DNA of 64,000 nucleotides from Acetobacter malorum. Its GTDB lineage: Bacteria; Pseudomonadota; Alphaproteobacteria; Acetobacterales; Acetobacteraceae. Within the stretch, counting starts at the first letter, position 1. Each line of letters starts with the position of its first letter. The stretch lies in NCBI RefSeq assembly GCF_001580615.1, contig NZ_LHZC01000041.1, positions 1 through 64,000 on the forward strand, written 5' to 3'. Position numbers and translations under genes: made by a program. Positions 1-64,000 of this stretch are shown here, piece after piece. Below the pieces are notes generated by a model. The model saw nothing but the letters and a program-made list of their open reading frames with translations. It made no database searches and was not told where the DNA came from.

Positions 1-375
1 GCCCGTCTCTTCAGACGTCACCAGCAACTTGCTGCCGAGGGGGGCTGTGGGGTGCGCTGCGGTCAGGCTGGCCTTGTTGAACAAAGCGCCTGAAGAGGTG
101 CGGCGGTTATGGAAACGCCCGCCATACCAGCTGGCCATGCCTTTCTGAAAACGGTGCGCGTGCGCAGTCCGCCCGGTTTCCGGAGTGCTGAACGTCGGAT
201 CCTGCTCCTCCCGCGCGGCAAGAGCGCGCTGAACGGAGTCGGCCCAGCTGGTCGTCCCCTGTCCTTCATCAGCTGCCTTGGCAGCGGAGACAGAGGCCAT
301 GGAGGCCATAACAAACACACTTCCCAGAAGTGCCCGGCGCAGGGCTGACATCCGCTTGTTTACTCCGTTTTCCAT
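1..375 (-). CDS. rlpA: RlpA-like septal ring lytic transglycosylase (3' end outside window)
   Basis: Only the N-terminal 125 codons lie in the window. The protein opens with a basic n-region and hydrophobic stretch ending near VSAAKAA, a likely signal peptide, so it acts in the periplasm or on the outer membrane. From about residue 77 it reads GMASWYGGRFHNRRTSSG, then FNKASLTAAHPTAPLG and LLVTSEETG, the signature of the RlpA double-psi beta-barrel, which in family members cleaves naked glycan strands during septation. The start at 375 is the first ATG; an alternative ATG at 351 has a GGAG 11 nt upstream and gives a shorter signal peptide. It is divergent from aroQ. The product family is clear; enzymatic activity is inferred. 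Confidence 0.85.
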   Translation of the reverse strand, partial: MENGVNKRMSALRRALLGSVFVMASMASVSAAKAADEGQGTTSWADSVQRALAAREEQDPTFSTPETGRTAHAHRFQKGMASWYGGRFHNRRTSSGALFNKASLTAAHPTAPLGSKLLVTSEETG

Positions 376-617
376 TAATCCCGGCCAATAAAGCCGGTGC
401 CAGGGGTAAAAAGCAACCGCTTTCTGCCCCGCAAACCTTTTGGTTCTCCCCGTGCATGCCCTGCCCGAATGGCAAAAACATGGCATGCCTGTGCCCAATT
501 CTCCCCGCTTCCGCAGACAGAGGGAGCCGGGCCGACAGGTTTTTAATCAGGATTTAGGGGTGCAGGGCATCTCTTCTCTTGGATGCTGTCCGGCATCGTG
601 CTACGGCCCGGAGCACT

Positions 618-1073
618 ATGGAAAGACCCCTCATCGCTGTGTTTAACGGCCCGAACCTGAACATGCTTGGCCAGCGCCAGCCTGAAATTTATGGCCGCGC
701 CACCCTGGATGATGTGGAGCAGATCTGCATTCAGACAGCCGACAAGCTGGATCTGGCCATCGACTTCCGTCAGACGAACATTGAAGGGGAGCTGATTTCC
801 TGGGTGCAGGAATGCCGCAAGCGTGCGCGCGGCATCATCATCAACCCGGCGGGATACAGCCACACCTCTGTGGCTTTGCTGGATGCACTGCTGGCCACGG
901 ACCTGCCCGTGATCGAGGTGCATATCTCCAACATTCACCGTCGTGAGCCGTTCCGTCACATGTCTTATGTCTCCCGCGCCGCTGTTGGCGTGATCTGTGG
1001 GCTAGGCGTGGCGGGGTATTCTCTGGCATTGCAGGCAATGACAGATCTTATTCTAGATGAGGATGACCAATGA
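618..1073 (+). CDS. aroQ: 3-dehydroquinate dehydratase, type II
   Basis: Cytosolic shikimate-pathway enzyme converting 3-dehydroquinate to 3-dehydroshikimate. The 151-residue protein has the usual size of type II enzymes and begins with the diagnostic NGPNLNMLG loop (residues 10-18), followed by Arg20 and the catalytic-position Tyr25, with IINPAGYSHTS and the EVHISN histidine motif later. I chose the ATG at 618 because GGAG lies 5 nt upstream and homologues start here; the open frame extends further back without support. The stop overlaps the accB start (ATGA), so aroQ, accB and accC are probably translated from one message, an arrangement common in alphaproteobacteria. Confidence 0.96.
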   Translation: MERPLIAVFNGPNLNMLGQRQPEIYGRATLDDVEQICIQTADKLDLAIDFRQTNIEGELISWVQECRKRARGIIINPAGYSHTSVALLDALLATDLPVIEVHISNIHRREPFRHMSYVSRAAVGVICGLGVAGYSLALQAMTDLILDEDDQ

Positions 1074-1534
1074 GCGGATTGCTCGTGGACGCAGATGCCA
1101 TTCGGGCATTGGCCGAAATTCTGACCGACACCGGACTGACTGAAATCGAGGTCTCGGAGAAAGACAGCCGCATCCGGGTGGCCCGTGCCCCCGCAACGGT
1201 GCAGGCTACGGCTCCGGCGGCTGTTGCAGCCCCTGCTCCGGCTCCGGTGGCAGCACCTGCCGCCCCCGTGCCGGCAGCCCCTGCGGACCTCTCCCGCCAT
1301 CCGGGTGCTGTTAACAGCCCGATGGTGGGTGTGGCGTATCTCACGCCGGACCCGTCCTCTCCGCCGTTTGTCAGCGAAGGACAGATTGTCAGCGCTGGCC
1401 AGACCCTGCTGCTGATTGAAGCGATGAAGACCTTCAACCAGATCAAAGCCCCCAAAGCCGGCACGGTGAAAACCCTGCTCGTCACCTCTGGTGACCCGGT
1501 GGAATTTGGCCAGCCGCTCGCCATTATCGAGTGA
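1070..1534 (+). CDS. accB: acetyl-CoA carboxylase biotin carboxyl carrier protein
   Basis: Carries the biotin that shuttles CO2 between AccC and the carboxyltransferase in the first step of fatty acid synthesis. The 154 residues show an N-terminal domain, an Ala/Pro-rich flexible linker around residues 40-80, and a C-terminal biotinyl domain with the EAMK motif; Lys120 is the expected biotinylation site, placed before the FNQI hydrophobics as in other carriers. The start ATG overlaps the aroQ stop by 4 nt and its own stop overlaps accC, indicating translational coupling. The accA and accD subunits are not in this window. Confidence 0.96.
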
Positions 1535-2877
1535 TGTTTTCCAAAATCCTCATCGCCAATCGCGGCGAGATTGCCCTTCGTGTCCTGCGCGCCTGCCGGG
1601 AACTGGGCATCAAGACCGTAGCGGTTCATTCCACAGCGGATGAAGACGCCATGCATGTGCGTCTGGCGGATGAAGCCGTGTGCATCGGGCCGCCTGCCGC
1701 GCGGGATTCCTACCTGAACGTGGCCGCCATTCTGTCTGCCGCTACCATCACCGGGGCGGAAGCCATTCACCCCGGCTATGGCTTTCTGTCTGAAAACGCG
1801 GATTTTGCGGAAACGGTGGAAGCACACGGCCTGACCTTTATCGGCCCGACGGCGGAGCATATCCGCATGATGGGCGATAAGATTACCGCCAAAACCACCA
1901 TGGAAGCGCTGGGTGTGCCGCTGGTCCCCGGTTCCGATGGTGAGCTGAAGAGCCTGGACGAAGCCCGGACCGTGGCCGCACAGGTTGGCTATCCGGTGCT
2001 GATCAAGGCGACCGCAGGCGGTGGCGGGCGCGGCATGAAAGTCGCGCATGATGCCAGCGAGATTGAGGAAGCCTGGAGCGTGGCCCGCACGGAAGCCCGC
2101 ACAGCCTTTGGCAATGATGCGGTCTATCTGGAAAAATACCTCGATAAGCCCCGGCATATCGAACTCCAGATTCTGGGCGATAACTACAGCAACGTGGTGC
2201 ATTTTGGGGAACGTGACTGCTCCCTGCAGCGCCGCCACCAGAAGCTGCTGGAAGAAGCTGGCTCTCCGGCTATTACAGCAGAGCAGCGGGACGCCATTGG
2301 CAAGACGGTGACGGACGCCCTCTCCAAAATGGGCTACCGCAACGCAGGCACGCTGGAATTCCTGTATCAGGACGGCCAGTTCTGCTTCATCGAGATGAAC
2401 ACCCGCCTGCAGGTGGAACATCCGGTGACGGAAATGGTGTGTGATGTTGATCTGGTCCGTGAGCAGATCCGCATCGCGGCAGGTGAAAAGCTGGGCTACA
2501 CGCAGTCTGACGTGACCTTCTCTGGCCATGCCATTGAATGCCGCATCAACGCGGAAGACCCGGATACCTTCGCCCCCTGCCCCGGCACGGTGGCGGTGTA
2601 TCACGCACCGGGTGGTCTGGGCGTGCGCATCGATAGCGCGCTCTACACGGGCTACAAGGTGCCGCCGTATTACGACAGCATGATTGCCAAGGTGATTGTC
2701 CACGCCCCCACACGGGCCGAGGCCATTGCCCGTATGCACCGTGCGCTGGATGAGTTTGTGGTGGAAGGTATTAAGACCGTTATTCCGCTGCACCGCCGCA
2801 TTCTGGCTGACCCTGAGTTCCAGAAGGGGGATTACACCATCCACTGGCTGGAACAGTTTACCGCGCGCCCGCACTAA
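1534..2877 (+). CDS. accC: acetyl-CoA carboxylase, biotin carboxylase subunit
   Basis: Carboxylates the biotin on AccB using ATP and bicarbonate. The 447-residue length is typical. It starts [20 protein letters not shown], the conserved preATP-grasp start, and has the glycine-rich ATP loop GGGGRGMKV near residue 165 and the [14 protein letters not shown] catalytic segment near residue 290. The ATG at 1534 shares its A with the accB TGA stop; a GTG one codon earlier is also in frame but less likely. A GC-rich hairpin follows the stop at 2891-2929. Confidence 0.97.
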
Positions 2878-2890
2878 GACGGCACGCCTG

Positions 2891-2929
2891 CCCCGGCCTG
2901 TGCCTCCTTACGGGAGCCGCTGGCCGGGG
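2891..2929 (+). terminator. hairpin after accC
   Basis: CCCCGGCC at 2891-2898 pairs with GGCCGGGG at 2922-2929, with partial extra pairing in between. No U-run follows, so it may be a weak terminator or a 3' end protecting structure rather than a classical intrinsic terminator. Confidence 0.4.
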
Positions 2930-3030
2930 ACACAATATCGTGACATCCTTCCCTCTGCCCTTGTTTACGACCGCTGGTTTTTCCAGCGTGGGGTTCTGCG
3001 CACAATGCGCTTCAAGAGGAAGATCTCGCG

Positions 3031-3822
3031 ATGTCTCTTTCAGAAAAACTTGCCGGAAAAACCGCCATTGTCACTGGCGCTGCTCAGGGAATCGGGCGGG
3101 GCATTGCCCTGCGTCTGGCGCGTGACGGCGCGGCCGTGGTGCTGACGGACCTCAAAAAAGACAAGCTGGCTGCCGTCGCTGCGGAAATTGAGGCGCTTGG
3201 CGGCAAAGCCCTCGTGCAGACAGCTGATATCAGCCAGCGCGATCAGGTTTTTGCTGTCGTGCAGGAAGCCGGCAAAGCGTTCGGGCATGTGGATATCATG
3301 GTCAACAATGCCGGTATCGCGCATGTCGGCTCCGTGCTGGACGCGACACCCGAGGAAGTGGAGACCATTTACCGCATCAATGTGCAGGGCACGCTGTGGG
3401 GCATTCAGGCCGCGGCTCAGGCGTTTAAAGCCCAGAAGAGCAAGGGCAAGATTATCAATGCCTGCTCCATTGCAGGGCATGAAGGCTACGCGTTTCTTGG
3501 CATCTACTCCTCCACCAAATTTGCCGTGCGGGCGCTCACGCAGGCCGCCGCCAAGGAGCTGGCCTCCTTCGGCATTACCGTTAACGCCTACTGTCCCGGC
3601 GTTGTGGGCACGGATATGTGGACTGAGATCGACCGCCGCATGGCCGAGACGACCGGAGCCGAAATTGGCGCAACCTACAAAAAATACGTGGAAGGCATCG
3701 CTCTGGGCCGGGTTGAAACACCGGACGATGTAGCTGGCTTTGTCTCCTATCTGGCCAGTGCAGATGCAGACTACATGACGGGCCAATCCGTAATGATTGA
3801 TGGCGGGCTGGTTTTCCGCTGA
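3031..3822 (+). CDS. SDR oxidoreductase, acetoin (diacetyl) reductase / 2,3-butanediol dehydrogenase type
   Basis: 263-residue classical short-chain dehydrogenase. It has the NAD-binding TGAAQGIGRG motif at residues 15-24, NNAG, and the catalytic triad Ser146, Tyr159, Lys163 (YSSTK). The C-terminal half, with NAYCPGVVGTDMW, YKKYVEGIALGR and DADYMTGQSVMIDGG, is what is seen in BudC-type meso-2,3-butanediol dehydrogenases / acetoin reductases, so NAD(H)-linked interconversion of diacetyl, acetoin and butanediol is the best assignment. An AGAGGA sequence precedes the ATG. Its last 52 nt overlap the convergent HAD gene. Substrate is inferred from family resemblance only. Confidence 0.88.
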   Translation: MSLSEKLAGKTAIVTGAAQGIGRGIALRLARDGAAVVLTDLKKDKLAAVAAEIEALGGKALVQTADISQRDQVFAVVQEAGKAFGHVDIMVNNAGIAHVGSVLDATPEEVETIYRINVQGTLWGIQAAAQAFKAQKSKGKIINACSIAGHEGYAFLGIYSSTKFAVRALTQAAAKELASFGITVNAYCPGVVGTDMWTEIDRRMAETTGAEIGATYKKYVEGIALGRVETPDDVAGFVSYLASADADYMTGQSVMIDGGLVFR

Positions 3823-4505
3823 GAACGGGCTGGGAAACACCCCTCCAACGCCTGAAAAGTCTCTATTTCATACCGTGGCTTCAGGGCACGGCAGGCGTCA
3901 GGCTTGCCATGCCCATACGTCACCCAGCAGGCATCAATGCCGCAATTCCGGGCAAAGAGCAGATCGGCAGATGTATCGCCTACAAACAGCATCTCTGCGC
4001 GGTTTGCTGAGGCAAAAAATGGGAGAATACGCTGCTCAAACAGATCTGGCGCAGGTTTGGGCGGCAGGTCTGGCTGTTCTCCCAACACAAGATCGAAATA
4101 CCCGGAAAGATCAAAATGCTTCAGGGCGGCCTGTAAAGCAGCCTCTCCCTTGTTGCTGACAATCGCCAGCTTCACGCCAACAGAGCGGGCATAAGCCAGA
4201 GACGCCCGGACACCCGGGAAGAGCGTGGTCCACCGCAATCCTTCTGCCGCATAATGCTGCCGGTAACGCGCCACACATGCGTCCACGGTTACGGACTGGC
4301 CCGATACAAGCTGCCCGATAAACTGCTCAAACGTGCCCCTCAGCGTGGCCCCACGTGCCAGCACAGCCTCGATTTCCCCATCCCCTAAAGCTGCTGACGC
4401 ACCGCAAAGCTCTTCCAGCGTCCGACGAACACAAATGGCAACAGACGCCCGTGTGTCCGCAAGAGTGCCATCAAAGTCGCAAATCAGAACTTTATAAGAG
4501 GTCAT
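3771..4505 (-). CDS. HAD family hydrolase, phosphoglycolate phosphatase-like
   Basis: A 244-residue HAD phosphatase. Motif I DFDGTLADT (about residues 9-17) supplies the nucleophile and acid aspartates, SNKG around residue 120 is motif II, KPAP is the motif III lysine region, and GDTSADLLFA is motif IV. The cap insertion and overall order resemble Gph/PGP enzymes, so phosphoglycolate or another small phosphoester is a possible substrate, but this cannot be fixed from sequence. The ATG at 4505 has GGGA 9 nt upstream; an in-frame start at 4574 would cross the terminator of the neighbouring transporter gene. The last 18 codons run through the end of the convergent reductase gene. Confidence 0.85.
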   Translation of the reverse strand: MTSYKVLICDFDGTLADTRASVAICVRRTLEELCGASAALGDGEIEAVLARGATLRGTFEQFIGQLVSGQSVTVDACVARYRQHYAAEGLRWTTLFPGVRASLAYARSVGVKLAIVSNKGEAALQAALKHFDLSGYFDLVLGEQPDLPPKPAPDLFEQRILPFFASANRAEMLFVGDTSADLLFARNCGIDACWVTYGHGKPDACRALKPRYEIETFQALEGCFPARSQRKTSPPSIITDWPVM

Positions 4506-4542
4506 TCTGTCATTCCCTGCGGGGCAGCATTCTGGAGATAAA

Positions 4543-4570
4543 AAGAAAGGCTCCCAAAGGAGCCTTTCTT
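4543..4570 (-). terminator. intrinsic terminator of the sugar transporter gene
   Basis: GAAAGGCTCC and GGAGCCTTTC form a 10-bp stem with a CAAA loop; on the minus strand it is followed by a U-rich run, placing it 29 nt after the transporter stop. Confidence 0.85.
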
Positions 4571-4598
4571 CCATTCTTTATAATAAGGGTCCGGTGCC

Positions 4599-6092
4599 TC
4601 AGGCGGCTGAGGGAGCCTGAGCGGTTTCTTCTTCGTCTTCTTCATCATCGTATGAACGGATACGCGGGTCCTGCCCCACACGCGGCTTAAACTCGCCACG
4701 GCGCAGAGCAATCTCGATATCCTCCAGCGTTGCCCCGGCGGTTTCGGGCACAAAGAAGTAAACAAAGAGCACGGACGCCAGATTGACCCCGGCATAAATC
4801 CACATGGTGCCACCCAGCGTGACAATCTGCACCAGCGTCAGCGCGGTGGAGGTTACCAGCAGATCGGCCCCCCACAGCATGGCGGCATGCACACTGGTTG
4901 CTGCGGCACGCATGGGCAGCGGGAACAGCTCAGCACCCAGCAGCCAGCCCACAACCTGAATACCACCGGCATTGAACATCATGAACAGCAGCAGGAATGC
5001 GATAATCGCCCAGCTCCCCACGCTGCCCTTGTCCGGGTGGATGGCAAACATGATGCCCAGCCCGATCAGGCTCAGCACAGACCCCGGCCCCATGATGAGC
5101 ACCAGACGGCGGCGACCAATGCGGTCCACAAAAATGCAGCCCAGAAGGGTCATGACCAGATAGACGATGGAAATACCAAGACTGGCCAGAAGAGCCGCAG
5201 AGCTTCCAAAGCCGGCATCCGACAGGAAGGTCGGGGCGTAGTAAATCATCATCTCCAGACCACCGGCCTGCGTGAAGAAGGCAATGCCCAGAGCAGCAAT
5301 AACAGCCGGACGCGCCCAGGGGAGCATCAGGCCTTTCCAGCCGCGCTCGTCGTCATCAATGCCTGAGGCATTTTCATGAATTTCCCGGATTTCACGACGG
5401 ATGGCCTTGCGGGAAGTCCGCACGCGGCTGAGATGCTCAACAGCCGACGCCAGTCCTTCATTTTCCGCAGCCCAGCGCGGGCTTTTGGGCAGGAAGAACA
5501 TGCACACAAATACAAACGCTGCCGGCAGCGCCGCAACGGAAATCATCGGCCGCCAGCCCCATGCATCGCGCATGGTAAAACCGACGAGGTTGGCGAGAAA
5601 AATACCAACACCAATGGCGACGTTAAACATGGTGACCAGATTGCCGCGTTTACTGGCTGGTGCCAGTTCCGAGATATAGGTTGGCACCACCTGCGTGGCA
5701 CCGCCTACGGCAAGCCCGAGAAAAACACGGGCAATAATCAGAGTGGTCACATCCGGTGCGCGGGAGCAGGCGACAGCACCCACCACAAACACACCTGTCA
5801 CGACCATAACGGAATTACGCCGCCCAAACTTTTCGGACAGCCACGAGACGCAAAGTGCGCCCACAACGGCCCCGACAAGAATGGCGGAGGTTACCATTTC
5901 TTCCTGACCGGAAGTCAGGTGAAAGTCTTTTGTAATAAGAAGAAGAGCGCCGGAAATAATACCCGTATCATATCCATAAAGACCACCGCATATGGCAGCA
6001 ACAATTGCAGCTATCCATAAGACACGGTGAGCATGTGGGGAGATTTCGACGTTCGCGATTGCTTCCTGAGCTTTGTTTCTTTCTGCTTGCAT
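4599..6092 (-). CDS. MFS sugar porter family transporter
   Basis: 497-residue inner-membrane transporter of the sugar porter branch of the major facilitator superfamily, presumably a sugar:proton symporter. Twelve hydrophobic segments are visible. Diagnostic motifs are GGLYGYDTGIISGAL in helix 1, SEKFGRRNS in loop 2-3, PKSPRWAAE after helix 6, DRIGRRRLV in loop 8-9 and VPETAGATLEDIE after helix 12, matching the GalP/XylE/AraE pattern. The C-terminal tail is very acidic (a DDEEDEEE run), which is not part of the transport fold. Which sugar is carried cannot be read from sequence. It is monocistronic, with its own terminator. Confidence 0.92.
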   Translation of the reverse strand: MQAERNKAQEAIANVEISPHAHRVLWIAAIVAAICGGLYGYDTGIISGALLLITKDFHLTSGQEEMVTSAILVGAVVGALCVSWLSEKFGRRNSVMVVTGVFVVGAVACSRAPDVTTLIIARVFLGLAVGGATQVVPTYISELAPASKRGNLVTMFNVAIGVGIFLANLVGFTMRDAWGWRPMISVAALPAAFVFVCMFFLPKSPRWAAENEGLASAVEHLSRVRTSRKAIRREIREIHENASGIDDDERGWKGLMLPWARPAVIAALGIAFFTQAGGLEMMIYYAPTFLSDAGFGSSAALLASLGISIVYLVMTLLGCIFVDRIGRRRLVLIMGPGSVLSLIGLGIMFAIHPDKGSVGSWAIIAFLLLFMMFNAGGIQVVGWLLGAELFPLPMRAAATSVHAAMLWGADLLVTSTALTLVQIVTLGGTMWIYAGVNLASVLFVYFFVPETAGATLEDIEIALRRGEFKPRVGQDPRIRSYDDEEDEEETAQAPSAA

Positions 6093-6279
6093 GCCTTCTT
6101 AATACCACACTTTTGTAACGGTTGCATCGAAAATGAAATTTTTTATTCTCATGCAGAAAATCAGGTCTTTTGAAGCCCCTCGCAAACCGGGGAATTTCGA
6201 GGATCTGAGATCGCCCGTATTCAACGCAGCATAACGCGGTTCGTGCCCGGCAAAACGCCTCACCACACCCGGTTTTTTC

Positions 6280-6308
6280 TTGACAGACACACCCGGAACG
6301 CTATCTGC
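6280..6308 (+). promoter_or_regulatory. candidate promoter for the thiC leader
   Basis: TTGACA at 6280-6285 is a perfect -35 hexamer. About 16-17 nt downstream lies a weak -10 (TATCTG / ATCTGC), which would start transcription near 6313, right at the 5' edge of the TPP riboswitch. The placement supports it more than the -10 match. Confidence 0.5.
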
Positions 6309-6310
6309 TC

Positions 6311-6455
6311 CAGACCATAGACCAAGGGGGGTTCCGACAAGGAACTGAGAGTCCACTGTGTCCCGCAAGGGCAACGCGTGGTGACCCTGCCACCAGAAGC
6401 ATACTGCACTGGTGGGGAACCTGATCCGGATTATACCGGCGGAGGGACTGGTGCC
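6311..6455 (+). promoter_or_regulatory. TPP riboswitch (THI element)
   Basis: The conserved thi-box blocks are present in order: a GGGGG segment with a short hairpin, CTGAGA at 6345-6350, a variable stem with CCACCAG/CTGGTGG arms, and AACCTGATCCGGATTATACCGG starting at 6418 followed by GGAGGGA. The outer stem is probably formed by ACCA near 6314 and TGGT near 6449. It lies 92 nt upstream of thiC and should repress thiamine synthesis when thiamine pyrophosphate binds. A Shine-Dalgarno hairpin downstream suggests translational control. Confidence 0.93.
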
Positions 6456-6483
6456 AGAAGATGCTGCCGCTCAAGGACCGTAA

Positions 6484-8421
<1,938 letters not shown>

Positions 8422-8737
8422 GGTTCTTCTTTCCCCCTCCCCCTTTGCGAACTGCGCAGAGGGGGAGGCCTGACAGTAATGAACAAAAACAATCGTCACT
8501 GTCTTAAATTTCCAATTTTTTTTAAAATCTGGTTTTTTATCGAATTCCTTACATTAATCGAAAATCTCCTAAAATATTCACCTACAAAAAGATGCATTCC
8601 ATCGCGCCCTATATTGCACTCCAAGTCTTGGAAAAATCATAAATCTGAAAAATCACCAGCACTTGCCTTCCAAAAAAATTTCAAAGGATTAGAATTTTAA
8701 TTCTTGTTTTTTGGCACAGTGGCAGGACCGGTTTTCT
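8422..8737. other. AT-rich intergenic region between thiC and the DHA kinase gene
   Basis: Just after thiC, CCTCCCCCT (8436-8444) pairs with AGGGGGAGG (8460-8468), a stem without a clear U-run. From about 8480 to 8705 the base composition drops sharply to long A and T runs, unlike the GC-rich genes around it. No credible gene is seen; it probably holds the kinase promoter. Confidence 0.5.
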
Positions 8738-10384
8738 ATGAAGCGTTTTTTCAACACACGCGAAACACTTGTAACAGACTCTCTGGGTGGCCTGCTCCGC
8801 TCCTCCATGGGCCAGCATTTGTGCCGGCTGGACGGGTATCCCGATATTCGCGTGGTGCTAAGAAAAGAGCGCAACCCTGAACATGTCGCCGTTATTTCCG
8901 GCGGCGGAGCCGGGCATGAGCCAACCCATGCCGGGTTTGTGGGTGCTGGTATGCTGGATGCCGCCGTGTGCGGTTCACTCTTCGCCTCCCCCAGCGTGGA
9001 CGCCATTCTGGCGGGCATTCTGGCCGTGACTGGCAAAGCAGGCTGCCTGCTGGTCATTAAAAGCTATACCGGGGACCGTCTGAATTTTGCGCTGGCCGCC
9101 GAGCAGGCCCGCAGCATGGGGTATCAGGTCGAAACCGTTGTGGTGGGGGATGATATTGCCCTGCCCGATAACCGCTTTGCCCGCGGTCTGGCAGGTACGG
9201 TTCTTGTGCATAAAATTGCAGGCTATGCCGCAAGTCAGGGTGAACCGCTGGCCCGGGTGGCTGAGCGCGCCCGCGCTGCCGCTGCACAGATTTCCTCCAT
9301 CGGCCTCTCGCTGACAGACTGCAACGCCTATGACCCAACCCACACCACCCGGCTGACAGCGCAGCAGGCTGAACTGGGTTTAGGCATCCACGGGGAACCG
9401 GGCGCGCAGCAGATTGAACTGGCGCAGGCGGACACACTGATGGCGCTGGCTGCCGACACACTCGCCCAAGCCCTGCCCGCCAAAAATGCCTCCGGCAAAC
9501 ATGAACGCTATGCTCTGCTGCTAAACATGCTGGGCACAGTGCCTCCCATTGAAATGACGTTGCTGCTCAACGCCTTTGCCAAAACCGATCTGGCCAAAAA
9601 CACGGATCTGATTATTGGCCCGGCCCCGATGATGACGGCGCTGGACATGAACGGCTTCTCCCTGACAGCCATTCCGCTGAGCGCAGAAATCCATGACGCC
9701 CTGAATGCACCAGTGGAACCGTGGGCATGGCCGGGCGCTGCCCCGTTTGCAGCCCCCACCGTGCGCCCTCTGCCCACCCTGCCCGAAACATTCCGTTTCC
9801 CGCCCTCTGCGTCCCCCAAAGTTGAAGCGCTGATCCGGCACGCTGCCAAAACGCTGATTGGCAATGCAGAAGCCCTGAACGCTCTGGATGCTCAGATTGG
9901 AGACGGGGATGCGGGGTCCACCTTTGCGGAAGGCGCGCAGGAGATTCTGAAAACGGTTGATCGCCTACCACTGGCAAACCCGCAGGAGCTTTTTGCCACC
10001 TTCGGCGCCATTCTGGCCCGACATGCCGGTGGGTCCAGCGGCGTGCTGCTCTCCATCATGTTCTCCGCCGCCGGTCGCAGCACGGACACATGGGCCAAGG
10101 CGTTAGTAGAAGGCCTGACCACCATGCAAAAGCATGGCGGCGCCAAGCCGGGTGACCGCACTATGATTGATGCCCTCCACCCGGCCTTTACAGTTCTGGC
10201 TGCTGGTGGCGCACTGGCAGACGCCGCACAGGCGGCGCGTGATGGTGCGGACGCCACCAAACGCATGACCCACGCTAACGCAGGCCGCGCCTCTTATGTG
10301 CCGGACGCCAAACTGGCCAACATCCCTGACCCCGGCGCAGAAGCCATTGCCCGCATGTTTGAGGCTCTCGCCAGCATAGGCTGA
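8738..10384 (+). CDS. dihydroxyacetone kinase, DhaK-DhaL fusion (ATP-dependent type)
   Basis: 548-residue cytosolic kinase phosphorylating dihydroxyacetone, which acetic acid bacteria make from glycerol. Residues 1 to about 330 are the DhaK domain: GGGAGHEPTHAGFVG and His218 in GIHGEPG, the residue that binds the substrate covalently as a hemiaminal. After a Pro/Ala-rich linker, residues about 360-548 are the DhaL domain with GDGDAGSTF, the ADP/Mg-binding aspartates. The fusion is the layout of ATP-dependent enzymes rather than the PTS-linked three-subunit type. The ATG at 8738 has AGGA 10 nt upstream; a TTG at 8711 is in frame but less likely. A strong terminator follows. Confidence 0.92.
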   Translation: MKRFFNTRETLVTDSLGGLLRSSMGQHLCRLDGYPDIRVVLRKERNPEHVAVISGGGAGHEPTHAGFVGAGMLDAAVCGSLFASPSVDAILAGILAVTGKAGCLLVIKSYTGDRLNFALAAEQARSMGYQVETVVVGDDIALPDNRFARGLAGTVLVHKIAGYAASQGEPLARVAERARAAAAQISSIGLSLTDCNAYDPTHTTRLTAQQAELGLGIHGEPGAQQIELAQADTLMALAADTLAQALPAKNASGKHERYALLLNMLGTVPPIEMTLLLNAFAKTDLAKNTDLIIGPAPMMTALDMNGFSLTAIPLSAEIHDALNAPVEPWAWPGAAPFAAPTVRPLPTLPETFRFPPSASPKVEALIRHAAKTLIGNAEALNALDAQIGDGDAGSTFAEGAQEILKTVDRLPLANPQELFATFGAILARHAGGSSGVLLSIMFSAAGRSTDTWAKALVEGLTTMQKHGGAKPGDRTMIDALHPAFTVLAAGGALADAAQAARDGADATKRMTHANAGRASYVPDAKLANIPDPGAEAIARMFEALASIG

Positions 10385-10387
10385 ATA

Positions 10388-10438
10388 AAAAAACGCCTGT
10401 GCGCTATGGAAACAAGTCCATGCACACAGGCGTTTTTT
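10388..10438. terminator. bidirectional intrinsic terminator
   Basis: A-run, then ACGCCTGTGC with inner ATGGA, pairs with TCCAT and GCACACAGGCGT followed by T6. It ends the kinase transcript and can also serve the convergent TonB receptor gene. Confidence 0.88.
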
Positions 10439-10562
10439 ATAAGAAATTTAAATGTCCGACTTTCTCAGGGCATCCGCTGCAAGCCTGCCAGACAAACTTG
10501 CAGCATACTCAAAAATCATCCTGATTTGATCAGACCCTTCAAGCAGTCTGATCCTTTTGAGA

Positions 10563-13211
10563 TCAGAAGTTGATATCACCCCGCAGATAATAAAACCCGC
10601 CATTCATACCAAGCTGGGACGTGCTCATGTAATATTGCGGCGCGCCCAGATAGCGGTTGTTATCCGGCACCCGGCTGGGGCGGGCATCAAACAGGTTATT
10701 ACCGCCCAGTGTGAGCGCCAGTCTGGGGTGCACGCGGTAGGTGACTTCAAGATTGGTGATAAACTTCGGCGTATTATGGAATTCTCTGAACTGCGTGCTG
10801 GACAGAGACCCTGTGTTCCCCGCACCCCCGTAATAGGTAAGCTGAGAGGTGGTCTGGCCGTACCGGATTTCATGCACGCCCACCGTCCATTTCCCGCTGG
10901 TAAAGCGACCGCCAAAAATCATCTTGCTGCGCGGATAGGCTGTGGTGAGATACGCAATACTCTGCGCATTCAACAACGGATTTCCCTGCGCATCTGTCCC
11001 CTGATGGGACAGGCGCGTACGGTTGAGGTTGATCGCAACATCCCAGTCAATACGCCCAATAGTGCCCAACTGGGTGGGGTAGGTTGCCGTCAGGTCCAAC
11101 CCCTGTGTGCGGGTGCTGGCCACGTTGGCAAACCAGTGGGTGGAGAGAGAGGCTGGAGTCCATGAACCCACATCACTCGGCAAGGCAAAGCCATTCATGG
11201 TCAGGGCCGAAGCCGCCTGCGCACCATATACCTGCCCACCGGGCATGATCTGGTCGCGCAGGTTGATCTGATACACATCGACCGTCACATGCAGTTTGCG
11301 GAACGGCTCCATGACAATCCCGCCGCTGACATTGGTTGAACGCTCCGGTTTAAGCGGAGAGGAACCATTGGCCAGTGCCCCCGGGGAGTTCACAGCAATC
11401 AGGCCGCGTGCCGCCGTAGGAGAAATAGCCAGTGCGCTGTAATGTTCCTGCGCAAGCGTAGGCGCATGGAACCCGGTGGAGATGGTTGCCCGGAACGCAA
11501 GACGGGGAGAAACCTCATAGCGCGTGGAGACCTTACCGGTTTCCGTATCCCCTACATCCGTATAATGCTCGTACCGGCCTGCAAGATCGAGCTGCCAGTG
11601 GCGCGTCAGGTTTGTGGCAACATCCACATATCCCGCCACAACATCCCGGCTAAAGTTACCGGCATTGCCAGGGTTGGTGCCCGACATGGCATCAGACCCG
11701 CTTCCATACAGGGAATCTGCATCCCCTGTGCCAATGGAATAGCTTTCGTAACGGTAGGACGCCCCTCCGGCCACGTTGATATCATGCGGCCAGCCGGAAA
11801 AATGGAATTTGCGCGAGAGATCGAAACTGTTGCTCCACTGGGAATTGTTAAAGCCCTGCACGTCAAAATGCGTTGGCGTACGGCCTGTGTCTTTCTCAAT
11901 GGCAAGGTTGGCGGAATTCGCCAGACCGATATTGTCGAAATCGCGCCCGTAGACTGTGGAAAGATCCCAGTTCCAGCCAGCGAGTTTTCCCTTAACACCG
12001 GCAGTCAGCTCGAAATCATTCTCTTCGATCGTTTCCAGCGGCGAGTAGCCACCCGGATAGATGGCCGCATAACCGGGATAGTTGGCAAGGGAGCTGGGCA
12101 GGCGATAGTTCTGGTAGGATTCCGCATGCCGGTGCGCATACGTGCCCGTGCCGTAAAGCTGGATGCTATCCGTCAGATCATACCCGGCCTTGATGGCAAC
12201 GCTCTCACGCGTCTGTTCCGGCTGGCCCAGCACGTTATTGTCTTTTTTGCCTGTGCGGGCATCCGGGGCACTGCGATAGGTGTGGTCAGTATGGAAAAAA
12301 TCACCACTCACATGCACAAAGCCACGGCTGCCGAGCTGTGCGCCACCATCCAGATACACGCCCTGCTGGAAGCCATCCTTGGCGGCGGTAATGCCGGAAA
12401 TGGATTGTGCGTGAAAACCGTGATCCTGCTTTTTGAGGATGATGTTCACCACGCCCGCCACGGCATCTGACCCATACTGGGCGGAAGCCCCGTCCCGCAG
12501 CACTTCCACATGGTCGATGGCAGCCATAGGGAGCATGTCGATGTCAACAGCCGTGGAGCCCTGCTGCGGGCCGGGGTCAGCATAGATATTGGCTGTGGTA
12601 TGGCGGCGCTTTCCGTCCACCAGAACCAGTGTTTCATTCGGGTTCAGGCCGCGCAGGCTGATGGAATCTGTCAGCGCGCCACTATCAAACCCGCCGGTCG
12701 GCATGGTGAGAGACGGCAGAAGCTGGGCCAGCGCTTCCCGCAGGTTGGGCTGGCCAGTCTGGCTGAGCTGTTTGGCGGAGACGACATCAATGGGGGAAAG
12801 ACTTTCACGCGCCTTACGGCCCGTCTCACGCGTGCCGGTGACAATCACGGACTCTTCACCCTCGGCCACAACCGGCCCGGGAGCCGCAACCGTCCCCCGC
12901 AGCGTGCGCACCTGCTGGGGCGTCAGCGTGGCAGGAGCGGCGGTTGTGCCAGAAGCCGCCGTGCCGGAGACCGGACGCACCGCTGCCGGACGAACAGCCT
13001 GCCCCGCAGCTTTATGGGGCACAGAGTGAGCTGTGTGCTTTACGGCTGTGCCGGGCTTTTGTCCCTCCGCCGCAAAAGCCTCCCCTCCGGCAAAACCGGA
13101 CAACAGGGTGGCAGCCAGCAACGCGGAGGAAAAACCCCGACCGCAGCCCGGTGCGTGCCCCTGTGCTGAACGGACCCGAATGATAGTGTCTGACGAAAAA
13201 CCTTTGCGCAC
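10563..13211 (-). CDS. TonB-dependent outer membrane receptor
   Basis: 882-residue receptor. The N-terminus has a basic region, a hydrophobic core and AFAAEG, a signal peptide cleaved near residue 48. Residues about 120-260 are the plug domain (SIVIVTGTRE-like TonB region as VIVTGTRETG, then ISLRGLNPNETLVLVDGKR and VLRDGASAQYGSDAVAGVVNI). The rest is a 22-strand type barrel ending in an aromatic (GDINF). The start is GTG at 13211 with GGGAG 9 nt upstream. Ligand (siderophore, haem, sugar or cobalamin) cannot be told. The upstream region carries a perfect inverted repeat at 13239-13263, a possible regulator site. Confidence 0.93.
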   Translation of the reverse strand: MRKGFSSDTIIRVRSAQGHAPGCGRGFSSALLAATLLSGFAGGEAFAAEGQKPGTAVKHTAHSVPHKAAGQAVRPAAVRPVSGTAASGTTAAPATLTPQQVRTLRGTVAAPGPVVAEGEESVIVTGTRETGRKARESLSPIDVVSAKQLSQTGQPNLREALAQLLPSLTMPTGGFDSGALTDSISLRGLNPNETLVLVDGKRRHTTANIYADPGPQQGSTAVDIDMLPMAAIDHVEVLRDGASAQYGSDAVAGVVNIILKKQDHGFHAQSISGITAAKDGFQQGVYLDGGAQLGSRGFVHVSGDFFHTDHTYRSAPDARTGKKDNNVLGQPEQTRESVAIKAGYDLTDSIQLYGTGTYAHRHAESYQNYRLPSSLANYPGYAAIYPGGYSPLETIEENDFELTAGVKGKLAGWNWDLSTVYGRDFDNIGLANSANLAIEKDTGRTPTHFDVQGFNNSQWSNSFDLSRKFHFSGWPHDINVAGGASYRYESYSIGTGDADSLYGSGSDAMSGTNPGNAGNFSRDVVAGYVDVATNLTRHWQLDLAGRYEHYTDVGDTETGKVSTRYEVSPRLAFRATISTGFHAPTLAQEHYSALAISPTAARGLIAVNSPGALANGSSPLKPERSTNVSGGIVMEPFRKLHVTVDVYQINLRDQIMPGGQVYGAQAASALTMNGFALPSDVGSWTPASLSTHWFANVASTRTQGLDLTATYPTQLGTIGRIDWDVAINLNRTRLSHQGTDAQGNPLLNAQSIAYLTTAYPRSKMIFGGRFTSGKWTVGVHEIRYGQTTSQLTYYGGAGNTGSLSSTQFREFHNTPKFITNLEVTYRVHPRLALTLGGNNLFDARPSRVPDNNRYLGAPQYYMSTSQLGMNGGFYYLRGDINF

Positions 13212-13238
13212 AGCAGAACGCTCCCAAGCACATGCTTA

Positions 13239-13263
13239 ATAAACACACATATTGCGTGTTTAT
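13239..13263. promoter_or_regulatory. inverted repeat upstream of the TonB receptor gene
   Basis: ATAAACAC (13239-13246) and GTGTTTAT (13256-13263) form perfect 8-bp arms around a 9-nt spacer, 28 nt before the GTG start. The AT-rich dyad looks like an operator; the regulator is unknown and it does not look like a standard Fur box. Confidence 0.5.
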
Positions 13264-13432
13264 GTATAACACTCTTATTAATGTGCAATTAGGGTTGGTG
13301 CGAATTGTCTCGTATTATTAGGAGGTGTGGTGATCCTGCAACAGGGTGCCACCACAAGGCCGCACCTTCCCTGCTCTTACGCGAGGCAAACCAGAGCGAG
13401 GAGACAACGCCCCTTGCTCCGGAAAGTTTCTA

Positions 13433-15226
13433 TTACAAAGACTGAAGATTATAGAGCCTGCGATAAAGGCCACCCGGCTTCTGCACCAGTTCCGCATGGG
13501 GGGCGTCTTCCACCACCTCCCCGCGCTCAAATACCAGAATGCGGTCCAGATCCACCACTGTGGCCAGACGGTGCGCAATCACAATCACAGTGCGGCCTTC
13601 CATCAGCCGCTGCATGGCGTCCTGCACCAGAGATTCAGATTCTGAATCAAGGCTGGCCGTGGCTTCATCCAGCACCAGAATGGGGTTGTCCGCCAGAAAA
13701 GCACGAGCAATGGCAACACGCTGGCGCTCACCGCCAGAGAGCTTCACACCCCGTTCCCCTACCAGCGTCTGATACCCATCCGGCAGGCGCGCAATAAAGT
13801 CTGACGCGTTGGCCAGCCGGGCGGCTTCTTCAATTTCCGCCTGCGTGGCATCCGGGCGGCCATAGGCAATATTGTCCGCCAGACTGCGGTGGAACAAGGT
13901 GGGCTCCTGCTGCACAATGGCAATTTGCGACCGCAGGCGGGACTGGCTGACCGTGGCGATATCCACGCCATCAATCAGAATCTGACCGCCATTGAGCGGA
14001 TAAAGCCGCTGCAACAGCTTGGTGAAGGTGGATTTACCCGAACCGGACGGCCCTACCAGACCCACGCGGCTGCCGGGCGCAATCGTCAGGCTGAGGTCTG
14101 TAAATATGGGCCGTGTCTGACCGGGATACTGGAAGGATACATGCTCGAACCGGATTTCCCCTTCCCGAATAGTAAAAGGCTGCACAACGGGCAGATCTTT
14201 CACACCGGGTTCAGTCCGCCACAGCTCAATCAGCTCTTCCATTTCATTCACAGAGCGCTGCACCACGGACACCTGCTGGCCAATGTCGCGCAAATAGCCC
14301 TGCACCAGAAACGTCATGGTCAGCACATAAGCCAGATCCCCCGGCCCCGCCTTGCCATCCAGCCACAGCCAGACCGCCGCACCGGACAGGATAACCCGCA
14401 TGGCCGTGACCATCAGGTTCTGGATGCTGGCGCTGTTGGTGCCGCGCGTCCATGTGTGGCAGGTCTGCTTCTTCCATTCAGACACAACCTGCATCAGCCG
14501 TGCTTCTTCCCGCTCCTCCGCACCAAAGGCTTTCACCACGGCGTTGCAGGTGATGGAATCTGCTAACGCGGCACCCATCTTGCTGTCCCACTGGTTGGCC
14601 TGCCGGGCAGAAGGAGCCACATAGCGCAGTGTGAGCAGGCACGAGCACGTGATAAACACTGCGGATAACACGCCCAGCAGCACACCCATAAGCAGCCAGT
14701 GCCATGCCAGCACCAGTGTGGTGAGCACCAGCAGGCAGGCTTCCGGGATGAGCATCAGCAGCAGCGTGTCATCAAGCATATCCACGGCCCACATGCCGCG
14801 CGTCAGCCGCCGCACGGTGGAACCGGCAAAGGTATTGGCATGCCAGTCCGTGGAGAGCCGCTGCACATGCGCAAAGGCCTGCCCGACAATTTTCTGCATG
14901 ACCTGTGTGCTCAGATGCGTAATGCCCAGATACGCCGCGCGCTTGCCCAGAACATTGCCCACGCCACAGGCGGCCATGCCAGCCAGCATCCACAAGGCAT
15001 CCCGGATCAGGCCGGACTCAGCCGCAGGCTGCGCAACATCGGTCACCAGACGGCCCGCCAGAACTGGCATCAGCACATCCAGCAGGGTCGCAAACATGAC
15101 CCCGGCGACTGTGACTGTCAGCGGGCGGGGAAACTCCATCCAACGCCGCATGACAAACTTCAGAACATCAACAAACAGGTTTGGCCCCCGTACGGCACGA
15201 CCCGTATCGGAAGAGGAGGTACTCAT
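13433..15226 (-). CDS. ABC exporter, fused membrane and ATPase domains
   Basis: 597-residue half-transporter of the multidrug/lipid exporter type. Residues about 30-330 hold six membrane segments; the nucleotide-binding domain follows with Walker A GPSGSGKST, Q-loop, signature LSGGERQRVAIARAFL, Walker B ILVLDEATASLD and the H-loop histidine in IVIAHRLAT. It probably works as a homodimer. The ATG at 15226 (MSTSSSDTGR) is preferred; an open frame reaches 15421 but lacks support and would overlap the divergent nth start. Substrate not predictable. Confidence 0.92.
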   Translation of the reverse strand: MSTSSSDTGRAVRGPNLFVDVLKFVMRRWMEFPRPLTVTVAGVMFATLLDVLMPVLAGRLVTDVAQPAAESGLIRDALWMLAGMAACGVGNVLGKRAAYLGITHLSTQVMQKIVGQAFAHVQRLSTDWHANTFAGSTVRRLTRGMWAVDMLDDTLLLMLIPEACLLVLTTLVLAWHWLLMGVLLGVLSAVFITCSCLLTLRYVAPSARQANQWDSKMGAALADSITCNAVVKAFGAEEREEARLMQVVSEWKKQTCHTWTRGTNSASIQNLMVTAMRVILSGAAVWLWLDGKAGPGDLAYVLTMTFLVQGYLRDIGQQVSVVQRSVNEMEELIELWRTEPGVKDLPVVQPFTIREGEIRFEHVSFQYPGQTRPIFTDLSLTIAPGSRVGLVGPSGSGKSTFTKLLQRLYPLNGGQILIDGVDIATVSQSRLRSQIAIVQQEPTLFHRSLADNIAYGRPDATQAEIEEAARLANASDFIARLPDGYQTLVGERGVKLSGGERQRVAIARAFLADNPILVLDEATASLDSESESLVQDAMQRLMEGRTVIVIAHRLATVVDLDRILVFERGEVVEDAPHAELVQKPGGLYRRLYNLQSL

Positions 15227-15392
15227 CAGAACAATCCGAAAAAAGGGAGAAAACAGCGAACCTCGGCTGAGGTCTGGTTTTGTGTCTGTATCGTGCGGCC
15301 TCATATTTAGCAAACATTCCGGCACTAACCGCCGCTCTGTTCTGGCCGACCGGAGATAGACGCCAACGCCCCGCACGCGGTAGAGTTTACGC

Positions 15393-16190
15393 ATGGCCAG
15401 ACAGACACGCACCCCTGCCAAGGCAGAGGCTCACCCTTCCAAATCCCCCGCTGCCGGACGCAAAACAGCAAAGGCCGCAAAGCCTGCCGCCGCCGCAGAC
15501 AGCAAAGCCACAGCCCCGCGTGACATGACGCGGCCGGAAATTGCGCAGTTTCTGACGGACCTTGAGCGTGCCTGGCCGGATGCGGAAACGGAGCTGCATT
15601 ACAGCACGCCGTTCACGCTGCTGATTGCCGTGGTGCTCTCTGCACAGGCGACCGATGCCTCCGTCAACCGCGTAACCCCGGCCCTGTTTGCCGCCGCCCC
15701 CAATCCGGCGGCCATGGTGGCACTGGGAGAAGACGGCGTGGGGGAACTGATCCGCACGATCGGCCTGTGGCGCAACAAGGCAAAAAATGTAGTGGAACTC
15801 TCTCGCCAACTCATAGAACGCCACAAAGGCGAGGTTCCCGGTACGCGGGAAGAGCTGGAAGCGCTGGCCGGGGTGGGCCGCAAAACCGCCAATGTAGTGC
15901 TGAATGTCGCTTTCCATCAGCCCACTGTGCCGGTGGATACGCATGTGTTCCGGCTGGCTAACCGCACGGGATTAGGGCGTGGCAAGACAGTGGAAGCGGT
16001 GGAAGCCGCACTTGAACGGCGCATCCCCAAAGAGATGATCCGTGATTCCCACCACTGGATGATCCTGCAGGGCCGCTACGTGTGTAAAGCCCGCAAGCCG
16101 GAATGCTGGCGCTGTGCGGCCAGTGAGCCGTGCCTGTATCCCGTGAAAACAGACCGGCCCGTTATCAAGCCGCCGCGTCAGACACTTTAA
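15393..16190 (+). CDS. nth: endonuclease III
   Basis: DNA glycosylase/AP lyase removing oxidised pyrimidines. Length 265 including an Ala/Lys-rich N-terminal tail of about 45 residues not found in the E. coli protein. The helix-hairpin-helix LAGVGRKTANVV carries the catalytic Lys164, and VDTHVFR holds Asp182, the same 18-residue spacing as K120/D138 in E. coli. The C-terminus has the 4Fe-4S loop C-x6-C-x2-C-x5-C. It is divergent from the ABC exporter and convergent with hemH. A start at the internal Met of RDMTRPEI would remove the tail and cannot be excluded. Confidence 0.96.
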   Translation: MARQTRTPAKAEAHPSKSPAAGRKTAKAAKPAAAADSKATAPRDMTRPEIAQFLTDLERAWPDAETELHYSTPFTLLIAVVLSAQATDASVNRVTPALFAAAPNPAAMVALGEDGVGELIRTIGLWRNKAKNVVELSRQLIERHKGEVPGTREELEALAGVGRKTANVVLNVAFHQPTVPVDTHVFRLANRTGLGRGKTVEAVEAALERRIPKEMIRDSHHWMILQGRYVCKARKPECWRCAASEPCLYPVKTDRPVIKPPRQTL

Positions 16191-16228
16191 GATCGCCTTA
16201 CAGCCCTGACGAGGTATTCAGCAGCGCC

Positions 16229-17266
16229 TTATAACCAACCAGCCAGTTCCTGCCGGGTGAGCTGTTCCAGCACATCAATGGCTTCCACACTGTCATTCAG
16301 GCAGGGAATGAGGGTAAATTCTTCCCCTCCTGCCTTGATGAAGTCTTCACAGACCTCGTTGCCAATTTCATCCAGCGTTTCAATACAGTCCGTCATGAAG
16401 CCCGGCGTGATAACGGCAATGCGCTTCACGTCTTTTTCCGGCAGGCCTGCAATAAATGGTGCAGTGTAGGGTTCCAGCCATTTGGTGGGACCAAAGCGGG
16501 ACTGGAAGGTGAGCGGCAGTGTCGCCTCGTCCATTCCCAATGCTTCACGCAGAGCTTTTACAGTGCGCTGGCAGTCCGCAAGGTAGGAATCCCCTTTATC
16601 CACATACTCCTGAGGCAGACCGTGGAACGACGCCACCAGCATTTGCGGCGGAGTATCCAGTGTCGCCATCGTCTTGCGGACAGAATTGGCCAGTGCCTCG
16701 ATATAGGTGGCTTCATCCGGGAACGCTGGCAGCGTGCGGATGGCGGGCTGGTTGCGCAGCGTCATCAGAACGCGGAAAAGCTGGTCATTCGCGGTCGCGG
16801 TGGTGGTGGCGCTGTATTGCGGATAGAGCGGCACGGCCAGAATACGGTCACACCCATGTTCCAGCAGTTCACGCACCCCGGCCTCAACGGACGGCGTGCC
16901 GTAGCGCATGGCCCAGGCAACCGGCACATTATCAGCAGCAAACCGGGCGTGCAGCCCCTCCGCCTGCCCGCGCGTGTAGCCCCTCAGCGGGCTTTCATTC
17001 TTCTCTTTGTCCCAGATGCGCTCATAGGCTTTGCCGCTTTTGCCGGGGCGGACCGTCAGCACCACACCTTGCAGGATGGGCTGCCAGAGCACCGGAGAGC
17101 CTTCAATCACCCGTCGGTCAGAGAGGAATTCGGACAGATACCGCCGCACGGCCCGATACCCCGTATCATCAGGCGTGCCCAGATTGAGCAGCAGAATACC
17201 CGGACGGCCTTCATGCCGCGCTTTGCCGTTGGGCTGTTTACGGGAGGGAATGTGGTGGAAGACCAT
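16229..17266 (-). CDS. hemH: ferrochelatase
   Basis: Last step of haem synthesis, inserting Fe(II) into protoporphyrin IX. 345 residues. Family landmarks are GILLLNLGTPD near the start, VPLYPQYSATTT, SFHGLPQEYVDKGD with the metal-site histidine, and the C-terminal PGFMTDCIETLDEI with the conserved glutamate. It follows mutY after 8 nt, with AGAGG before the ATG, so the two are probably co-transcribed. Haem supply fits an organism with many haem proteins, including the bd oxidase in this window. Confidence 0.96.
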   Translation of the reverse strand: MVFHHIPSRKQPNGKARHEGRPGILLLNLGTPDDTGYRAVRRYLSEFLSDRRVIEGSPVLWQPILQGVVLTVRPGKSGKAYERIWDKEKNESPLRGYTRGQAEGLHARFAADNVPVAWAMRYGTPSVEAGVRELLEHGCDRILAVPLYPQYSATTTATANDQLFRVLMTLRNQPAIRTLPAFPDEATYIEALANSVRKTMATLDTPPQMLVASFHGLPQEYVDKGDSYLADCQRTVKALREALGMDEATLPLTFQSRFGPTKWLEPYTAPFIAGLPEKDVKRIAVITPGFMTDCIETLDEIGNEVCEDFIKAGGEEFTLIPCLNDSVEAIDVLEQLTRQELAGWL

Positions 17267-17274
17267 GAAACCTC

Positions 17275-18333
17275 TTACAGAGCTTTAAGCCCCAGTTTTA
17301 TGCATTTGAGCATGACGGAGGGTAGTGAAAGCCCGGCCACACTGCCAACCGGCGCCAGAAAACCCGACTGCACGGCCTGATTGGAAAAATGCTGCACCCG
17401 CGCAGCGTAAACTGTGACCTCAAGCGTGAAATGTGTAAACACATGCCGCACCACACCAGCAGCCTGCCAGGGAGCCTTGCAGGGAGCCTGCTCCAGAGCC
17501 TCGACCTCTGACCAGGGCTCCGAACGCCAGTCCGTGCCGGGAAGTTCCGTCATGGCTGCCAGTAGCCCGGTTTCCGGCCTTTTCCGCAGCAGGACCTGCT
17601 CCGCTGCATCTACCGCCAGAAAATGCGCGCCATAGCGCACGGGCCGCGCCACCTTGGGGGCCTTGCGTGGGAGGGTGGCGGCAATACCGGCTTTTTGCGC
17701 GGCACAATTCTCGCGCCACGGGCACAAACCGCAGGCCGGAGAACGCGGCGAACACAGGGACGCGCCCAGATCAAACAACGCCTGTGCAAAATCGGAAGGG
17801 CGCGCCTGTGCTTCAGGGCACCCGTTCAACCCTTCAGCCAGCTTCGCCAGTGTTTTGCGGGCGGCGGGTAGCGGTTCTTCCACAGCAAACAGGCGGGAGG
17901 TAATGCGCTCCACATTGCCATCCACCGGCACCACTGGCACGCCGAACGCAATGGCTGCGACAGCCGCCGCTGTATAAGCCCCCACACCGGGCAGAGCACG
18001 CAGGCCAGCGACATCCTGTGGAAAGCCGCCGAGCGCTACAACCTGCTGCGCACAGGCATGCAGATTTCTGGCGCGGGAGTAATAGCCCAGCCCGGCCCAT
18101 GCGGAGAGCACATCATCGCGGTCCGCCGCCGCCAGAGCCTGCACGGTGGGGAATTTTTCCAGAAAACGATGGTAATATAGACCAACAGCCTTGACCGTTG
18201 TCTGCTGAAGCATGATCTCGCTCAGCCAGACATGGTATGGGTCAGCATGCTGATCGACTTCGGCGCGCCATGGCAGAGTGCGGCGATGTCTGTCATACCA
18301 GTCGAGCAGGGATCGGGCGGATGGCTTTTTCAC
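17275..18333 (-). CDS. mutY: A/G-specific adenine glycosylase
   Basis: Removes adenine mispaired with 8-oxoguanine. 352 residues, normal size. Glu39 in WLSEIMLQQT is the catalytic acid and the aspartate of PVDGNVERI near residue 140 the second catalytic residue; LPGVGAYTAAAV is the helix-hairpin-helix, and CSPRSPACGLCPWRENC the 4Fe-4S loop. The C-terminal third is the NUDIX-like 8-oxoG recognition domain. The start is taken as GTG at 18333 by length; no clear ribosome binding site is seen and the frame stays open upstream to 18768. It lies only 10 nt from the divergent DciA-like gene. Confidence 0.92.
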   Translation of the reverse strand: MKKPSARSLLDWYDRHRRTLPWRAEVDQHADPYHVWLSEIMLQQTTVKAVGLYYHRFLEKFPTVQALAAADRDDVLSAWAGLGYYSRARNLHACAQQVVALGGFPQDVAGLRALPGVGAYTAAAVAAIAFGVPVVPVDGNVERITSRLFAVEEPLPAARKTLAKLAEGLNGCPEAQARPSDFAQALFDLGASLCSPRSPACGLCPWRENCAAQKAGIAATLPRKAPKVARPVRYGAHFLAVDAAEQVLLRKRPETGLLAAMTELPGTDWRSEPWSEVEALEQAPCKAPWQAAGVVRHVFTHFTLEVTVYAARVQHFSNQAVQSGFLAPVGSVAGLSLPSVMLKCIKLGLKAL

Positions 18334-18343
18334 GGAGAGTGTT

Positions 18344-18865
18344 ATGACGAAGGAGAGTCCCTCCGGCAAGACAACAAGGCGCAAAACTGCCACGACCAAA
18401 AAAGCAGAAACACCGCCAGCGCCGCCGCGCCGCGCCATGACGGCCCGCAGTCTGGCCGCACTCCTGCCCAATGTTACAGCCCCGGCGTTCAAGAAACGCT
18501 CCCCGGCAGGCGTGCAGCTCTTTACTGACTGGGCAGATATTGTCGGCCCGGCACATGCTGCCGTCACTACGCCCCGCAAGTTGTCTGCCGGCACCCTGAG
18601 CATTGCCTGCGCCGGGCCGGTCGCCATGGAACTCCAGCATCTGAGCGACGCTCTGATTGCCCGCATCAACACATGGTGCGGGCAGGCTCTGGTGGCGCGT
18701 TTGCGTTTTGTGCAGGACCCGGCCGCCGGGCAGCGCATAACCGCACGCCGCACACCCAAGGCCGCCACACGCCCGTGCCATCTGCCGGATATGGAAGACA
18801 GTCCCTTAAAGGAGGCGCTGGAATCTCTGGGCGCGCATATCGTGCAGAAAAAAAGCAGGCGCTAA
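18344..18865 (+). CDS. DUF721 / DciA-like protein
   Basis: 173 residues. After a Lys/Thr-rich disordered N-terminus, residues about 30-125 match the DUF721 domain: RSLAALLPNV, FTDWADIVGPAHA, KLSAGTLSIACAG, MELQHLSDALIARIN and ALVARLRFVQ. DciA, a member of this family, loads the replicative helicase in many bacteria lacking DnaC/DnaI; that role is possible here but alphaproteobacterial members are little studied. The ATG at 18344 has GGAGAG 5 nt upstream. It starts back to back with mutY. Confidence 0.82.
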   Translation: MTKESPSGKTTRRKTATTKKAETPPAPPRRAMTARSLAALLPNVTAPAFKKRSPAGVQLFTDWADIVGPAHAAVTTPRKLSAGTLSIACAGPVAMELQHLSDALIARINTWCGQALVARLRFVQDPAAGQRITARRTPKAATRPCHLPDMEDSPLKEALESLGAHIVQKKSRR

Positions 18866-18873
18866 AAAAGCCC

Positions 18874-20556
18874 TTACAGGTTGGCAATCACTTTCAACCC
18901 GACCAGCGCGGCATCCGGCCTGCGAGAGGTTTCACCCGGACGGATCATATACTGGAATTCAGGCTGAACCAGCACACCGGGAACAGCATCAATGGCGTAA
19001 TAGGCCTCGATAACGTGAGAGTCCGTTTGCGGTGCCAGAACCTGAGCGCCCAAAGAAAGACCGGCATCCCGCGCATACATCTGCCCAAGCTCTTTCCGAT
19101 GACTGACGTGATACCAGGAATATAAAATTCCCAGTCTGTCCGTCACACGACCCGGAATGACACCATTGAAGGACAGGCCTCCATAGGCTTCATCAGAGAT
19201 GGAGGACACATGCGGCGTGTTATGAATATACCCGGCCATGAGGTACCCCCCGGCCATCTGATTACGCCCCCCTTTACGGTAGATCATCTGGTCACCCTCA
19301 AACCAGAACATATCCATTGGGGCACTATGCAGACGCCCCGTCGCGACAACCTTGTTGGCCGGAGAGGCCCCCAGAACATCCGGATAGCGCGAGGTATCAT
19401 GCGCATAACCAAAAACATAATGCCCTGGCAGGCGATTTCGCGTCAGGAAGGGTTGCCATGTAAACTCTATCGGCAACATCAGGCCTGTGGTGTTTTCACT
19501 CCCCCATGCCCAGCCGCTGGGGTTAGTGGAAAGCGGGCTGACCTGATAAGCCCCCAGTTGCACCATGGTATCGCGCGTTGGACGAAAGCGCACCCGGCTA
19601 CCCCATGTCGCTTTTGGATAAACTGCAAACCCGGGATCGACTTTTAAAGCCACCGGGGCCGAGCATGTCACCATAAAGGAACAGATAAGCGGCGATGTTG
19701 CAAAAACATGCGTCAGGGACATACGTCCGAACGTGATATCCATGCGGTTCTGGAGAAACTTTTTTTCCGCGTAGAAATCAACAAGATGGGCCACAACATG
19801 CCCGGAAAGTCCGTAAACTTCCATAAGGTTTACATAATAATCCCCAACCCGGTCATGCGAGACTTCTCGCCCGGCACGGTTCATAAGCAGGGTATGGATA
19901 GACCACCCGTTCAGGCCCGCCAGTTTCCCCAGATCAAAGTTCATCTGCAGGGTTAGCTCATGCACATAATCCATGCCGCGCTGCATGCCGCCATGGATAT
20001 TGGCCATTGCTTCTCCTTTATACGTAAAAGAGAAAACAAAGCCTTTTTTCTGTAGTCTTTCCCTAAATGGCATAATCAGAGGAACAAGATGCCCGCTCCC
20101 GGCGGTGGGAACATAATAGGGGTCATCCATATCCGTGCGGCGCTGGGCATCCACTTCTGAGGGAAGCAGCCAGGACGGTCCTTCTTTTCCCGTCAGAGCA
20201 TCCAGCTCCAGTTTATGAAATGTCTTGGGGCTTTGATATTCATCCACACTGGGAACATCCATCGTCGCCAGACCGGGCCAGGGTGCAACCGGTACGCCAC
20301 TTGCCGGAAGCGGGGAGTTCTTTGGGCGCACAAGCACACGGGCATCCGGCTGAGACGGATCATCCTGTGGGGGCGTTCCGGAAAGAACATCGACATAAAC
20401 GGTTTTTTTGGTCGGAGACGGTAAGATGCCAGCGTCTTCAGCGTGAGCGACACCGGTAGAGAGAGTGATTAACAGGCTTCCTGCAAGTGTTACCCCCCTC
20501 AAAGCAGAAGACGGTTTAAGCACAGGAAATCTGTTGCAGCGTTTGCGATACATCAT
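18874..20556 (-). CDS. oprB: OprB-type carbohydrate porin
   Basis: 560-residue outer membrane protein. A signal peptide ends near STGVAHA; then a Pro-rich segment of roughly 110 residues precedes the OprB barrel, which starts around SFTYKGEAMANIHGG and ends with the typical strand IRPGETSRRPDAALVGLKVIANL-like terminus (ARG-type motif and final aromatic-free strand). OprB porins admit glucose and related sugars; the neighbouring divergent gene encodes periplasmic-facing glucose dehydrogenase, so a role in sugar entry is likely. The start is uncertain: ATG at 20556 or 20553, or GTG at 20580, none with a strong ribosome binding site. Confidence 0.87.
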   Translation of the reverse strand: MMYRKRCNRFPVLKPSSALRGVTLAGSLLITLSTGVAHAEDAGILPSPTKKTVYVDVLSGTPPQDDPSQPDARVLVRPKNSPLPASGVPVAPWPGLATMDVPSVDEYQSPKTFHKLELDALTGKEGPSWLLPSEVDAQRRTDMDDPYYVPTAGSGHLVPLIMPFRERLQKKGFVFSFTYKGEAMANIHGGMQRGMDYVHELTLQMNFDLGKLAGLNGWSIHTLLMNRAGREVSHDRVGDYYVNLMEVYGLSGHVVAHLVDFYAEKKFLQNRMDITFGRMSLTHVFATSPLICSFMVTCSAPVALKVDPGFAVYPKATWGSRVRFRPTRDTMVQLGAYQVSPLSTNPSGWAWGSENTTGLMLPIEFTWQPFLTRNRLPGHYVFGYAHDTSRYPDVLGASPANKVVATGRLHSAPMDMFWFEGDQMIYRKGGRNQMAGGYLMAGYIHNTPHVSSISDEAYGGLSFNGVIPGRVTDRLGILYSWYHVSHRKELGQMYARDAGLSLGAQVLAPQTDSHVIEAYYAIDAVPGVLVQPEFQYMIRPGETSRRPDAALVGLKVIANL

Positions 20557-21695
20557 CTGACCATGAATAAGTTTTAGCACTCTGGCCAGAAAGTGCCCGG
20601 TTAAAGCGTGGAAAGCTGGAGATGTGACCTAAAAAAGGAACGTCCTGTTATGCACTCATGAAATCAGGTCACTCATTTGAAAATCCAACAATTTTTAAAA
20701 CGGACCCTGACACATCAGGGCCCGCCTTCCGCCAGGAATGCCCTCTCTCATCTGAAAGACGGCAAAATGCGATAGCATGTTTTTTCTGAGAGAGCCTGAA
20801 AAACTAACAGTATAAAAAACACAAAACCGTTACATTTAATAAGTATACAAATAAACATAAAGTAATGATTTTATATTGTGGAATTTTATTTAGGGGTGAT
20901 TATAGAGCGCGCACCTTAAAGGATCTGACCGAAACGTCAGGCCACATCAAGATCAAAACAGAAAACGCAAGATATAAAAATCAAGAATACCGTACTTCCG
21001 TTCCAAACCTTCTTTACCGAACCAAAAGGACGCATCAGGAATGATCTGAGGAACACCTTGAAAAACATCGCGTTTGGCTGTTGCTGTGCATGAACCCTTT
21101 AAGGCGCTGAAACCCGTGCAATGTCCAATATATGAAAGAGGGATTTTCCATATTTTTTCTATATGGATATAAGCGGGAAAGACCATTTCCCTTAAGCAAA
21201 TTTCTCCATAAAACATATTATTATCAATGGTTTATTCTTATTTAACCCAAAAACACAATGCCACTTATCCGGAAAAAGCATGAGGGAAAAGGGCGATACT
21301 TCTCACCGGAACGTTACCCCAACAAATATTGCGAAAGGCCCCTTATTGGGCCGGAGAGGACAAACATCCCCCCGATCCAGCACCGCATCGGCACCGGAAA
21401 AGAGTCTGCCTTTTCACAAAAAATCTATCCCAAAAGAGGAGCTGTGCCCGCCCTGGTAAAATTTTTAAAAAAATGACCGTTTTTATAGAGATTTTCCCCA
21501 AAGGACTTCTTGACAGAATGAAACAGATTGGACACAGAGCATTTTCCGCTCCTCTGGAAACAATGATAAAGGACTCTTCCCAAAGCCCATGGCCCGCAGG
21601 GAAAATTTCTTGTCATAAGCCAGTGTATCTGGATTTAGTCGTAACCTCGGCCCGGCACCCTGCTGTCAGGACGATTTCAATACTGGAGTGACAGC
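20557..21695. other. 1.1-kb intergenic region between oprB and gcd
   Basis: No convincing gene. Contents seen: a 9-bp hairpin at 20702-20723 followed by U4 on the minus strand; an inverted repeat CTCTCTCA (20743-20750)/TGAGAGAG (20787-20794); an AT-rich stretch 20800-20900; and short ORFs without family resemblance or good ribosome binding sites. It must contain both divergent promoters and may hold long leaders or a small RNA. Confidence 0.5.
20702..20723 (-). terminator. hairpin in the oprB upstream region, terminator- or attenuator-like
   Basis: Read on the minus strand, GGGCCCTGA pairs with TCAGGGTCC (one G-U pair) around a 4-nt loop, followed by GUUUUAAAAAUUG. It sits about 145 nt before the oprB start, so it could end a minus-strand leader or small RNA. 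The U-run is short. Confidence 0.35.
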
Positions 21696-24137
21696 ATGGG
21701 TGACGGTCAACCCGTAGATCACCATTCTCCGCTAGGTGGCATTTATCGTGCCATCTTTTCTGTCATCAGCCTTGCTGCCGGTCTGGCGCTTGCTTACGGT
21801 GGCGTAAAGCTTCTGATGCTGGGCGGCTCGGCATATTATCTGCTGGCCGGGATAGCGTATTGTGCTCTGGCCATTCTGGTTTTTCTGAAGCACCCCTATA
21901 CTCTGGCTGTGTCTGCGGTTGTTTTTGCCGCCACCTTTATATGGGCGCTGTGTGACACGCCGGAAATTGGCTACTGGGCCCTTTTGCCGCGTCTGGTTGT
22001 GCCTGCCATTCTCTTCACCCTCAGCCTGTGGGCCGTCGCGACATTCCCCGCAACGTCCTCCCCCATCCGGCGGGGCAGCGTTTTTGGTGGTCTTGGCATT
22101 GTCGGCTGTTTGCTGGTGACGCTGGCAGAAGCCTTCTTCCCGCACGGGCAGATCAGCAACCCCGATGCCGCATCAGCCAACCCGCAGGTGGCTCAGGCAG
22201 GCAAGACCGATGCAGCAGAGGATTGGGAATTCTTTGGGCGTAATGCTCAGGGTACGCGGTACGCACCCTATACCCAGATCACACCGGACAATGTCAGCAA
22301 GCTGAAAGTCGCGTGGGTTTATCATACAGGTAGAAGAACGCAGGGTCCGGGTACGGGGGTTGACGAAAACACCCCCCAGCAGATTGGCAACGTGCTGTAT
22401 TCCTGCACGCCGGAAAACCTGATTACGGCTCTGGAAGCGGATACCGGTAAAGAAATCTGGAAATTCGACCCCAAGGCGCACTCTGCTGAACATGTCACCT
22501 GCCGTGGCGTTGGCTATTACGATGCCACAAAAGACGCGAGCCTGACCGCTGAAGACAAAGCAGCGGATGATGCGGCCCCGATGTGCCATCAGCGTATTCT
22601 TGTCTCCACCGTGGATGCCCGCTTTATTGCGCTGGATGCCCACACCGGCGCGCAGTGCTCCGGCTTTGGTGAAAACGGCTTTGTGGACCTGAAGAAACAG
22701 ATGGGTCCGGTTGCTGCGGGTAAACGCTACCACCCCACCTCCATCCCTGTGGTGATGGGCCATGTTGCCGTTATTGGCGGCTGGGTGCGTGATATTGTTC
22801 ACGGCGAACCCTCCGGCGTTGTGCGGGCTTACGATGTGCGGACTGGCGCTCTGGTCTGGGCCTGGGATGTTGGGGATCCGGAAAACACCGGCGCACCTGC
22901 GGATGATCAGACCTACACGCTGGAAACCCCCAATGTGTGGACCATCCCGACCTATGATAAAGAGCTGAACCTCGTCTATCTGCCCACCGGCAACGGACCG
23001 CCCGATTACTGGGGTGGAGACCGGACGGTTGCCAAAGAAAAATTCGGCGCTGCCGTTGTTGCCGTGGATGCCTCTACAGGCAAAACAAAGTGGGTCTTCC
23101 AGACTGTGCACCACGACGTCTGGGATTATGACCTGCCGTCTCAGCCCGTTCTGTATGATGTGACCAACGCGCAGGGTGAAAAAGTCCCGGCACTGATCCA
23201 GACCACAAAGACCGGCCACATCTTTGTTCTGGACCGCCGCACCGGCACGCCGGTGACGGAAGTGCAGGAACGCCGCGTTGCAACCTCTCCTTCAGCGCAG
23301 GGCGAACATCTCTCCCCCACCCAGCCGTTCTCTGTTGGCATGCCCACCATTGGGGCTGATCCGCTGACGGAAAGCTCCATGTGGGGTGTCAGCACGTTTG
23401 ACCAGCTTTATTGCCGCATCATGTTCAAGGATTCGGTTTATGAAGGTCCGTTCACGCCGCCGGGTGAAAAACCCTATATCGAATGGCCCAGCCTGCTGGG
23501 TGGCATGAACTGGGGTGGCATCTCCATTGATGAAGCGCGTGGCGTCATGTTTGTGAATGACATGCGTATGCCCCTGCGTATGTCTCTGGTGAACCTTGAA
23601 GAAGCCAAGAAATATAAAGCCTCAACCGACGAAGTGCCGGGCTTTATGGGCACCATGCGCCCGCAGGTGGCTGGCCCCTATGCCGGTGTGCGCATTGATA
23701 TTCTGCAGTCTCCGCTGCAGGTGCCGTGCAACACGCCGCCCTTCGGCACCATGAGCGCCATTGATCTGCATAGCAAAAAGCTGCTGTGGCAGGTGCCCAT
23801 GGGCACAACGCAGGATCTGGGTCCGATGGGCATCAAAACCCATCTGCCGGTTCCCATGGGTATGCCGACTTTGGGTGGCCCCACCTCCACCGCGTCCGGG
23901 CTGGTCTTCTTTGCTGGCACACAGGACTATTATCTGCGTGCGCTGAATTCCAGTACGGGTAAGGAAGTCTGGCGTGAGCGTCTGCCGGTTGGTGCTGTGG
24001 CAGCCCCGCTCATTTTCCGCTCCCCCAAAACGGGTAAGGAATATGTGGTGATCTCTGCTGGCGGCATGAGCCACTCTCCAGATGTGGGTGACTATATTAT
24101 TGCCTACACGCTGCCGGATGATGTTGCGGCCAAATAA
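21696..24137 (+). CDS. gcd: membrane-bound PQQ-dependent glucose dehydrogenase
   Basis: Oxidises glucose to gluconolactone in the periplasm and passes electrons to ubiquinone, a hallmark of acetic acid bacteria. 813 residues. Residues about 15-145 form five membrane helices; the rest is the eight-bladed PQQ propeller, starting DWEFFGRNAQGTRYAPYTQI and including CRGVGYYD, the TKTGHIFVLDRRTG lysine region, GGMNWGGISID and GKEYVVISAGG. The ATG is preceded by GGAG 7 nt upstream. PQQ must be made elsewhere. A strong terminator follows. Confidence 0.96.
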   Translation: MGDGQPVDHHSPLGGIYRAIFSVISLAAGLALAYGGVKLLMLGGSAYYLLAGIAYCALAILVFLKHPYTLAVSAVVFAATFIWALCDTPEIGYWALLPRLVVPAILFTLSLWAVATFPATSSPIRRGSVFGGLGIVGCLLVTLAEAFFPHGQISNPDAASANPQVAQAGKTDAAEDWEFFGRNAQGTRYAPYTQITPDNVSKLKVAWVYHTGRRTQGPGTGVDENTPQQIGNVLYSCTPENLITALEADTGKEIWKFDPKAHSAEHVTCRGVGYYDATKDASLTAEDKAADDAAPMCHQRILVSTVDARFIALDAHTGAQCSGFGENGFVDLKKQMGPVAAGKRYHPTSIPVVMGHVAVIGGWVRDIVHGEPSGVVRAYDVRTGALVWAWDVGDPENTGAPADDQTYTLETPNVWTIPTYDKELNLVYLPTGNGPPDYWGGDRTVAKEKFGAAVVAVDASTGKTKWVFQTVHHDVWDYDLPSQPVLYDVTNAQGEKVPALIQTTKTGHIFVLDRRTGTPVTEVQERRVATSPSAQGEHLSPTQPFSVGMPTIGADPLTESSMWGVSTFDQLYCRIMFKDSVYEGPFTPPGEKPYIEWPSLLGGMNWGGISIDEARGVMFVNDMRMPLRMSLVNLEEAKKYKASTDEVPGFMGTMRPQVAGPYAGVRIDILQSPLQVPCNTPPFGTMSAIDLHSKKLLWQVPMGTTQDLGPMGIKTHLPVPMGMPTLGGPTSTASGLVFFAGTQDYYLRALNSSTGKEVWRERLPVGAVAAPLIFRSPKTGKEYVVISAGGMSHSPDVGDYIIAYTLPDDVAAK

Positions 24138-24170
24138 GCGGCCAAAAACTCACTAAGCGGAACACAGGAA

Positions 24171-24199
24171 AATCCCCACTTTATGTGGGGATTTTTTTT
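24171..24199 (+). terminator. intrinsic terminator after gcd
   Basis: AATCCCCAC (24171-24179) and GTGGGGATT (24185-24193) with a TTTAT loop and a T-run to 24199. Confidence 0.92.
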
Positions 24200-24285
24200 A
24201 CCCGGCCTCCGGGAGCCAAAGCGTGACCATGCGCCCGCTCAAGGTTGTGATTGCATCCGGCTTTCAGGAGAGGCACCATGCGCGC

Positions 24286-25437
24286 ATGGTTCGGACTTTT
24301 CTTCTTCCCGGAACAGCGCAAAAGAGAAAACGCACACTCTGCTCGCTGTTTCTTGGCGGGCTGGCAACGCTCTCTGCCTGTGCCGGGCCAACACGCTCTA
24401 CATACCGCGCCCCCGGTGCGGCTCTTAACCCGTGGGGGCCGTATATTCAGGAAGCCTCCACGCGGTTTTCCATCCCGCAGTCCTGGATTCGGGCTATCAT
24501 GCAGCAGGAGTCCGGTGGGCATCAGTATATGCATGGCCGGCCCATCCGCTCCATACACGGGGCGGTCGGCCTGATGCAGATCAAGCCTGACACCTACAGG
24601 GAACTGGCCAGACGCTACCATCTGGGGTCCGACCCGTACAACCCGCATGACAACATCATGGCAGGCAGTGGGTATATCCGCGAGTTGTATGACCGCTTTG
24701 GCTCTCCGGGTTTTGTGACTGCCTATAACTGCGGCCCACAATGCGCGGAAAACCACCGTAGCCGCGGCACAAGTCTGCCCTCCTACGCGCGGACCTATCT
24801 GGCGTCCGTCAGCCCGCATCTGAATGACCCAGTTCCGGCCACGACCACAACAACCGAGATGGCGTATGCCACCGCCCCCAGTGCGGCCATTCCTCAGCAG
24901 GTTGCAGTCCCGGCCAGCCCACCAGCGTATCGCGTGGTTGCCGCCTCCGCTCCGGCCACGGTGGCGGTTGCCAGCGCAGCGCCAGCAAGCCCGGCCGGAA
25001 CCGCCACGGCTCCGCCCCTTGCTGATGATGACCTTGCCCCACCAGCCCCGTATGCATCATCGGACGGAGATATTGCTGTCTCTTCCGCCGCAGGGACTGA
25101 GGCCGCGGGACAAGCGTTAACAACACCAGCCGTCACCCCTGCAACTTATGCTACCCCGGCGGCCACCACGGTCTGGCAACAGGACACCGGGGGGAACGCC
25201 ATGATCCAGATTGGCGCATTTTCCACACAGGAACGCGCCCTTCAGGCGGCGGCTCTGGCCAGACAGTCCTCCGGTGGACTGGCGAGTGCCGTCAACCGGA
25301 TTGAGCTGATCCCCACCACAAACGGTCGCCAGATCTGGCGGACACGGCTGGCGGGCCTGTCCGCTACACAAACCAGCCCGATCTGCTCGCAGCTTCGGCA
25401 ACAGGGGCTATCCTGTATTCTGGTTGTTAATCAGTAA
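24286..25437 (+). CDS. lytic transglycosylase lipoprotein with SLT and SPOR domains
   Basis: Peptidoglycan-cleaving lipoprotein. The N-terminus has KRKR, a hydrophobic core and LSAC lipobox. Residues about 50-170 (numbering from the chosen ATG) are the SLT domain: SWIRAIMQQESGG with the catalytic glutamate, AVGLMQIKPDTY, NIMAGSGYIRELYDRFG and AYNCGP. A long Ala/Pro/Thr linker follows, then a C-terminal SPOR domain (MIQIGAFSTQERAL...SCILVVNQ), which binds denuded septal glycan. Start uncertain: ATG 24286 gives the shortest signal; GTG at 24223 has GGGAG at ideal spacing. Septal targeting suggests a cell division role. Confidence 0.87.
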   Translation: MVRTFLLPGTAQKRKRTLCSLFLGGLATLSACAGPTRSTYRAPGAALNPWGPYIQEASTRFSIPQSWIRAIMQQESGGHQYMHGRPIRSIHGAVGLMQIKPDTYRELARRYHLGSDPYNPHDNIMAGSGYIRELYDRFGSPGFVTAYNCGPQCAENHRSRGTSLPSYARTYLASVSPHLNDPVPATTTTTEMAYATAPSAAIPQQVAVPASPPAYRVVAASAPATVAVASAAPASPAGTATAPPLADDDLAPPAPYASSDGDIAVSSAAGTEAAGQALTTPAVTPATYATPAATTVWQQDTGGNAMIQIGAFSTQERALQAAALARQSSGGLASAVNRIELIPTTNGRQIWRTRLAGLSATQTSPICSQLRQQGLSCILVVNQ

Positions 25438-25805
25438 ATTTTCTCTATTTTTTTTGCGGCCTCTGCTCCGGGCAGTATAAACAGGCGAATGGCTATGCCG
25501 AGCGCCTTAGCCTGCTACAGGCCGGATCTGACCACATTCCGCATTGAAACCCGTTACACCTCTCTGCCACCCTTATCTGATGAAACTGCTGACAGACGCT
25601 TTGGAAAAGAGCGGCTTTCCACAGGGCGACCCAGCCCTCCTCCGCCCCTTGTCCGCAGAGAGCGTAAGCAGACGCTTGGCGGGATTGCCCCGACAGGATA
25701 TGAAGAGAACCAAGACCCATTCGACCATGAACCGGACCTGACCCTGCGCATCAGGCAGGCCGGGGAACATCGGCGCCCCACCGCCGAAGGAGCCGTATCG
25801 ACATT
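25438..25805. other. intergenic region before the DUF3576 gene
   Basis: About 370 nt. Short overlapping ORFs exist on both strands but none resembles a known family or has a convincing start. The region likely holds the promoter of the DUF3576-leuS cluster. Confidence 0.4.
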
Positions 25806-26345
25806 ATGCCACGTCGTCCCATGCCCTGCCCTTCCGCTTCCGGTTCTGCCTCCAGCGGCTCACGGCCTGCTTTCTGGCTGGCTGGCGTTGCCCTTTCCGG
25901 CCTTCTGCTGCTGCCGGCCTGCTCCAGCGGCCCGCGCACCAGTAGTGATCTGACCGCCCCACGCAACCATCTTCTGCATGAAGACCGGGGCGCATCTGGC
26001 GGTGAGGATGTGCTGAAAGGCGGCGTGAACGCCTATCTGTGGCGCGCCACGCTGGATACGCTCTCCTTCATGCCCGTCGCCACGGCGGATGCGGAAGGCG
26101 GCATTATCCTGACGGACTGGTACACACCGCCCGCAGCCCACGGCGAACGCTTTAAAATGACAGCGTTCATTCTGGACCGCCGCCTGCGCTCCGATGCGCT
26201 GCGTCTGACGGTTTTCCGCCAGGTCCAGCAGGGCACGGAATGGGTGGATACGCCGCCCGCCGCCAATACGGCGTCTGATATTGCGGCCCGCATTCTCTCC
26301 CGCGCACGTAAACTGCGCGCAGACAACGGCAACCGGGACGACTGA
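25806..26345 (+). CDS. DUF3576 lipoprotein
   Basis: 179 residues. The N-terminus has basic and Ser-rich residues, a hydrophobic stretch FWLAGVALSGLLLLPAC forming a lipoprotein signal, then the DUF3576 core: GVNAYLWRATLDTLSFMPVATADAEGG, IITDWY and TAFILDRRLRSDALRLTVFRQV. The family is conserved in alphaproteobacteria directly before leuS, as here, but its function is unknown; the neighbouring lptE suggests an envelope role. A terminator follows before leuS. Confidence 0.88.
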   Translation: MPRRPMPCPSASGSASSGSRPAFWLAGVALSGLLLLPACSSGPRTSSDLTAPRNHLLHEDRGASGGEDVLKGGVNAYLWRATLDTLSFMPVATADAEGGIILTDWYTPPAAHGERFKMTAFILDRRLRSDALRLTVFRQVQQGTEWVDTPPAANTASDIAARILSRARKLRADNGNRDD

Positions 26346-26366
26346 CGTCCCGGCCTTTTGCTGTCT

Positions 26367-26391
26367 CCGGCCCCTTTGTGGGCCGGTTTTT
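26367..26391 (+). terminator. intrinsic terminator after the DUF3576 gene
   Basis: CCGGCCC (26367-26373) and GGGCCGG (26380-26386) around CTTTGT, then T5. It lies 32 nt upstream of leuS, so it may only partly separate the two genes. Confidence 0.8.
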
Positions 26392-26422
26392 CCTGATTTA
26401 AAAATTCACCCGCGCGAGTTCC

Positions 26423-29068
26423 ATGACACAGCCTGCCAACACGTCCACCGCCCCGGCGCAGCCCTCTACAGGAGCGTCCTTCGATTTTCAGAGCGTTGAG
26501 CCCCGGTGGCAGAAGGCGTGGGATGATGCCGGTGTGTTCACCGTGCCGGACGTCCCCCCGGCCGATAAGCCCAAATACTATGTGCTGGAAATGTTCCCCT
26601 ACCCCTCCGGCCAACTCCATATGGGCCATGTGCGCAACTATGCGCTGGGGGATGTGGTCGCCCGTTACAAACGCGCCCGTGGCTACGCGGTGCTGCACCC
26701 CATGGGCTGGGATGCATTCGGCCTGCCGGCGGAAAATGCCGCGCGGGAACGCGGCGTGCATCCGCAGGACTGGACGCTGAAAAACATTGCCGCCATGCGC
26801 GCCACCCTGCAGCGCCTTGGCTTCTCCCTGAACTGGGACCGTGAGATTGCCACCTGCCTGCCGGACTATTACGGCAAGCAGCAAAAGCTGTTTCTGGACT
26901 TCCTGCAGGCGGGCCTGGTGGAACGCCGGGAAAGCTGGGTGAACTGGGACCCGATTGACCAGACCGTTCTGGCCAACGAGCAGGTTGTGGACGGTCGCGG
27001 CTGGCGCTCCGGCGCGCTGATCGAGAAAAAGAAGCTCTCCCAGTGGTTCCTCAAGATTACCGATTTTGCGGAAGACCTTCTGGACGGGCTGAAAACGCTG
27101 GACCGCTGGCCGGACCGCGTCCGCGTTATGCAGGAACGCTGGATTGGCCGTTCGGAAGGCGCTCACATCAGCTTCTCCCTGCATCAGCCGCCACAGGGGC
27201 TGGATAGCAATCTGAACGCGGTTGAGGTCTTCACCACCCGCCCGGATACGCTATTCGGCATGTCCTTTCTGGCGATCGCCCCGGACCATCCGCTGGCCGC
27301 CTATGTGGCCCAGAGCAATAAAGACGCCGCTGAGTTTATTGCGGAATGTCGCCGCCTCGGCACCTCGGTCGAAGCTGTGGAAACGGCTGAAAAGCGCGGT
27401 TTTGATACCGGCCTGCGCGTCAACCATCCATTCATGGACAAGAGCTTTCCGATCTGGATCGCCAATTTTGTGCTGATGGATTACGGCACCGGCGCGCTGT
27501 TCGGCTGCCCCTGTGGCGATCAGCGCGATCTGGACTTCGCGCATAAATACGACCTGCCCGTTACACCGGTTGTCCTGCCGCAGGGCAAGGATCAGGCCGA
27601 CTTCGCCATCACCAAAAACGCCTTTGCCGGCGATGGCACGATGATCAATTCCGGTTTTCTGGATGGCCTGACCACCGAGGACGCCCGCAAGGAAGCCATC
27701 ACCCGGCTGGAAGAACTGGGCGTGGGCAAAGGCGTGGTCAACTGGCGCCTGCGGGACTGGGGCGTGTCCCGCCAGCGTTACTGGGGCTGCCCTATTCCGG
27801 TCATCCATTGTGACCATTGCGGCCCCGTGGCCGTGCCGGACGCCCAACTGCCGGTCAAACTGCCGGAAGACGTCACGTTCGACAAACCGGGCAACCCGCT
27901 GGACCATCACCCCACATGGAAACATGTGGACTGCCCCAAGTGCGGCAAGCCTGCGGTGCGTGAGACCGACACGTTTGACACGTTTGTTGACAGCTCATGG
28001 TATTTTGCCCGCTTCACGGCCCCGCATGCCGAGACCCCGACCGTGCGCGCCGCGGCCGATGGCTGGCTGGCCGTTGACCAGTATATTGGCGGGATTGAGC
28101 ACGCCATTCTGCACCTGCTCTATGCGCGCTTCTTTACCCGCGCCATGCGCAAGACCGGGCATCTGGATCTGAGCGAACCGTTTGCCGGGCTGTTCACGCA
28201 GGGCATGGTCAGCCATGAAAGCTACAAGGATGCTTCCGGAAACTGGCTGTATCCGGAAGAAGTGGACCTCAGCGGGAATGCTGCCGTCAAGCGCGACACG
28301 GGTGAAGCCGTGACCGTTGGCCGCGTGGAAAAAATGTCCAAGTCCAAGCGGAACACGGTCTCACCTGAGGCCATTATTGAACGCTTTGGCTCGGATACGG
28401 CCCGCTGGTTCGTGCTGTCTGACAGCCCGCCGGAACGCGATATGGAATGGACGGAAGCCGGTGTCTCCGGGGCCGCTCGTTTTGCACAGCGTCTGTTCCG
28501 CCTTGTGCGCACCGTGGCAGAAACCGTGCCAGTTCAGGACGCCTGCCCTGCAGAAATCGCCCCGCAGGCAGATGCCCTGCGCCGCGCCACGCACCGCACC
28601 ATTGCGGCGGTGACGGAAGCGCTGGAAACCTTCACCATCAACGTGGCTGTGGCCCGTATCCATGAGCTGACCTCCGCTCTGGCCGATGCGGAAAAAACGC
28701 CGGATCTGCCCGGCATGGCTTTTGCACGGCGTGAAACCGCCCGCGCACTCTGCCAGCTTTGCGCCCCCATGATGCCGCATCTGGCGGAAGAAATGTTTGC
28801 GCAACTGGAGCCGGGCAAGACCATGGTGGTGGACCTGCCCTGGCCGGAAGCTGACCCCAGTCTGCTGGCTGCAACTCAGGTCACGCTGGCTGTGCAGATT
28901 ATGGGTAAACTGCGCGGCAAGATTGATGCCGCACCGGATGAAGACAGTGTCACCGTGATTGCCCGCGCAGAGGCCGAGCCCAATGTGGCGCGGCTGCTGG
29001 AAGGCAAGCGGATTGTCAAACGCATTCACGTGCCCAACCGTATCGTCAACTTTGTAACGGCAGGCTGA
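26423..29068 (+). CDS. leuS: leucyl-tRNA synthetase
   Basis: 881-residue class I synthetase. The HIGH motif is HMGH within [16 protein letters not shown] (near residue 64), the KMSKS motif is MSKSKRNTV near residue 638, and the CP1 editing insertion with its T-rich and [15 protein letters not shown] region lies between. Zinc-binding-like cysteines occur in the IHCDHCG and CPKCGKP segments. Its stop overlaps the lptE start (TGATG), making leuS-lptE-holA a likely operon. Confidence 0.98.
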
Positions 29069-29766
29069 TGTCCAGACCCCGCATCACGCAAACTCTTTTG
29101 AATGGCTCTCTGGCAGTTCTGCTGCTGGGGGCTCCTCTTGCGCTGGGCGGGTGTGGCTTTCAGCCGCTTTACGGTGAGCGCGAGGACGCGCCACAGATCA
29201 ATGCAGAGCTTAAGCGCGTTTATGTTGCCAACATCCCTGAACGGATAGGCCAGCAACTGCGCCTTGCTCTGCAACAAAATATGGCCGGTGACGGGCCGGA
29301 AGATCCGGACGGCTACACGCTGGTCGTCCAACCTTCCGTCAGCTCAGAATCTCTTGATATCCACTCGGACAACACCTCTGGACGTGTGCGTATGAATGGC
29401 CATGCGCATTGGACGCTTTACACCGTCGAACAGTATCCCAAATTTCTGGCGCAGGGGGATGCCACGGCGCTGGACGGGTATACCGCGACATATGAGCAGT
29501 ATTTTGCTCAGACTCTGAACAACGAGACGGCGACAGGCCGCGTGGCAAAAACGCTGGCGGATCAGGTCACCCTGCAGGTGGCAACCTGGCTGCGCACACA
29601 GGCCACCCCGGCGCAGAAGCGCACGCAAGGCCCCAAAGCGTTCTACCCCATGCCCAACGCCATCCCGAATTCTGAAAAGGATGCCCCTATGGAGCAGGAA
29701 GGGGATGACGCCATTCCGGATATGGCCACAGGCCGTGGCGCCCCCAGCCCGACCGGCGGCCTGTAA
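29068..29766 (+). CDS. lptE: LPS assembly lipoprotein LptE
   Basis: 232 residues. A signal ending LALGGCGFQPLYG has the lipobox and the FQPLYG motif typical of alphaproteobacterial LptE, which plugs the LptD barrel and helps insert lipopolysaccharide in the outer membrane. The central part (VYVANIPERIGQQLRLAL ...) also matches. The C-terminal 50 residues are Pro/Ala/Glu-rich and probably disordered. Placement between leuS and holA is the usual gene order and supports the call. Confidence 0.9.
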   Translation: MSRPRITQTLLNGSLAVLLLGAPLALGGCGFQPLYGEREDAPQINAELKRVYVANIPERIGQQLRLALQQNMAGDGPEDPDGYTLVVQPSVSSESLDIHSDNTSGRVRMNGHAHWTLYTVEQYPKFLAQGDATALDGYTATYEQYFAQTLNNETATGRVAKTLADQVTLQVATWLRTQATPAQKRTQGPKAFYPMPNAIPNSEKDAPMEQEGDDAIPDMATGRGAPSPTGGL

Positions 29767-29790
29767 CGGCCAAGGGCAGGACACAGCCCC

Positions 29791-30804
29791 ATGAAGATCG
29801 ATGCCCGCACCCTGCCGCGCGTAACCCGGGACCCCGGCGCGTGGCGGGTTATCCTTCTGCATGGCGAGGATACGGGGCTGATCCGTGAGCGGGCGCAGGA
29901 TGCCGTCAAACAGATTGCCGGATCAGTGGATGATCCGTTCCGCGTGGCCGTGCTGGACAAGGAAACGCACGACCGGCTGGAAGAGGAAGCCACTGCCTTT
30001 TCCCTGATGGGCGGACGCCGCGCCGTGCGCGTGCGGGACGCCGGAGATGGGTTGCTTAAAGCCGTCACGCAGGTGCTGGAGCAAAACACCGATACGCTTG
30101 TGGTGCTGGAAGCACCGGGCCTGCCCTCCCGCTCCAAACTCCGCGCTCTGCTGGAAAAGCATCCGGACTGCGCCAGCGTTGGCTGCTACCCGGAAGAAGG
30201 CCGCACGCTGGAAGCCACCATCACCCAGATGCTGGCCAGCCACTCCGTGCGCATTGATCAGGATGCTCTGCACTGGCTAACAGGGCGGCTGGGGGCTGAC
30301 CGGGGCGCTGCCCGCAGTGAAGTGGAAAAGCTGGCTCTTTATGCAGGTGACAGTGGCACGCTCTCGCTGGATGATGTGCATGTCTGCATTGGGGATGCAG
30401 GGAGCGTCTCCGTGGAAGATGCCGCCTTTGCCGCAACGGAAGGGCGCCGCACGGAAGCCGATCTGGCCATTGAGCGCGCGCTGGCCGAGGGCATCAGCCC
30501 GATTGCCATTGCCCGCACTTTTCTCTCCCACCTGCACCGCCTGCGGCGTGTGCGGGCCGCCATGGCGGATGGGGCCAGCCGGAGTGATGCCATCAAGGGG
30601 CTGCGTCCGCCGGTCTTTTTCAAACGCACCAACAGCTTTAACCGGGCTGTGGAACTCTGGCCGCTACCCGCCCTGACCAAAGCCGTGCAGGAAACGCAGG
30701 CGCTGGAACTTTCCTGCAAACAGACCGGTGCGCCGGATGCCTTGCTGTGCAAACGCTTTGTGGCGGGGCTGGCGGCACGGGCCGTTCTGGCCTCCCGCCG
30801 CTAA
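29791..30804 (+). CDS. holA: DNA polymerase III delta subunit
   Basis: 337 residues, clamp-loader subunit that opens the beta clamp. It starts MKIDARTLPRV, with VILLHGEDTGLIRERA giving the degenerate AAA+ nucleotide fold and DLAIERALAEGISPIAIAR and RTFLSHLHRLRRVRAAM in the C-terminal collar domain, all typical of alphaproteobacterial HolA. It is 24 nt after lptE. Confidence 0.93.
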   Translation: MKIDARTLPRVTRDPGAWRVILLHGEDTGLIRERAQDAVKQIAGSVDDPFRVAVLDKETHDRLEEEATAFSLMGGRRAVRVRDAGDGLLKAVTQVLEQNTDTLVVLEAPGLPSRSKLRALLEKHPDCASVGCYPEEGRTLEATITQMLASHSVRIDQDALHWLTGRLGADRGAARSEVEKLALYAGDSGTLSLDDVHVCIGDAGSVSVEDAAFAATEGRRTEADLAIERALAEGISPIAIARTFLSHLHRLRRVRAAMADGASRSDAIKGLRPPVFFKRTNSFNRAVELWPLPALTKAVQETQALELSCKQTGAPDALLCKRFVAGLAARAVLASRR

Positions 30805-30816
30805 GCCGCCTTCCCC

Positions 30817-30845
30817 TTGCTCCTGCTGGGGGCTTTCAGTATAGA
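30817..30845 (+). promoter_or_regulatory. promoter of the tRNA-Arg(CCU) gene
   Basis: TTGCTC at 30817-30822, exactly 17 nt, then TATAGA at 30840-30845; predicted start near 30852, 5 nt before the mature tRNA end. Confidence 0.6.
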
Positions 30846-30856
30846 CAGTGGGGTGT

Positions 30857-31186
30857 GTCCACGTAGCTCAGCAGGATAGAGCACAGGATTCCTAAGGTAA
30901 TTGGGCGCCATGACGGGAAACCCCATGGTGTATCCGCTCAAATTCGGGGAACGCTCTGGCAAGCTTTTGCCGTGCCGATCCCGAGCCAAGCCGCGCTCTG
31001 GCAACAGGGCCGGAAGGTGTAGAGACTGGACGGGCGGTGCCTACGGGCCGGAAACGGCTTAAGGCAAAGGGACAGTCCAGACCACGAACACCCGGCCCCT
31101 TTTAAAGGGAGCAAAGCCAGGTGGCGGTGAAAGCCGAAGTGGGATGAATCCTGGGGCCATGGGTTCGAATCCCGTCGTGGACACCA
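30857..31186 (+). tRNA. tRNA-Arg(CCU), split by a group I intron
   Basis: Exon 1 is 30857-30893 and exon 2 31147-31186, giving a 77-nt tRNA with encoded CCA. Acceptor GTCCACG (30857-30863) pairs with CGTGGAC (31176-31182). The anticodon stem CAGGA (30884-30888) pairs with TCCTG (31149-31153) around the loop TTCCTAA, anticodon CCU. The T-arm has GGGTTCGAATCCC. The break falls immediately after the third anticodon base. Decodes AGG. Confidence 0.93.
30894..31146 (+). ncRNA. group I intron in the tRNA-Arg(CCU) anticodon loop
   Basis: 253-nt insertion that must be removed for a functional tRNA. It follows a U (last base of exon 1) and ends with G, as required for group I splicing. Core blocks closely resemble the Azoarcus tRNA-Ile intron: GGGAAACCCC with a GAAA tetraloop, TCAAATTCGGGGAA, GAGCCAAGC, AAGGTGTAGAGACTGGACGG (from about 31012), TTAAGGCAAA and ACAGTCCAGAC near 31072, the expected P3-P8 and P7 segments of subgroup IC3. 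It has no ORF, so no homing endonuclease. Similar tRNA-Arg(CCU) introns are known in Agrobacterium. Confidence 0.92.
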
Positions 31187-31252
31187 ACAGCCTGTTTTCC
31201 GGGTATGATTTCCTAAATTGCCAGATTTATTGAACCGTAAATCCGCCCACAC

Positions 31253-31810
31253 TCAGTGTTCCGCAGGCGTCTCGCGTGATGGATGTTCCTCGGTCTCGGC
31301 CTGATCCATCTCTTTAATGGACTGATCAGCCTCATCCGTCAGACGCTGGATTTCTTCTTTACTCTCGCCAGAAGAGGCAAGCCTTTCTCTGTAGTCATAG
31401 AATTTCTTAATCAGGTCATCTTTGACAAACCAGATGGCATTAAAGAGAAGCTTTTCTGGCAGAAACAACCGAATGGATGAGGGCACCAGCTTCAGCACCC
31501 ACCGGTAAACGGCTTCCATTTTCTCGCGGTCATTCAGAACTTCGCTGGCCGCTGCCACGGCAACCATCAGCACCGCTTTATCGAGATAAGGCCTGTATTT
31601 TTTCAGGAAGCGTTTGGAGGCAGCAGCCTTCGGTGTATATTTTTCCACCACAGTCTGGCGGACAGCCCCGACCTTCTGCCCAACAGCTTTGACGCGGGTT
31701 TTCAGTTTTCCTAATCGGGTCGGCTTATCCTCTTCCAGCAGAAGAGGGGCATCATAAGTCAGAAGACGCTCTGGCGTTCTACTTGTCTTTTCAGAATTGT
31801 TATCTGGCAC
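31253..31810 (-). CDS. hypothetical protein
   Basis: 185 residues, not recognised. The N-terminal 65 residues are basic and Lys/Thr-rich; residues about 70-150 are more hydrophobic with helical segments (YLDKAVLMVAVAAASEVL, WVLKLVPSSIRLFLP, LLFNAIWFVKDD) that could be membrane-associated; the C-terminus is Glu-rich and probably coiled or disordered. It lies convergent to the intron-bearing tRNA. The start ATG at 31810 is the first in frame; codon use resembles that of the neighbours. No function is proposed. Confidence 0.65.
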   Translation of the reverse strand: MPDNNSEKTSRTPERLLTYDAPLLLEEDKPTRLGKLKTRVKAVGQKVGAVRQTVVEKYTPKAAASKRFLKKYRPYLDKAVLMVAVAAASEVLNDREKMEAVYRWVLKLVPSSIRLFLPEKLLFNAIWFVKDDLIKKFYDYRERLASSGESKEEIQRLTDEADQSIKEMDQAETEEHPSRETPAEH

Positions 31811-32183
31811 AATAGATCAACCCTACGCATCATTTCTCGAAAAAACAGAAAAATCGTTTCGTAATACTGATATCGGGCTGACAATAGCAGCCAAATGGTT
31901 CTGGTTCAAACCGGCACCAGACAGCAAGCCTCTTGCAACAGCCGAAAGAACTTTTTTAAAATTATAGCGTCTTGTTTAATACACTCTGTGCTTACAAACC
32001 ACAAACTCCAGCACATCCGCGTATCGGGATGATATCCGAAAATACCAGACCAGAAAAAGGATCTGTAATATCAGAACTGATAGAGCTTTATATCAATTTA
32101 TTAACTTTTTTCAATATTGTTTCACTTTCCGTCCATTCTCATATAATAAAGCGAATAACTAAAAAGAAAGGCAGGATCAACGC
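31811..32183. other. AT-rich intergenic region before the antiporter gene
   Basis: About 370 nt separating the divergent hypothetical gene and antiporter. AT content rises towards 32160. A small ORF at 31972-32199 has no family resemblance and overlaps the antiporter start. Presumed divergent promoters. Confidence 0.4.
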
Positions 32184-33404
32184 ATGCCGAAAATCTTAGC
32201 GCTTGTTGCTGATGTGCTTATATTTGTTCTGGTGCCATGGGGATTCTGGCGCCTGATTAACAAAGCTATTCCTATTGCCGTCATCCCGATTCTTGTGGGT
32301 ATTCTTTTCGCTGTTACCCATGCCCCTGTGCAGGAACTTGGCATTCCGTCCTTTTACGGGAATTCCATCGGCTGGGTGGCGGTGCTCATCCTCGCCTTCA
32401 CTGCCGGGCTGGAAATGTGGCAAACGCCGGAAAAAGATCAGAATGACCCCCTGCCCTCCCCCTCTCTCGGCCGCTTACTGGCCGGGGCACTGGTGGCGCT
32501 GGCCGGGCCTTTCGTGATTGGCTCCGTGCTGGTCTATTACTTCTTCCTGCCCCTGCGTGGCTGGACGCCCCCGCATACAACCCCGCTGATCGGCGCCATG
32601 TCTGTCGGGCTGTGCATGGCAGTCAGTGCCTTGCCGGTGCTGATTGGCGTGGTGCGAGAGCTTTCCCCCGCCCATCGCCCCATCGGCCATCTGGCCCTCA
32701 AACTGGCTGTGGTGGATGATGCCGCCTTGTGGGTCGGGCTTGCAATTCTGCAATTTGCCGCCCGAGGCTCCGCCAGCCTGAAAGGCTGGACCGGGCTGGA
32801 ATTTGTCGCCGTAGCACTGCTGGTTGTGCTGGCGCTGGCCGGAAGCTGGGCCACCCGCAATTTAAAACATCCGCCGCTGTGGCTGATCTGGCTGGCCGTG
32901 CCCGTTTATCTGGCCGCTGGCTCCTGGGCCAGTATGCAGCTTGGCCTGCATGAGCTGATTGGCGCGTATTTTGCCGGAGCCATCATGCCCCCCAGCTGGG
33001 TGCGTCGCCTGCCGGTGGAAGAAGTCGGCACGTTCTCGCTGGTCTGGCTTGCCCCTATGTTCTTCGGCCATAGCGGGCTGCATATTGATGGCGACGCGCT
33101 AACATGGCCGTCCGTCATCGCCTCCCTCATGCTGGTGGTGCTCTCCGTCGTCACCAAAATTGGCGCAGTCTCTCTGTTCCCGCCCGCTGCGGGGCTTAAC
33201 GGCAGGCAACGGCTGAGCATTGGTGCGTTGTTGCAGTGTAAGGGCCTGATGGAAATTGTCGCGGCCACCATTCTGCACGAGCAGGGCATGATTTCAGAAT
33301 TCGCCTTTGCGTCCCTGATGGTGCTGGCGGTGATTTCCACAGTTCTGACCGGGCCGCTCTTCCGACTGGCAGCCCCGAAGGTATCAGGCAGCACCGCCAC
33401 CTGA
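32184..33404 (+). CDS. cation:proton antiporter, CPA2 family
   Basis: 406-residue inner-membrane protein with about 12 hydrophobic segments. The CPA2 double-aspartate motif VVDDAALW lies near residue 180, in the position used for cation/proton exchange in NapA/KefB-like antiporters. No C-terminal nucleotide-binding (RCK/TrkA-N) domain is present, unlike KefB/KefC. The transported ion (Na+ or K+) cannot be told. AGGA precedes the ATG by about 8 nt. Useful to a cell facing acid stress. Confidence 0.88.
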   Translation: MPKILALVADVLIFVLVPWGFWRLINKAIPIAVIPILVGILFAVTHAPVQELGIPSFYGNSIGWVAVLILAFTAGLEMWQTPEKDQNDPLPSPSLGRLLAGALVALAGPFVIGSVLVYYFFLPLRGWTPPHTTPLIGAMSVGLCMAVSALPVLIGVVRELSPAHRPIGHLALKLAVVDDAALWVGLAILQFAARGSASLKGWTGLEFVAVALLVVLALAGSWATRNLKHPPLWLIWLAVPVYLAAGSWASMQLGLHELIGAYFAGAIMPPSWVRRLPVEEVGTFSLVWLAPMFFGHSGLHIDGDALTWPSVIASLMLVVLSVVTKIGAVSLFPPAAGLNGRQRLSIGALLQCKGLMEIVAATILHEQGMISEFAFASLMVLAVISTVLTGPLFRLAAPKVSGSTAT

Positions 33405-33485
33405 ATGTTTTCGCCTCTACGGGGTGGCCACACGCTATGTAGGCCGCCCTTTTAGGCTGGGCTCATCACCTAAAAAGGCTGCCTA

Positions 33486-33908
33486 TCAGGATGAGGATGC
33501 AGATAAACCGGGGCGGATGAACGCAAACTGCGCCCCGCCTTCTTCCTGCATTTTGGCACGGGCGGGCAGAGCTGCGCGGCGCTCGGAGACTTCCTGCAAA
33601 AGCGGCAGCGCCATACGGTCTTCCCGCAAAAGGCCAATCAAAGCCCGTGCGCGCAACACTTCTTCATCATTGGCGAGGCTGTAGTAAATGGTGCGGGATT
33701 CCCGGCGCGGCACAATAATCCCGGCGCGCCGCAAAGTGCCCAGCTGCTGACTCAGCGTAGGCTGGCCGATACCGGTTGTATTTTCCAGCTCGCTCACCGC
33801 CAGAGCGCCATCCAGCAGGGCATCCAGAATCATCAGGCGCTGAGGCTGGGCAAACAGCTTCAATCGTTCCACCAGCTGCTTGGCCATGTCGAACGAGAGG
33901 GAGCTCAT
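33486..33908 (-). CDS. ArsR family transcriptional regulator without cysteines
   Basis: 140-residue winged-helix regulator. The fold is clear: LKLFAQPQRLMILDALLDG, ALAVSELENTTGIGQPTLSQQLGTLRRAGIIV as the recognition helices and RRESRTIYYSLA as the wing. The start overlaps the peroxiredoxin stop (ATGA), so it is translated with it. BigR/SqrR-type ArsR proteins control persulfide dioxygenase and TauE genes like those found next door, but they sense persulfides through two cysteines; this protein has no cysteine at all. Signal and targets are therefore open. Confidence 0.9.
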   Translation of the reverse strand: MSSLSFDMAKQLVERLKLFAQPQRLMILDALLDGALAVSELENTTGIGQPTLSQQLGTLRRAGIIVPRRESRTIYYSLANDEEVLRARALIGLLREDRMALPLLQEVSERRAALPARAKMQEEGGAQFAFIRPGLSASSS

Positions 33909-34564
33909 GCCTTTGCATCCTGCTGCAACGCCATGAACCATGCCGGTCCGGCCTCTGCTACGGCATCCTGCGTCTGGGCTGCGGGGCTTACCACATCATC
34001 CCCCGGCATCCAGCCTTCGGGGGTCAGCACATCGCCTTCCGCCACGCGCTGCAAAGCCGCCAGCAGGCGCATCAGTTCCATGACGGAACGCCCCACTGTC
34101 ATCGGGTACCACGTAATGGCCCGCACAATGCCTTCCGGGTCAATCACGTAAACCGCCCGCACCGTGGCGCTACTCTGCGCCGTGCTGTCCAGCATGCCGT
34201 AGGCGCGACCAATGGCCATGGAGGGGTCTTCCACCACGGGGAACGGGATCACCACGCCAAATTGCGCCCTGATGGCATCGACCCACGCCAGATGGGAGGG
34301 CAGACTATCAATGGAAAGCCCTACCAGCGCGCAATTCATGGCCCGGAACTGCGGCTCAGCCTTGGCAAAAGCGATGAACTCACTGGTGCAAACGGGCGTG
34401 AAATCCGCCGGGTGGGAGAACAAGATCACCCAATGCCCGCGCAGATTGCTTAAAGTCAGGTCGCCCTGCGTGGTCCGTGCCACGAAATCCGGGGCCATAT
34501 CGCCAATCTTGAGGGGTGGCGGAGCCTGAAAGAGGGGACATGCTTCAAACGTAGGATCGCTCAT
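33905..34564 (-). CDS. peroxiredoxin (Prx6-like)
   Basis: 219 residues. The peroxidatic Cys59 is in HPADFTPVCTSEF, the AhpC/Prx6 signature, with the PF..V.D and RAVYVIDPEG elements following. Length and the arm-like C-terminus fit the Prx6 subfamily, which reduces hydrogen peroxide or organic peroxides with small thiols. Other cysteines are at residue 9 and in AMNCALVG; whether one resolves is unclear. It is first in a two-gene operon with the ArsR regulator and divergent from the persulfide dioxygenase-like gene. Confidence 0.93.
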   Translation of the reverse strand: MSDPTFEACPLFQAPPPLKIGDMAPDFVARTTQGDLTLSNLRGHWVILFSHPADFTPVCTSEFIAFAKAEPQFRAMNCALVGLSIDSLPSHLAWVDAIRAQFGVVIPFPVVEDPSMAIGRAYGMLDSTAQSSATVRAVYVIDPEGIVRAITWYPMTVGRSVMELMRLLAALQRVAEGDVLTPEGWMPGDDVVSPAAQTQDAVAEAGPAWFMALQQDAKA

Positions 34565-34638
34565 GCTGCGTTACTTACGCGGGTTACTATCCTTGACGCA
34601 AGATGGTTTCGTATTTAATGAAAATGAAGATACACTTT

Positions 34639-34650
34639 TAAATTAATTTA
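34639..34650. promoter_or_regulatory. palindrome in the peroxiredoxin / metallo-hydrolase divergent promoter
   Basis: TAAATTAATTTA is a perfect 12-nt palindrome, 23 nt before the hydrolase start. AT-rich dyads are typical ArsR-family operators, so it is a candidate site for the adjacent regulator. Confidence 0.4.
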
Positions 34651-34672
34651 GAAACTAACAAGGACGCACCTT

Positions 34673-35599
34673 ATGACGGATGCCCCTATTGCCGCAGCGA
34701 CAACCCAGATCCTGAATGCTGAACGCAACCCGGCTCAAAAGCCAGTTGTTAAAACCTTTTTCGATGAAGCGACCTTTACGGCCAGCCATGTTGTGCATGA
34801 CCCGGAAACAAAGGCCGCCGCCGTGGTGGACAGCGTTCTGGATTATGACGCAGCGTCTGGCCGCACGCGCTACGACTCCGCACAGAAAATTGTGGACTAT
34901 GTGCGGGCAGAGGGGCTGAAAGTTGAATGGCAGCTGGAAACCCATGCTCATGCCGACCACCTTTCTGCCGCCCCCTGGCTGCAGGAGCAGATTGGCGGAA
35001 AACTGGGCATCGGAGCTGACATTATCCGGGTGCAGGAGGTTTTTGGCAAAATCTTCAATGCCGGCACCCGCTTCGCCCGGGATGGCTCCCAGTTTGACCA
35101 CCTGTTCCATGATGGCGACCAGTTTCAGATCGGCAATCTGGAAGCCACCGCCCTGCATGTACCCGGCCACACCCCGGCTGACATGGCGTTTGTGATCGGC
35201 GATGCCGCCTTTATTGGCGATACGCTGTTCATGCCCGATTACGGCACCGCCCGCGCAGACTTCCCCGGTGGAGATGCCCGGATGCTGTTCCGCTCCATCC
35301 GTCGCCTGCTCACCCTGCCGGAACAGACACGCCTGTTCCTGTGCCATGACTACAAGGCACCGGGCCGCACGGAATTTGCATGGGAAACGACAGTGGGGGC
35401 CGAGCGCGCCCATAACGTCCATGTGCATGATGGCGTGGCAGAAGAGGACTTTGTGAGCATGCGCACCAAGCGCGACTCCACACTCTCTCTCCCCAACCTG
35501 ATTATGCCGTCCGTGCAGATCAACATGCGAGGCGGCCACATGCCGGAGCCGGAAGAAAACGGCGTCAGCTACATCAAGATCCCCGTCAACAAACTCTAA
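34673..35599 (+). CDS. MBL-fold metallo-hydrolase, persulfide dioxygenase-like
   Basis: 308 residues. The metal motif HAHADH (about residues 91-96), HVPGHTPADMAFV, and GDTLFMPDYGTARADFPGG are the segments shared by ETHE1/Blh persulfide dioxygenases and related glyoxalase II-fold proteins; the long C-terminal extension with MRTKRD and NIRGG-like NMRGG fits the Blh branch. Such enzymes oxidise glutathione persulfide to sulfite with O2. The following TauE exporter would remove the sulfite. AGGA precedes the ATG by about 12 nt. Confidence 0.87.
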   Translation: MTDAPIAAATTQILNAERNPAQKPVVKTFFDEATFTASHVVHDPETKAAAVVDSVLDYDAASGRTRYDSAQKIVDYVRAEGLKVEWQLETHAHADHLSAAPWLQEQIGGKLGIGADIIRVQEVFGKIFNAGTRFARDGSQFDHLFHDGDQFQIGNLEATALHVPGHTPADMAFVIGDAAFIGDTLFMPDYGTARADFPGGDARMLFRSIRRLLTLPEQTRLFLCHDYKAPGRTEFAWETTVGAERAHNVHVHDGVAEEDFVSMRTKRDSTLSLPNLIMPSVQINMRGGHMPEPEENGVSYIKIPVNKL

Positions 35600-35658
35600 G
35601 CCCCAACACCCCAGACCACAGCACCCCCGTTTTTTTGACCTGAGGCACAAAGCGTAAA

Positions 35659-36441
35659 ATGTCAGATCCCCTTTTACAGACCGGGCTGGAAATTTTTTCC
35701 GGCTCACTGGTCGGCTTTACTCTTGGGCTTATTGGCGGGGGCGGCTCCATTCTGGCGGTGCCGCTGATGGTCTATCTGGTCGGTGTTTCCAACCCGCATG
35801 TCGCTATCGGCACCAGCGCACTGGCCGTGGCCATTAACGCACTTGTCGGGCTGGCGCAGCATGCCCGCGCCCATACGGTCAAATGGCGATGCGCTGCCAT
35901 TTTTGCGTCCTGCGGCGTGCTAGGGGCATTTGCGGGCGCGAGTCTCGGCAAGGCAGTCGATGGCAAAAAACTCCTGCTCTGCTTTGCCATCCTTATGATC
36001 GGGGTTGGTATCCTCATGCTCCGTGGCCGCAAGAACGAGGGCTGCCCCGGCGCAAGCTGCAACCGCGATAACGCTGCCAAAGTCGCAGGCTATGGCGCCG
36101 GCACGGGTCTGCTTTCAGGCTTTTTCGGCATTGGCGGCGGTTTTCTCATTGTGCCGGGCCTGATTGCCTCCACCGGCATGCCGATTCTGAATGCTGTGGG
36201 CACGTCACTTGTGGCGGTCTCCGCTTTCGGATTCAGCACGGCCGCCAGCTATATGGCGTCAGGCTATGTGGACTGGTCTCTGGCCGGACTGTTTATTCTG
36301 GGGGGCGCCATTGGCAGCCTGATCGGCACCCGCGTGGCCCGCTCCATGGCGCAGTCCAAAGGGGCGCTGACCATCTTTTTCGCCTGCGTGATTTTCTGCG
36401 TGGCGACTTACATGATCTGGCAGTGCCTGTTTGGGCGATAA
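35659..36441 (+). CDS. TauE/SafE family sulfite (anion) exporter
   Basis: 260-residue inner-membrane protein with two related halves of about four helices each. Gly-rich repeats typical of the family are LGLIGGGGSILAVPLMVY (half one) and SGFFGIGGGFLIVPGLIA (half two). Located 59 nt after the persulfide dioxygenase-like gene and before a terminator, it probably exports sulfite or thiosulfate. A short Cys-containing loop (GCPGASCN) separates the halves. Confidence 0.9.
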   Translation: MSDPLLQTGLEIFSGSLVGFTLGLIGGGGSILAVPLMVYLVGVSNPHVAIGTSALAVAINALVGLAQHARAHTVKWRCAAIFASCGVLGAFAGASLGKAVDGKKLLLCFAILMIGVGILMLRGRKNEGCPGASCNRDNAAKVAGYGAGTGLLSGFFGIGGGFLIVPGLIASTGMPILNAVGTSLVAVSAFGFSTAASYMASGYVDWSLAGLFILGGAIGSLIGTRVARSMAQSKGALTIFFACVIFCVATYMIWQCLFGR

Positions 36442-36496
36442 GCACCCCGACACTTAATAACATAAATTAAATATCATCTTCTCCATGAGGAGAGCG

Positions 36497-36522
36497 ACGG
36501 GGCCTTTACGGCCCCGTTTTTT
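36497..36522 (+). terminator. intrinsic terminator after the TauE gene
   Basis: ACGGGGCC (36497-36504) and GGCCCCGT (36510-36517) around TTTAC, followed by a T-run. Confidence 0.9.
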
Positions 36523-36609
36523 GTCTTTTCCCCGGCAACCCTTCCTTAATCGCTGAAATTTTCAGACCCGGACGCAGCTGCCCTGCAGGCCGCGCACACT
36601 GACGTACCC

Positions 36610-36638
36610 TTGACGTCAGATACTTTCGTAAATATTTT
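36610..36638 (+). promoter_or_regulatory. cydDCABX promoter
   Basis: TTGACG (36610-36615), 17-nt spacer, TATTTT (36633-36638). Predicted start near 36645. The -35 is part of the palindrome TGACGTCA. Confidence 0.6.
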
Positions 36639-36644
36639 AATATG

Positions 36645-36665
36645 ACTTTCATTAATTATGAAAGT
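36645..36665. promoter_or_regulatory. inverted repeat at the predicted cydD transcription start
   Basis: ACTTTCAT (36645-36652) and ATGAAAGT (36658-36665) are perfect 8-bp arms around TAATT. A third ACTTTC lies at 36622-36627 in the promoter spacer, 23 nt away. The position is that of a repressor operator; the regulator is not known. Confidence 0.6.
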
Positions 36666-36706
36666 TTATCTCTTTGTGACCCTTTCCCGCAGGCAGGCAA
36701 ACCTTC

Positions 36707-38404
36707 ATGCACTCCGAGCAACCCCAAAACGACTGGCAGACTGCTGGCATGGCCCGGCGGGCCAAAGGCTGGCTGGCTGGCAGCGTCACGCTGGGTGGCA
36801 TGGCGGCAGTCCTGTTTGTGCTGCACCTCACGCTGCTGGCCGGACTTGTGGATGATCTGACTTTCAAAGGCGCATCCTTTGGAGCGGAACAGCACACCGT
36901 TCTCCTGCTGCTCGCCTGCCTCGGCGGAAGCCTGTTTCTGCAATGGCTTGCTGATATGGCAGGCACAGAAGCAGGGCTGCGCATTGCCGCCCATGTGCGG
37001 CGCGATGCCCTGCGGCATTTGTTCCGTGCCGGACCTGTTGGCTGCACGACCCTTCCGGCAGGACGCATTCTCACTACCCTGACGGAAGGGGTAGATGCGC
37101 TGGAACCCTATTTTGCGCAGTACATTCCCCGTGCCGCCATGATGATCGTGCTACCACTGCTCATTCTGGCCATGGTGTTCCATCTGGACGGCTGGAGCTT
37201 TGTCATTCTGGCCTGCACGGGCCCGCTGATTCCGGTTTTCATGGCGCTGGTTGGTTATAGCGCCCAAAGCATCATGGACCGGCAATGGATGCAGCTGGTT
37301 GTGCTGGGCTCCAGCTTTCTGGATTCCCTGCGCGGGCTCAGCACGCTGCGTCTTCTGGGCCAGACAGAAGCCAGCATCAGCCGTATGGCTGCTGCGACCG
37401 ACGCACACCGGGCCAGCACGCTTTCCGTCATGAAAGTCGCCTTCCTGACCTCGGCTGTTCTGGAATTTTTCTCCAGCCTGTCCATTGCACTGGTCGCTGT
37501 GGTTTTTGGCGCGCGGCTGCTGTCTGGCACGGTTGATTTCCGTTCCGCCTTTCTGGTCCTGCTGCTGGCACCGGAATATTTCATGCCGCTCCGGGCTTTT
37601 TCCGCCAGCTACCACGCACGCCAGAATGCAACGGCAGCGGCTGCCAGGCTTGCTGATCTGTTCGCCCTGCCGGAGATGACGCAACCGGAAACCCAGTCCC
37701 GGCTGGCACACACCCGGAATCACCCGATAGCCCACCTGATGTGTTCCGACCTGACAGCAGGCTATCCGGGAAAAGCACCGGCTTTGCAGGCGCTTTCCTG
37801 CACGCTGTCACGCGGCACACTGACCGTTATCACCGGAGAAAGTGGCGCCGGGAAAACAACTTTCCTTCGTGTAATACTGGGGTTTTTACAGCCATCTTCC
37901 GGCCAGATCACCGCATGGGACACCACAGACGCCCCGGTTAAAGACTGGCAAAACCGCACCGCATGGGTGCCGCAGCGTCCTGTGATGACGATGGGGAGCA
38001 TTGCCGACACTCTGCGGCTAGCCAAACCCAACGCAACCGATGCGGAACTGCATGCCGCAGTTCAGCAGGCCGATGCGCTGGAATTTATCGAGGCCTTGCC
38101 GCAGGGTTTTGCAACCTCTGTTGGGGAAAGAGGCGCATGCCTCTCTGGTGGGCAGATCAAGCGGCTGGCGCTGGCACGTGCCCTGCTCCGCAATCCCGAT
38201 ATCCTGTGTCTGGATGAACCAACGTCCGACCTGGACCCGGCGAGTGCCCTGCGGGTCGCCCACGCCATTCGCCGCTGTGCCGCAAACAGGATTGTGCTTG
38301 TTGCCACACACCATGCCGACATGGTCGCGCTGGCTGACCAGTGCCTGCATATCAGTGACGGGCACGGAGAACTCTTCTCCGCACCACAGAGGGCCTGCGC
38401 ATGA
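36707..38404 (+). CDS. cydD: thiol reductant ABC exporter subunit CydD
   Basis: 565 residues, one half of the CydDC heterodimer needed for assembly of cytochrome bd; it has been linked to export of cysteine and glutathione and to haem. Six N-terminal helices, then Walker A GESGAGKTT, signature CLSGGQIKRLALARALL, Walker B ILCLDEPTSDLD and an H-loop in VATHHADM. Start ATG 36707 is the first in frame after the predicted promoter. Its stop overlaps cydC (ATGA). Placement before cydAB supports CydD over a generic exporter. Confidence 0.95.
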   Translation: MHSEQPQNDWQTAGMARRAKGWLAGSVTLGGMAAVLFVLHLTLLAGLVDDLTFKGASFGAEQHTVLLLLACLGGSLFLQWLADMAGTEAGLRIAAHVRRDALRHLFRAGPVGCTTLPAGRILTTLTEGVDALEPYFAQYIPRAAMMIVLPLLILAMVFHLDGWSFVILACTGPLIPVFMALVGYSAQSIMDRQWMQLVVLGSSFLDSLRGLSTLRLLGQTEASISRMAAATDAHRASTLSVMKVAFLTSAVLEFFSSLSIALVAVVFGARLLSGTVDFRSAFLVLLLAPEYFMPLRAFSASYHARQNATAAAARLADLFALPEMTQPETQSRLAHTRNHPIAHLMCSDLTAGYPGKAPALQALSCTLSRGTLTVITGESGAGKTTFLRVILGFLQPSSGQITAWDTTDAPVKDWQNRTAWVPQRPVMTMGSIADTLRLAKPNATDAELHAAVQQADALEFIEALPQGFATSVGERGACLSGGQIKRLALARALLRNPDILCLDEPTSDLDPASALRVAHAIRRCAANRIVLVATHHADMVALADQCLHISDGHGELFSAPQRACA

Positions 38405-40092
38405 ATCCCCTTACTTTCTCAGGGCTTTTCACGCGCGCTCTACGCTGGCCTGTTTTCCTAGGTCTGGCATTGGCCTGTGTGGCAGCCCTTGCCAACTTCG
38501 GGCTGCTGTTCCTGTCAGGCTGGCTGCTGGCCGGGGCGGCCTGCGCCGGAGCTGCTGGGCTTGCGGCACAGCAGGCTTTCAACATGATGCTGCCCGCAAC
38601 AGGAGTGCGCTTTTTTGCAACGCTGCGCATTGTCACACGGTATCTGGAACGACTGGTCACGCATGATGCCAGTCTGCGTCTGACGGGCCGCATGCGGGTA
38701 TGGGTTTATACAAAACTCGCCCCTCAGGCCCCCGCAGGGCTGACGGACAAACGGGGTGGCGATCTGCTCTCTCGCTTTGTGTCGGATACCGACTGTGTCG
38801 GCCAGTCCTACACAGAAACGTTCATCCCTTTTGCGCGCGCCATTCTCTGCGGTCTCGTCTTTGCGCTTATTTCAGGACTTTTCCTGAAAAGTGCAGGCCT
38901 TGTTCTGGCTCTTGGCCTGCTGGTCTGCATTCTGCCAATCCCCATGAGTGTGGGTCTCTTCTCCGCGCCACGCCTGCGCGCCCTCACCACGCAACGCGGT
39001 ACGTTTCAGGCAGACCTTGCAGACACGCTTGCTGGCTTAGGGGAGTATCTGACCTTGGGGGCTAGTGAAGCCCGGATTGAGGCGCTGGATACCCACCAGA
39101 AAACCCTACAGGCTACAGAACGGCATCTTGCCGCGCTGGAAAGCGGTGCACGCAGACTGATGACTTTTATCGGCCTGCTGACCGCTCTTTACGTCGTTAT
39201 GCTGGCGGTTCAGGGTTTTCATCAGGGTGCGCTCTCTGCACCGGAAATTCCAATGCTGGCGCTGGGGTGTCTCGCTGCGTTTGATGTCACACAACCGCTG
39301 CCCGCAGCCTGTCAGGCCTTCACCCGCGCTCGTATTGCCGCGGAGCGGCTGCAAGCCTCCTGCAATGCAGCCCCGTGCGTCCCTGCCCCTACCGCCCCCA
39401 CGCCTGCTCTGCACCACCCGCTGGATCTTATCGTTCGTGATATCTCCTTTCGGTATCCGAATACCCGGCACTGGGTTCTGGAGCATGCCAGCTTCACCAT
39501 CCACCAGGGGGAACGTGTGGCGCTTGTCGGGGCGTCCGGCATTGGCAAGAGCAGTCTGATCAGCCTTCTGAGCCGGTTCTATCCGTATCAGGGCGGTGAA
39601 ATCACATTGGGAGGGCAGGATCTTCGTCAGTTTTCAACGGAAGATCTCGCAAAAACCATCAGCGTTGCCGCACAGGATTTCCATCTGTTCAACGGCACCA
39701 TTCGGGACACACTCCGGCTTGCTGATTCGGATGCGGATGATGCGCAGATGGCTGAGGCCCTTCGTCCCGTGCAGTTGGAAGAGTTTGTGCAGCACGCGCC
39801 CCATGGGCTGGATACGCTGATTGGGGATGAAGGCCTGGCACTCTCCGGTGGTCAGGCCAGAAGACTTGTTCTTGCGCAGACCCTTTTGCGCAACACCCCA
39901 TGGCTTATTCTGGATGAGCCCACAGAAGGGCTAGACCAGAAAACCGAATACGCCCTGATGCAAGGCCTGATTTCCGCAAGGCCTGATGCCACCATCCTGT
40001 GCATTACGCATCGGCGCACCCTGATCCCGTTTATGGACCGGATACTCACGCTTGCAGGCGGCCAGATCTGCCCGGCGGAGGAGGTGCCATGA
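38401..40092 (+). CDS. cydC: thiol reductant ABC exporter subunit CydC
   Basis: 563 residues, partner of CydD. N-terminal membrane domain (FLSGWLLAGAACAG, MMLPATGVRFFATLRIVTRYLERL, the CydC-typical segments), then Walker A GASGIGKSS, signature LSGGQARRLVLAQTLL and Walker B WLILDEPTEGLD, H-loop ITHRRT. Overlaps cydD by 4 nt, indicating coupled synthesis of the two halves. Followed 54 nt later by cydA. Confidence 0.95.
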   Translation: MNPLTFSGLFTRALRWPVFLGLALACVAALANFGLLFLSGWLLAGAACAGAAGLAAQQAFNMMLPATGVRFFATLRIVTRYLERLVTHDASLRLTGRMRVWVYTKLAPQAPAGLTDKRGGDLLSRFVSDTDCVGQSYTETFIPFARAILCGLVFALISGLFLKSAGLVLALGLLVCILPIPMSVGLFSAPRLRALTTQRGTFQADLADTLAGLGEYLTLGASEARIEALDTHQKTLQATERHLAALESGARRLMTFIGLLTALYVVMLAVQGFHQGALSAPEIPMLALGCLAAFDVTQPLPAACQAFTRARIAAERLQASCNAAPCVPAPTAPTPALHHPLDLIVRDISFRYPNTRHWVLEHASFTIHQGERVALVGASGIGKSSLISLLSRFYPYQGGEITLGGQDLRQFSTEDLAKTISVAAQDFHLFNGTIRDTLRLADSDADDAQMAEALRPVQLEEFVQHAPHGLDTLIGDEGLALSGGQARRLVLAQTLLRNTPWLILDEPTEGLDQKTEYALMQGLISARPDATILCITHRRTLIPFMDRILTLAGGQICPAEEVP

Positions 40093-40146
40093 GACGTTAA
40101 CCCCAAAGATCCCGCTTAAGAGTTCCTATGATAAAGGATTTTTAAA

Positions 40147-41763
40147 ATGGACATGATCAACCCGACTGTTGTTGATCTTTCACGCTTTCAGTTCGCGCTG
40201 ACAGCGCTTTACCACTTCATGTTTGTTCCCCTTACGCTGGGGCTGACATTCATGCTGGCTGCCATGGAAACAGTTTATGTCGTAACCGGCAGAAAAATTT
40301 ACAAAGATATGGTCCTGTTCTGGGGCAAGCTGTTCGGCATCAATTTTGCCCTCGGCGTTGCCACCGGCATTACCATGGAGTTTGAATTCGGCACCAACTG
40401 GTCCATGTATTCCCGCTTTTTTGGGGATATGTTCGGCACGCCTCTGGCCATTGAAGGTCTGATGGCCTTCTTTATGGAATCCACCTTTGTGGGTCTGATG
40501 TTTTTTGGCTGGGACCGCCTGAGCAAACAGGCCCATCTGGCCGTGACGTATCTGGTGGCCCTCGGCTCCAACCTGTCTGCCCTGTGGATCCTGATTGCCA
40601 ACGCCGGCATGAACGTGCCGCACGGCGCGCATTTTGACCCGGACACCATGCGCCTGCAGTTTGACAGCTTTGTAAAACTGATCTTCAGCCCGGATGCACA
40701 GGCCAAGTTCGTGCACACCTCTGTTGCCGGGTATGTCTCTGCGGCTCTGCTTGTTATGGGTGTGAGCGCGTTTTACCTGCTGCGTGGTCAGCACAGGCAG
40801 TTTGCAGCCCGGTCTTTCCGCATGGCGGCACTGTTCGGCATTATCTCCACCGTTGCCGTCATCACGCTGGGCGATGTTCTGGGCCGTGAAGACTATATGG
40901 AACAGCCGACCAAAATCGCTGCCATTGAAGGCCTGTGGCACACCAGCAAACCGCCGTATGAACCGTGGATTCTGGCTGCCCTGCCGGATGACGCCAAACA
41001 GGAAAACCATTTTGAAATCGGTGTTCCGTTTGTTCTCACACCGCTTATTACGCATGACTTCAACACGCCTATCCGTGGCATGCACGAGCTGGAAGATGCT
41101 GCCGCACCGCGTATTGAATCCGGGATTGCCGCTGTCTCCGCCCTGCGCCGATATCAGGAAACACACCAGCAGGCTGATCTGGACGCATTCAAGGCGCATG
41201 AGGCCGACCTCGGCTTTGGCTTTCTGGCCACCCGCCACGCCCCGAATCAGGACGTAACCGCCATTCCGGCTGACGCCCTGCAGAGCGTTGTGGAACAGAC
41301 CAAACCGGACATTCTTCCGAACGTGTTTGTCACCTTCTGGTCTTTCCGTATCATGGTGTTTCTGGCGCTGTATTTCTTCGCGCTGTTTGCCATTTCCGCT
41401 TACCTGAGCCTGAAGAACAAGCTGGAGCGGAACAAGCTCATCCTTAAGGCCTGCATGTGGTCTATCCCGCTGCCTATTCTGGCAACGGAATTCGGATGGA
41501 TTACAGCAGAAGCTGGCCGCCAGCCCTGGACGGTGTTCAACACGCTGCCGACCTTCCTGTCCGCTTCCACGCACAGCACGTCCTACATGGTGTTCTCTCT
41601 GGCAGGCTTTGCGCTGCTCTACAGCATCTTTATCGCGGCAGAACTGTATCTGATGTTCAAGTTCGCACGCCTTGGCCCGGAAGCGCATGACGCCCCGCAC
41701 AGTGATGATGCGTATGCCGCACACTGCGCTGTTGTCGGCACCCCGCATGCCTCAGGCCACTGA
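40147..41763 (+). CDS. cydA: cytochrome bd ubiquinol oxidase subunit I
   Basis: 538 residues, the haem-bearing subunit of the bd quinol oxidase in the inner membrane. His23 in LYHFMFVPLTLG and His190 in FVHTSVAGY are at the positions of the E. coli haem ligands His19 and His186; GRQPWTVFNTLPT is the conserved loop. The quinol-binding periplasmic region between about residues 255 and 400 is long (DYMEQPTKIAAIEGLW onward), so it belongs to the long Q-loop class like E. coli bd-I, not the short-loop CIO. Weak SD AAGGA precedes the ATG. Confidence 0.96.
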   Translation: MDMINPTVVDLSRFQFALTALYHFMFVPLTLGLTFMLAAMETVYVVTGRKIYKDMVLFWGKLFGINFALGVATGITMEFEFGTNWSMYSRFFGDMFGTPLAIEGLMAFFMESTFVGLMFFGWDRLSKQAHLAVTYLVALGSNLSALWILIANAGMNVPHGAHFDPDTMRLQFDSFVKLIFSPDAQAKFVHTSVAGYVSAALLVMGVSAFYLLRGQHRQFAARSFRMAALFGIISTVAVITLGDVLGREDYMEQPTKIAAIEGLWHTSKPPYEPWILAALPDDAKQENHFEIGVPFVLTPLITHDFNTPIRGMHELEDAAAPRIESGIAAVSALRRYQETHQQADLDAFKAHEADLGFGFLATRHAPNQDVTAIPADALQSVVEQTKPDILPNVFVTFWSFRIMVFLALYFFALFAISAYLSLKNKLERNKLILKACMWSIPLPILATEFGWITAEAGRQPWTVFNTLPTFLSASTHSTSYMVFSLAGFALLYSIFIAAELYLMFKFARLGPEAHDAPHSDDAYAAHCAVVGTPHASGH

Positions 41764-41790
41764 TGCTTTTGTTGAAAGAAAGGTCCTGAT

Positions 41791-42930
41791 ATGGAACTTT
41801 ATGCACTTCTCAAACTGATCTGGGCGGCTCTGCTGTGCGTGCTGCTAATCGGCCTGGGGCTGATGGTCGGCATGGATATGGGCGTTGGCACCCTGCTCCG
41901 CTTTGTGGGCCGGAATGATGGAGAGCGCCGCACGGCCCTTAACATCATCGGCCCGCACTGGGATGGGAATCAGGTCTGGTTCATTCTGGGAGGCGGTGCG
42001 ATTTTTGCCGCCTTCCCCACCCTGTATGCCACGTCCTTTTCCGTTTTTTATGTCGTAATGATCCTGCTGCTATTCAGCATGATCCTGCGGCCTGTCGCCT
42101 TTGAATATCGCTCCAAGGCGGACTCCCACCTCTGGCGCGCTAGCTGGGACTGGGTGTTTCTGGTTTCCGGTTTCCTGCCCATGTTCATTTATGGCGCGGC
42201 CTTCGGGAATATCCTGCACGGCGTTGGCTACCATTTTGGCTGGACAGGGCAGTATTATCAGGACAGCTCCTTTTTCTCATATCTGCTGAACCCGTTTGCC
42301 ATCCTGTGCGGCCTGATGTCGGTTGCCCTGAGTGTGTATCAGGGTGGCGTGATGCTGATGCTGCGGGCAGAAAACCCGATTCATGACCGCGCCCGTCGCT
42401 ACGCCCTGCGCGGCGGCCTGACGGCAGCAGTGCTGTTTATCATTGGGGGTTTCTTTATTACCCGTATGCAGGGCTTTGTGTTCACCGCCCCGGTGGACCC
42501 GGCTATGCCGGCTTCCCCCATGCACGGTCAGCACGTCGCCATGGTTGCCGGGGGCTGGCTGCATAATTACGCTGCCCACCCAGTCCTCTGGCTTCTGCCC
42601 CTGCTTGGGCTGGCCAGCATGGTTGGCGGAACACTGGCCGCACGGATGAATAAAGTCATTCTTGCCTGGTGGATTGGGCTTGGTTCATGGATTGGCACCA
42701 TTGGCACGGTTGCTGCGGCGATGTTCCCGTTCTTCATGCCTTCCACCACCACACCGGACCAGAGCCTGACCATCTGGAACAGCTCCGCCAGTGCTTATGG
42801 CCTGACCTGCATGCTGGTTGTCGCGCTGATCTTTGTGCCCATCATCCTCTGCTACACCTCATGGTGCTATTACGTGATGCGCGGCAAGGTTCACACGGCG
42901 GACATCGTTAACGATAGCCACAGCTACTAA
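41791..42930 (+). CDS. cydB: cytochrome bd ubiquinol oxidase subunit II
   Basis: 379 residues, identical in length to the E. coli subunit. Starts with the conserved helix LKLIWAALLCVLLIGLGLMVGMDMGVGTLL, with GPHWDGNQVWFILGGGAIFAAFP next; WLHNYAAHPVLW and MFPFFMPS further on are typical. AAGGTCC precedes the ATG. Lies 27 nt after cydA. Confidence 0.96.
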   Translation: MELYALLKLIWAALLCVLLIGLGLMVGMDMGVGTLLRFVGRNDGERRTALNIIGPHWDGNQVWFILGGGAIFAAFPTLYATSFSVFYVVMILLLFSMILRPVAFEYRSKADSHLWRASWDWVFLVSGFLPMFIYGAAFGNILHGVGYHFGWTGQYYQDSSFFSYLLNPFAILCGLMSVALSVYQGGVMLMLRAENPIHDRARRYALRGGLTAAVLFIIGGFFITRMQGFVFTAPVDPAMPASPMHGQHVAMVAGGWLHNYAAHPVLWLLPLLGLASMVGGTLAARMNKVILAWWIGLGSWIGTIGTVAAAMFPFFMPSTTTPDQSLTIWNSSASAYGLTCMLVVALIFVPIILCYTSWCYYVMRGKVHTADIVNDSHSY

Positions 42931-42944
42931 AAGGGAACTTTACC

Positions 42945-43148
42945 ATGCAACTGTTACGTCTGGCCGGTCTGGCCGCTGTTCTGGTCGTCTCCCTGCTGTT
43001 TGCCGTTTTTGTGGGGGATCAGGGCCCCTGGTACTTCGCGTGGGTGATTGGTACCATCATGATCATTCTCATTTCCGGTGCTGGTGCAATCCTGCTGGAT
43101 GCGCAGCAGGACGGCAAAATCGGCTCCTCTTCCGATCAGGAGGTTTAA
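42945..43148 (+). CDS. cydX: CydX with an extra N-terminal membrane helix
   Basis: 67 residues, two predicted membrane helices. The second half, from residue 30 (WYFAWVIGTIMIILISGAGA ... GKIG), aligns with CydX of E. coli, whose start is WYFAWILGT and which also ends with a GK-containing polar tail. CydX stabilises haem in the bd oxidase. The E. coli protein is about 37 residues; here about 28 residues with a full hydrophobic helix (LAGLAAVLVVSLLFAVFVG) precede the CydX part. GGGA lies 8-9 nt before the ATG, so the extension is probably translated. Could also be a YbgE-like helix fused to CydX. Confidence 0.85.
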   Translation: MQLLRLAGLAAVLVVSLLFAVFVGDQGPWYFAWVIGTIMIILISGAGAILLDAQQDGKIGSSSDQEV

Positions 43149-43150
43149 GC

Positions 43151-43249
43151 ATGCTCGGTGATCTTGAAGGAATAATTCTGTTTATTCCCGCCTTTTATCT
43201 TCTGCTTTACATTATTGCCTATCGGGTTGTGCGTAAGCTTTTCCCGTAA
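43151..43249 (+). CDS. 32-residue single-helix membrane microprotein, last gene of the cyd operon
   Basis: Starts 2 nt after the cydX stop with a perfect AGGAGG (43138-43143) 7 nt upstream of the ATG, the strongest ribosome binding site in the operon. The peptide is MLGDLEGI, then a hydrophobic helix of about 16 residues (ILFIPAFYLLLYIIAY), then a basic end RVVRKLFP, so the C-terminus should face the cytoplasm. A terminator follows 28 nt later. It resembles no microprotein I recognise, though small accessory subunits (CydX, CydH/CydY, CydS) are known in bd oxidases. Likely an additional oxidase subunit or assembly factor; function inferred only from context. Confidence 0.75.
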   Translation: MLGDLEGIILFIPAFYLLLYIIAYRVVRKLFP

Positions 43250-43277
43250 CAGGCTCTGTGCAGAAAGGCCTTTTCCA

Positions 43278-43309
43278 CCCCACGCCAGACCTCTGGTGTG
43301 GGGTTTTTT
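43278..43309 (+). terminator. intrinsic terminator of the cyd operon
   Basis: CCCCACGCCAG (43278-43288) and CTGGTGTGGGG (43293-43303), one G-U pair, loop ACCT, then T6. Confidence 0.92.
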
Positions 43310-43459
43310 ACATCATTCAGAAACTTCTTTTTATTTCATAAGTTTTTAATGATTAATTCTGTTTTATTGTTGGGTTTCTATGGTATTTTACAGACATGGC
43401 TTCCAGCGGAGCGCACGCCTCCTCTTTGAGCCTGTTCTGACGAAAAGCCTCACAAGCTG

Positions 43460-43496
43460 CCGCTCTCATGCCTTTTCGCACCAGGCATGAGAGCGG
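43460..43496 (-). terminator. 14-bp hairpin across the SulP stop codon
   Basis: CCGCTCTCATGCCT (43460-43473) and AGGCATGAGAGCGG (43483-43496) are perfectly complementary with a 9-nt loop. The TGA stop lies inside one arm and the last codons in the other. No immediate U-run follows, so it may be a stabilising 3' structure or a factor-assisted terminator. Confidence 0.5.
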
Positions 43497-45142
43497 GCCG
43501 CGGCCACTGCGGTATGGAGCTGGGCATAAATATTCCCCTCCCCCAGAACAGCACTAATCCGATGGCGATCCATATCGGCCCGTAAAAACGGATTAACCCG
43601 CCCAAAAGCAATCAGAACAGATTGGGCCTGCAATTCCTGCAAAACGGTACGCAGAAGGCTGGCGGCAGAGTAATCAATATCCGTAATGGCGCTGGCATCC
43701 ACCACAACACAGCGAACCGGGTTGGGGGCTGTTGTAATCAGAAAGCGGATATCATCTGCAAAGCGGTTACAATTTGCATAGAATAAATCCGCACAAAACC
43801 GATACACAATCAGCCCCGGTTCCGTTTCAACTCCGGCTTTGACGGGAGAGGCCTCCAGCAGCTTTGTCTGCGCATCTTCCTGCAAAACCATGGTATGTGG
43901 TTCATAACTGTGCCGCACATGGCGAAACAGGGAGAGCACAATCGCCACCAGAATACCCTGCTCCACACCAACACCTACAACCGTAGCAGCGGTGATCAGC
44001 GCCAGACCGAACTCTCCGGGGCTTTCGTGCCGTATGCGCCATAAGGCGCGCAGGTCAATCATCCCCATCGCGACACTGAAAACAATAGCCCCCAGCACAC
44101 ACCGTGGCAGATAGCGCAAAGGACTCGTGAAAAAGAGCAAAACAACCAACGTGACAGCGGCAAAAACAAGTTGCGCCTTCTGGCTACGGGCTCCGGCCTG
44201 CACGGCCATGGCTGTCTGCGTCGGGCTGCCATTGACGGTAAATGTTCCGCTCAGACCGGCCAGAGCATTTGCAGCACTCAGCCCCAGAATATCCCTGTTG
44301 GCATCAACATCTTCCTGAAACTTATACGCGTAGGTTCGGGATGTTGCAGCACTTTGCGCAATAATGACGAACACGCAGGAAGCCGCCACCGGCAACAGGC
44401 TGAGCATGTCATTCCATCCCACCCTAGGAAAATGCAGAGACGGCAAGCCGCCAGACAATGGGCCAACCAGCGCAACACCGCACGCTTCCAGCCCCAGCGC
44501 CCAACTGGCCGCAATACTGCCGACCACCAGAACCAATGCCAGCGGCTTATGCGGCGCAAATTTCTCTCCAGCGTATAAAAGCAGGCACATGACAAGTGAG
44601 ATTGCAGCGCTCAATGGCGCAAGATGCGGGAGCGCCTGCAACAAATCCACAAGTTGGAGAAAAGGGTTATGCGCTGTGGCCTGTAAGCCCAGCATGTCAT
44701 ACGTCATGGCAATGCCAACCTGCAGGCCAACACCCGCCATGAACCCCACCAGCACAGTGCGGGAAAGGAAGTCAGCCAGACACCCCAGCCTGAACAGCCG
44801 CGCCGCCAGCAGGAACCCGGCGCTCAACAGCGCGACCATGCTGACAAGCGCCATGTAATGCGCACTGCCCGGCGGGGCCATGCGCGACAGAGCACTGGAA
44901 AAAATAGCTGCGGTTGCAGAATCTGCCGCCACGACCAGATGCCGGGAAGACCCGACACCAGCAAACGCCACGAGTGGTAGCAAAACTGTATAAAGCCCGG
45001 TTACAGCAGGCATCCCGGCAATACGGGCATATCCCAGAACCTGCGGGATATTCATACAGGCAAGAGAAAGCCCCGCCAGACTATCGCGCGCAGTGCTGGC
45101 CCAGCCTCCCTGCCCCCACCGCCTGAACAGGTCTTTCAGCAT
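43466..45142 (-). CDS. SulP family anion transporter with STAS domain
   Basis: 558 residues counted from the ATG. The N-terminal 400 residues are the membrane domain, with the family segments ACMNIPQVLGYARIAGMPAV, FVTVNGSPTQTAMA-like FTVNGSPTQTA and a hydrophobic C-terminal helix bundle; the last 130 residues form a STAS domain (RCVVVDASAITDIDYSAASLL). SulP proteins carry sulfate, bicarbonate or dicarboxylates; no carbonic anhydrase gene is adjacent. Start ATG 45142 has AGGG at good spacing; GTG at 45151 is an alternative. Confidence 0.92.
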   Translation of the reverse strand: MLKDLFRRWGQGGWASTARDSLAGLSLACMNIPQVLGYARIAGMPAVTGLYTVLLPLVAFAGVGSSRHLVVAADSATAAIFSSALSRMAPPGSAHYMALVSMVALLSAGFLLAARLFRLGCLADFLSRTVLVGFMAGVGLQVGIAMTYDMLGLQATAHNPFLQLVDLLQALPHLAPLSAAISLVMCLLLYAGEKFAPHKPLALVLVVGSIAASWALGLEACGVALVGPLSGGLPSLHFPRVGWNDMLSLLPVAASCVFVIIAQSAATSRTYAYKFQEDVDANRDILGLSAANALAGLSGTFTVNGSPTQTAMAVQAGARSQKAQLVFAAVTLVVLLFFTSPLRYLPRCVLGAIVFSVAMGMIDLRALWRIRHESPGEFGLALITAATVVGVGVEQGILVAIVLSLFRHVRHSYEPHTMVLQEDAQTKLLEASPVKAGVETEPGLIVYRFCADLFYANCNRFADDIRFLITTAPNPVRCVVVDASAITDIDYSAASLLRTVLQELQAQSVLIAFGRVNPFLRADMDRHRISAVLGEGNIYAQLHTAVAAARSHAWCEKA

Positions 45143-45233
45143 CTTGCCCACCCTACTGGTATTCCGATCTCTCAGGGCTTTTTGCCGCCATTCCGGCGCT
45201 GCGTCACCTTATTTAAAAATACGCATTCTCCCA

Positions 45234-45277
45234 TAAAAAAAGCCACCTCGCTCCAGCAAAGGAACGCGATGGCTTTT
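45234..45277 (-). terminator. terminator of the YidB-like gene
   Basis: On the minus strand AAAAGCCATCGC pairs with GCGAGGTGGCTTTT (one bulge), followed by a long U-run. Confidence 0.8.
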
Positions 45278-45333
45278 AGAGCACTCAGATAATGCAAGGC
45301 GAACCGTAGGATGAACCTACGGGCTGAGATTTT

Positions 45334-45720
45334 TTAGGCCTGGCGTGCTTTACGCTGCGTATCAACCTTGTCCGTGCGGCAAGCAGGCGGCAGCACTTCC
45401 TGTAGGTTTGTAATCGTAGCGCTGCGGGACAGGCCACTTTCTGCGGCCAGTCGATCAATCACCTCAGACGGCAGGAGCTTTTGCACAACGTCTTCCGTCG
45501 TGGGTTCCACAACAGCGTGGTTTTCCCAGTGAGACACAACGGACTGCAAGCCATGCTGTTCTGCATGCTGGCGCACAGTCGCCTGCCCCGCATTATTGTT
45601 GCGCTCCAGATAATGGATGAGGGCGGAAGACAGACCGGATTTATCCGTAGTAGCCGCCGTTACCGTATCGGCCACAGCCGTCAGGGTAGAGCTGATTTTG
45701 TCTGTGGTGGAAGCTGTCAT
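45334..45720 (-). CDS. YidB/DUF937-like protein
   Basis: 128 residues. The N-terminal 30 residues are Thr/Ser-rich. The remainder has the DUF937 pattern: a Gln/Asn-containing helix, HGLQSVVSHWENHAVVEPTTEDVVQKLLP, then IDRLAAESGLSRSATITNLQEVLP, as in YidB. Function of the family is unknown. The usual C-terminal 'LTP.G' is replaced by a basic tail. AGGGGACT sits before the ATG on the minus strand. Resemblance is moderate. Confidence 0.7.
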   Translation of the reverse strand: MTASTTDKISSTLTAVADTVTAATTDKSGLSSALIHYLERNNNAGQATVRQHAEQHGLQSVVSHWENHAVVEPTTEDVVQKLLPSEVIDRLAAESGLSRSATITNLQEVLPPACRTDKVDTQRKARQA

Positions 45721-45990
45721 GATAGTCCCCTTTATAGGAAAGTGGACGAAAGCATCAGGATGTCTCTACACCGCATTGTGTAAAAACGAAACACCAGCAC
45801 CTGTGTCGCCTCGGCGCTGATTGTGCTCGCCCATTGTAAAACCTTACCCTTCCAACGAGGGAACTGCGCAGACGTTGCATATGGGTTTATGAACATTATG
45901 TCATAAAACTATACGCCCCTCTCATTCCCCGCAATGACACTCATCTCATGCCATCAGAAAGATAATTTTAATTTAAAGACTTTTCCAATA

Positions 45991-46785
45991 TCAGAAAATC
46001 GTTTCCAGAATACCACCTTCAACCCGCAGAGCAGCTCCCGTTGTGGCCGAGGCTTCCTGTGACGCCACATACAGAATCATGTTAGCGACTTCTTCCACGC
46101 TGGCCGGGCGTCTGATCAGAGAAGACGGGCGCTGGGTACGCACAAATTCTTCACTGACCTCTTCAAGAGATTTCCCGGTTTCTTTCATTTTCTCTTTAAA
46201 CATGGCCTGCACCCCTTCGGACAGCGTCGGTCCGGGCAGGACAGCATTGACAGTCACACCTGTACCGGCCATCCGCTTGGCCAGACCACGGGAGACAGCA
46301 AGCTGCGCCGTTTTGGAGAAGCCGTAATGGATCATATCGACTGGAATATTCTGTGCAGATTCAGACGAGATGAAAATAACACGTCCCCAGCCCTTCTTTT
46401 CCATAGCAGGCAGATAAGCACGCGAGAGCCGCACGCCGGACATAACGTTCACATCAAAAAACTGCGTCCACGTTTCATCGGATGTTTCAAAGAAATCTTT
46501 GGGTGAAAAAATACCGACATTATTCACAAGAATATCGCATGCAGGATGGGCCGAAAAGAGAGCGTCACATCCTTCTGCTGTACCCAGATCTGCCACACAG
46601 GCTGTCACCCGCGCATCCGGCATATCTTTTTTGATAGCAGCTACAGCTTTCTCGCAAGCCTCCTGCTTGCGTCCATTCACCACAACCTCTGCCCCGGCGG
46701 CTGCAAGCCCTTTGGCTGTTGCCAGACCAATCCCGAGAGTAGACCCCGTGACAATAGCGTTCCGGCCTTTGAGATCAAATTTCAT
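45991..46785 (-). CDS. SDR family oxidoreductase
   Basis: 264-residue short-chain dehydrogenase. NAD(P)-binding TGSTLGIGLAT at residues 14-24, NNVG, catalytic Ser (ISSESAQN) and YGFSK with Tyr and Lys. An Arg in NGRK after beta-2 hints at NADP preference. The C-terminal SVEEVANMILYVASQEASATTGAALRVEGG is typical. Substrate unknown. It is a single gene with GAAGGAG-like sequence before the ATG. Confidence 0.88.
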   Translation of the reverse strand: MKFDLKGRNAIVTGSTLGIGLATAKGLAAAGAEVVVNGRKQEACEKAVAAIKKDMPDARVTACVADLGTAEGCDALFSAHPACDILVNNVGIFSPKDFFETSDETWTQFFDVNVMSGVRLSRAYLPAMEKKGWGRVIFISSESAQNIPVDMIHYGFSKTAQLAVSRGLAKRMAGTGVTVNAVLPGPTLSEGVQAMFKEKMKETGKSLEEVSEEFVRTQRPSSLIRRPASVEEVANMILYVASQEASATTGAALRVEGGILETIF

Positions 46786-46981
46786 GATGCGACTGCGCTC
46801 CTTCTTTGTTCACTCAGTTCTCGGCAACCAGCTCCTTCTGAGGCCGGATTTGGTAAGGAACTGATCTTATGGACGCAAAGAGCGACAAGGTGAGGTCGAT
46901 CTCTGCGCGCACGTTTGACTAAGTGAACAGGAAAAGAGCAGAAAAGTTCATCGTGAAATGAACATATCTGCCAACTGCGGC

Positions 46982-48496
46982 TTATTCCGCAGCCAATATC
47001 TCCTGATATTTAAAGCGCGCCGTCGCGGTATCACACAGATAAGACTGCGCAATAACACTGGCATTTTCAGCCAGCTCGTTCACGGATTTTAGAATATACG
47101 CCACCTTGGCATCATCCATCAGCACACTGAAATTCAGCCGCACCCAGCCCGGCTTTTCTACTTCCTGCCCGGCTCGGATTGCCTCATGCATCCGCATGGA
47201 TTCGTCCTGACCAAGCGAGAGAAGCCGATGCGCATACGGGCCTGCACACGCACAACCTCCACGCGCCTGAATACCATACAGATCTGACAGCATCCGCGTG
47301 AACAGCTGATGGTGAATCAGCTTTCCGTCTGCATCCTTCACACGGAATGAAAAAATAGGCAGATGCTGTTTTGCTTGTGGGTTTCCAAGAATTTCCAGAT
47401 GCGGGTTGGCATTCCATACTTCATACGCCCGCTGATAAAGCGTTTGGTTACGCTCTGCCATAAAAGCTGCGCCAATAGCATCCTTGACCAGAAAACACAG
47501 AGCCGCCCGAATATTCCCGACAACATCCGGGGTGCCGGCTTCTTCGCGTGCCGTAACACTCTCTGAATAGTCATGGCCCCACGGCGAGACAAACCGCACC
47601 GTGCCCCCACCCGGCAGCGTTGGCTCCTGCGTGGCCACAGCCGCCTCCCGCACAATCAGCACACCGGACGCGCCGGGACCGCCAATGAACTTATGGGTGG
47701 AGAGCACAACGGCGTCTTTTTCCGCATCTGTCCCGGCCCGCATATCAATCGGCAGGTAAGGACCACCCCCGGCATAATCCCAGACAGATTTCGCGCCGTA
47801 TTTTTTAAGAAGTCGTGTTACAGAATCAGTATCTGTCACAATACCTGTAACATTCGACGCACTGGAAAACGCACCGATTTTCAGACGCTCCGGGTCCGCT
47901 GCGGCCAGATGGGCTTCCAGTTGGGTCAAGTCCGGACCGCCATCAGGCGCTTCCGCAATTTCAATCAGTTCCGCACCGCTTTCCCGCCAGGGCAGGATAT
48001 TGGAATGGTGTTCATACGGGCCAATCAGCACAAGCGGGCACTCGCCGGCCCGCACAGCATCCCGCACCCCCAGCAGATGCACAAGGCGGTTCAGGCCTGC
48101 GGTTGCCCCATTCCCCGTGAAGATTGTCGCAAAACCCTGCTCAGCCCCGCACAGACGCGCAATAATCTGCCTCGCCTCATGCCGCAGGCGGTTCATAACC
48201 TGCCCGCAGAACGAGGCCTCCGTATGACTGTTGGCATAGTAAGGCAGCACCTGCGTGGCGACGGCCTGCTCAATCACGCCCAGAGCGCGGCCTGAGGCAA
48301 CATAATCCGCATACACCAGCTTTCTGGGGCCAAACGGACCGGGGATAGTCAGATTATCGCCAATCAGGTCGTCCCGCAGGCGGGTAATCACATCATCACC
48401 CTGCAGGATTTTAGCAAAACGGGAAAAGAAGTTTTCGGGGGCAGACGTCATCATATTCAGGAACCACACGACTGAAAAAGGCTGTTCCGTCATCAT
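46982..48496 (-). CDS. class V aminotransferase-fold PLP enzyme (cysteine desulfurase-like)
   Basis: 504 residues. The PLP lysine is Lys269 in VVLSTHKFIGGPGA; other class V segments are FTGNGATAGLNRLVHLLG, HHSNILPWRESGAELIEI, FSSASNVTGIVTD and WDYAGGGPYLPIDM. C-terminal QARGGCACAGPYAHRLL contains the cysteine cluster found in many desulfurase-like members. The reaction is not known. Start is uncertain: ATG 48496 has GGAG at 11 nt; MM at 48454/48451 is an alternative. It is divergent from an Lrp regulator, which probably controls it. Confidence 0.87.
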   Translation of the reverse strand: MMTEQPFSVVWFLNMMTSAPENFFSRFAKILQGDDVITRLRDDLIGDNLTIPGPFGPRKLVYADYVASGRALGVIEQAVATQVLPYYANSHTEASFCGQVMNRLRHEARQIIARLCGAEQGFATIFTGNGATAGLNRLVHLLGVRDAVRAGECPLVLIGPYEHHSNILPWRESGAELIEIAEAPDGGPDLTQLEAHLAAADPERLKIGAFSSASNVTGIVTDTDSVTRLLKKYGAKSVWDYAGGGPYLPIDMRAGTDAEKDAVVLSTHKFIGGPGASGVLIVREAAVATQEPTLPGGGTVRFVSPWGHDYSESVTAREEAGTPDVVGNIRAALCFLVKDAIGAAFMAERNQTLYQRAYEVWNANPHLEILGNPQAKQHLPIFSFRVKDADGKLIHHQLFTRMLSDLYGIQARGGCACAGPYAHRLLSLGQDESMRMHEAIRAGQEVEKPGWVRLNFSVLMDDAKVAYILKSVNELAENASVIAQSYLCDTATARFKYQEILAAE

Positions 48497-48552
48497 AAGA
48501 AACACCGCTCCAAAAAAGTTTCCCTATTTCATGATTGAATCCCTCTATATTC

Positions 48553-48564
48553 GATCATATGATC
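48553..48564. promoter_or_regulatory. palindrome between the aminotransferase and Lrp genes
   Basis: GATCATATGATC is a perfect 12-nt palindrome 5 nt before the Lrp ATG, a likely autoregulatory Lrp/AsnC site. Confidence 0.5.
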
Positions 48565-48568
48565 TGTT

Positions 48569-49030
48569 ATGAGCCATAAACTTGATAGTTTTGATCGTGC
48601 AATCCTACGCGCCTTGCAGCAGGATGCCTCGCTGTCTCAGAGGGATCTGGCGGAGCGGGTTGGTATGTCTCAAAACGCATGCTGGCGGCGACTGCAAGCC
48701 CTGCGCGCAGCGGGGGTCATGCAAGGGGAAACGCTCCGGCTGGACCGTGCTGCTGTGGAACTGGATCTGACTGTGCTGGTGCTTATTAAAACGCGTCATC
48801 ATTCACAGGAGTGGCTGAAAAGCTTTCGACAGATCATCCTCTCCATCCCCAATATTGTCGATTTCTATCGGATTGCTGGTGAGTATGACTATATGCTGAA
48901 GGTAGTCGCGCGGGACATGAATGCGTTTGATGCCATTTATCGCAAAATGATAGAAAAAATCGACATTGATACCGTTACCTCTTACATGGCGATGGAAGCG
49001 ATTGCCGATAATCGGCCTCTCCCCGTCTGA
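48569..49030 (+). CDS. Lrp/AsnC family transcriptional regulator
   Basis: 153 residues: helix-turn-helix LDSFDRAILRALQQDASLSQRDLAERVGMSQNACWRRLQAL at residues 5-45, then a RAM/ligand domain with YRIAGEYDYMLKVVARDMNAFD, the usual AsnC effector fold. Amino acid sensing is typical for the family. Divergent to the class V aminotransferase, the pair probably forms a regulator-target unit. Confidence 0.93.
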   Translation: MSHKLDSFDRAILRALQQDASLSQRDLAERVGMSQNACWRRLQALRAAGVMQGETLRLDRAAVELDLTVLVLIKTRHHSQEWLKSFRQIILSIPNIVDFYRIAGEYDYMLKVVARDMNAFDAIYRKMIEKIDIDTVTSYMAMEAIADNRPLPV

Positions 49031-49069
49031 GACTGTCTTTCTTTTTCACTTGCAACAAGGACGCTGTTC

Positions 49070-49420
49070 ATGACTGTCACGCTGTACCACAACCCCGCCT
49101 GCGGCACGTCCCGCACGGTGCTTGGCCTGATTCGGGATGCCGGGATTGAGCCGGAAATTGTGCTGTACCTGAAAACACCGCCCAGCCGTGAAAAGCTGGC
49201 CGAACTGGTAAACCAGACCGAGCTGACAGCGCGTGATCTGCTACGCCAGAAAGGCACGCTTTATGAAGAGCTGGGGCTGAAAGACCCGAGTGTCACGGAT
49301 GACCAGATTCTGGACGCGATTGCCGAACACCCGGCTCTGCTCAACCGCCCGATTGTGGTGACGGATAAAGGGGCTGCGGCGTGCCGGCCTGCGGACACAG
49401 TGCTCCGCCTTCTGCCCTGA
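49070..49420 (+). CDS. arsC: arsenate reductase (glutaredoxin-linked)
   Basis: 116 residues with HNPACGTSR, catalytic Cys11, and the arginine triad of ArsC (Arg15; RPIVV near residue 92). Reduces arsenate to arsenite with glutathione and glutaredoxin. No arsenite pump is adjacent, so it may be a solitary ArsC or a YffB/Spx-like member; the CGTSR motif favours ArsC. AAGGAC precedes the ATG. Confidence 0.9.
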   Translation: MTVTLYHNPACGTSRTVLGLIRDAGIEPEIVLYLKTPPSREKLAELVNQTELTARDLLRQKGTLYEELGLKDPSVTDDQILDAIAEHPALLNRPIVVTDKGAAACRPADTVLRLLP

Positions 49421-49430
49421 TCAACCCGCT

Positions 49431-49461
49431 AAAAAAGCCCCGGCACAAACAGGCCGGGGCT
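49431..49461 (-). terminator. terminator of the alcohol dehydrogenase gene
   Basis: Minus-strand AGCCCCGGC and GCCGGGGCT form a 9-bp stem with an 8-nt loop, followed by U6. Also usable for arsC. Confidence 0.88.
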
Positions 49462-49471
49462 GAAACAGACT

Positions 49472-50587
49472 TTAATATTCTACAACTGTGCGGATACTTT
49501 CTCCGCGCGCCATCATATCAAAGCCCTCGTTGATTTTTTCCAGCGGGAGCTTGTGGGTAATCAGATCATCAATATTGATCTTATGATCCATGTACCAATC
49601 AACAATTTTTGGAACATCGGTCCGCCCGCGCGCCCCACCAAATGCGGAGCCAATCCACCGACGACCCGTAACAAGCTGGAACGGGCGCGTGCTGATTTCC
49701 TGCCCGGCCCCAGCCACCCCGATGATGGTTGAAACACCCCAGCCACGATGGGCACATTCCAGCGCCTGACGCATCAGGGTCGGGTTGCCCACACATTCAA
49801 ACGTGTAATCCGCGCCGCCGTCTGTCAGTTCAATCAGATAGGCAACCAGATCGCCATTCGGCCCCAGATCCTTCGGGTTCACAAAATCAGTCATACCGAA
49901 TTTGCGCGCAATGGCTTCCCGCTCCGGGTTGATGTCCACACCGATAATGCGATCAGCCCCGACCATTTTGGCCCCCTGAATGACATTGAGCCCAATGCCA
50001 CCCAGCCCGAACACTACCACGGTAGAGCCCGTCTCGACCTTGGCCGTAAACAGCACCGCCCCAATGCCGGTCGTCACACCACAGCCGATGTAACAGACCT
50101 TATCGAACGGAGCGTCTTCCCGAATTTTGGCCAGCGCGATTTCCGGCAGAACCGTGTAATTCGCAAAGGTGGAGCAGCCCATATAATGATGGATTGGCTG
50201 ACCTTTAAAGGAAAAACGCGAGGTCCCATCAGGCATCAGACCTTTTCCCTGTGTGGAACGAATAGCTGTGCACAGGTTAGTCTTACGGGAGAGGCAGGAT
50301 TTACATTCCCGGCATTCCGGCGTGTAGAGCGGAATCACATGGTCACCGGGTTTGAGGTGGCGCACACCGGGGCCAACCTCAACCACAATGCCAGCGCCTT
50401 CATGCCCCAGAATGGCCGGGAACAGACCTTCAGGGTCCGCGCCGGAGAGGGTGTATTTATCCGTGTGGCACAGGCCCGTTGCCTTGATTTCCACCAGAAC
50501 TTCACCCTCACGCGGGCCTTCCAGCTGCACGGTTTCAATTTCCAGCGGTTTCCCCGCTTCAAAGGCTACGGCTGCCCGTACGTCCAT
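49472..50587 (-). CDS. frmA: S-(hydroxymethyl)glutathione dehydrogenase / class III alcohol dehydrogenase
   Basis: 371 residues; zinc enzyme oxidising the glutathione adduct of formaldehyde, also an S-nitrosoglutathione reductase. Catalytic zinc ligands in GLCHTD and HEGAG, structural zinc loop [18 protein letters not shown]-binding [14 protein letters not shown], and the class III-specific [17 protein letters not shown]. Start at ATG 50587 (MDVRAAVAF) has AGGGG 6 nt upstream; ATG 50593 is too close to it. No frmR-like repressor or esterase gene is adjacent. Confidence 0.95.
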
Positions 50588-50912
50588 GCTCATCCCCTGT
50601 GTATTGCGTCTGTTTATGCGCACCGCGTCTCAGGTGCCTGTGTGTTTTTCAGAATAGCCCCAAGCTGAACCCGAGAGCTACCGTGCTGCTCGTGTTCTCT
50701 GGTCACATCTGCTTTTCCGTGAGGGTACATCTGTATCGGAAACACAACAAGACGGCCGAATGTTACACTATAACGGATACTCTTTGAAAAACATCTTTCG
50801 CTATCCGATATTTTCCTCGCCAGCGCTTTCCAGGCACGCTTTACACATTCTGCGCAAAATATGCAGAAATATGGAATTTTTCATAATACAAGAAAACAAT
50901 ATTTCTCTTATA
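50588..50912. other. intergenic region upstream of frmA
   Basis: About 325 nt between the frmA start and the MocR stop. The last 60 nt are strongly AT-rich. ORF-like reads on the plus strand have no support. Presumably the frmA promoter. Confidence 0.4.
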
Positions 50913-52352
50913 TTATACTAATTCCCGCAAAATAGACCAGAATTTTGGATGGTCTGCCATACTAACGGTTAGCCGCAGATAGGAGGATGGCGCCTGAACG
51001 GGGGAGAACAGAACCCCCGGAGCCAGCAGCACTCCCTTTTCCGCAGCCTGACGCGCCAGCACCTCGGAATTTCGCCCGCAATCAGCCCAGACAAAAATAC
51101 CCGCATAGGGCAGATGCGGCACTGTCAGGCCACACTCCGTCACGCGCTCAATGCAGCGTTGCCGGGCCTGATCAACCCGCTGGCGCAGCCGCACCACCTG
51201 CCGCCGGTACTGCCCGTCCTGCAACAGGCGATGCACCACACACTCCCCCAGATTGGACGTTGTCAGCCCAGCCAGAAGTTTCAGATCTGTCAACCGAACG
51301 ATCAATTCCGGAGAAGCCGCCAGAAAGCCCACACGCAAACCAGCCGCCAGCGTTTTGGCATAACCGCCCACCAGAATCACCCGTTTCAACCGGTCCAGTG
51401 ACGCCAGCCGAACGGGCACGCCAGGATGGAAATCTGCATAGGTATCGTCTTCAATAATCAGAAAATCATGTTTTTCGGCCAGTCTCAGCACATCATGCGC
51501 CGCAGCGGCGGAGAGCGTGTGCCCGGTTGGGTTGTGCACGGCGCTGTTAATCAGAAATAATTTGGGCTTATGAACTGCGGCCAGTTGCGCCATCACACCC
51601 AGATCCGGCCCATCCGGCCCCCGTGGCACGCCGACAATCCGCACACCACAGGCCGCAAGCCGCCCAAAAATCAGGAACCAGCCGGGGTCTTCCACCATCA
51701 CGGTATCACCCGGCTGGAGCAGCAGGCGGAACAGTAGGTCCAGCGCGTGCGTCACGCCCGCCGTCATCATCACGGTTCGGTCTTTGTGTGCGGCAATCCC
51801 CTGACTTTGCAATTGAGCGGCAAGCTGTTCCCGCAGAGGCGCATACCCACGTGGATGCCCGTAACTGAGGCAAACAGCTCCGGCCCCGCGTCCCACCGCC
51901 CGCAGAGCTCCGTTAACCATGTCCGGGTTCATCCAGTCGGCAGGCAACAACCCGGCGGCAGCGGGAATATCCACCGGCGTGCTTTCCGGAAACATCCCCC
52001 GCAGCAACCATGCCACATCCAGATGGGACGGGAGTGCCGCCGGTGCCGGGGCAGCATCCGCCAAAGGTGGAGCCGGCACAGCCGCCCGGACAAAATAGCC
52101 CGCTCCCGGCCGGGGTTCGACCAGACCTTTGCTCACCAGCCGGTCATACGCTTCCAGCACCGTAAAGCGGCTGATCCCGGCACTTTCCGCCATCCTCCGC
52201 ACAGAGGGCAGGCGGCTGCCTGCGCGCAGGAGGTGGTCTGCAATCCGGCTTGTCAGTTCCTGCTCAAGCTGCACAACCAGCGTGGTGTCACTCCCACGCA
52301 CGGGGTGCCAGTGTGGTGTGAGAGCGTTCGCCCCTCGTTTTGAAACTGACAT
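50913..52352 (-). CDS. MocR family PLP-dependent regulator
   Basis: 479 residues. Residues about 30-95 are a GntR-type winged helix (LTSRIADHLLRAGSRLPSVRRMAESAGISRFTVLEAYDRL is split across it); residues about 130-479 are a fold-type I aminotransferase domain with the PLP lysine in VGGYAKTLAAGLRVGF and NPTGHTLS. Family members sense PLP or amino acids. ATG 52352 has GGAGG 7 nt upstream. It is divergent from a LysE exporter, its likely target. Confidence 0.93.
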   Translation of the reverse strand: MSVSKRGANALTPHWHPVRGSDTTLVVQLEQELTSRIADHLLRAGSRLPSVRRMAESAGISRFTVLEAYDRLVSKGLVEPRPGAGYFVRAAVPAPPLADAAPAPAALPSHLDVAWLLRGMFPESTPVDIPAAAGLLPADWMNPDMVNGALRAVGRGAGAVCLSYGHPRGYAPLREQLAAQLQSQGIAAHKDRTVMMTAGVTHALDLLFRLLLQPGDTVMVEDPGWFLIFGRLAACGVRIVGVPRGPDGPDLGVMAQLAAVHKPKLFLINSAVHNPTGHTLSAAAAHDVLRLAEKHDFLIIEDDTYADFHPGVPVRLASLDRLKRVILVGGYAKTLAAGLRVGFLAASPELIVRLTDLKLLAGLTTSNLGECVVHRLLQDGQYRRQVVRLRQRVDQARQRCIERVTECGLTVPHLPYAGIFVWADCGRNSEVLARQAAEKGVLLAPGVLFSPVQAPSSYLRLTVSMADHPKFWSILRELV

Positions 52353-52466
52353 GGTCTTTCCTCCAGAACAGTTTGGAAAGTGTTGCGCAAACTGTACCGG
52401 GTCTGTTCCGGCATTTTCCTGAATATGATGGGTCTTCCGCCTTCTGCAAACGGAGTTTTGCGCATC

Positions 52467-53078
52467 ATGTCCTTCTGGAGCACCTTCGGCCCCCTGACCG
52501 CTTTCGCTCTGGTGGCCTCCATCACGCCCGGTCCGAACAACACCATGCTGGCTGCCTCGGGCCTGAACCACGGCTTCCGGCGGTCCATTCCGCATATGCT
52601 CGGTGTTACCCTTGGGTTTGTGCTGATGGTCGCGCTGGTTGGACTGGGGCTGGGTGTGGTGTTTGAGCGCTTTCCTCTGCTGTATGTCTGGCTGAAATAT
52701 CTGAGTGCGGCATATCTGCTGTGGCTGGCATGGAAAATTGCCACAGCAACACCCGCTTCGGCTGAAGCCGGGGCAAGCAGGCCCATCAGCTTCCTGCAGG
52801 CTGCGGGCTTCCAGTGGGTTAACCCCAAGGCGTGGATTATTGCCATTGGCATTGTCTCCGCCTATCTGCCGCATGAGAATTTTCTCTATGGCCTGACGCT
52901 CGCCTGCCTGATTTGTGGGCTGATGACGCTCCCCTGCATTGGCCTGTGGACCAGCTTTGGCGCGCTGATGCGCCGCTGGCTGAGCCAGCCTGCCATCCTG
53001 CGTGGGTTCAACCTGACCATGGCCGCCCTGCTGGTGGCCTCCCTCTACCCCCTGATGATGGAAGCCGGCACGCATTAA
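52467..53078 (+). CDS. LysE/RhtB family exporter
   Basis: 203 residues, about six helices, probably exporting an amino acid or a small polar metabolite. The family motif SITPGPNNTML is at residues about 19-29, and NPKAWIIAIG follows near residue 120. GGAG lies 11 nt before the ATG. Divergent from the MocR regulator with 114 nt between. Confidence 0.9.
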   Translation: MSFWSTFGPLTAFALVASITPGPNNTMLAASGLNHGFRRSIPHMLGVTLGFVLMVALVGLGLGVVFERFPLLYVWLKYLSAAYLLWLAWKIATATPASAEAGASRPISFLQAAGFQWVNPKAWIIAIGIVSAYLPHENFLYGLTLACLICGLMTLPCIGLWTSFGALMRRWLSQPAILRGFNLTMAALLVASLYPLMMEAGTH

Positions 53079-53221
53079 GGCAGGTAAAACAGCCAGAAAC
53101 CCGCCTGATTTCAAGAATTTCTGGCCTTTCTCCTTGAGATACCCCTGCTCTGCCCTTAATATGCCCGGCACTGAAGCATCTGGCTTCACTGACCCGTGAC
53201 AATACGAAAAGGTGCCTGTGC

Positions 53222-53809
53222 ATGGAGTGGACCGATGAAACGATCGCCCGGCTCAAAGAGCTCTGGGCGGAAGGCCTCTCAACTGCAGAAATTGGCCGTC
53301 GGCTCTCCATCACCAAAAACGCCGTGGTGGGCAAAGCGCATCGTCTGAGCCTGCCCCCGCGTCCGTCCCCCATCCGGCGGAGTGACAAAACCAAAGTCGC
53401 TGGCACGGAAACTGCTGCAAAAGCGGCTCCGGCTGTCGCAGCGCCCGCCAAGGAAAAAGCACCTCAGGCTACAGCCCCCGTAGCAGACAGCAAGCCTGCT
53501 GTCGCTGCAGCACCCGCTGTGGACGCTCCGGCTCCCAAACCTGCTCCGCAGCCCAAGGCTGAAGCCAAACCGGCCAAAGCTCCGGCAGCGCCACGCGCCT
53601 CGGCAAAGCCCAAAACGTCCCTGCGCAGCATTTCTGACCCGGAACCCAAAAAGCGCCGTGGCCCGTCCTGCTGCTGGCCGATTGGTGACCCCGGCACACC
53701 GGGCTTCCATTTTTGTGGAGCCACGCCGCTGCCGGGTAAGCCCTATTGTGCAGAACATGCACAGATTGCTTACGTCAAACTGCGTGACCGGCGCGATAAC
53801 GTCGCCTGA
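53222..53809 (+). CDS. gcrA: GcrA cell cycle regulator
   Basis: 195 residues. The N-terminal helix-turn-helix MEWTDETIARLKELWAEGLSTAEIG...ITKNAVVGKAHRL (residues 1-42) matches GcrA, which binds methylated GANTC promoter sites and the sigma70 holoenzyme in Caulobacter. Then a long Ala/Pro/Lys linker, and a C-terminal Cys-rich segment (SCCWPIGDPGTPGFHFCG, PYCAEHAQIAYVK) common to the family. Marks the organism as an alphaproteobacterium. Monocistronic with a strong terminator. Confidence 0.95.
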   Translation: MEWTDETIARLKELWAEGLSTAEIGRRLSITKNAVVGKAHRLSLPPRPSPIRRSDKTKVAGTETAAKAAPAVAAPAKEKAPQATAPVADSKPAVAAAPAVDAPAPKPAPQPKAEAKPAKAPAAPRASAKPKTSLRSISDPEPKKRRGPSCCWPIGDPGTPGFHFCGATPLPGKPYCAEHAQIAYVKLRDRRDNVA

Positions 53810-53829
53810 CGTCCCACACGACGTTCCAT

Positions 53830-53873
53830 AAAAAAGCGCGCCGCTTTGCATCAGCAAAGGGCGCGCTTTTTTT
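53830..53873. terminator. bidirectional terminator after gcrA
   Basis: A-run, GCGCGCC with CTTTGC, loop ATCA, GCAAAG and GGCGCGC, then T7; one bulged G. Separates gcrA from the convergent bactofilin gene. Confidence 0.9.
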
Positions 53874-53921
53874 GTGCCTCTCTGAAAGCGGGGGCTTTCA
53901 CCCCCGTCTGATCAAACCAGA

Positions 53922-54641
53922 TCAGCCTTCAGCTTTAACCGGTGCATCCGCAGCAGGCGTTGCGGGGGCAGCAGGCTTCGGCGCTTTGTTGTCATCGCTC
54001 AGCATTTCCAGCTGACCGGTGATCTGACCACCATCTTCCACCTTCAGGCGGCGGCAGGCAGCTTTGCCCAGCAGGCGGCCCGTTGCACGCACCGTCAGGC
54101 TACCGCGCACCGTCAGCGTGCCATCAACCGTCCCGGCGATTTCTGCGTTCTCAACTTCCACGCCACCGCGGAACAGGCCACCCGGCATGACAGCAAGTTC
54201 CTTGGCGGAAATCATGCTGGATTCCACAGTGCCTTCCACAACCAGACGCTCGGCATCCTGCACGGTGCCCTGAACGCTGATACCGCGCCCGACAACAAGC
54301 GTCCGCTGTTCCGGAACGTCTTTTTTCGGCTGCTGCGGGTTCATGCCGCGTGCAGCTGCACCCGGCATGGGGGGCACGCCAGCGTTAGGAGAGAGAGGGG
54401 AACCGGGGGGGAGAGGCGCACGACCCATGGAGGTCTCCTTTGTTACGTCTGGACGGGAAGCAGGTGCCGTGCCGGTGCCGGATGACGGAGGCGAACCCGC
54501 GGGAGAAGAAGAAGGGAAAAGTGTACCAAATGCTCCGGCAGGACGCGCAGCGCCCGGCTGACTGGTACTCTGACCGGCATTTTGCCCGGCCGGTCGGTTA
54601 TCTTCAGGCTTGCGTCTTTTAAACAAGAATCCCCCCGCCAT
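53922..54641 (-). CDS. bactofilin family cytoskeletal protein
   Basis: 239 residues. The N-terminal 115 residues are Pro/Gly/Ser-rich and probably disordered. Residues about 115-215 are the bactofilin beta-helix: TLVVGRGISVQGTVQDAERLVVEGTVES, PGGLFRGGVEVENAEIAGTVDGTLTVRGSLTVRATGRLLGKAACRRLKVEDGGQI is the repeating pattern. Bactofilins form non-nucleotide polymers involved in shape and envelope growth. It is convergent with gcrA and divergent from the PfkB kinase. Confidence 0.92.
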   Translation of the reverse strand: MAGGFLFKRRKPEDNRPAGQNAGQSTSQPGAARPAGAFGTLFPSSSPAGSPPSSGTGTAPASRPDVTKETSMGRAPLPPGSPLSPNAGVPPMPGAAARGMNPQQPKKDVPEQRTLVVGRGISVQGTVQDAERLVVEGTVESSMISAKELAVMPGGLFRGGVEVENAEIAGTVDGTLTVRGSLTVRATGRLLGKAACRRLKVEDGGQITGQLEMLSDDNKAPKPAAPATPAADAPVKAEG

Positions 54642-54836
54642 GCTGGCTGCCGTATCTGCGACAGCGGTTATACGTCTGTACTTGCCCGCGTCGATCCATC
54701 AAGCTGGCAGCCAATTTGTTATACAGCTGACAGACCGTGCGGCAAGCATCCGTTAGCGCTTGCTGTTGCCCTTTTTATGGCAGCGCGATACCGAAAGAGC
54801 CGATCTGCTCATTTTTTCAGGAAAATAGACATCGTC

Positions 54837-55835
54837 ATGACTGGCTCTGAGGCAAAATACGATATTCTCGGCATTGGCAACGCCATTACGGACATTCTTG
54901 CCACTGTCGAACCCACGTTTCTGCTTGAGCAGAATCTGACCCCCGGCAGCATGACGCTGATCGATGCGGCCCGTGCCGACAGCCTGACCGAAAACCTGAA
55001 AGTGGAACAGGTGATGGGTGGTGGCTCTGCTGCAAATACCTGTGTTGTGGCCGCGCAGTTTGGCGCACGCGTGGCGTATCTGGGCAAAGTTGCGCACGAT
55101 ACGGCTGGCCAGAAATTTGCGCAGGATCTGCGCGATAACGGCATCACCTTCCCTTCCACGCCGCTGGACGGCCATGTTTCTGAAAACCTGCCGACGGCAC
55201 GCTGCGTCGTTATGGTCACGCCGGACGGCCAGCGCACCATGGCAACCTATCTGGGTGCCTGCACACACTTCACGCCGGACGATGTGCTGACGGACGTGAT
55301 TGCTGCTTCAAGAATCGTGTATCTGGAAGGCTATCTGTTTGACCCGCCGCATGCGCAGGAAGCATTCCGCCGTGCAGCAACACTCGCGCATCAGAACGGC
55401 CGTCAGGTTGCGCTCTCCCTGTCTGACCCGTTCTGCGTTGGCCGCCACCGTGAGGCTTTTCTGGATCTGGTAAAAGGCCACGTCGATATTCTCTTCGCTA
55501 ATGAAGATGAAATCTGCGCGCTGTATGAAACAGAAAACTTTGAGACAGCAGCGCGCCATACGCTGCAAGACACCACCTTTGCAGCACTCACCCGCTCAGG
55601 TCTGGGCAGTGTCGTCATTCATGATGGGCAGATGACAACTGTCGCCCCGGTCCCCACGCAGGTGGTGGATACAACGGGCGCGGGCGATGCCTATGCCGCA
55701 GGCTTCCTCGCAGGTCTGACCTCTGGCCGCACTCTGCCGGAATGTGGGCGTCTGGCCTCTGTCGCGGCGTCTGAAATTATCTCGCATGTGGGCGCACGCC
55801 CGCTGGCTAATCTCTGGCAGGAAATGGGCTTCTAA
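54837..55835 (+). CDS. PfkB family sugar/adenosine kinase
   Basis: 332 residues. Ribokinase-fold signatures: DILGIGNAITDILA at the start, GGGSAANTCVVAAQFG (first PfkB motif), and DTTGAGDAYAAGFLAG, which holds the catalytic Asp near residue 275. Alphaproteobacterial members of this type are annotated as adenosine kinases, which would salvage adenosine to AMP, but the substrate is not fixed by sequence. The ATG at 54837 is chosen by homology; the frame is open upstream into the bactofilin promoter region. Confidence 0.88.
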   Translation: MTGSEAKYDILGIGNAITDILATVEPTFLLEQNLTPGSMTLIDAARADSLTENLKVEQVMGGGSAANTCVVAAQFGARVAYLGKVAHDTAGQKFAQDLRDNGITFPSTPLDGHVSENLPTARCVVMVTPDGQRTMATYLGACTHFTPDDVLTDVIAASRIVYLEGYLFDPPHAQEAFRRAATLAHQNGRQVALSLSDPFCVGRHREAFLDLVKGHVDILFANEDEICALYETENFETAARHTLQDTTFAALTRSGLGSVVIHDGQMTTVAPVPTQVVDTTGAGDAYAAGFLAGLTSGRTLPECGRLASVAASEIISHVGARPLANLWQEMGF

Positions 55836-55863
55836 GAAGCCCTCTCCGTTATTCGCTGTCGTT

Positions 55864-55893
55864 TCTGCCTTCCCTGTTATTGCGGAAGGCAGA
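55864..55893. terminator. hairpin between the PfkB and rnd genes
   Basis: TCTGCCTTCC (55864-55873) and GGAAGGCAGA (55884-55893), a perfect 10-bp stem between convergent genes. No clear U-run on either strand. Confidence 0.4.
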
Positions 55894-55897
55894 GGCC

Positions 55898-57097
55898 TCA
55901 GCGGGTCAGAATATCGACTTTTCCACCTTTTACGGCCAGCGCAATCTCACCATTGCATAGGGCCAGAGCGGCATCCCCAAACACCGCTTTCCGCCAGCCG
56001 GCCAGCGCCGGGTTGGGTGCGGACGGATCAAGCGCCAGCGCTTCCAGATCATCCATAGACGCAACCAGCTTTGGCGCGACGTCATGCTCTTCACAGCAGC
56101 TGGTGAGCAACACTTTCAGCAAAGCCATAAGGGCTGCGGACGCCCGGGGGGCATCCTTGCTGCGGTTTTTCGGCAGGCGCGGCAGTTCCGCATCCGGCAG
56201 AGCCTGAGCCTGTTTCACGGCATCCAGCAAGCCCAGCCCTGTACGCCCTTCGGCCAGACCACGAGACACACCCCGCACGCGGGCCAGAGCGTCAGTCGTG
56301 GTCGGCGCTGTCGCCGCAATTTCCAGCAGACTTTCGTCTTTCAGCAAACGCTGACGCGGCACATTCACGCGCTGCGCTTCCCGCTCCCGCAGGGCTGCCA
56401 CGGCGCGTAGAATGCCCAGCATACGGCGGTTCGTCGTGCGGGCGCGCAGGCGTTCCCACTGTTTTTCCGGGTCGGCCCGGAAGGTGGCCGGGTCTGTCAG
56501 GACCGCCATTTCGGCAGAAACCCAGTCCAGCCGCTTTTCCTGCTCCAGCTTTTTGAGAAGCCGCTCATACACAAGGCGCAGCCATGTCACGTCGCCTGCG
56601 GCATAGGTCAGCTGTGCAGCGGAAAGCGGACGCACGGACCAGTCCGTAAAGCGATGGCTTTTATCAATCGCGTGACCGGTGATCGAGCCGACAAGACTGT
56701 CATACCCAACCTGATCCCCATACCCCGCCACCATAGCCGCAACCTGCGTATCGAACAGCGGTGTGGGCAGGGCATCAAACAGGTGCAGGAAAATTTCCAG
56801 ATCCTGGCGGGCAGCATGAAAAACTTTCAGAACGGACTCGTCCGCCATCAGGTCAGCCAGAGGTGCGAGATCCAGCCCGTCCGCCATGGTGTCAATCAGC
56901 ACCACCTCCTGCACGCCGCCAATCTGCACCAGACACAGTTCCGGCCAGTAGGTGCGCTCACGCATGAATTCCGTATCAATCGTCAGATACGGCTCTGCAC
57001 GCAGGCGGGTAAGAGTGGTCGCCAGATCGTCCGTTGTGGAAATGAGGCGGGGTTCGGGAAATGCGGGGGAGGAAGCTCTGGCCATGTCTGCCTTCAT
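55898..57097 (-). CDS. rnd: ribonuclease D
   Basis: 399 residues. DEDDy 3'-5' exonuclease motifs: DTEFMRE (Exo I), HAARQD (Exo II) and YAAGDVTWL (Exo III, Tyr and Asp); HRDC-like regions follow in the C-terminal half. Trims tRNA 3' ends. Starts possible at ATG 57097 or 57085 (MARASSP), the latter with GAAGG 5 nt upstream. Its upstream region is shared with the divergent queF gene. Confidence 0.92.
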   Translation of the reverse strand: MKADMARASSPAFPEPRLISTTDDLATTLTRLRAEPYLTIDTEFMRERTYWPELCLVQIGGVQEVVLIDTMADGLDLAPLADLMADESVLKVFHAARQDLEIFLHLFDALPTPLFDTQVAAMVAGYGDQVGYDSLVGSITGHAIDKSHRFTDWSVRPLSAAQLTYAAGDVTWLRLVYERLLKKLEQEKRLDWVSAEMAVLTDPATFRADPEKQWERLRARTTNRRMLGILRAVAALREREAQRVNVPRQRLLKDESLLEIAATAPTTTDALARVRGVSRGLAEGRTGLGLLDAVKQAQALPDAELPRLPKNRSKDAPRASAALMALLKVLLTSCCEEHDVAPKLVASMDDLEALALDPSAPNPALAGWRKAVFGDAALALCNGEIALAVKGGKVDILTR

Positions 57098-57213
57098 ACA
57101 CCACCTGACGGGAAAAAGAAGCGGACAGCAGCCCCTGACTTTCTGAAAAGCTTGACGAAACTCCACACAGCTTCGACATGAGACACACACAGACCCTAAC
57201 GGAAAGAAACGCC

Positions 57214-57684
57214 ATGACCCGCCCTGATGACGGCAGTGACGCCCTCACCCAGCTTGGCCGCGCAACCCCTGCTCCGACCTGCCCGGAAGAAGCCGTTCTG
57301 GAACGCGTGCCCGCACCCTATCCCGGCAAGAATTATCTGGTGCGCTTTACGGCTCCGGAATTCACGTCGCTCTGCCCGGTTACCGGCCAGCCGGATTTTG
57401 CGCATATCATGATTGATTACGTGCCGGACCAGTGGATTGTGGAAAGCAAATCCCTCAAGCTGTTCCTGACCAGTTTCCGCAACCACGGTGCATTTCACGA
57501 AGCCTGCTCCGTGCAGATTGCCACCACACTGGTTGAACGCCTGAACCCGGTCTGGCTGCGCATTGGCGCTTACTGGTATCCGCGCGGAGGTATTCCGATT
57601 GATGTGTTCTGGCAGACTGGCGCACCGCCAGCTGATGTCTGGATTCCGTCGCAGGACGTGCCGACCTATCGAGGCCGCGGCTGA
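57214..57684 (+). CDS. queF: preQ1 synthase (NADPH-dependent 7-cyano-7-deazaguanine reductase)
   Basis: 156 residues, short (YkvM-type) form. Catalytic Cys54 and Asp61 in [11 protein letters not shown], and the QueF motif [20 protein letters not shown]. Reduces preQ0 to preQ1 in queuosine synthesis. ATG 57214 has GGAAAG 7-8 nt upstream. No preQ1 riboswitch is seen in the short upstream region. Confidence 0.96.
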
Positions 57685-57702
57685 AGCTCAAAACGCGCCC
57701 AT

Positions 57703-57733
57703 AAAAAAAGCCACCGCAAGGGTGGCTTTTTTT
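57703..57733. terminator. bidirectional terminator between queF and atpC
   Basis: A7, GCCACC, loop GCAAG, GGTGGC, T7. Ends both the queF transcript and the atp operon. Confidence 0.92.
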
Positions 57734-57793
57734 GAAACTGGTCGGCGTCTTAGCGTCGTCTGTCTCAAAGACCGGGCAGAACCCGGCTCTGAG

Positions 57794-58204
57794 TCAGGAA
57801 GCGGAAGACCCGGCTTCGATTTCAGCACGCACAGACAGGATTTTGTCCTGAAGCACATCCAGACGCGAGATATCGGTCTTGTCGGCTTTGTCCCAGGCTT
57901 CTGTCAGAGCTTCGAGCGCTGCGGTGGCGTTATCAATGGAGATTTCGCTCACCGGCTCGGCTTTATCAGCCAGAATGGTGCAACGCGTTGCCGTCATGTC
58001 CGCAAAGCCACCACCGACGAAGAAACGGTCCGTCACGGCATCATTTTCGTACAGTGAGACAACACCACCACGCAGCAGAAGCATCATGGGGGCACGCTCG
58101 GGCATGGCGGCGATATCGCCTTCCGCACCCGGCATGACAACCATATCTACTTCACGCGACACCAGAACCTTTTCAGGGCTGATGATCTCGATCTGGATCG
58201 GCAT
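57794..58204 (-). CDS. atpC: ATP synthase F1 epsilon subunit
   Basis: 136 residues. Starts PIQIEIISPEKVLVSREVDMVVMPGAEGDI, the beta-sandwich typical of epsilon; the C-terminal helices are short. Couples rotation and can inhibit the enzyme. Last gene of the F1 operon, 28 nt after atpD. Confidence 0.95.
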   Translation of the reverse strand: MPIQIEIISPEKVLVSREVDMVVMPGAEGDIAAMPERAPMMLLLRGGVVSLYENDAVTDRFFVGGGFADMTATRCTILADKAEPVSEISIDNATAALEALTEAWDKADKTDISRLDVLQDKILSVRAEIEAGSSAS

Positions 58205-58232
58205 GAATGCTGTTCCTTCCCGGAACCGGCTG

Positions 58233-59708
<1,476 letters not shown>

Positions 59709-59736
59709 TCAGCTCCTGCGGGGCAAACGAGCGGGC

Positions 59737-60636
59737 TCAGACAGCCTGTGCGCCCGAGATGATTTCGATCAGTTCGTTAGTAATATTGGTCTGACGGGTC
59801 CGGTTATAGACCTTGCTCAGACTGTCGATGGTCCGGCCTGCATTGCGCGTGGCGTTATCCATGGCCGTCATGCGGGCGCCGTTCTCACCTGCAGCTGTTT
59901 CCAGCAGCGAAGCGTAGATCTGAACCTGCAGATTCCGCGGAAGGAGCATTGCCAGCAGCGTTGCTTCATCCGGTTCAAATTCGTACTGCGCTGCATCGTC
60001 TGCCGTGGTGGAGGCAGCATCGGCTTTCGCCGCAGCATCATCCATCACCATGGGCACAAGCTGCAGGCATGCCGGGGTCTGCGTCATCGCGTTCTGGAAC
60101 TTGTTGAACACAAGCGTGCAAACATCGATTTCGCCAGCTTCCAGCAGCGCATTCACCTTGTCACCAAGGCCGCTTGCTACAGAAAACGGAACGTCCTTAC
60201 CGCTGAACCCGATGACCTTATCAACGATCAGGTCGGCATGTTCACGGTTAAAGAAGTTCAGAGCGCGACGGCCAACCGGCAGCAGTTTGACGGTTTTGCC
60301 TTCAGCCTGAAGCTTATTAATGGTCTGCAGCGTCAGGCGGTGCACGTTGGAGTTGAAGCCACCGCACAGGCCGCGATCACTGGTGATCGGGATCAGCAGA
60401 TGAACCTTATCCTGCCCCGTTCCGGCCAGAAGACGCGGCGCACCCTCTTCCCCCTTCGTGGCAGCAGCAAGTTCACCCAGCATCCGCCGCATAGCGGCAG
60501 CATACGGACGAGCAGCCTCAGCACTGGCCTGGGCGCGGCGCAATTTTGCGGCCGCGACCATTTTCATCGCGCTGGTGATCTTCCGTGTCGACTTGATACT
60601 TCCGATACGAGCGCGGAGTTCCTTGAGGGAAGCCAT
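59737..60636 (-). CDS. atpG: ATP synthase F1 gamma subunit
   Basis: 299 residues. N-terminal helix MASLKELRARIGSIKSTRKITSAMKMVAA and C-terminal helix MTAMDNATRNAGRTIDSL...YNRTRQTNITNELIEIISGA form the rotor coiled coil; the middle domain holds an Asp/Ala-rich loop (DDAAAKADAAS) of about 15 extra residues near 195-210. Confidence 0.97.
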   Translation of the reverse strand: MASLKELRARIGSIKSTRKITSAMKMVAAAKLRRAQASAEAARPYAAAMRRMLGELAAATKGEEGAPRLLAGTGQDKVHLLIPITSDRGLCGGFNSNVHRLTLQTINKLQAEGKTVKLLPVGRRALNFFNREHADLIVDKVIGFSGKDVPFSVASGLGDKVNALLEAGEIDVCTLVFNKFQNAMTQTPACLQLVPMVMDDAAAKADAASTTADDAAQYEFEPDEATLLAMLLPRNLQVQIYASLLETAAGENGARMTAMDNATRNAGRTIDSLSKVYNRTRQTNITNELIEIISGAQAV

Positions 60637-60652
60637 GGATAAGTCCTGCTCC

Positions 60653-62191
60653 TCAGCCGCCGAAGTTGCGGTTGAAGGTGGTCAGATATTCCGTCAGGCG
60701 GGCTTCAGTGTCTTTGGACAGCTGACGCTCCTTACCAATGGTTGCCAGAATATCTTTCCCACCGTTCGGCAGATCAGCCAGCAGAGCGTGTTCCCAGGCC
60801 ACAACTTTCTCAACGGGGATACCGTCGATAAAGCCACGGGTGCCTGCAAACAGCACAATCACCTGTTCTTCAACCGTCAGCGGAGAAGACTGGGGCTGCT
60901 TCAGCAGTTCAACCAGACGGGCACCACGAGCAAGCTGCTTCTGCGTTGCCGGGTCCAGATCGGACGCGAACTGAGAGAAGGCAGCCATTTCACGATACTG
61001 AGCCAGTTCCAGCTTAATTTTGCCGGCAACCTGCTTCATCGCTTTGATCTGTGCGGCGGAGCCAACGCGGGACACGGAGCCACCAACGTTCACGGCCGGA
61101 CGGATACCACGGTAGAACAGATCGGTCTCAAGGAAGATCTGCCCGTCGGTGATGGAAATCACGTTGGTCGGGATGTAGGCGGACACGTCACCAGCCTGCG
61201 TTTCAATGACCGGCAGAGCCGTCAGAGAACCAGCGCCGTTGGCGTCGGACATTTTTGCAGCGCGTTCCAGCAGGCGGGAATGCAGGTAGAACACGTCACC
61301 CGGATACGCTTCACGGCCCGGCGGACGGCGCAGCAGCAGGGACATCTGGCGGTAAGCCACAGCCTGCTTGGACAGATCATCGTAGCAGATCAGAGCGTGC
61401 ATGCCGTTGTCACGGAAGTACTCACCCATTGCACAGGCAGCATACGGTGCCAGGTACTGCAGGGGAGCCGGATCGGACGCGGTTGCTGCGACGACGATGG
61501 AATATTTCATCGCGCCTTTTTCTTCCAGCAGACGCACAAGCTGTGCAACCGTGGAACGCTTCTGACCAACTGCAACGTAGATGCAGTAAAGGGACTTCTT
61601 GTCGTCGCCTTCGTCATTGACGGTCTTCTGAGCGAGGATCGTATCGGTCAGAATGGTCGTCTTACCGGTCTGACGGTCACCAATCACCAGCTCACGCTGA
61701 CCGCGCCCGACGGGCACGAGGGCGTCAATGGCTTTAATGCCGGTCTGCATCGGCTCGCTGACGGACTGACGCGGCATGATGCCGGGAGCCTTTACTTCAG
61801 CGCGACGCATTTCAACGTCAGCCAGGGGGCCCTTGCCGTCGATCGGGTTACCCAGACCGTCAACAACGCGGCCCAGCAGACCTTTACCTGTGGGGACTTC
61901 AACCACCACACCGGAACGGCTGACAGTGTCGCCTTCACGGATGTTGGTGTCATCACCAAAGATCACGATACCAACGTTATCGCTCTCAAGGTTCAGCGCC
62001 ATGCCTTTCTGGCCGGAGCCCGGGAACTCAACGAGCTCCCCGGCCATCACATGCTGCAGGCCGAACACACGGGCAATGCCGTCGCCGACAGACAGGACAG
62101 TGCCGGTTTCGACAACATCGGATTCTTTGTCGAACGAAGCAATCTGCTGCTTGAGGATATCCGAAATCTCTGCGGGACGGATTTCCATCAC
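60653..62191 (-). CDS. atpA: ATP synthase F1 alpha subunit
   Basis: 512 residues. P-loop [13 protein letters not shown] near residue 170, [19 protein letters not shown], and VEIRP-type N-terminus [16 protein letters not shown]. Its start overlaps the atpH stop by 4 nt, so delta and alpha are co-translated. Confidence 0.98.
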
Positions 62192-62772
62192 GCGGCTCCC
62201 TTCATGGCGTAATGCAAACGAAACAGGCGGGTCTGAAGACTGGCGTCATAAAGCTTGGCCCCAACACGGACGACAAGGCCGCCGAGAAGGGATGAGTCGA
62301 CACGCTCACGGATAGTAATGCGGGAATAACCGGCTTCGGCCAGACGAACCTGAAGCTGGGCGCGCTGCGTGGTTGTGAGCGGCTGAGCGGATGTTACATC
62401 CGCAACCACTTCACCACGGCGGGCTGAAGCGAGGGCATCGACTGCCGCCATGATCTGCCGCAAATTGGGCAGACGGCGGTTGTCAGCAACGACACCCACG
62501 AAATTCTTAAGAGTCTGGCAAAAACCCTGTGAGTCCAGCACGGCCAGAACAGCCTTGCGGGAGACACGGATATCAAGCCGCCGATCATCCAGAACAGTGC
62601 GCAGAGGGGCACTCTCATCGATCAGGCGGGCAAGTGCCGCACATTCATCAAGCACTGCATCCAGCTGCTGCTGTTCCGCTGCGAGTTCATAAAGCGCAGT
62701 TGCATAACGGCCTTCGAGACCGTTGGAAGCAAAAGCAACCGGTTGTGCTGTCGTTACGCCCGAGGCCACCAC
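62188..62772 (-). CDS. atpH: ATP synthase F1 delta subunit
   Basis: 194 residues. Family elements are [30 protein letters not shown] and [25 protein letters not shown] near the C-terminus. Links F1 to the stator. The start is GTG at 62772, or the adjacent GTG at 62769; upstream the frame closes. First gene of atpHAGDC; the F0 genes are elsewhere, as usual in alphaproteobacteria. Confidence 0.94.
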
Positions 62773-63453
62773 TCTTTAGGCTCTTTCCTTCTGTGCGCGC
62801 CGGCATTCCACATACATGACTCCGCCTCTGGCTGTATCTAGCCACAAGCATGCGTCGGCGCGGCCTCTAGCATGCTGAAACCTGCCACGCAACCGGCAGC
62901 CTCTTCCAAAATGAGCCCATGCCCCCGGTTTCCCTCTGTCAGACCGCACGAAAATGACCTTTTCGGTAAAAAAACATCTTAGGAGAGACCGCTTTGCCCG
63001 CATTTCAGCGTGTTTGAAGCCCTGAGACACCTGCGGAAAATCTTTGCTGAAAATATTCTCCTGCTGGCTCATGGAAGACCAGCCCGACCGCGCCGAAAAG
63101 CGCGCGACCGGATTACAGCGAATCCATCACCTAAGAGCCGCGCCGCACATTCGCCTAGCGCACGCGCTTCTCATCAGATGACATCCCACGGGGCTACCAA
63201 ACAGATTACCGCCCATCCCTAGCCTACCGTTTTGTCCAGAAGATTTCGAGAGGACAGCCTCCACCTGCCCCGCCACCCGCTGTGGTGGTGTTCGGTTGGA
63301 GCCATTTCCGAATCCTTAACGTCACGAAAGAACGACGCGTTGGGCCACCCGGCACGGTGAAAACAGAAAGATGCGACCATGCGCGACAACGGCGAAGCAC
63401 TCTGACTTCAGCAGGTCTCGCGGAAAAATTTAAATTTTCAGGAAAATTTATTT
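62773..63453. other. 680-nt region upstream of the atp operon, no gene recognised
   Basis: Contains the presumed atp promoter on the minus strand. ORFs at 62776-63072 (minus) and 63010-63222 (plus) match no family. The part 63080-63420 is GC-rich with possible stems, for example around CCACCCGCTGTGGTGG near 63280. It is long for a simple promoter and could encode a structured RNA, but none was recognised. Confidence 0.5.
63431..63450 (-). terminator. AT-rich hairpin after tRNA-Gly
   Basis: TAAATTTTC (63431-63439) and GAAAATTTA (63442-63450) make a 9-bp stem; minus-strand transcripts then read AAATTTTTCC. Confidence 0.5.
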
Positions 63454-63527
63454 TGGAGCGGACGGAGGGAATCGAACCCTCCTCGGTAGCTTGGAAGGCT
63501 ACAGCATTACCACTATGCTACGCCCGC
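63454..63527 (-). tRNA. tRNA-Gly(UCC)
   Basis: Minus-strand GCGGGCG at the 5' end pairs with CGTCCGC before TCCA; anticodon loop CTTCCAA gives UCC; T-arm GGGTTCGATTCCC; 3' CCA encoded. 74 nt. Confidence 0.96.
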
Positions 63528-63747
63528 GCTCTGAGAGGCTTCTTACCCCCAAAACGCAGCACTTCGCAACCCCCTGATGAGGGGAGTTTTTGCGCCTTCT
63601 TTTCACAATCTGGCACGATATTGTTTTCTGCCTCTTGACTTTAGGGCCACAACATATTTTGTTCCGCCTCCTGCAAGGGCCGCGTATGGGTGGTCAGGCT
63701 GACGGATTTCCGTTATACCTGCTTTCCGCGTCGGCTTGTCGCACTGC

Positions 63748-63824
63748 AGGGGTGTAGCTCAATTGGCTAGAGCGCCGGTCTCCAAAACCGGAGGTTGTGG
63801 GTTCGAGACCCTCCACCCCTGCCA
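63748..63824 (+). tRNA. tRNA-Trp(CCA)
   Basis: AGGGGTG pairs with CACCCCT, discriminator G, CCA encoded. Anticodon loop TCTCCAAAA gives CCA. D-arm GCTCAATTGGCTAGAGC, T-arm GGGTTCGAGACCC. Standard position before secE. Confidence 0.97.
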
Positions 63825-63937
63825 GACAACACTGGCTGGAAGGCCCCGCAAAGCCTGCGGCGTTTTCCGACAGAAAAATATTGGCTGCGCCGTCTGTCCA
63901 AACCAGATCGGACCGGGCAGCGGAGAGAGGATAGTTC

Positions 63938-64000
63938 GTGTCGGTCAGTCCCGGTAAGTTTCTGCGTGATGTACGTGCCGAGGCCGAACGGGTCACATGG
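63938..64000 (+). CDS. secE: preprotein translocase subunit SecE (5' end only)
   Basis: Twenty-one codons from a GTG start: SPGKFLRDVRAEAERVTW, the conserved amphipathic N-terminal segment of SecE that precedes its membrane helix. AGAGG lies 7 nt upstream of the GTG. Position directly after tRNA-Trp matches the common tRNA-Trp-secE-nusG order. The membrane helix is outside the window. Confidence 0.9.
   Translation, partial: MSVSPGKFLRDVRAEAERVTW

Follow-up and report, generated by a model that had tools for sequence, protein, structure and literature searches.

The window analyzed here is the whole 64,000-nucleotide stretch from Acetobacter malorum. On its forward strand it carries a run of cytochrome bd genes, which ends in a 32-codon open reading frame (referred to below as the ORF) and a terminator-like hairpin. 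The features of the locus are as follows.

36707 to 38404, + strand: CydD-like half of an ABC exporter, with which the run begins (Pfam ABC_tran and ABC_membrane; the name CydD is given from position)
38401 to 40092, + strand: ABC exporter half, CydC-like (Pfam; name given from position)
40147 to 41763, + strand: cydA, subunit I (PF01654, E = 5.7e-158)
41791 to 42930, + strand: cydB, subunit II (PF02322, E = 1.5e-93; TIGR00203)
42945 to 43148, + strand: cydX-like gene, 67 amino acids with two hydrophobic stretches, the second of them CydX-like (WYFAW)
43138 to 43143, + strand: AGGAGG ribosome-binding site of the ORF, 7 nt before its ATG, overlapping the last cydX codons
43151 to 43249, + strand: 32-codon ORF, an apparently new single-helix membrane protein family (from conservation, selection, and helix profile)
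43277 to 43304, + strand: intrinsic terminator-like hairpin with 12 pairs, 8 of them G-C, and a T-run after it, 27 nt past the ORF stop

The nearest solved structures to the CydA of this locus are those of Escherichia coli bd-II (7ose_A, E = 3.7e-161) and bd-I (6rko_A, E = 3e-160). The CydX-like protein scores 16.6 bits with one CydX model and 15.9 bits with the other, below their curated cut-offs of 26.2 and 31.6 bits, respectively, so annotation that relies on such models may overlook this cydX as well as the ORF. Its second part nevertheless matches E. coli CydX when a family profile is used (6rko_X, E = 1.8e-4), and a two-helix CydX of acetic acid bacteria has already been described (PMC5322542). 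Just past the terminator lies a convergent gene for a SulP-type sulfate permease with a STAS domain (43466 to 45151, − strand). Elsewhere in the same genome (contig C28, L143), a second cydB-type gene is followed by a small DUF2474 (CydZ) ORF at 372 to 509 on the − strand, which matches PF10617 at an E value of 2.7e-9; this second locus is probably a CIO-type operon.

The ORF at the end of the cyd run starts with an ATG at 43151 to 43153, stops with a TAA at 43247 to 43249, and encodes 32 residues (MLGDLEGIILFIPAFYLLLYIIAYRVVRKLFP). The cydX stop codon (TAA) occupies 43146 to 43148, which leaves a gap of 2 nt. The original prediction had placed a microprotein gene 2 nt after cydX, behind an AGGAGG at 7-nt spacing and with a terminator just after it, and the coordinates agree with it on all of these points. 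An exact match of at least 4 nt to the anti-Shine-Dalgarno complement lies upstream of the ORF at 61 of 62 loci, which is a raw count without a shuffled comparison. Under a strict rule, a hairpin followed by a T-run was found within 150 nt after the ORF at 32 of 62 loci, compared to 1.3% of base-shuffled copies. The same rule flagged a hairpin at none of the 62 loci when applied to the region from 60 nt upstream of the ORF through its first 30 nt. A loose hairpin scan found 8 hairpins versus 7.7 in shuffles, a count that is uninformative. The ORF is most likely the last gene of the cyd transcription unit.

A Ka/Ks comparison among relatives, suggested with the original prediction as a check, revealed a strong synonymous excess. 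Across 30 disjoint pairs drawn from 72 unique DNA sequences, the ORF frame contained 206 synonymous versus 105 nonsynonymous differences (pN/pS of 0.157, binomial P = 1.7e-57), and the two shifted frames gave pN/pS values of 1.34 and 2.71. The median dN/dS was 0.145 for ORF pairs with a pS below 0.6, which come from the genus Acetobacter. Over 1,891 pairs, mean identity was 65% within the ORF, 48% over the next 99 nt, and 47% in shuffled sequence. Together, conservation that extends only up to the stop codon and selection that is specific to the frame indicate that the ORF is a coding gene, and they rule out both a chance ORF and noncoding conservation. The ORF is very short and its Shine-Dalgarno sequence sits inside cydX, features that could suit a sequence without a functional protein product, such as a chance ORF, a translated tail, or a regulatory leader. 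Considering that selection acts at the amino acid level, that start, length, and stop are conserved, and that conservation ends at the stop codon, we regard such a reading as very improbable. These data indicate that the ORF is a real, conserved protein-coding gene under strong purifying selection. There are exceptions to this pattern: one Gluconacetobacter pair (L113 and L117) differs by four nonsynonymous and no synonymous changes, with the tails of both proteins changed and longer, and in one Acetobacter genome (G003, loci L011 and L034) the ORF meets a stop after residue 25 while the CydX frame is open.

The ORF product has one hydrophobic stretch, with a best 19-residue Kyte-Doolittle mean of 2.24 from residue 5, and a basic C terminus (R25, R28, and K29), both as originally predicted. 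We examined these properties in 67 unique proteins of the family, filtered for a length of 31 to 38 residues and for M at position 1, G or T at 3, D or G at 4, and E at 6. The shortened L011 and L034 and the divergent L061, L062, L149, and L150 were left out of this set. The lowest 19-residue hydrophobic mean among the 67 was 1.74, which is enough for a membrane helix, and all 67 have an N terminus with a net charge of −1 or −2 and a C terminus with a net charge of +1 to +4. By the positive-inside rule, this charge pattern suggests a topology with the N terminus outside and the C terminus inside.

The conserved residues (E6, I9, P13, Y16, Y20, and A23) lie on one helical face, with a spacing of 3-4-3-4-3. 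Y24, which is less well conserved, is on the same side of the helix; the invariance of M1 and E6 among the 67 proteins is partly built in by the filter pattern. Permutation of the helix face, run for four alternative stretches, gave P values of 0.005, 0.009, 0.020, and 0.051. By eye, residues equivalent to E6 and P13 can be recognized in the divergent L062, L149, and L150, as can an aromatic residue at position 16. The shortened ORF of L011 and L034 keeps the conserved face and loses the basic tail. Conservation along a single face of a solitary helix is the trace expected of a protein contact within the membrane. When covariation with CydA, CydB, and CydX was calculated from 49 nonredundant sequences (Neff of 14), the top scores were spread over CydA and CydB, and they probably represent clade differences.

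The original prediction hung on conservation of the reading frame downstream of cydX in relatives, and the frame is indeed kept beside every strong two-helix CydX match in the family. Within the genus Acetobacter, CydX and the ORF were both matched in the same 35 of 49 genomes and neither was matched in the same other 14. The CydX search returned 30 loci for these 35 genomes, 29 of which were parsed automatically and the 30th (L009) read separately. The ORF directly follows CydX at all 30, with the full 32 codons at 29 and an end after 25 at L011. In the family as a whole, the ORF profile matched 49 of 299 Acetobacteraceae genomes at an E value of ≤0.1, and the two-helix CydX profile matched 46 of the 299 at ≤0.001. 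Every family genome with a strong two-helix CydX also has the ORF (44/44, from 18 genera), and the two genes are side by side, as judged by eye from the coordinates of the two profile searches.

The other five ORF-profile matches consist of four weak ones (E values of 0.009 to 0.064, with the region fetched for G152 alone) and one in G241 (L145). The G241 match is strong but is a remnant, with the start region gone and the invariant proline changed. No readable CydX is present in the approximately 480 nt upstream of it, where the contig ends, and the remnant seems to reflect decay once the ORF was cut off from the operon. The other two CydX-profile matches are both weak. The one in G254 was rejected as a DUF2306-like protein just under the Pfam cut-off, and the one in G307 (L147) is a one-helix CydX whose gene directly follows cydB and has no ORF behind it. 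A scan of named genomes gave 61 loci, at all of which CydX is directly upstream of the ORF, at −4 to +25 nt. These loci belong to Acetobacter, Komagataeibacter, Gluconobacter, Gluconacetobacter, Acidomonas, Saccharibacter, Acidocella, Acidiphilium, and MAGs, some of the latter titled just Acetobacteraceae, Rhodospirillales, or Proteobacteria bacterium. The scan used one N-terminal pattern and misses relatives with another N terminus, of which L062, L149, and L150 are examples. No relative of the CydX was found in plasmid records.

Using the one-helix CydX of G307 as the query, we obtained matches in 16 of 70 family genomes at an E value of ≤0.01, 14 of them at <1e-6; the two weak matches (G071 and G115, E > 0.001) are carriers of the two-helix form. 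The ORF was found in none of the 14 one-helix CydX genomes, all of which had been sampled by the family-wide ORF profile search. Twelve loci (L153 to L164) were returned for these 14 genomes and 10 were parsed, L161 and L163 having failed the motif. At the 10 parsed loci, CydX has one helix and 34 to 43 residues, no hydrophobic ORF of 24 to 60 codons starts within 200 nt after it, and the motif of the ORF is absent. The Acetobacteraceae therefore hold two kinds of cydABX operon, one with a one-helix CydX and no ORF and one with a two-helix CydX and the ORF. Any claim about the ORF is accordingly confined to the two-helix type and is not general to Acetobacteraceae bd operons.

Searches beyond the family gave little. 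A class-wide search matched 7 of 385 genomes at an E value of ≤0.01, namely three family members and four partial, weak matches, two of which have internal stops. A phylum-wide search matched 5 of 398 genomes at ≤0.001, namely four family members and G910, in which the match is 22 positions long and no cyd gene was seen beside it. Among these 385 class and 398 phylum genomes, a few family members included, there was no convincing relative of the ORF outside the Acetobacteraceae. In one genome of another family (G616, L131), a two-helix CydX is followed at once by an ABC exporter gene, identified by eye, with no ORF. At two loci from another family of the same class (L134 and L136), a one-helix CydX is followed by a longer hydrophobic frame that by eye recalls YbgE.

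In broad terms, the ORF encodes a conserved one-helix protein alongside cydAB, and we compared it to the known small proteins of bd oxidases. In Pfam and NCBIfam, no bd small-subunit model matched the ORF or 30 of its relatives at an E value of ≤1; the isolated single-row matches (best E value of 0.048), those in PHROGs among them, involved unrelated families. None of the PDB chains matched the ORF profile at ≤10, though the set contains the E. coli CydX and CydH chains. Like the ORF product, CydX and AppX are tiny one-helix proteins, and their genes follow cydB in bd operons of the E. coli type. However, the ORF comes besides its own upstream cydX, lacks WYFAW, and encodes an acidic start and a basic end. 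The CydX models PF08173 and TIGR02106 were unmatched by the ORF or the 30 relatives at an E value of ≤1, and when the profiles of the ORF and CydX families were compared, the alignment covered a single column; the ORF was thus rejected as a CydX. A tryptophan is reported to be conserved in CydX, CydY, and CydZ (PMC4325964). The ORF product lacks it, and only 1 of the 67 proteins has any tryptophan within residues 1 to 23.

CydH (YnhF, NF033411), which goes by the name CydY in one report (PMC6853902), is likewise a second one-helix protein beside CydX and similar in length (29 residues, compared to 32 for the ORF product). It is encoded away from the operon, however, and E. coli CydH contains no proline or tyrosine. 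NF033411 was unmatched, and an hhalign comparison to E. coli CydH yielded an alignment of a single column at a probability of 0.1. The CydY of Allen et al. (2014) and CioY of Campylobacter resemble the ORF product as one-helix proteins encoded after cydB, and CioY is reported to keep a conserved proline and tyrosine (PMC11955535). In contrast to the ORF, they occur where cydX is missing and have a conserved tryptophan; the ORF is additional to CydX, with cydX present at 61/61 loci, and its product has no such tryptophan. It is the published description of CioY, not its sequence, that sets it apart. CydZ (DUF2474, PF10617) is a one-helix protein that also ends bd-family operons, but the operons from which it is reported have a short Q-loop and lack cydX, and the ORF is unmatched in Pfam. 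PF10617 was unmatched by 30/30 relatives at an E value of ≤1 and detected the positive control, the DUF2474 ORF that follows the second cydB-type gene of the genome. CydS of Geobacillus and CydP of Burkholderia are small membrane proteins associated with bd oxidase as well. CydS is described as occupying the CydX site (PMC8951039), and the cydP gene reportedly precedes cydA in Burkholderia; CydP is set apart from the ORF by this gene position, not by direct comparison.

Taken together, the ORF product is best explained as a constant single-helix accessory subunit of the two-helix-CydX type of Acetobacteraceae bd quinol oxidase, a reading to which we assign a probability of roughly 0.78 and in which association with the complex is predicted from genomics. 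The original prediction had left the choice between an accessory subunit and an assembly factor. The conserved frame and the fixed linkage to two-helix cydX best support the former, for one type of operon and not for bd operons in general. According to this model, ribosomes on the operon mRNA would translate the ORF immediately after CydX, and the product would insert in the inner membrane with its acidic N terminus outside and its basic C terminus inside. The face formed by the conserved residues would pack on the CydA/CydB/CydX core and stabilize it. Physical binding, the stabilizing role, and the site are what we infer for the product. Several observations weigh against a subunit. The fixed co-occurrence could reflect the descent of one operon type and not the function of the pair, and the family also has one-helix CydX operons, from which the ORF is absent. 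The two-helix CydX of L131 also lacks it, and the early stop in G003 and the L113/L117 pair depart from the general pattern of constraint.

Two sites can be envisaged for such a subunit, and we consider them about equally likely. The helix could be a functional stand-in for CydH in the TM1/TM9 groove of CydA, shielding heme b595 from lipid, O2, or quinone. The precedent is E. coli bd-I, in which one further single-helix subunit besides CydX is reported in this groove and CydH blocks access to heme b595 (PMC6853902, PMC8951039). The CydA here is E. coli-like, the two small proteins are similar in size, and no CydH above the curated cut-off was found in 61 genomes, including the source genome, by a search that matched 11 of 14 control genomes at a loose threshold and one above the cut-off. 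Possible as it is, this placement must contend with the undetectable sequence relation to CydH, with the reported function of E. coli bd-II without CydH (PMC8585947), and with the lack of CydH from the same-class genomes searched too, which makes its absence nonspecific. Moreover, the ORF is missing from the one-helix CydX operons, whose CydA would be expected to form this groove as well. The other site, which we hold with similar caution, is beside the extra N-terminal helix of CydX, where the ORF product would be a partner of that helix and act at the CydX/CydA edge or on dimerization. The ORF accompanies every strong two-helix CydX and no one-helix CydX in the family, and CydX is reported to mediate the E. 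coli bd-I dimer (PMC13189123). Yet L131 has the two-helix CydX on its own, covariation does not single out CydX, and the pairing could come from shared descent. The contrast with the one-helix operons lowers the odds of the CydH site and raises those of a CydX partner, and the co-occurrence of the ORF with the extra CydX helix leads us to rate a contact at the CydX/CydA edge as roughly as probable as placement in the CydH groove.

The same linkage evidence would also fit an assembly factor or chaperone that aids heme insertion or subunit assembly and is not a permanent subunit, and CydX itself is reported to be necessary for assembly and stability (PMC6853902, PMC8951039). We think this role unlikely, since one conserved helix face with no soluble part better fits a permanent helix contact, and the one-helix bd proteins with reported structures (CydX, AppX, CydS, and CydH) are subunits (PMC6853902, PMC8585947, PMC8951039). 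Returning to the accessory subunit, we tentatively suggest that two helices were added together, one at the front of CydX and one from the ORF, to give a distinct four-polypeptide Acetobacteraceae bd oxidase that differs from E. coli bd-I as well as from the one-helix-CydX bd oxidase of the same family. In this enzyme, the ORF helix may do the job of CydH from inside the operon, with an unrelated sequence.

One-helix accessory proteins of bd oxidase are known as a kind, and the co-immunoprecipitation reported for Campylobacter CioY with CioA (PMC11955535) is a precedent for the ORF product. What appear to be new are this ORF family, its place additional to CydX, and its coupling to two-helix CydX. 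Allen et al. (2014) describe a screen of long Q-loop operons without cydX, which led to CydY, and a survey of small ORFs after cydB in all species, which led to CydZ, and they mention further small hydrophobic proteins, left without names, that are encoded beside cydAB (PMC4325964). The ORF could be among the latter, but no mention of it by name was found there. No description of the ORF was found in the open-access literature searched, which leaves most subscription papers outside its scope. As far as our searches reach, the ORF represents a real, unclassified family of bd-operon microproteins that is limited to the two-helix-CydX type in the Acetobacteraceae. A much-studied respiratory enzyme has a conserved partner that is seemingly undescribed in the literature searched. 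If the ORF product is a subunit, expression of cydABX alone would yield an incomplete two-helix-type bd oxidase. Within one family, operons that combine a two-helix CydX with the ORF can be set against those that have a one-helix CydX and no ORF, a natural comparison by which the role of extra bd helices becomes directly testable.
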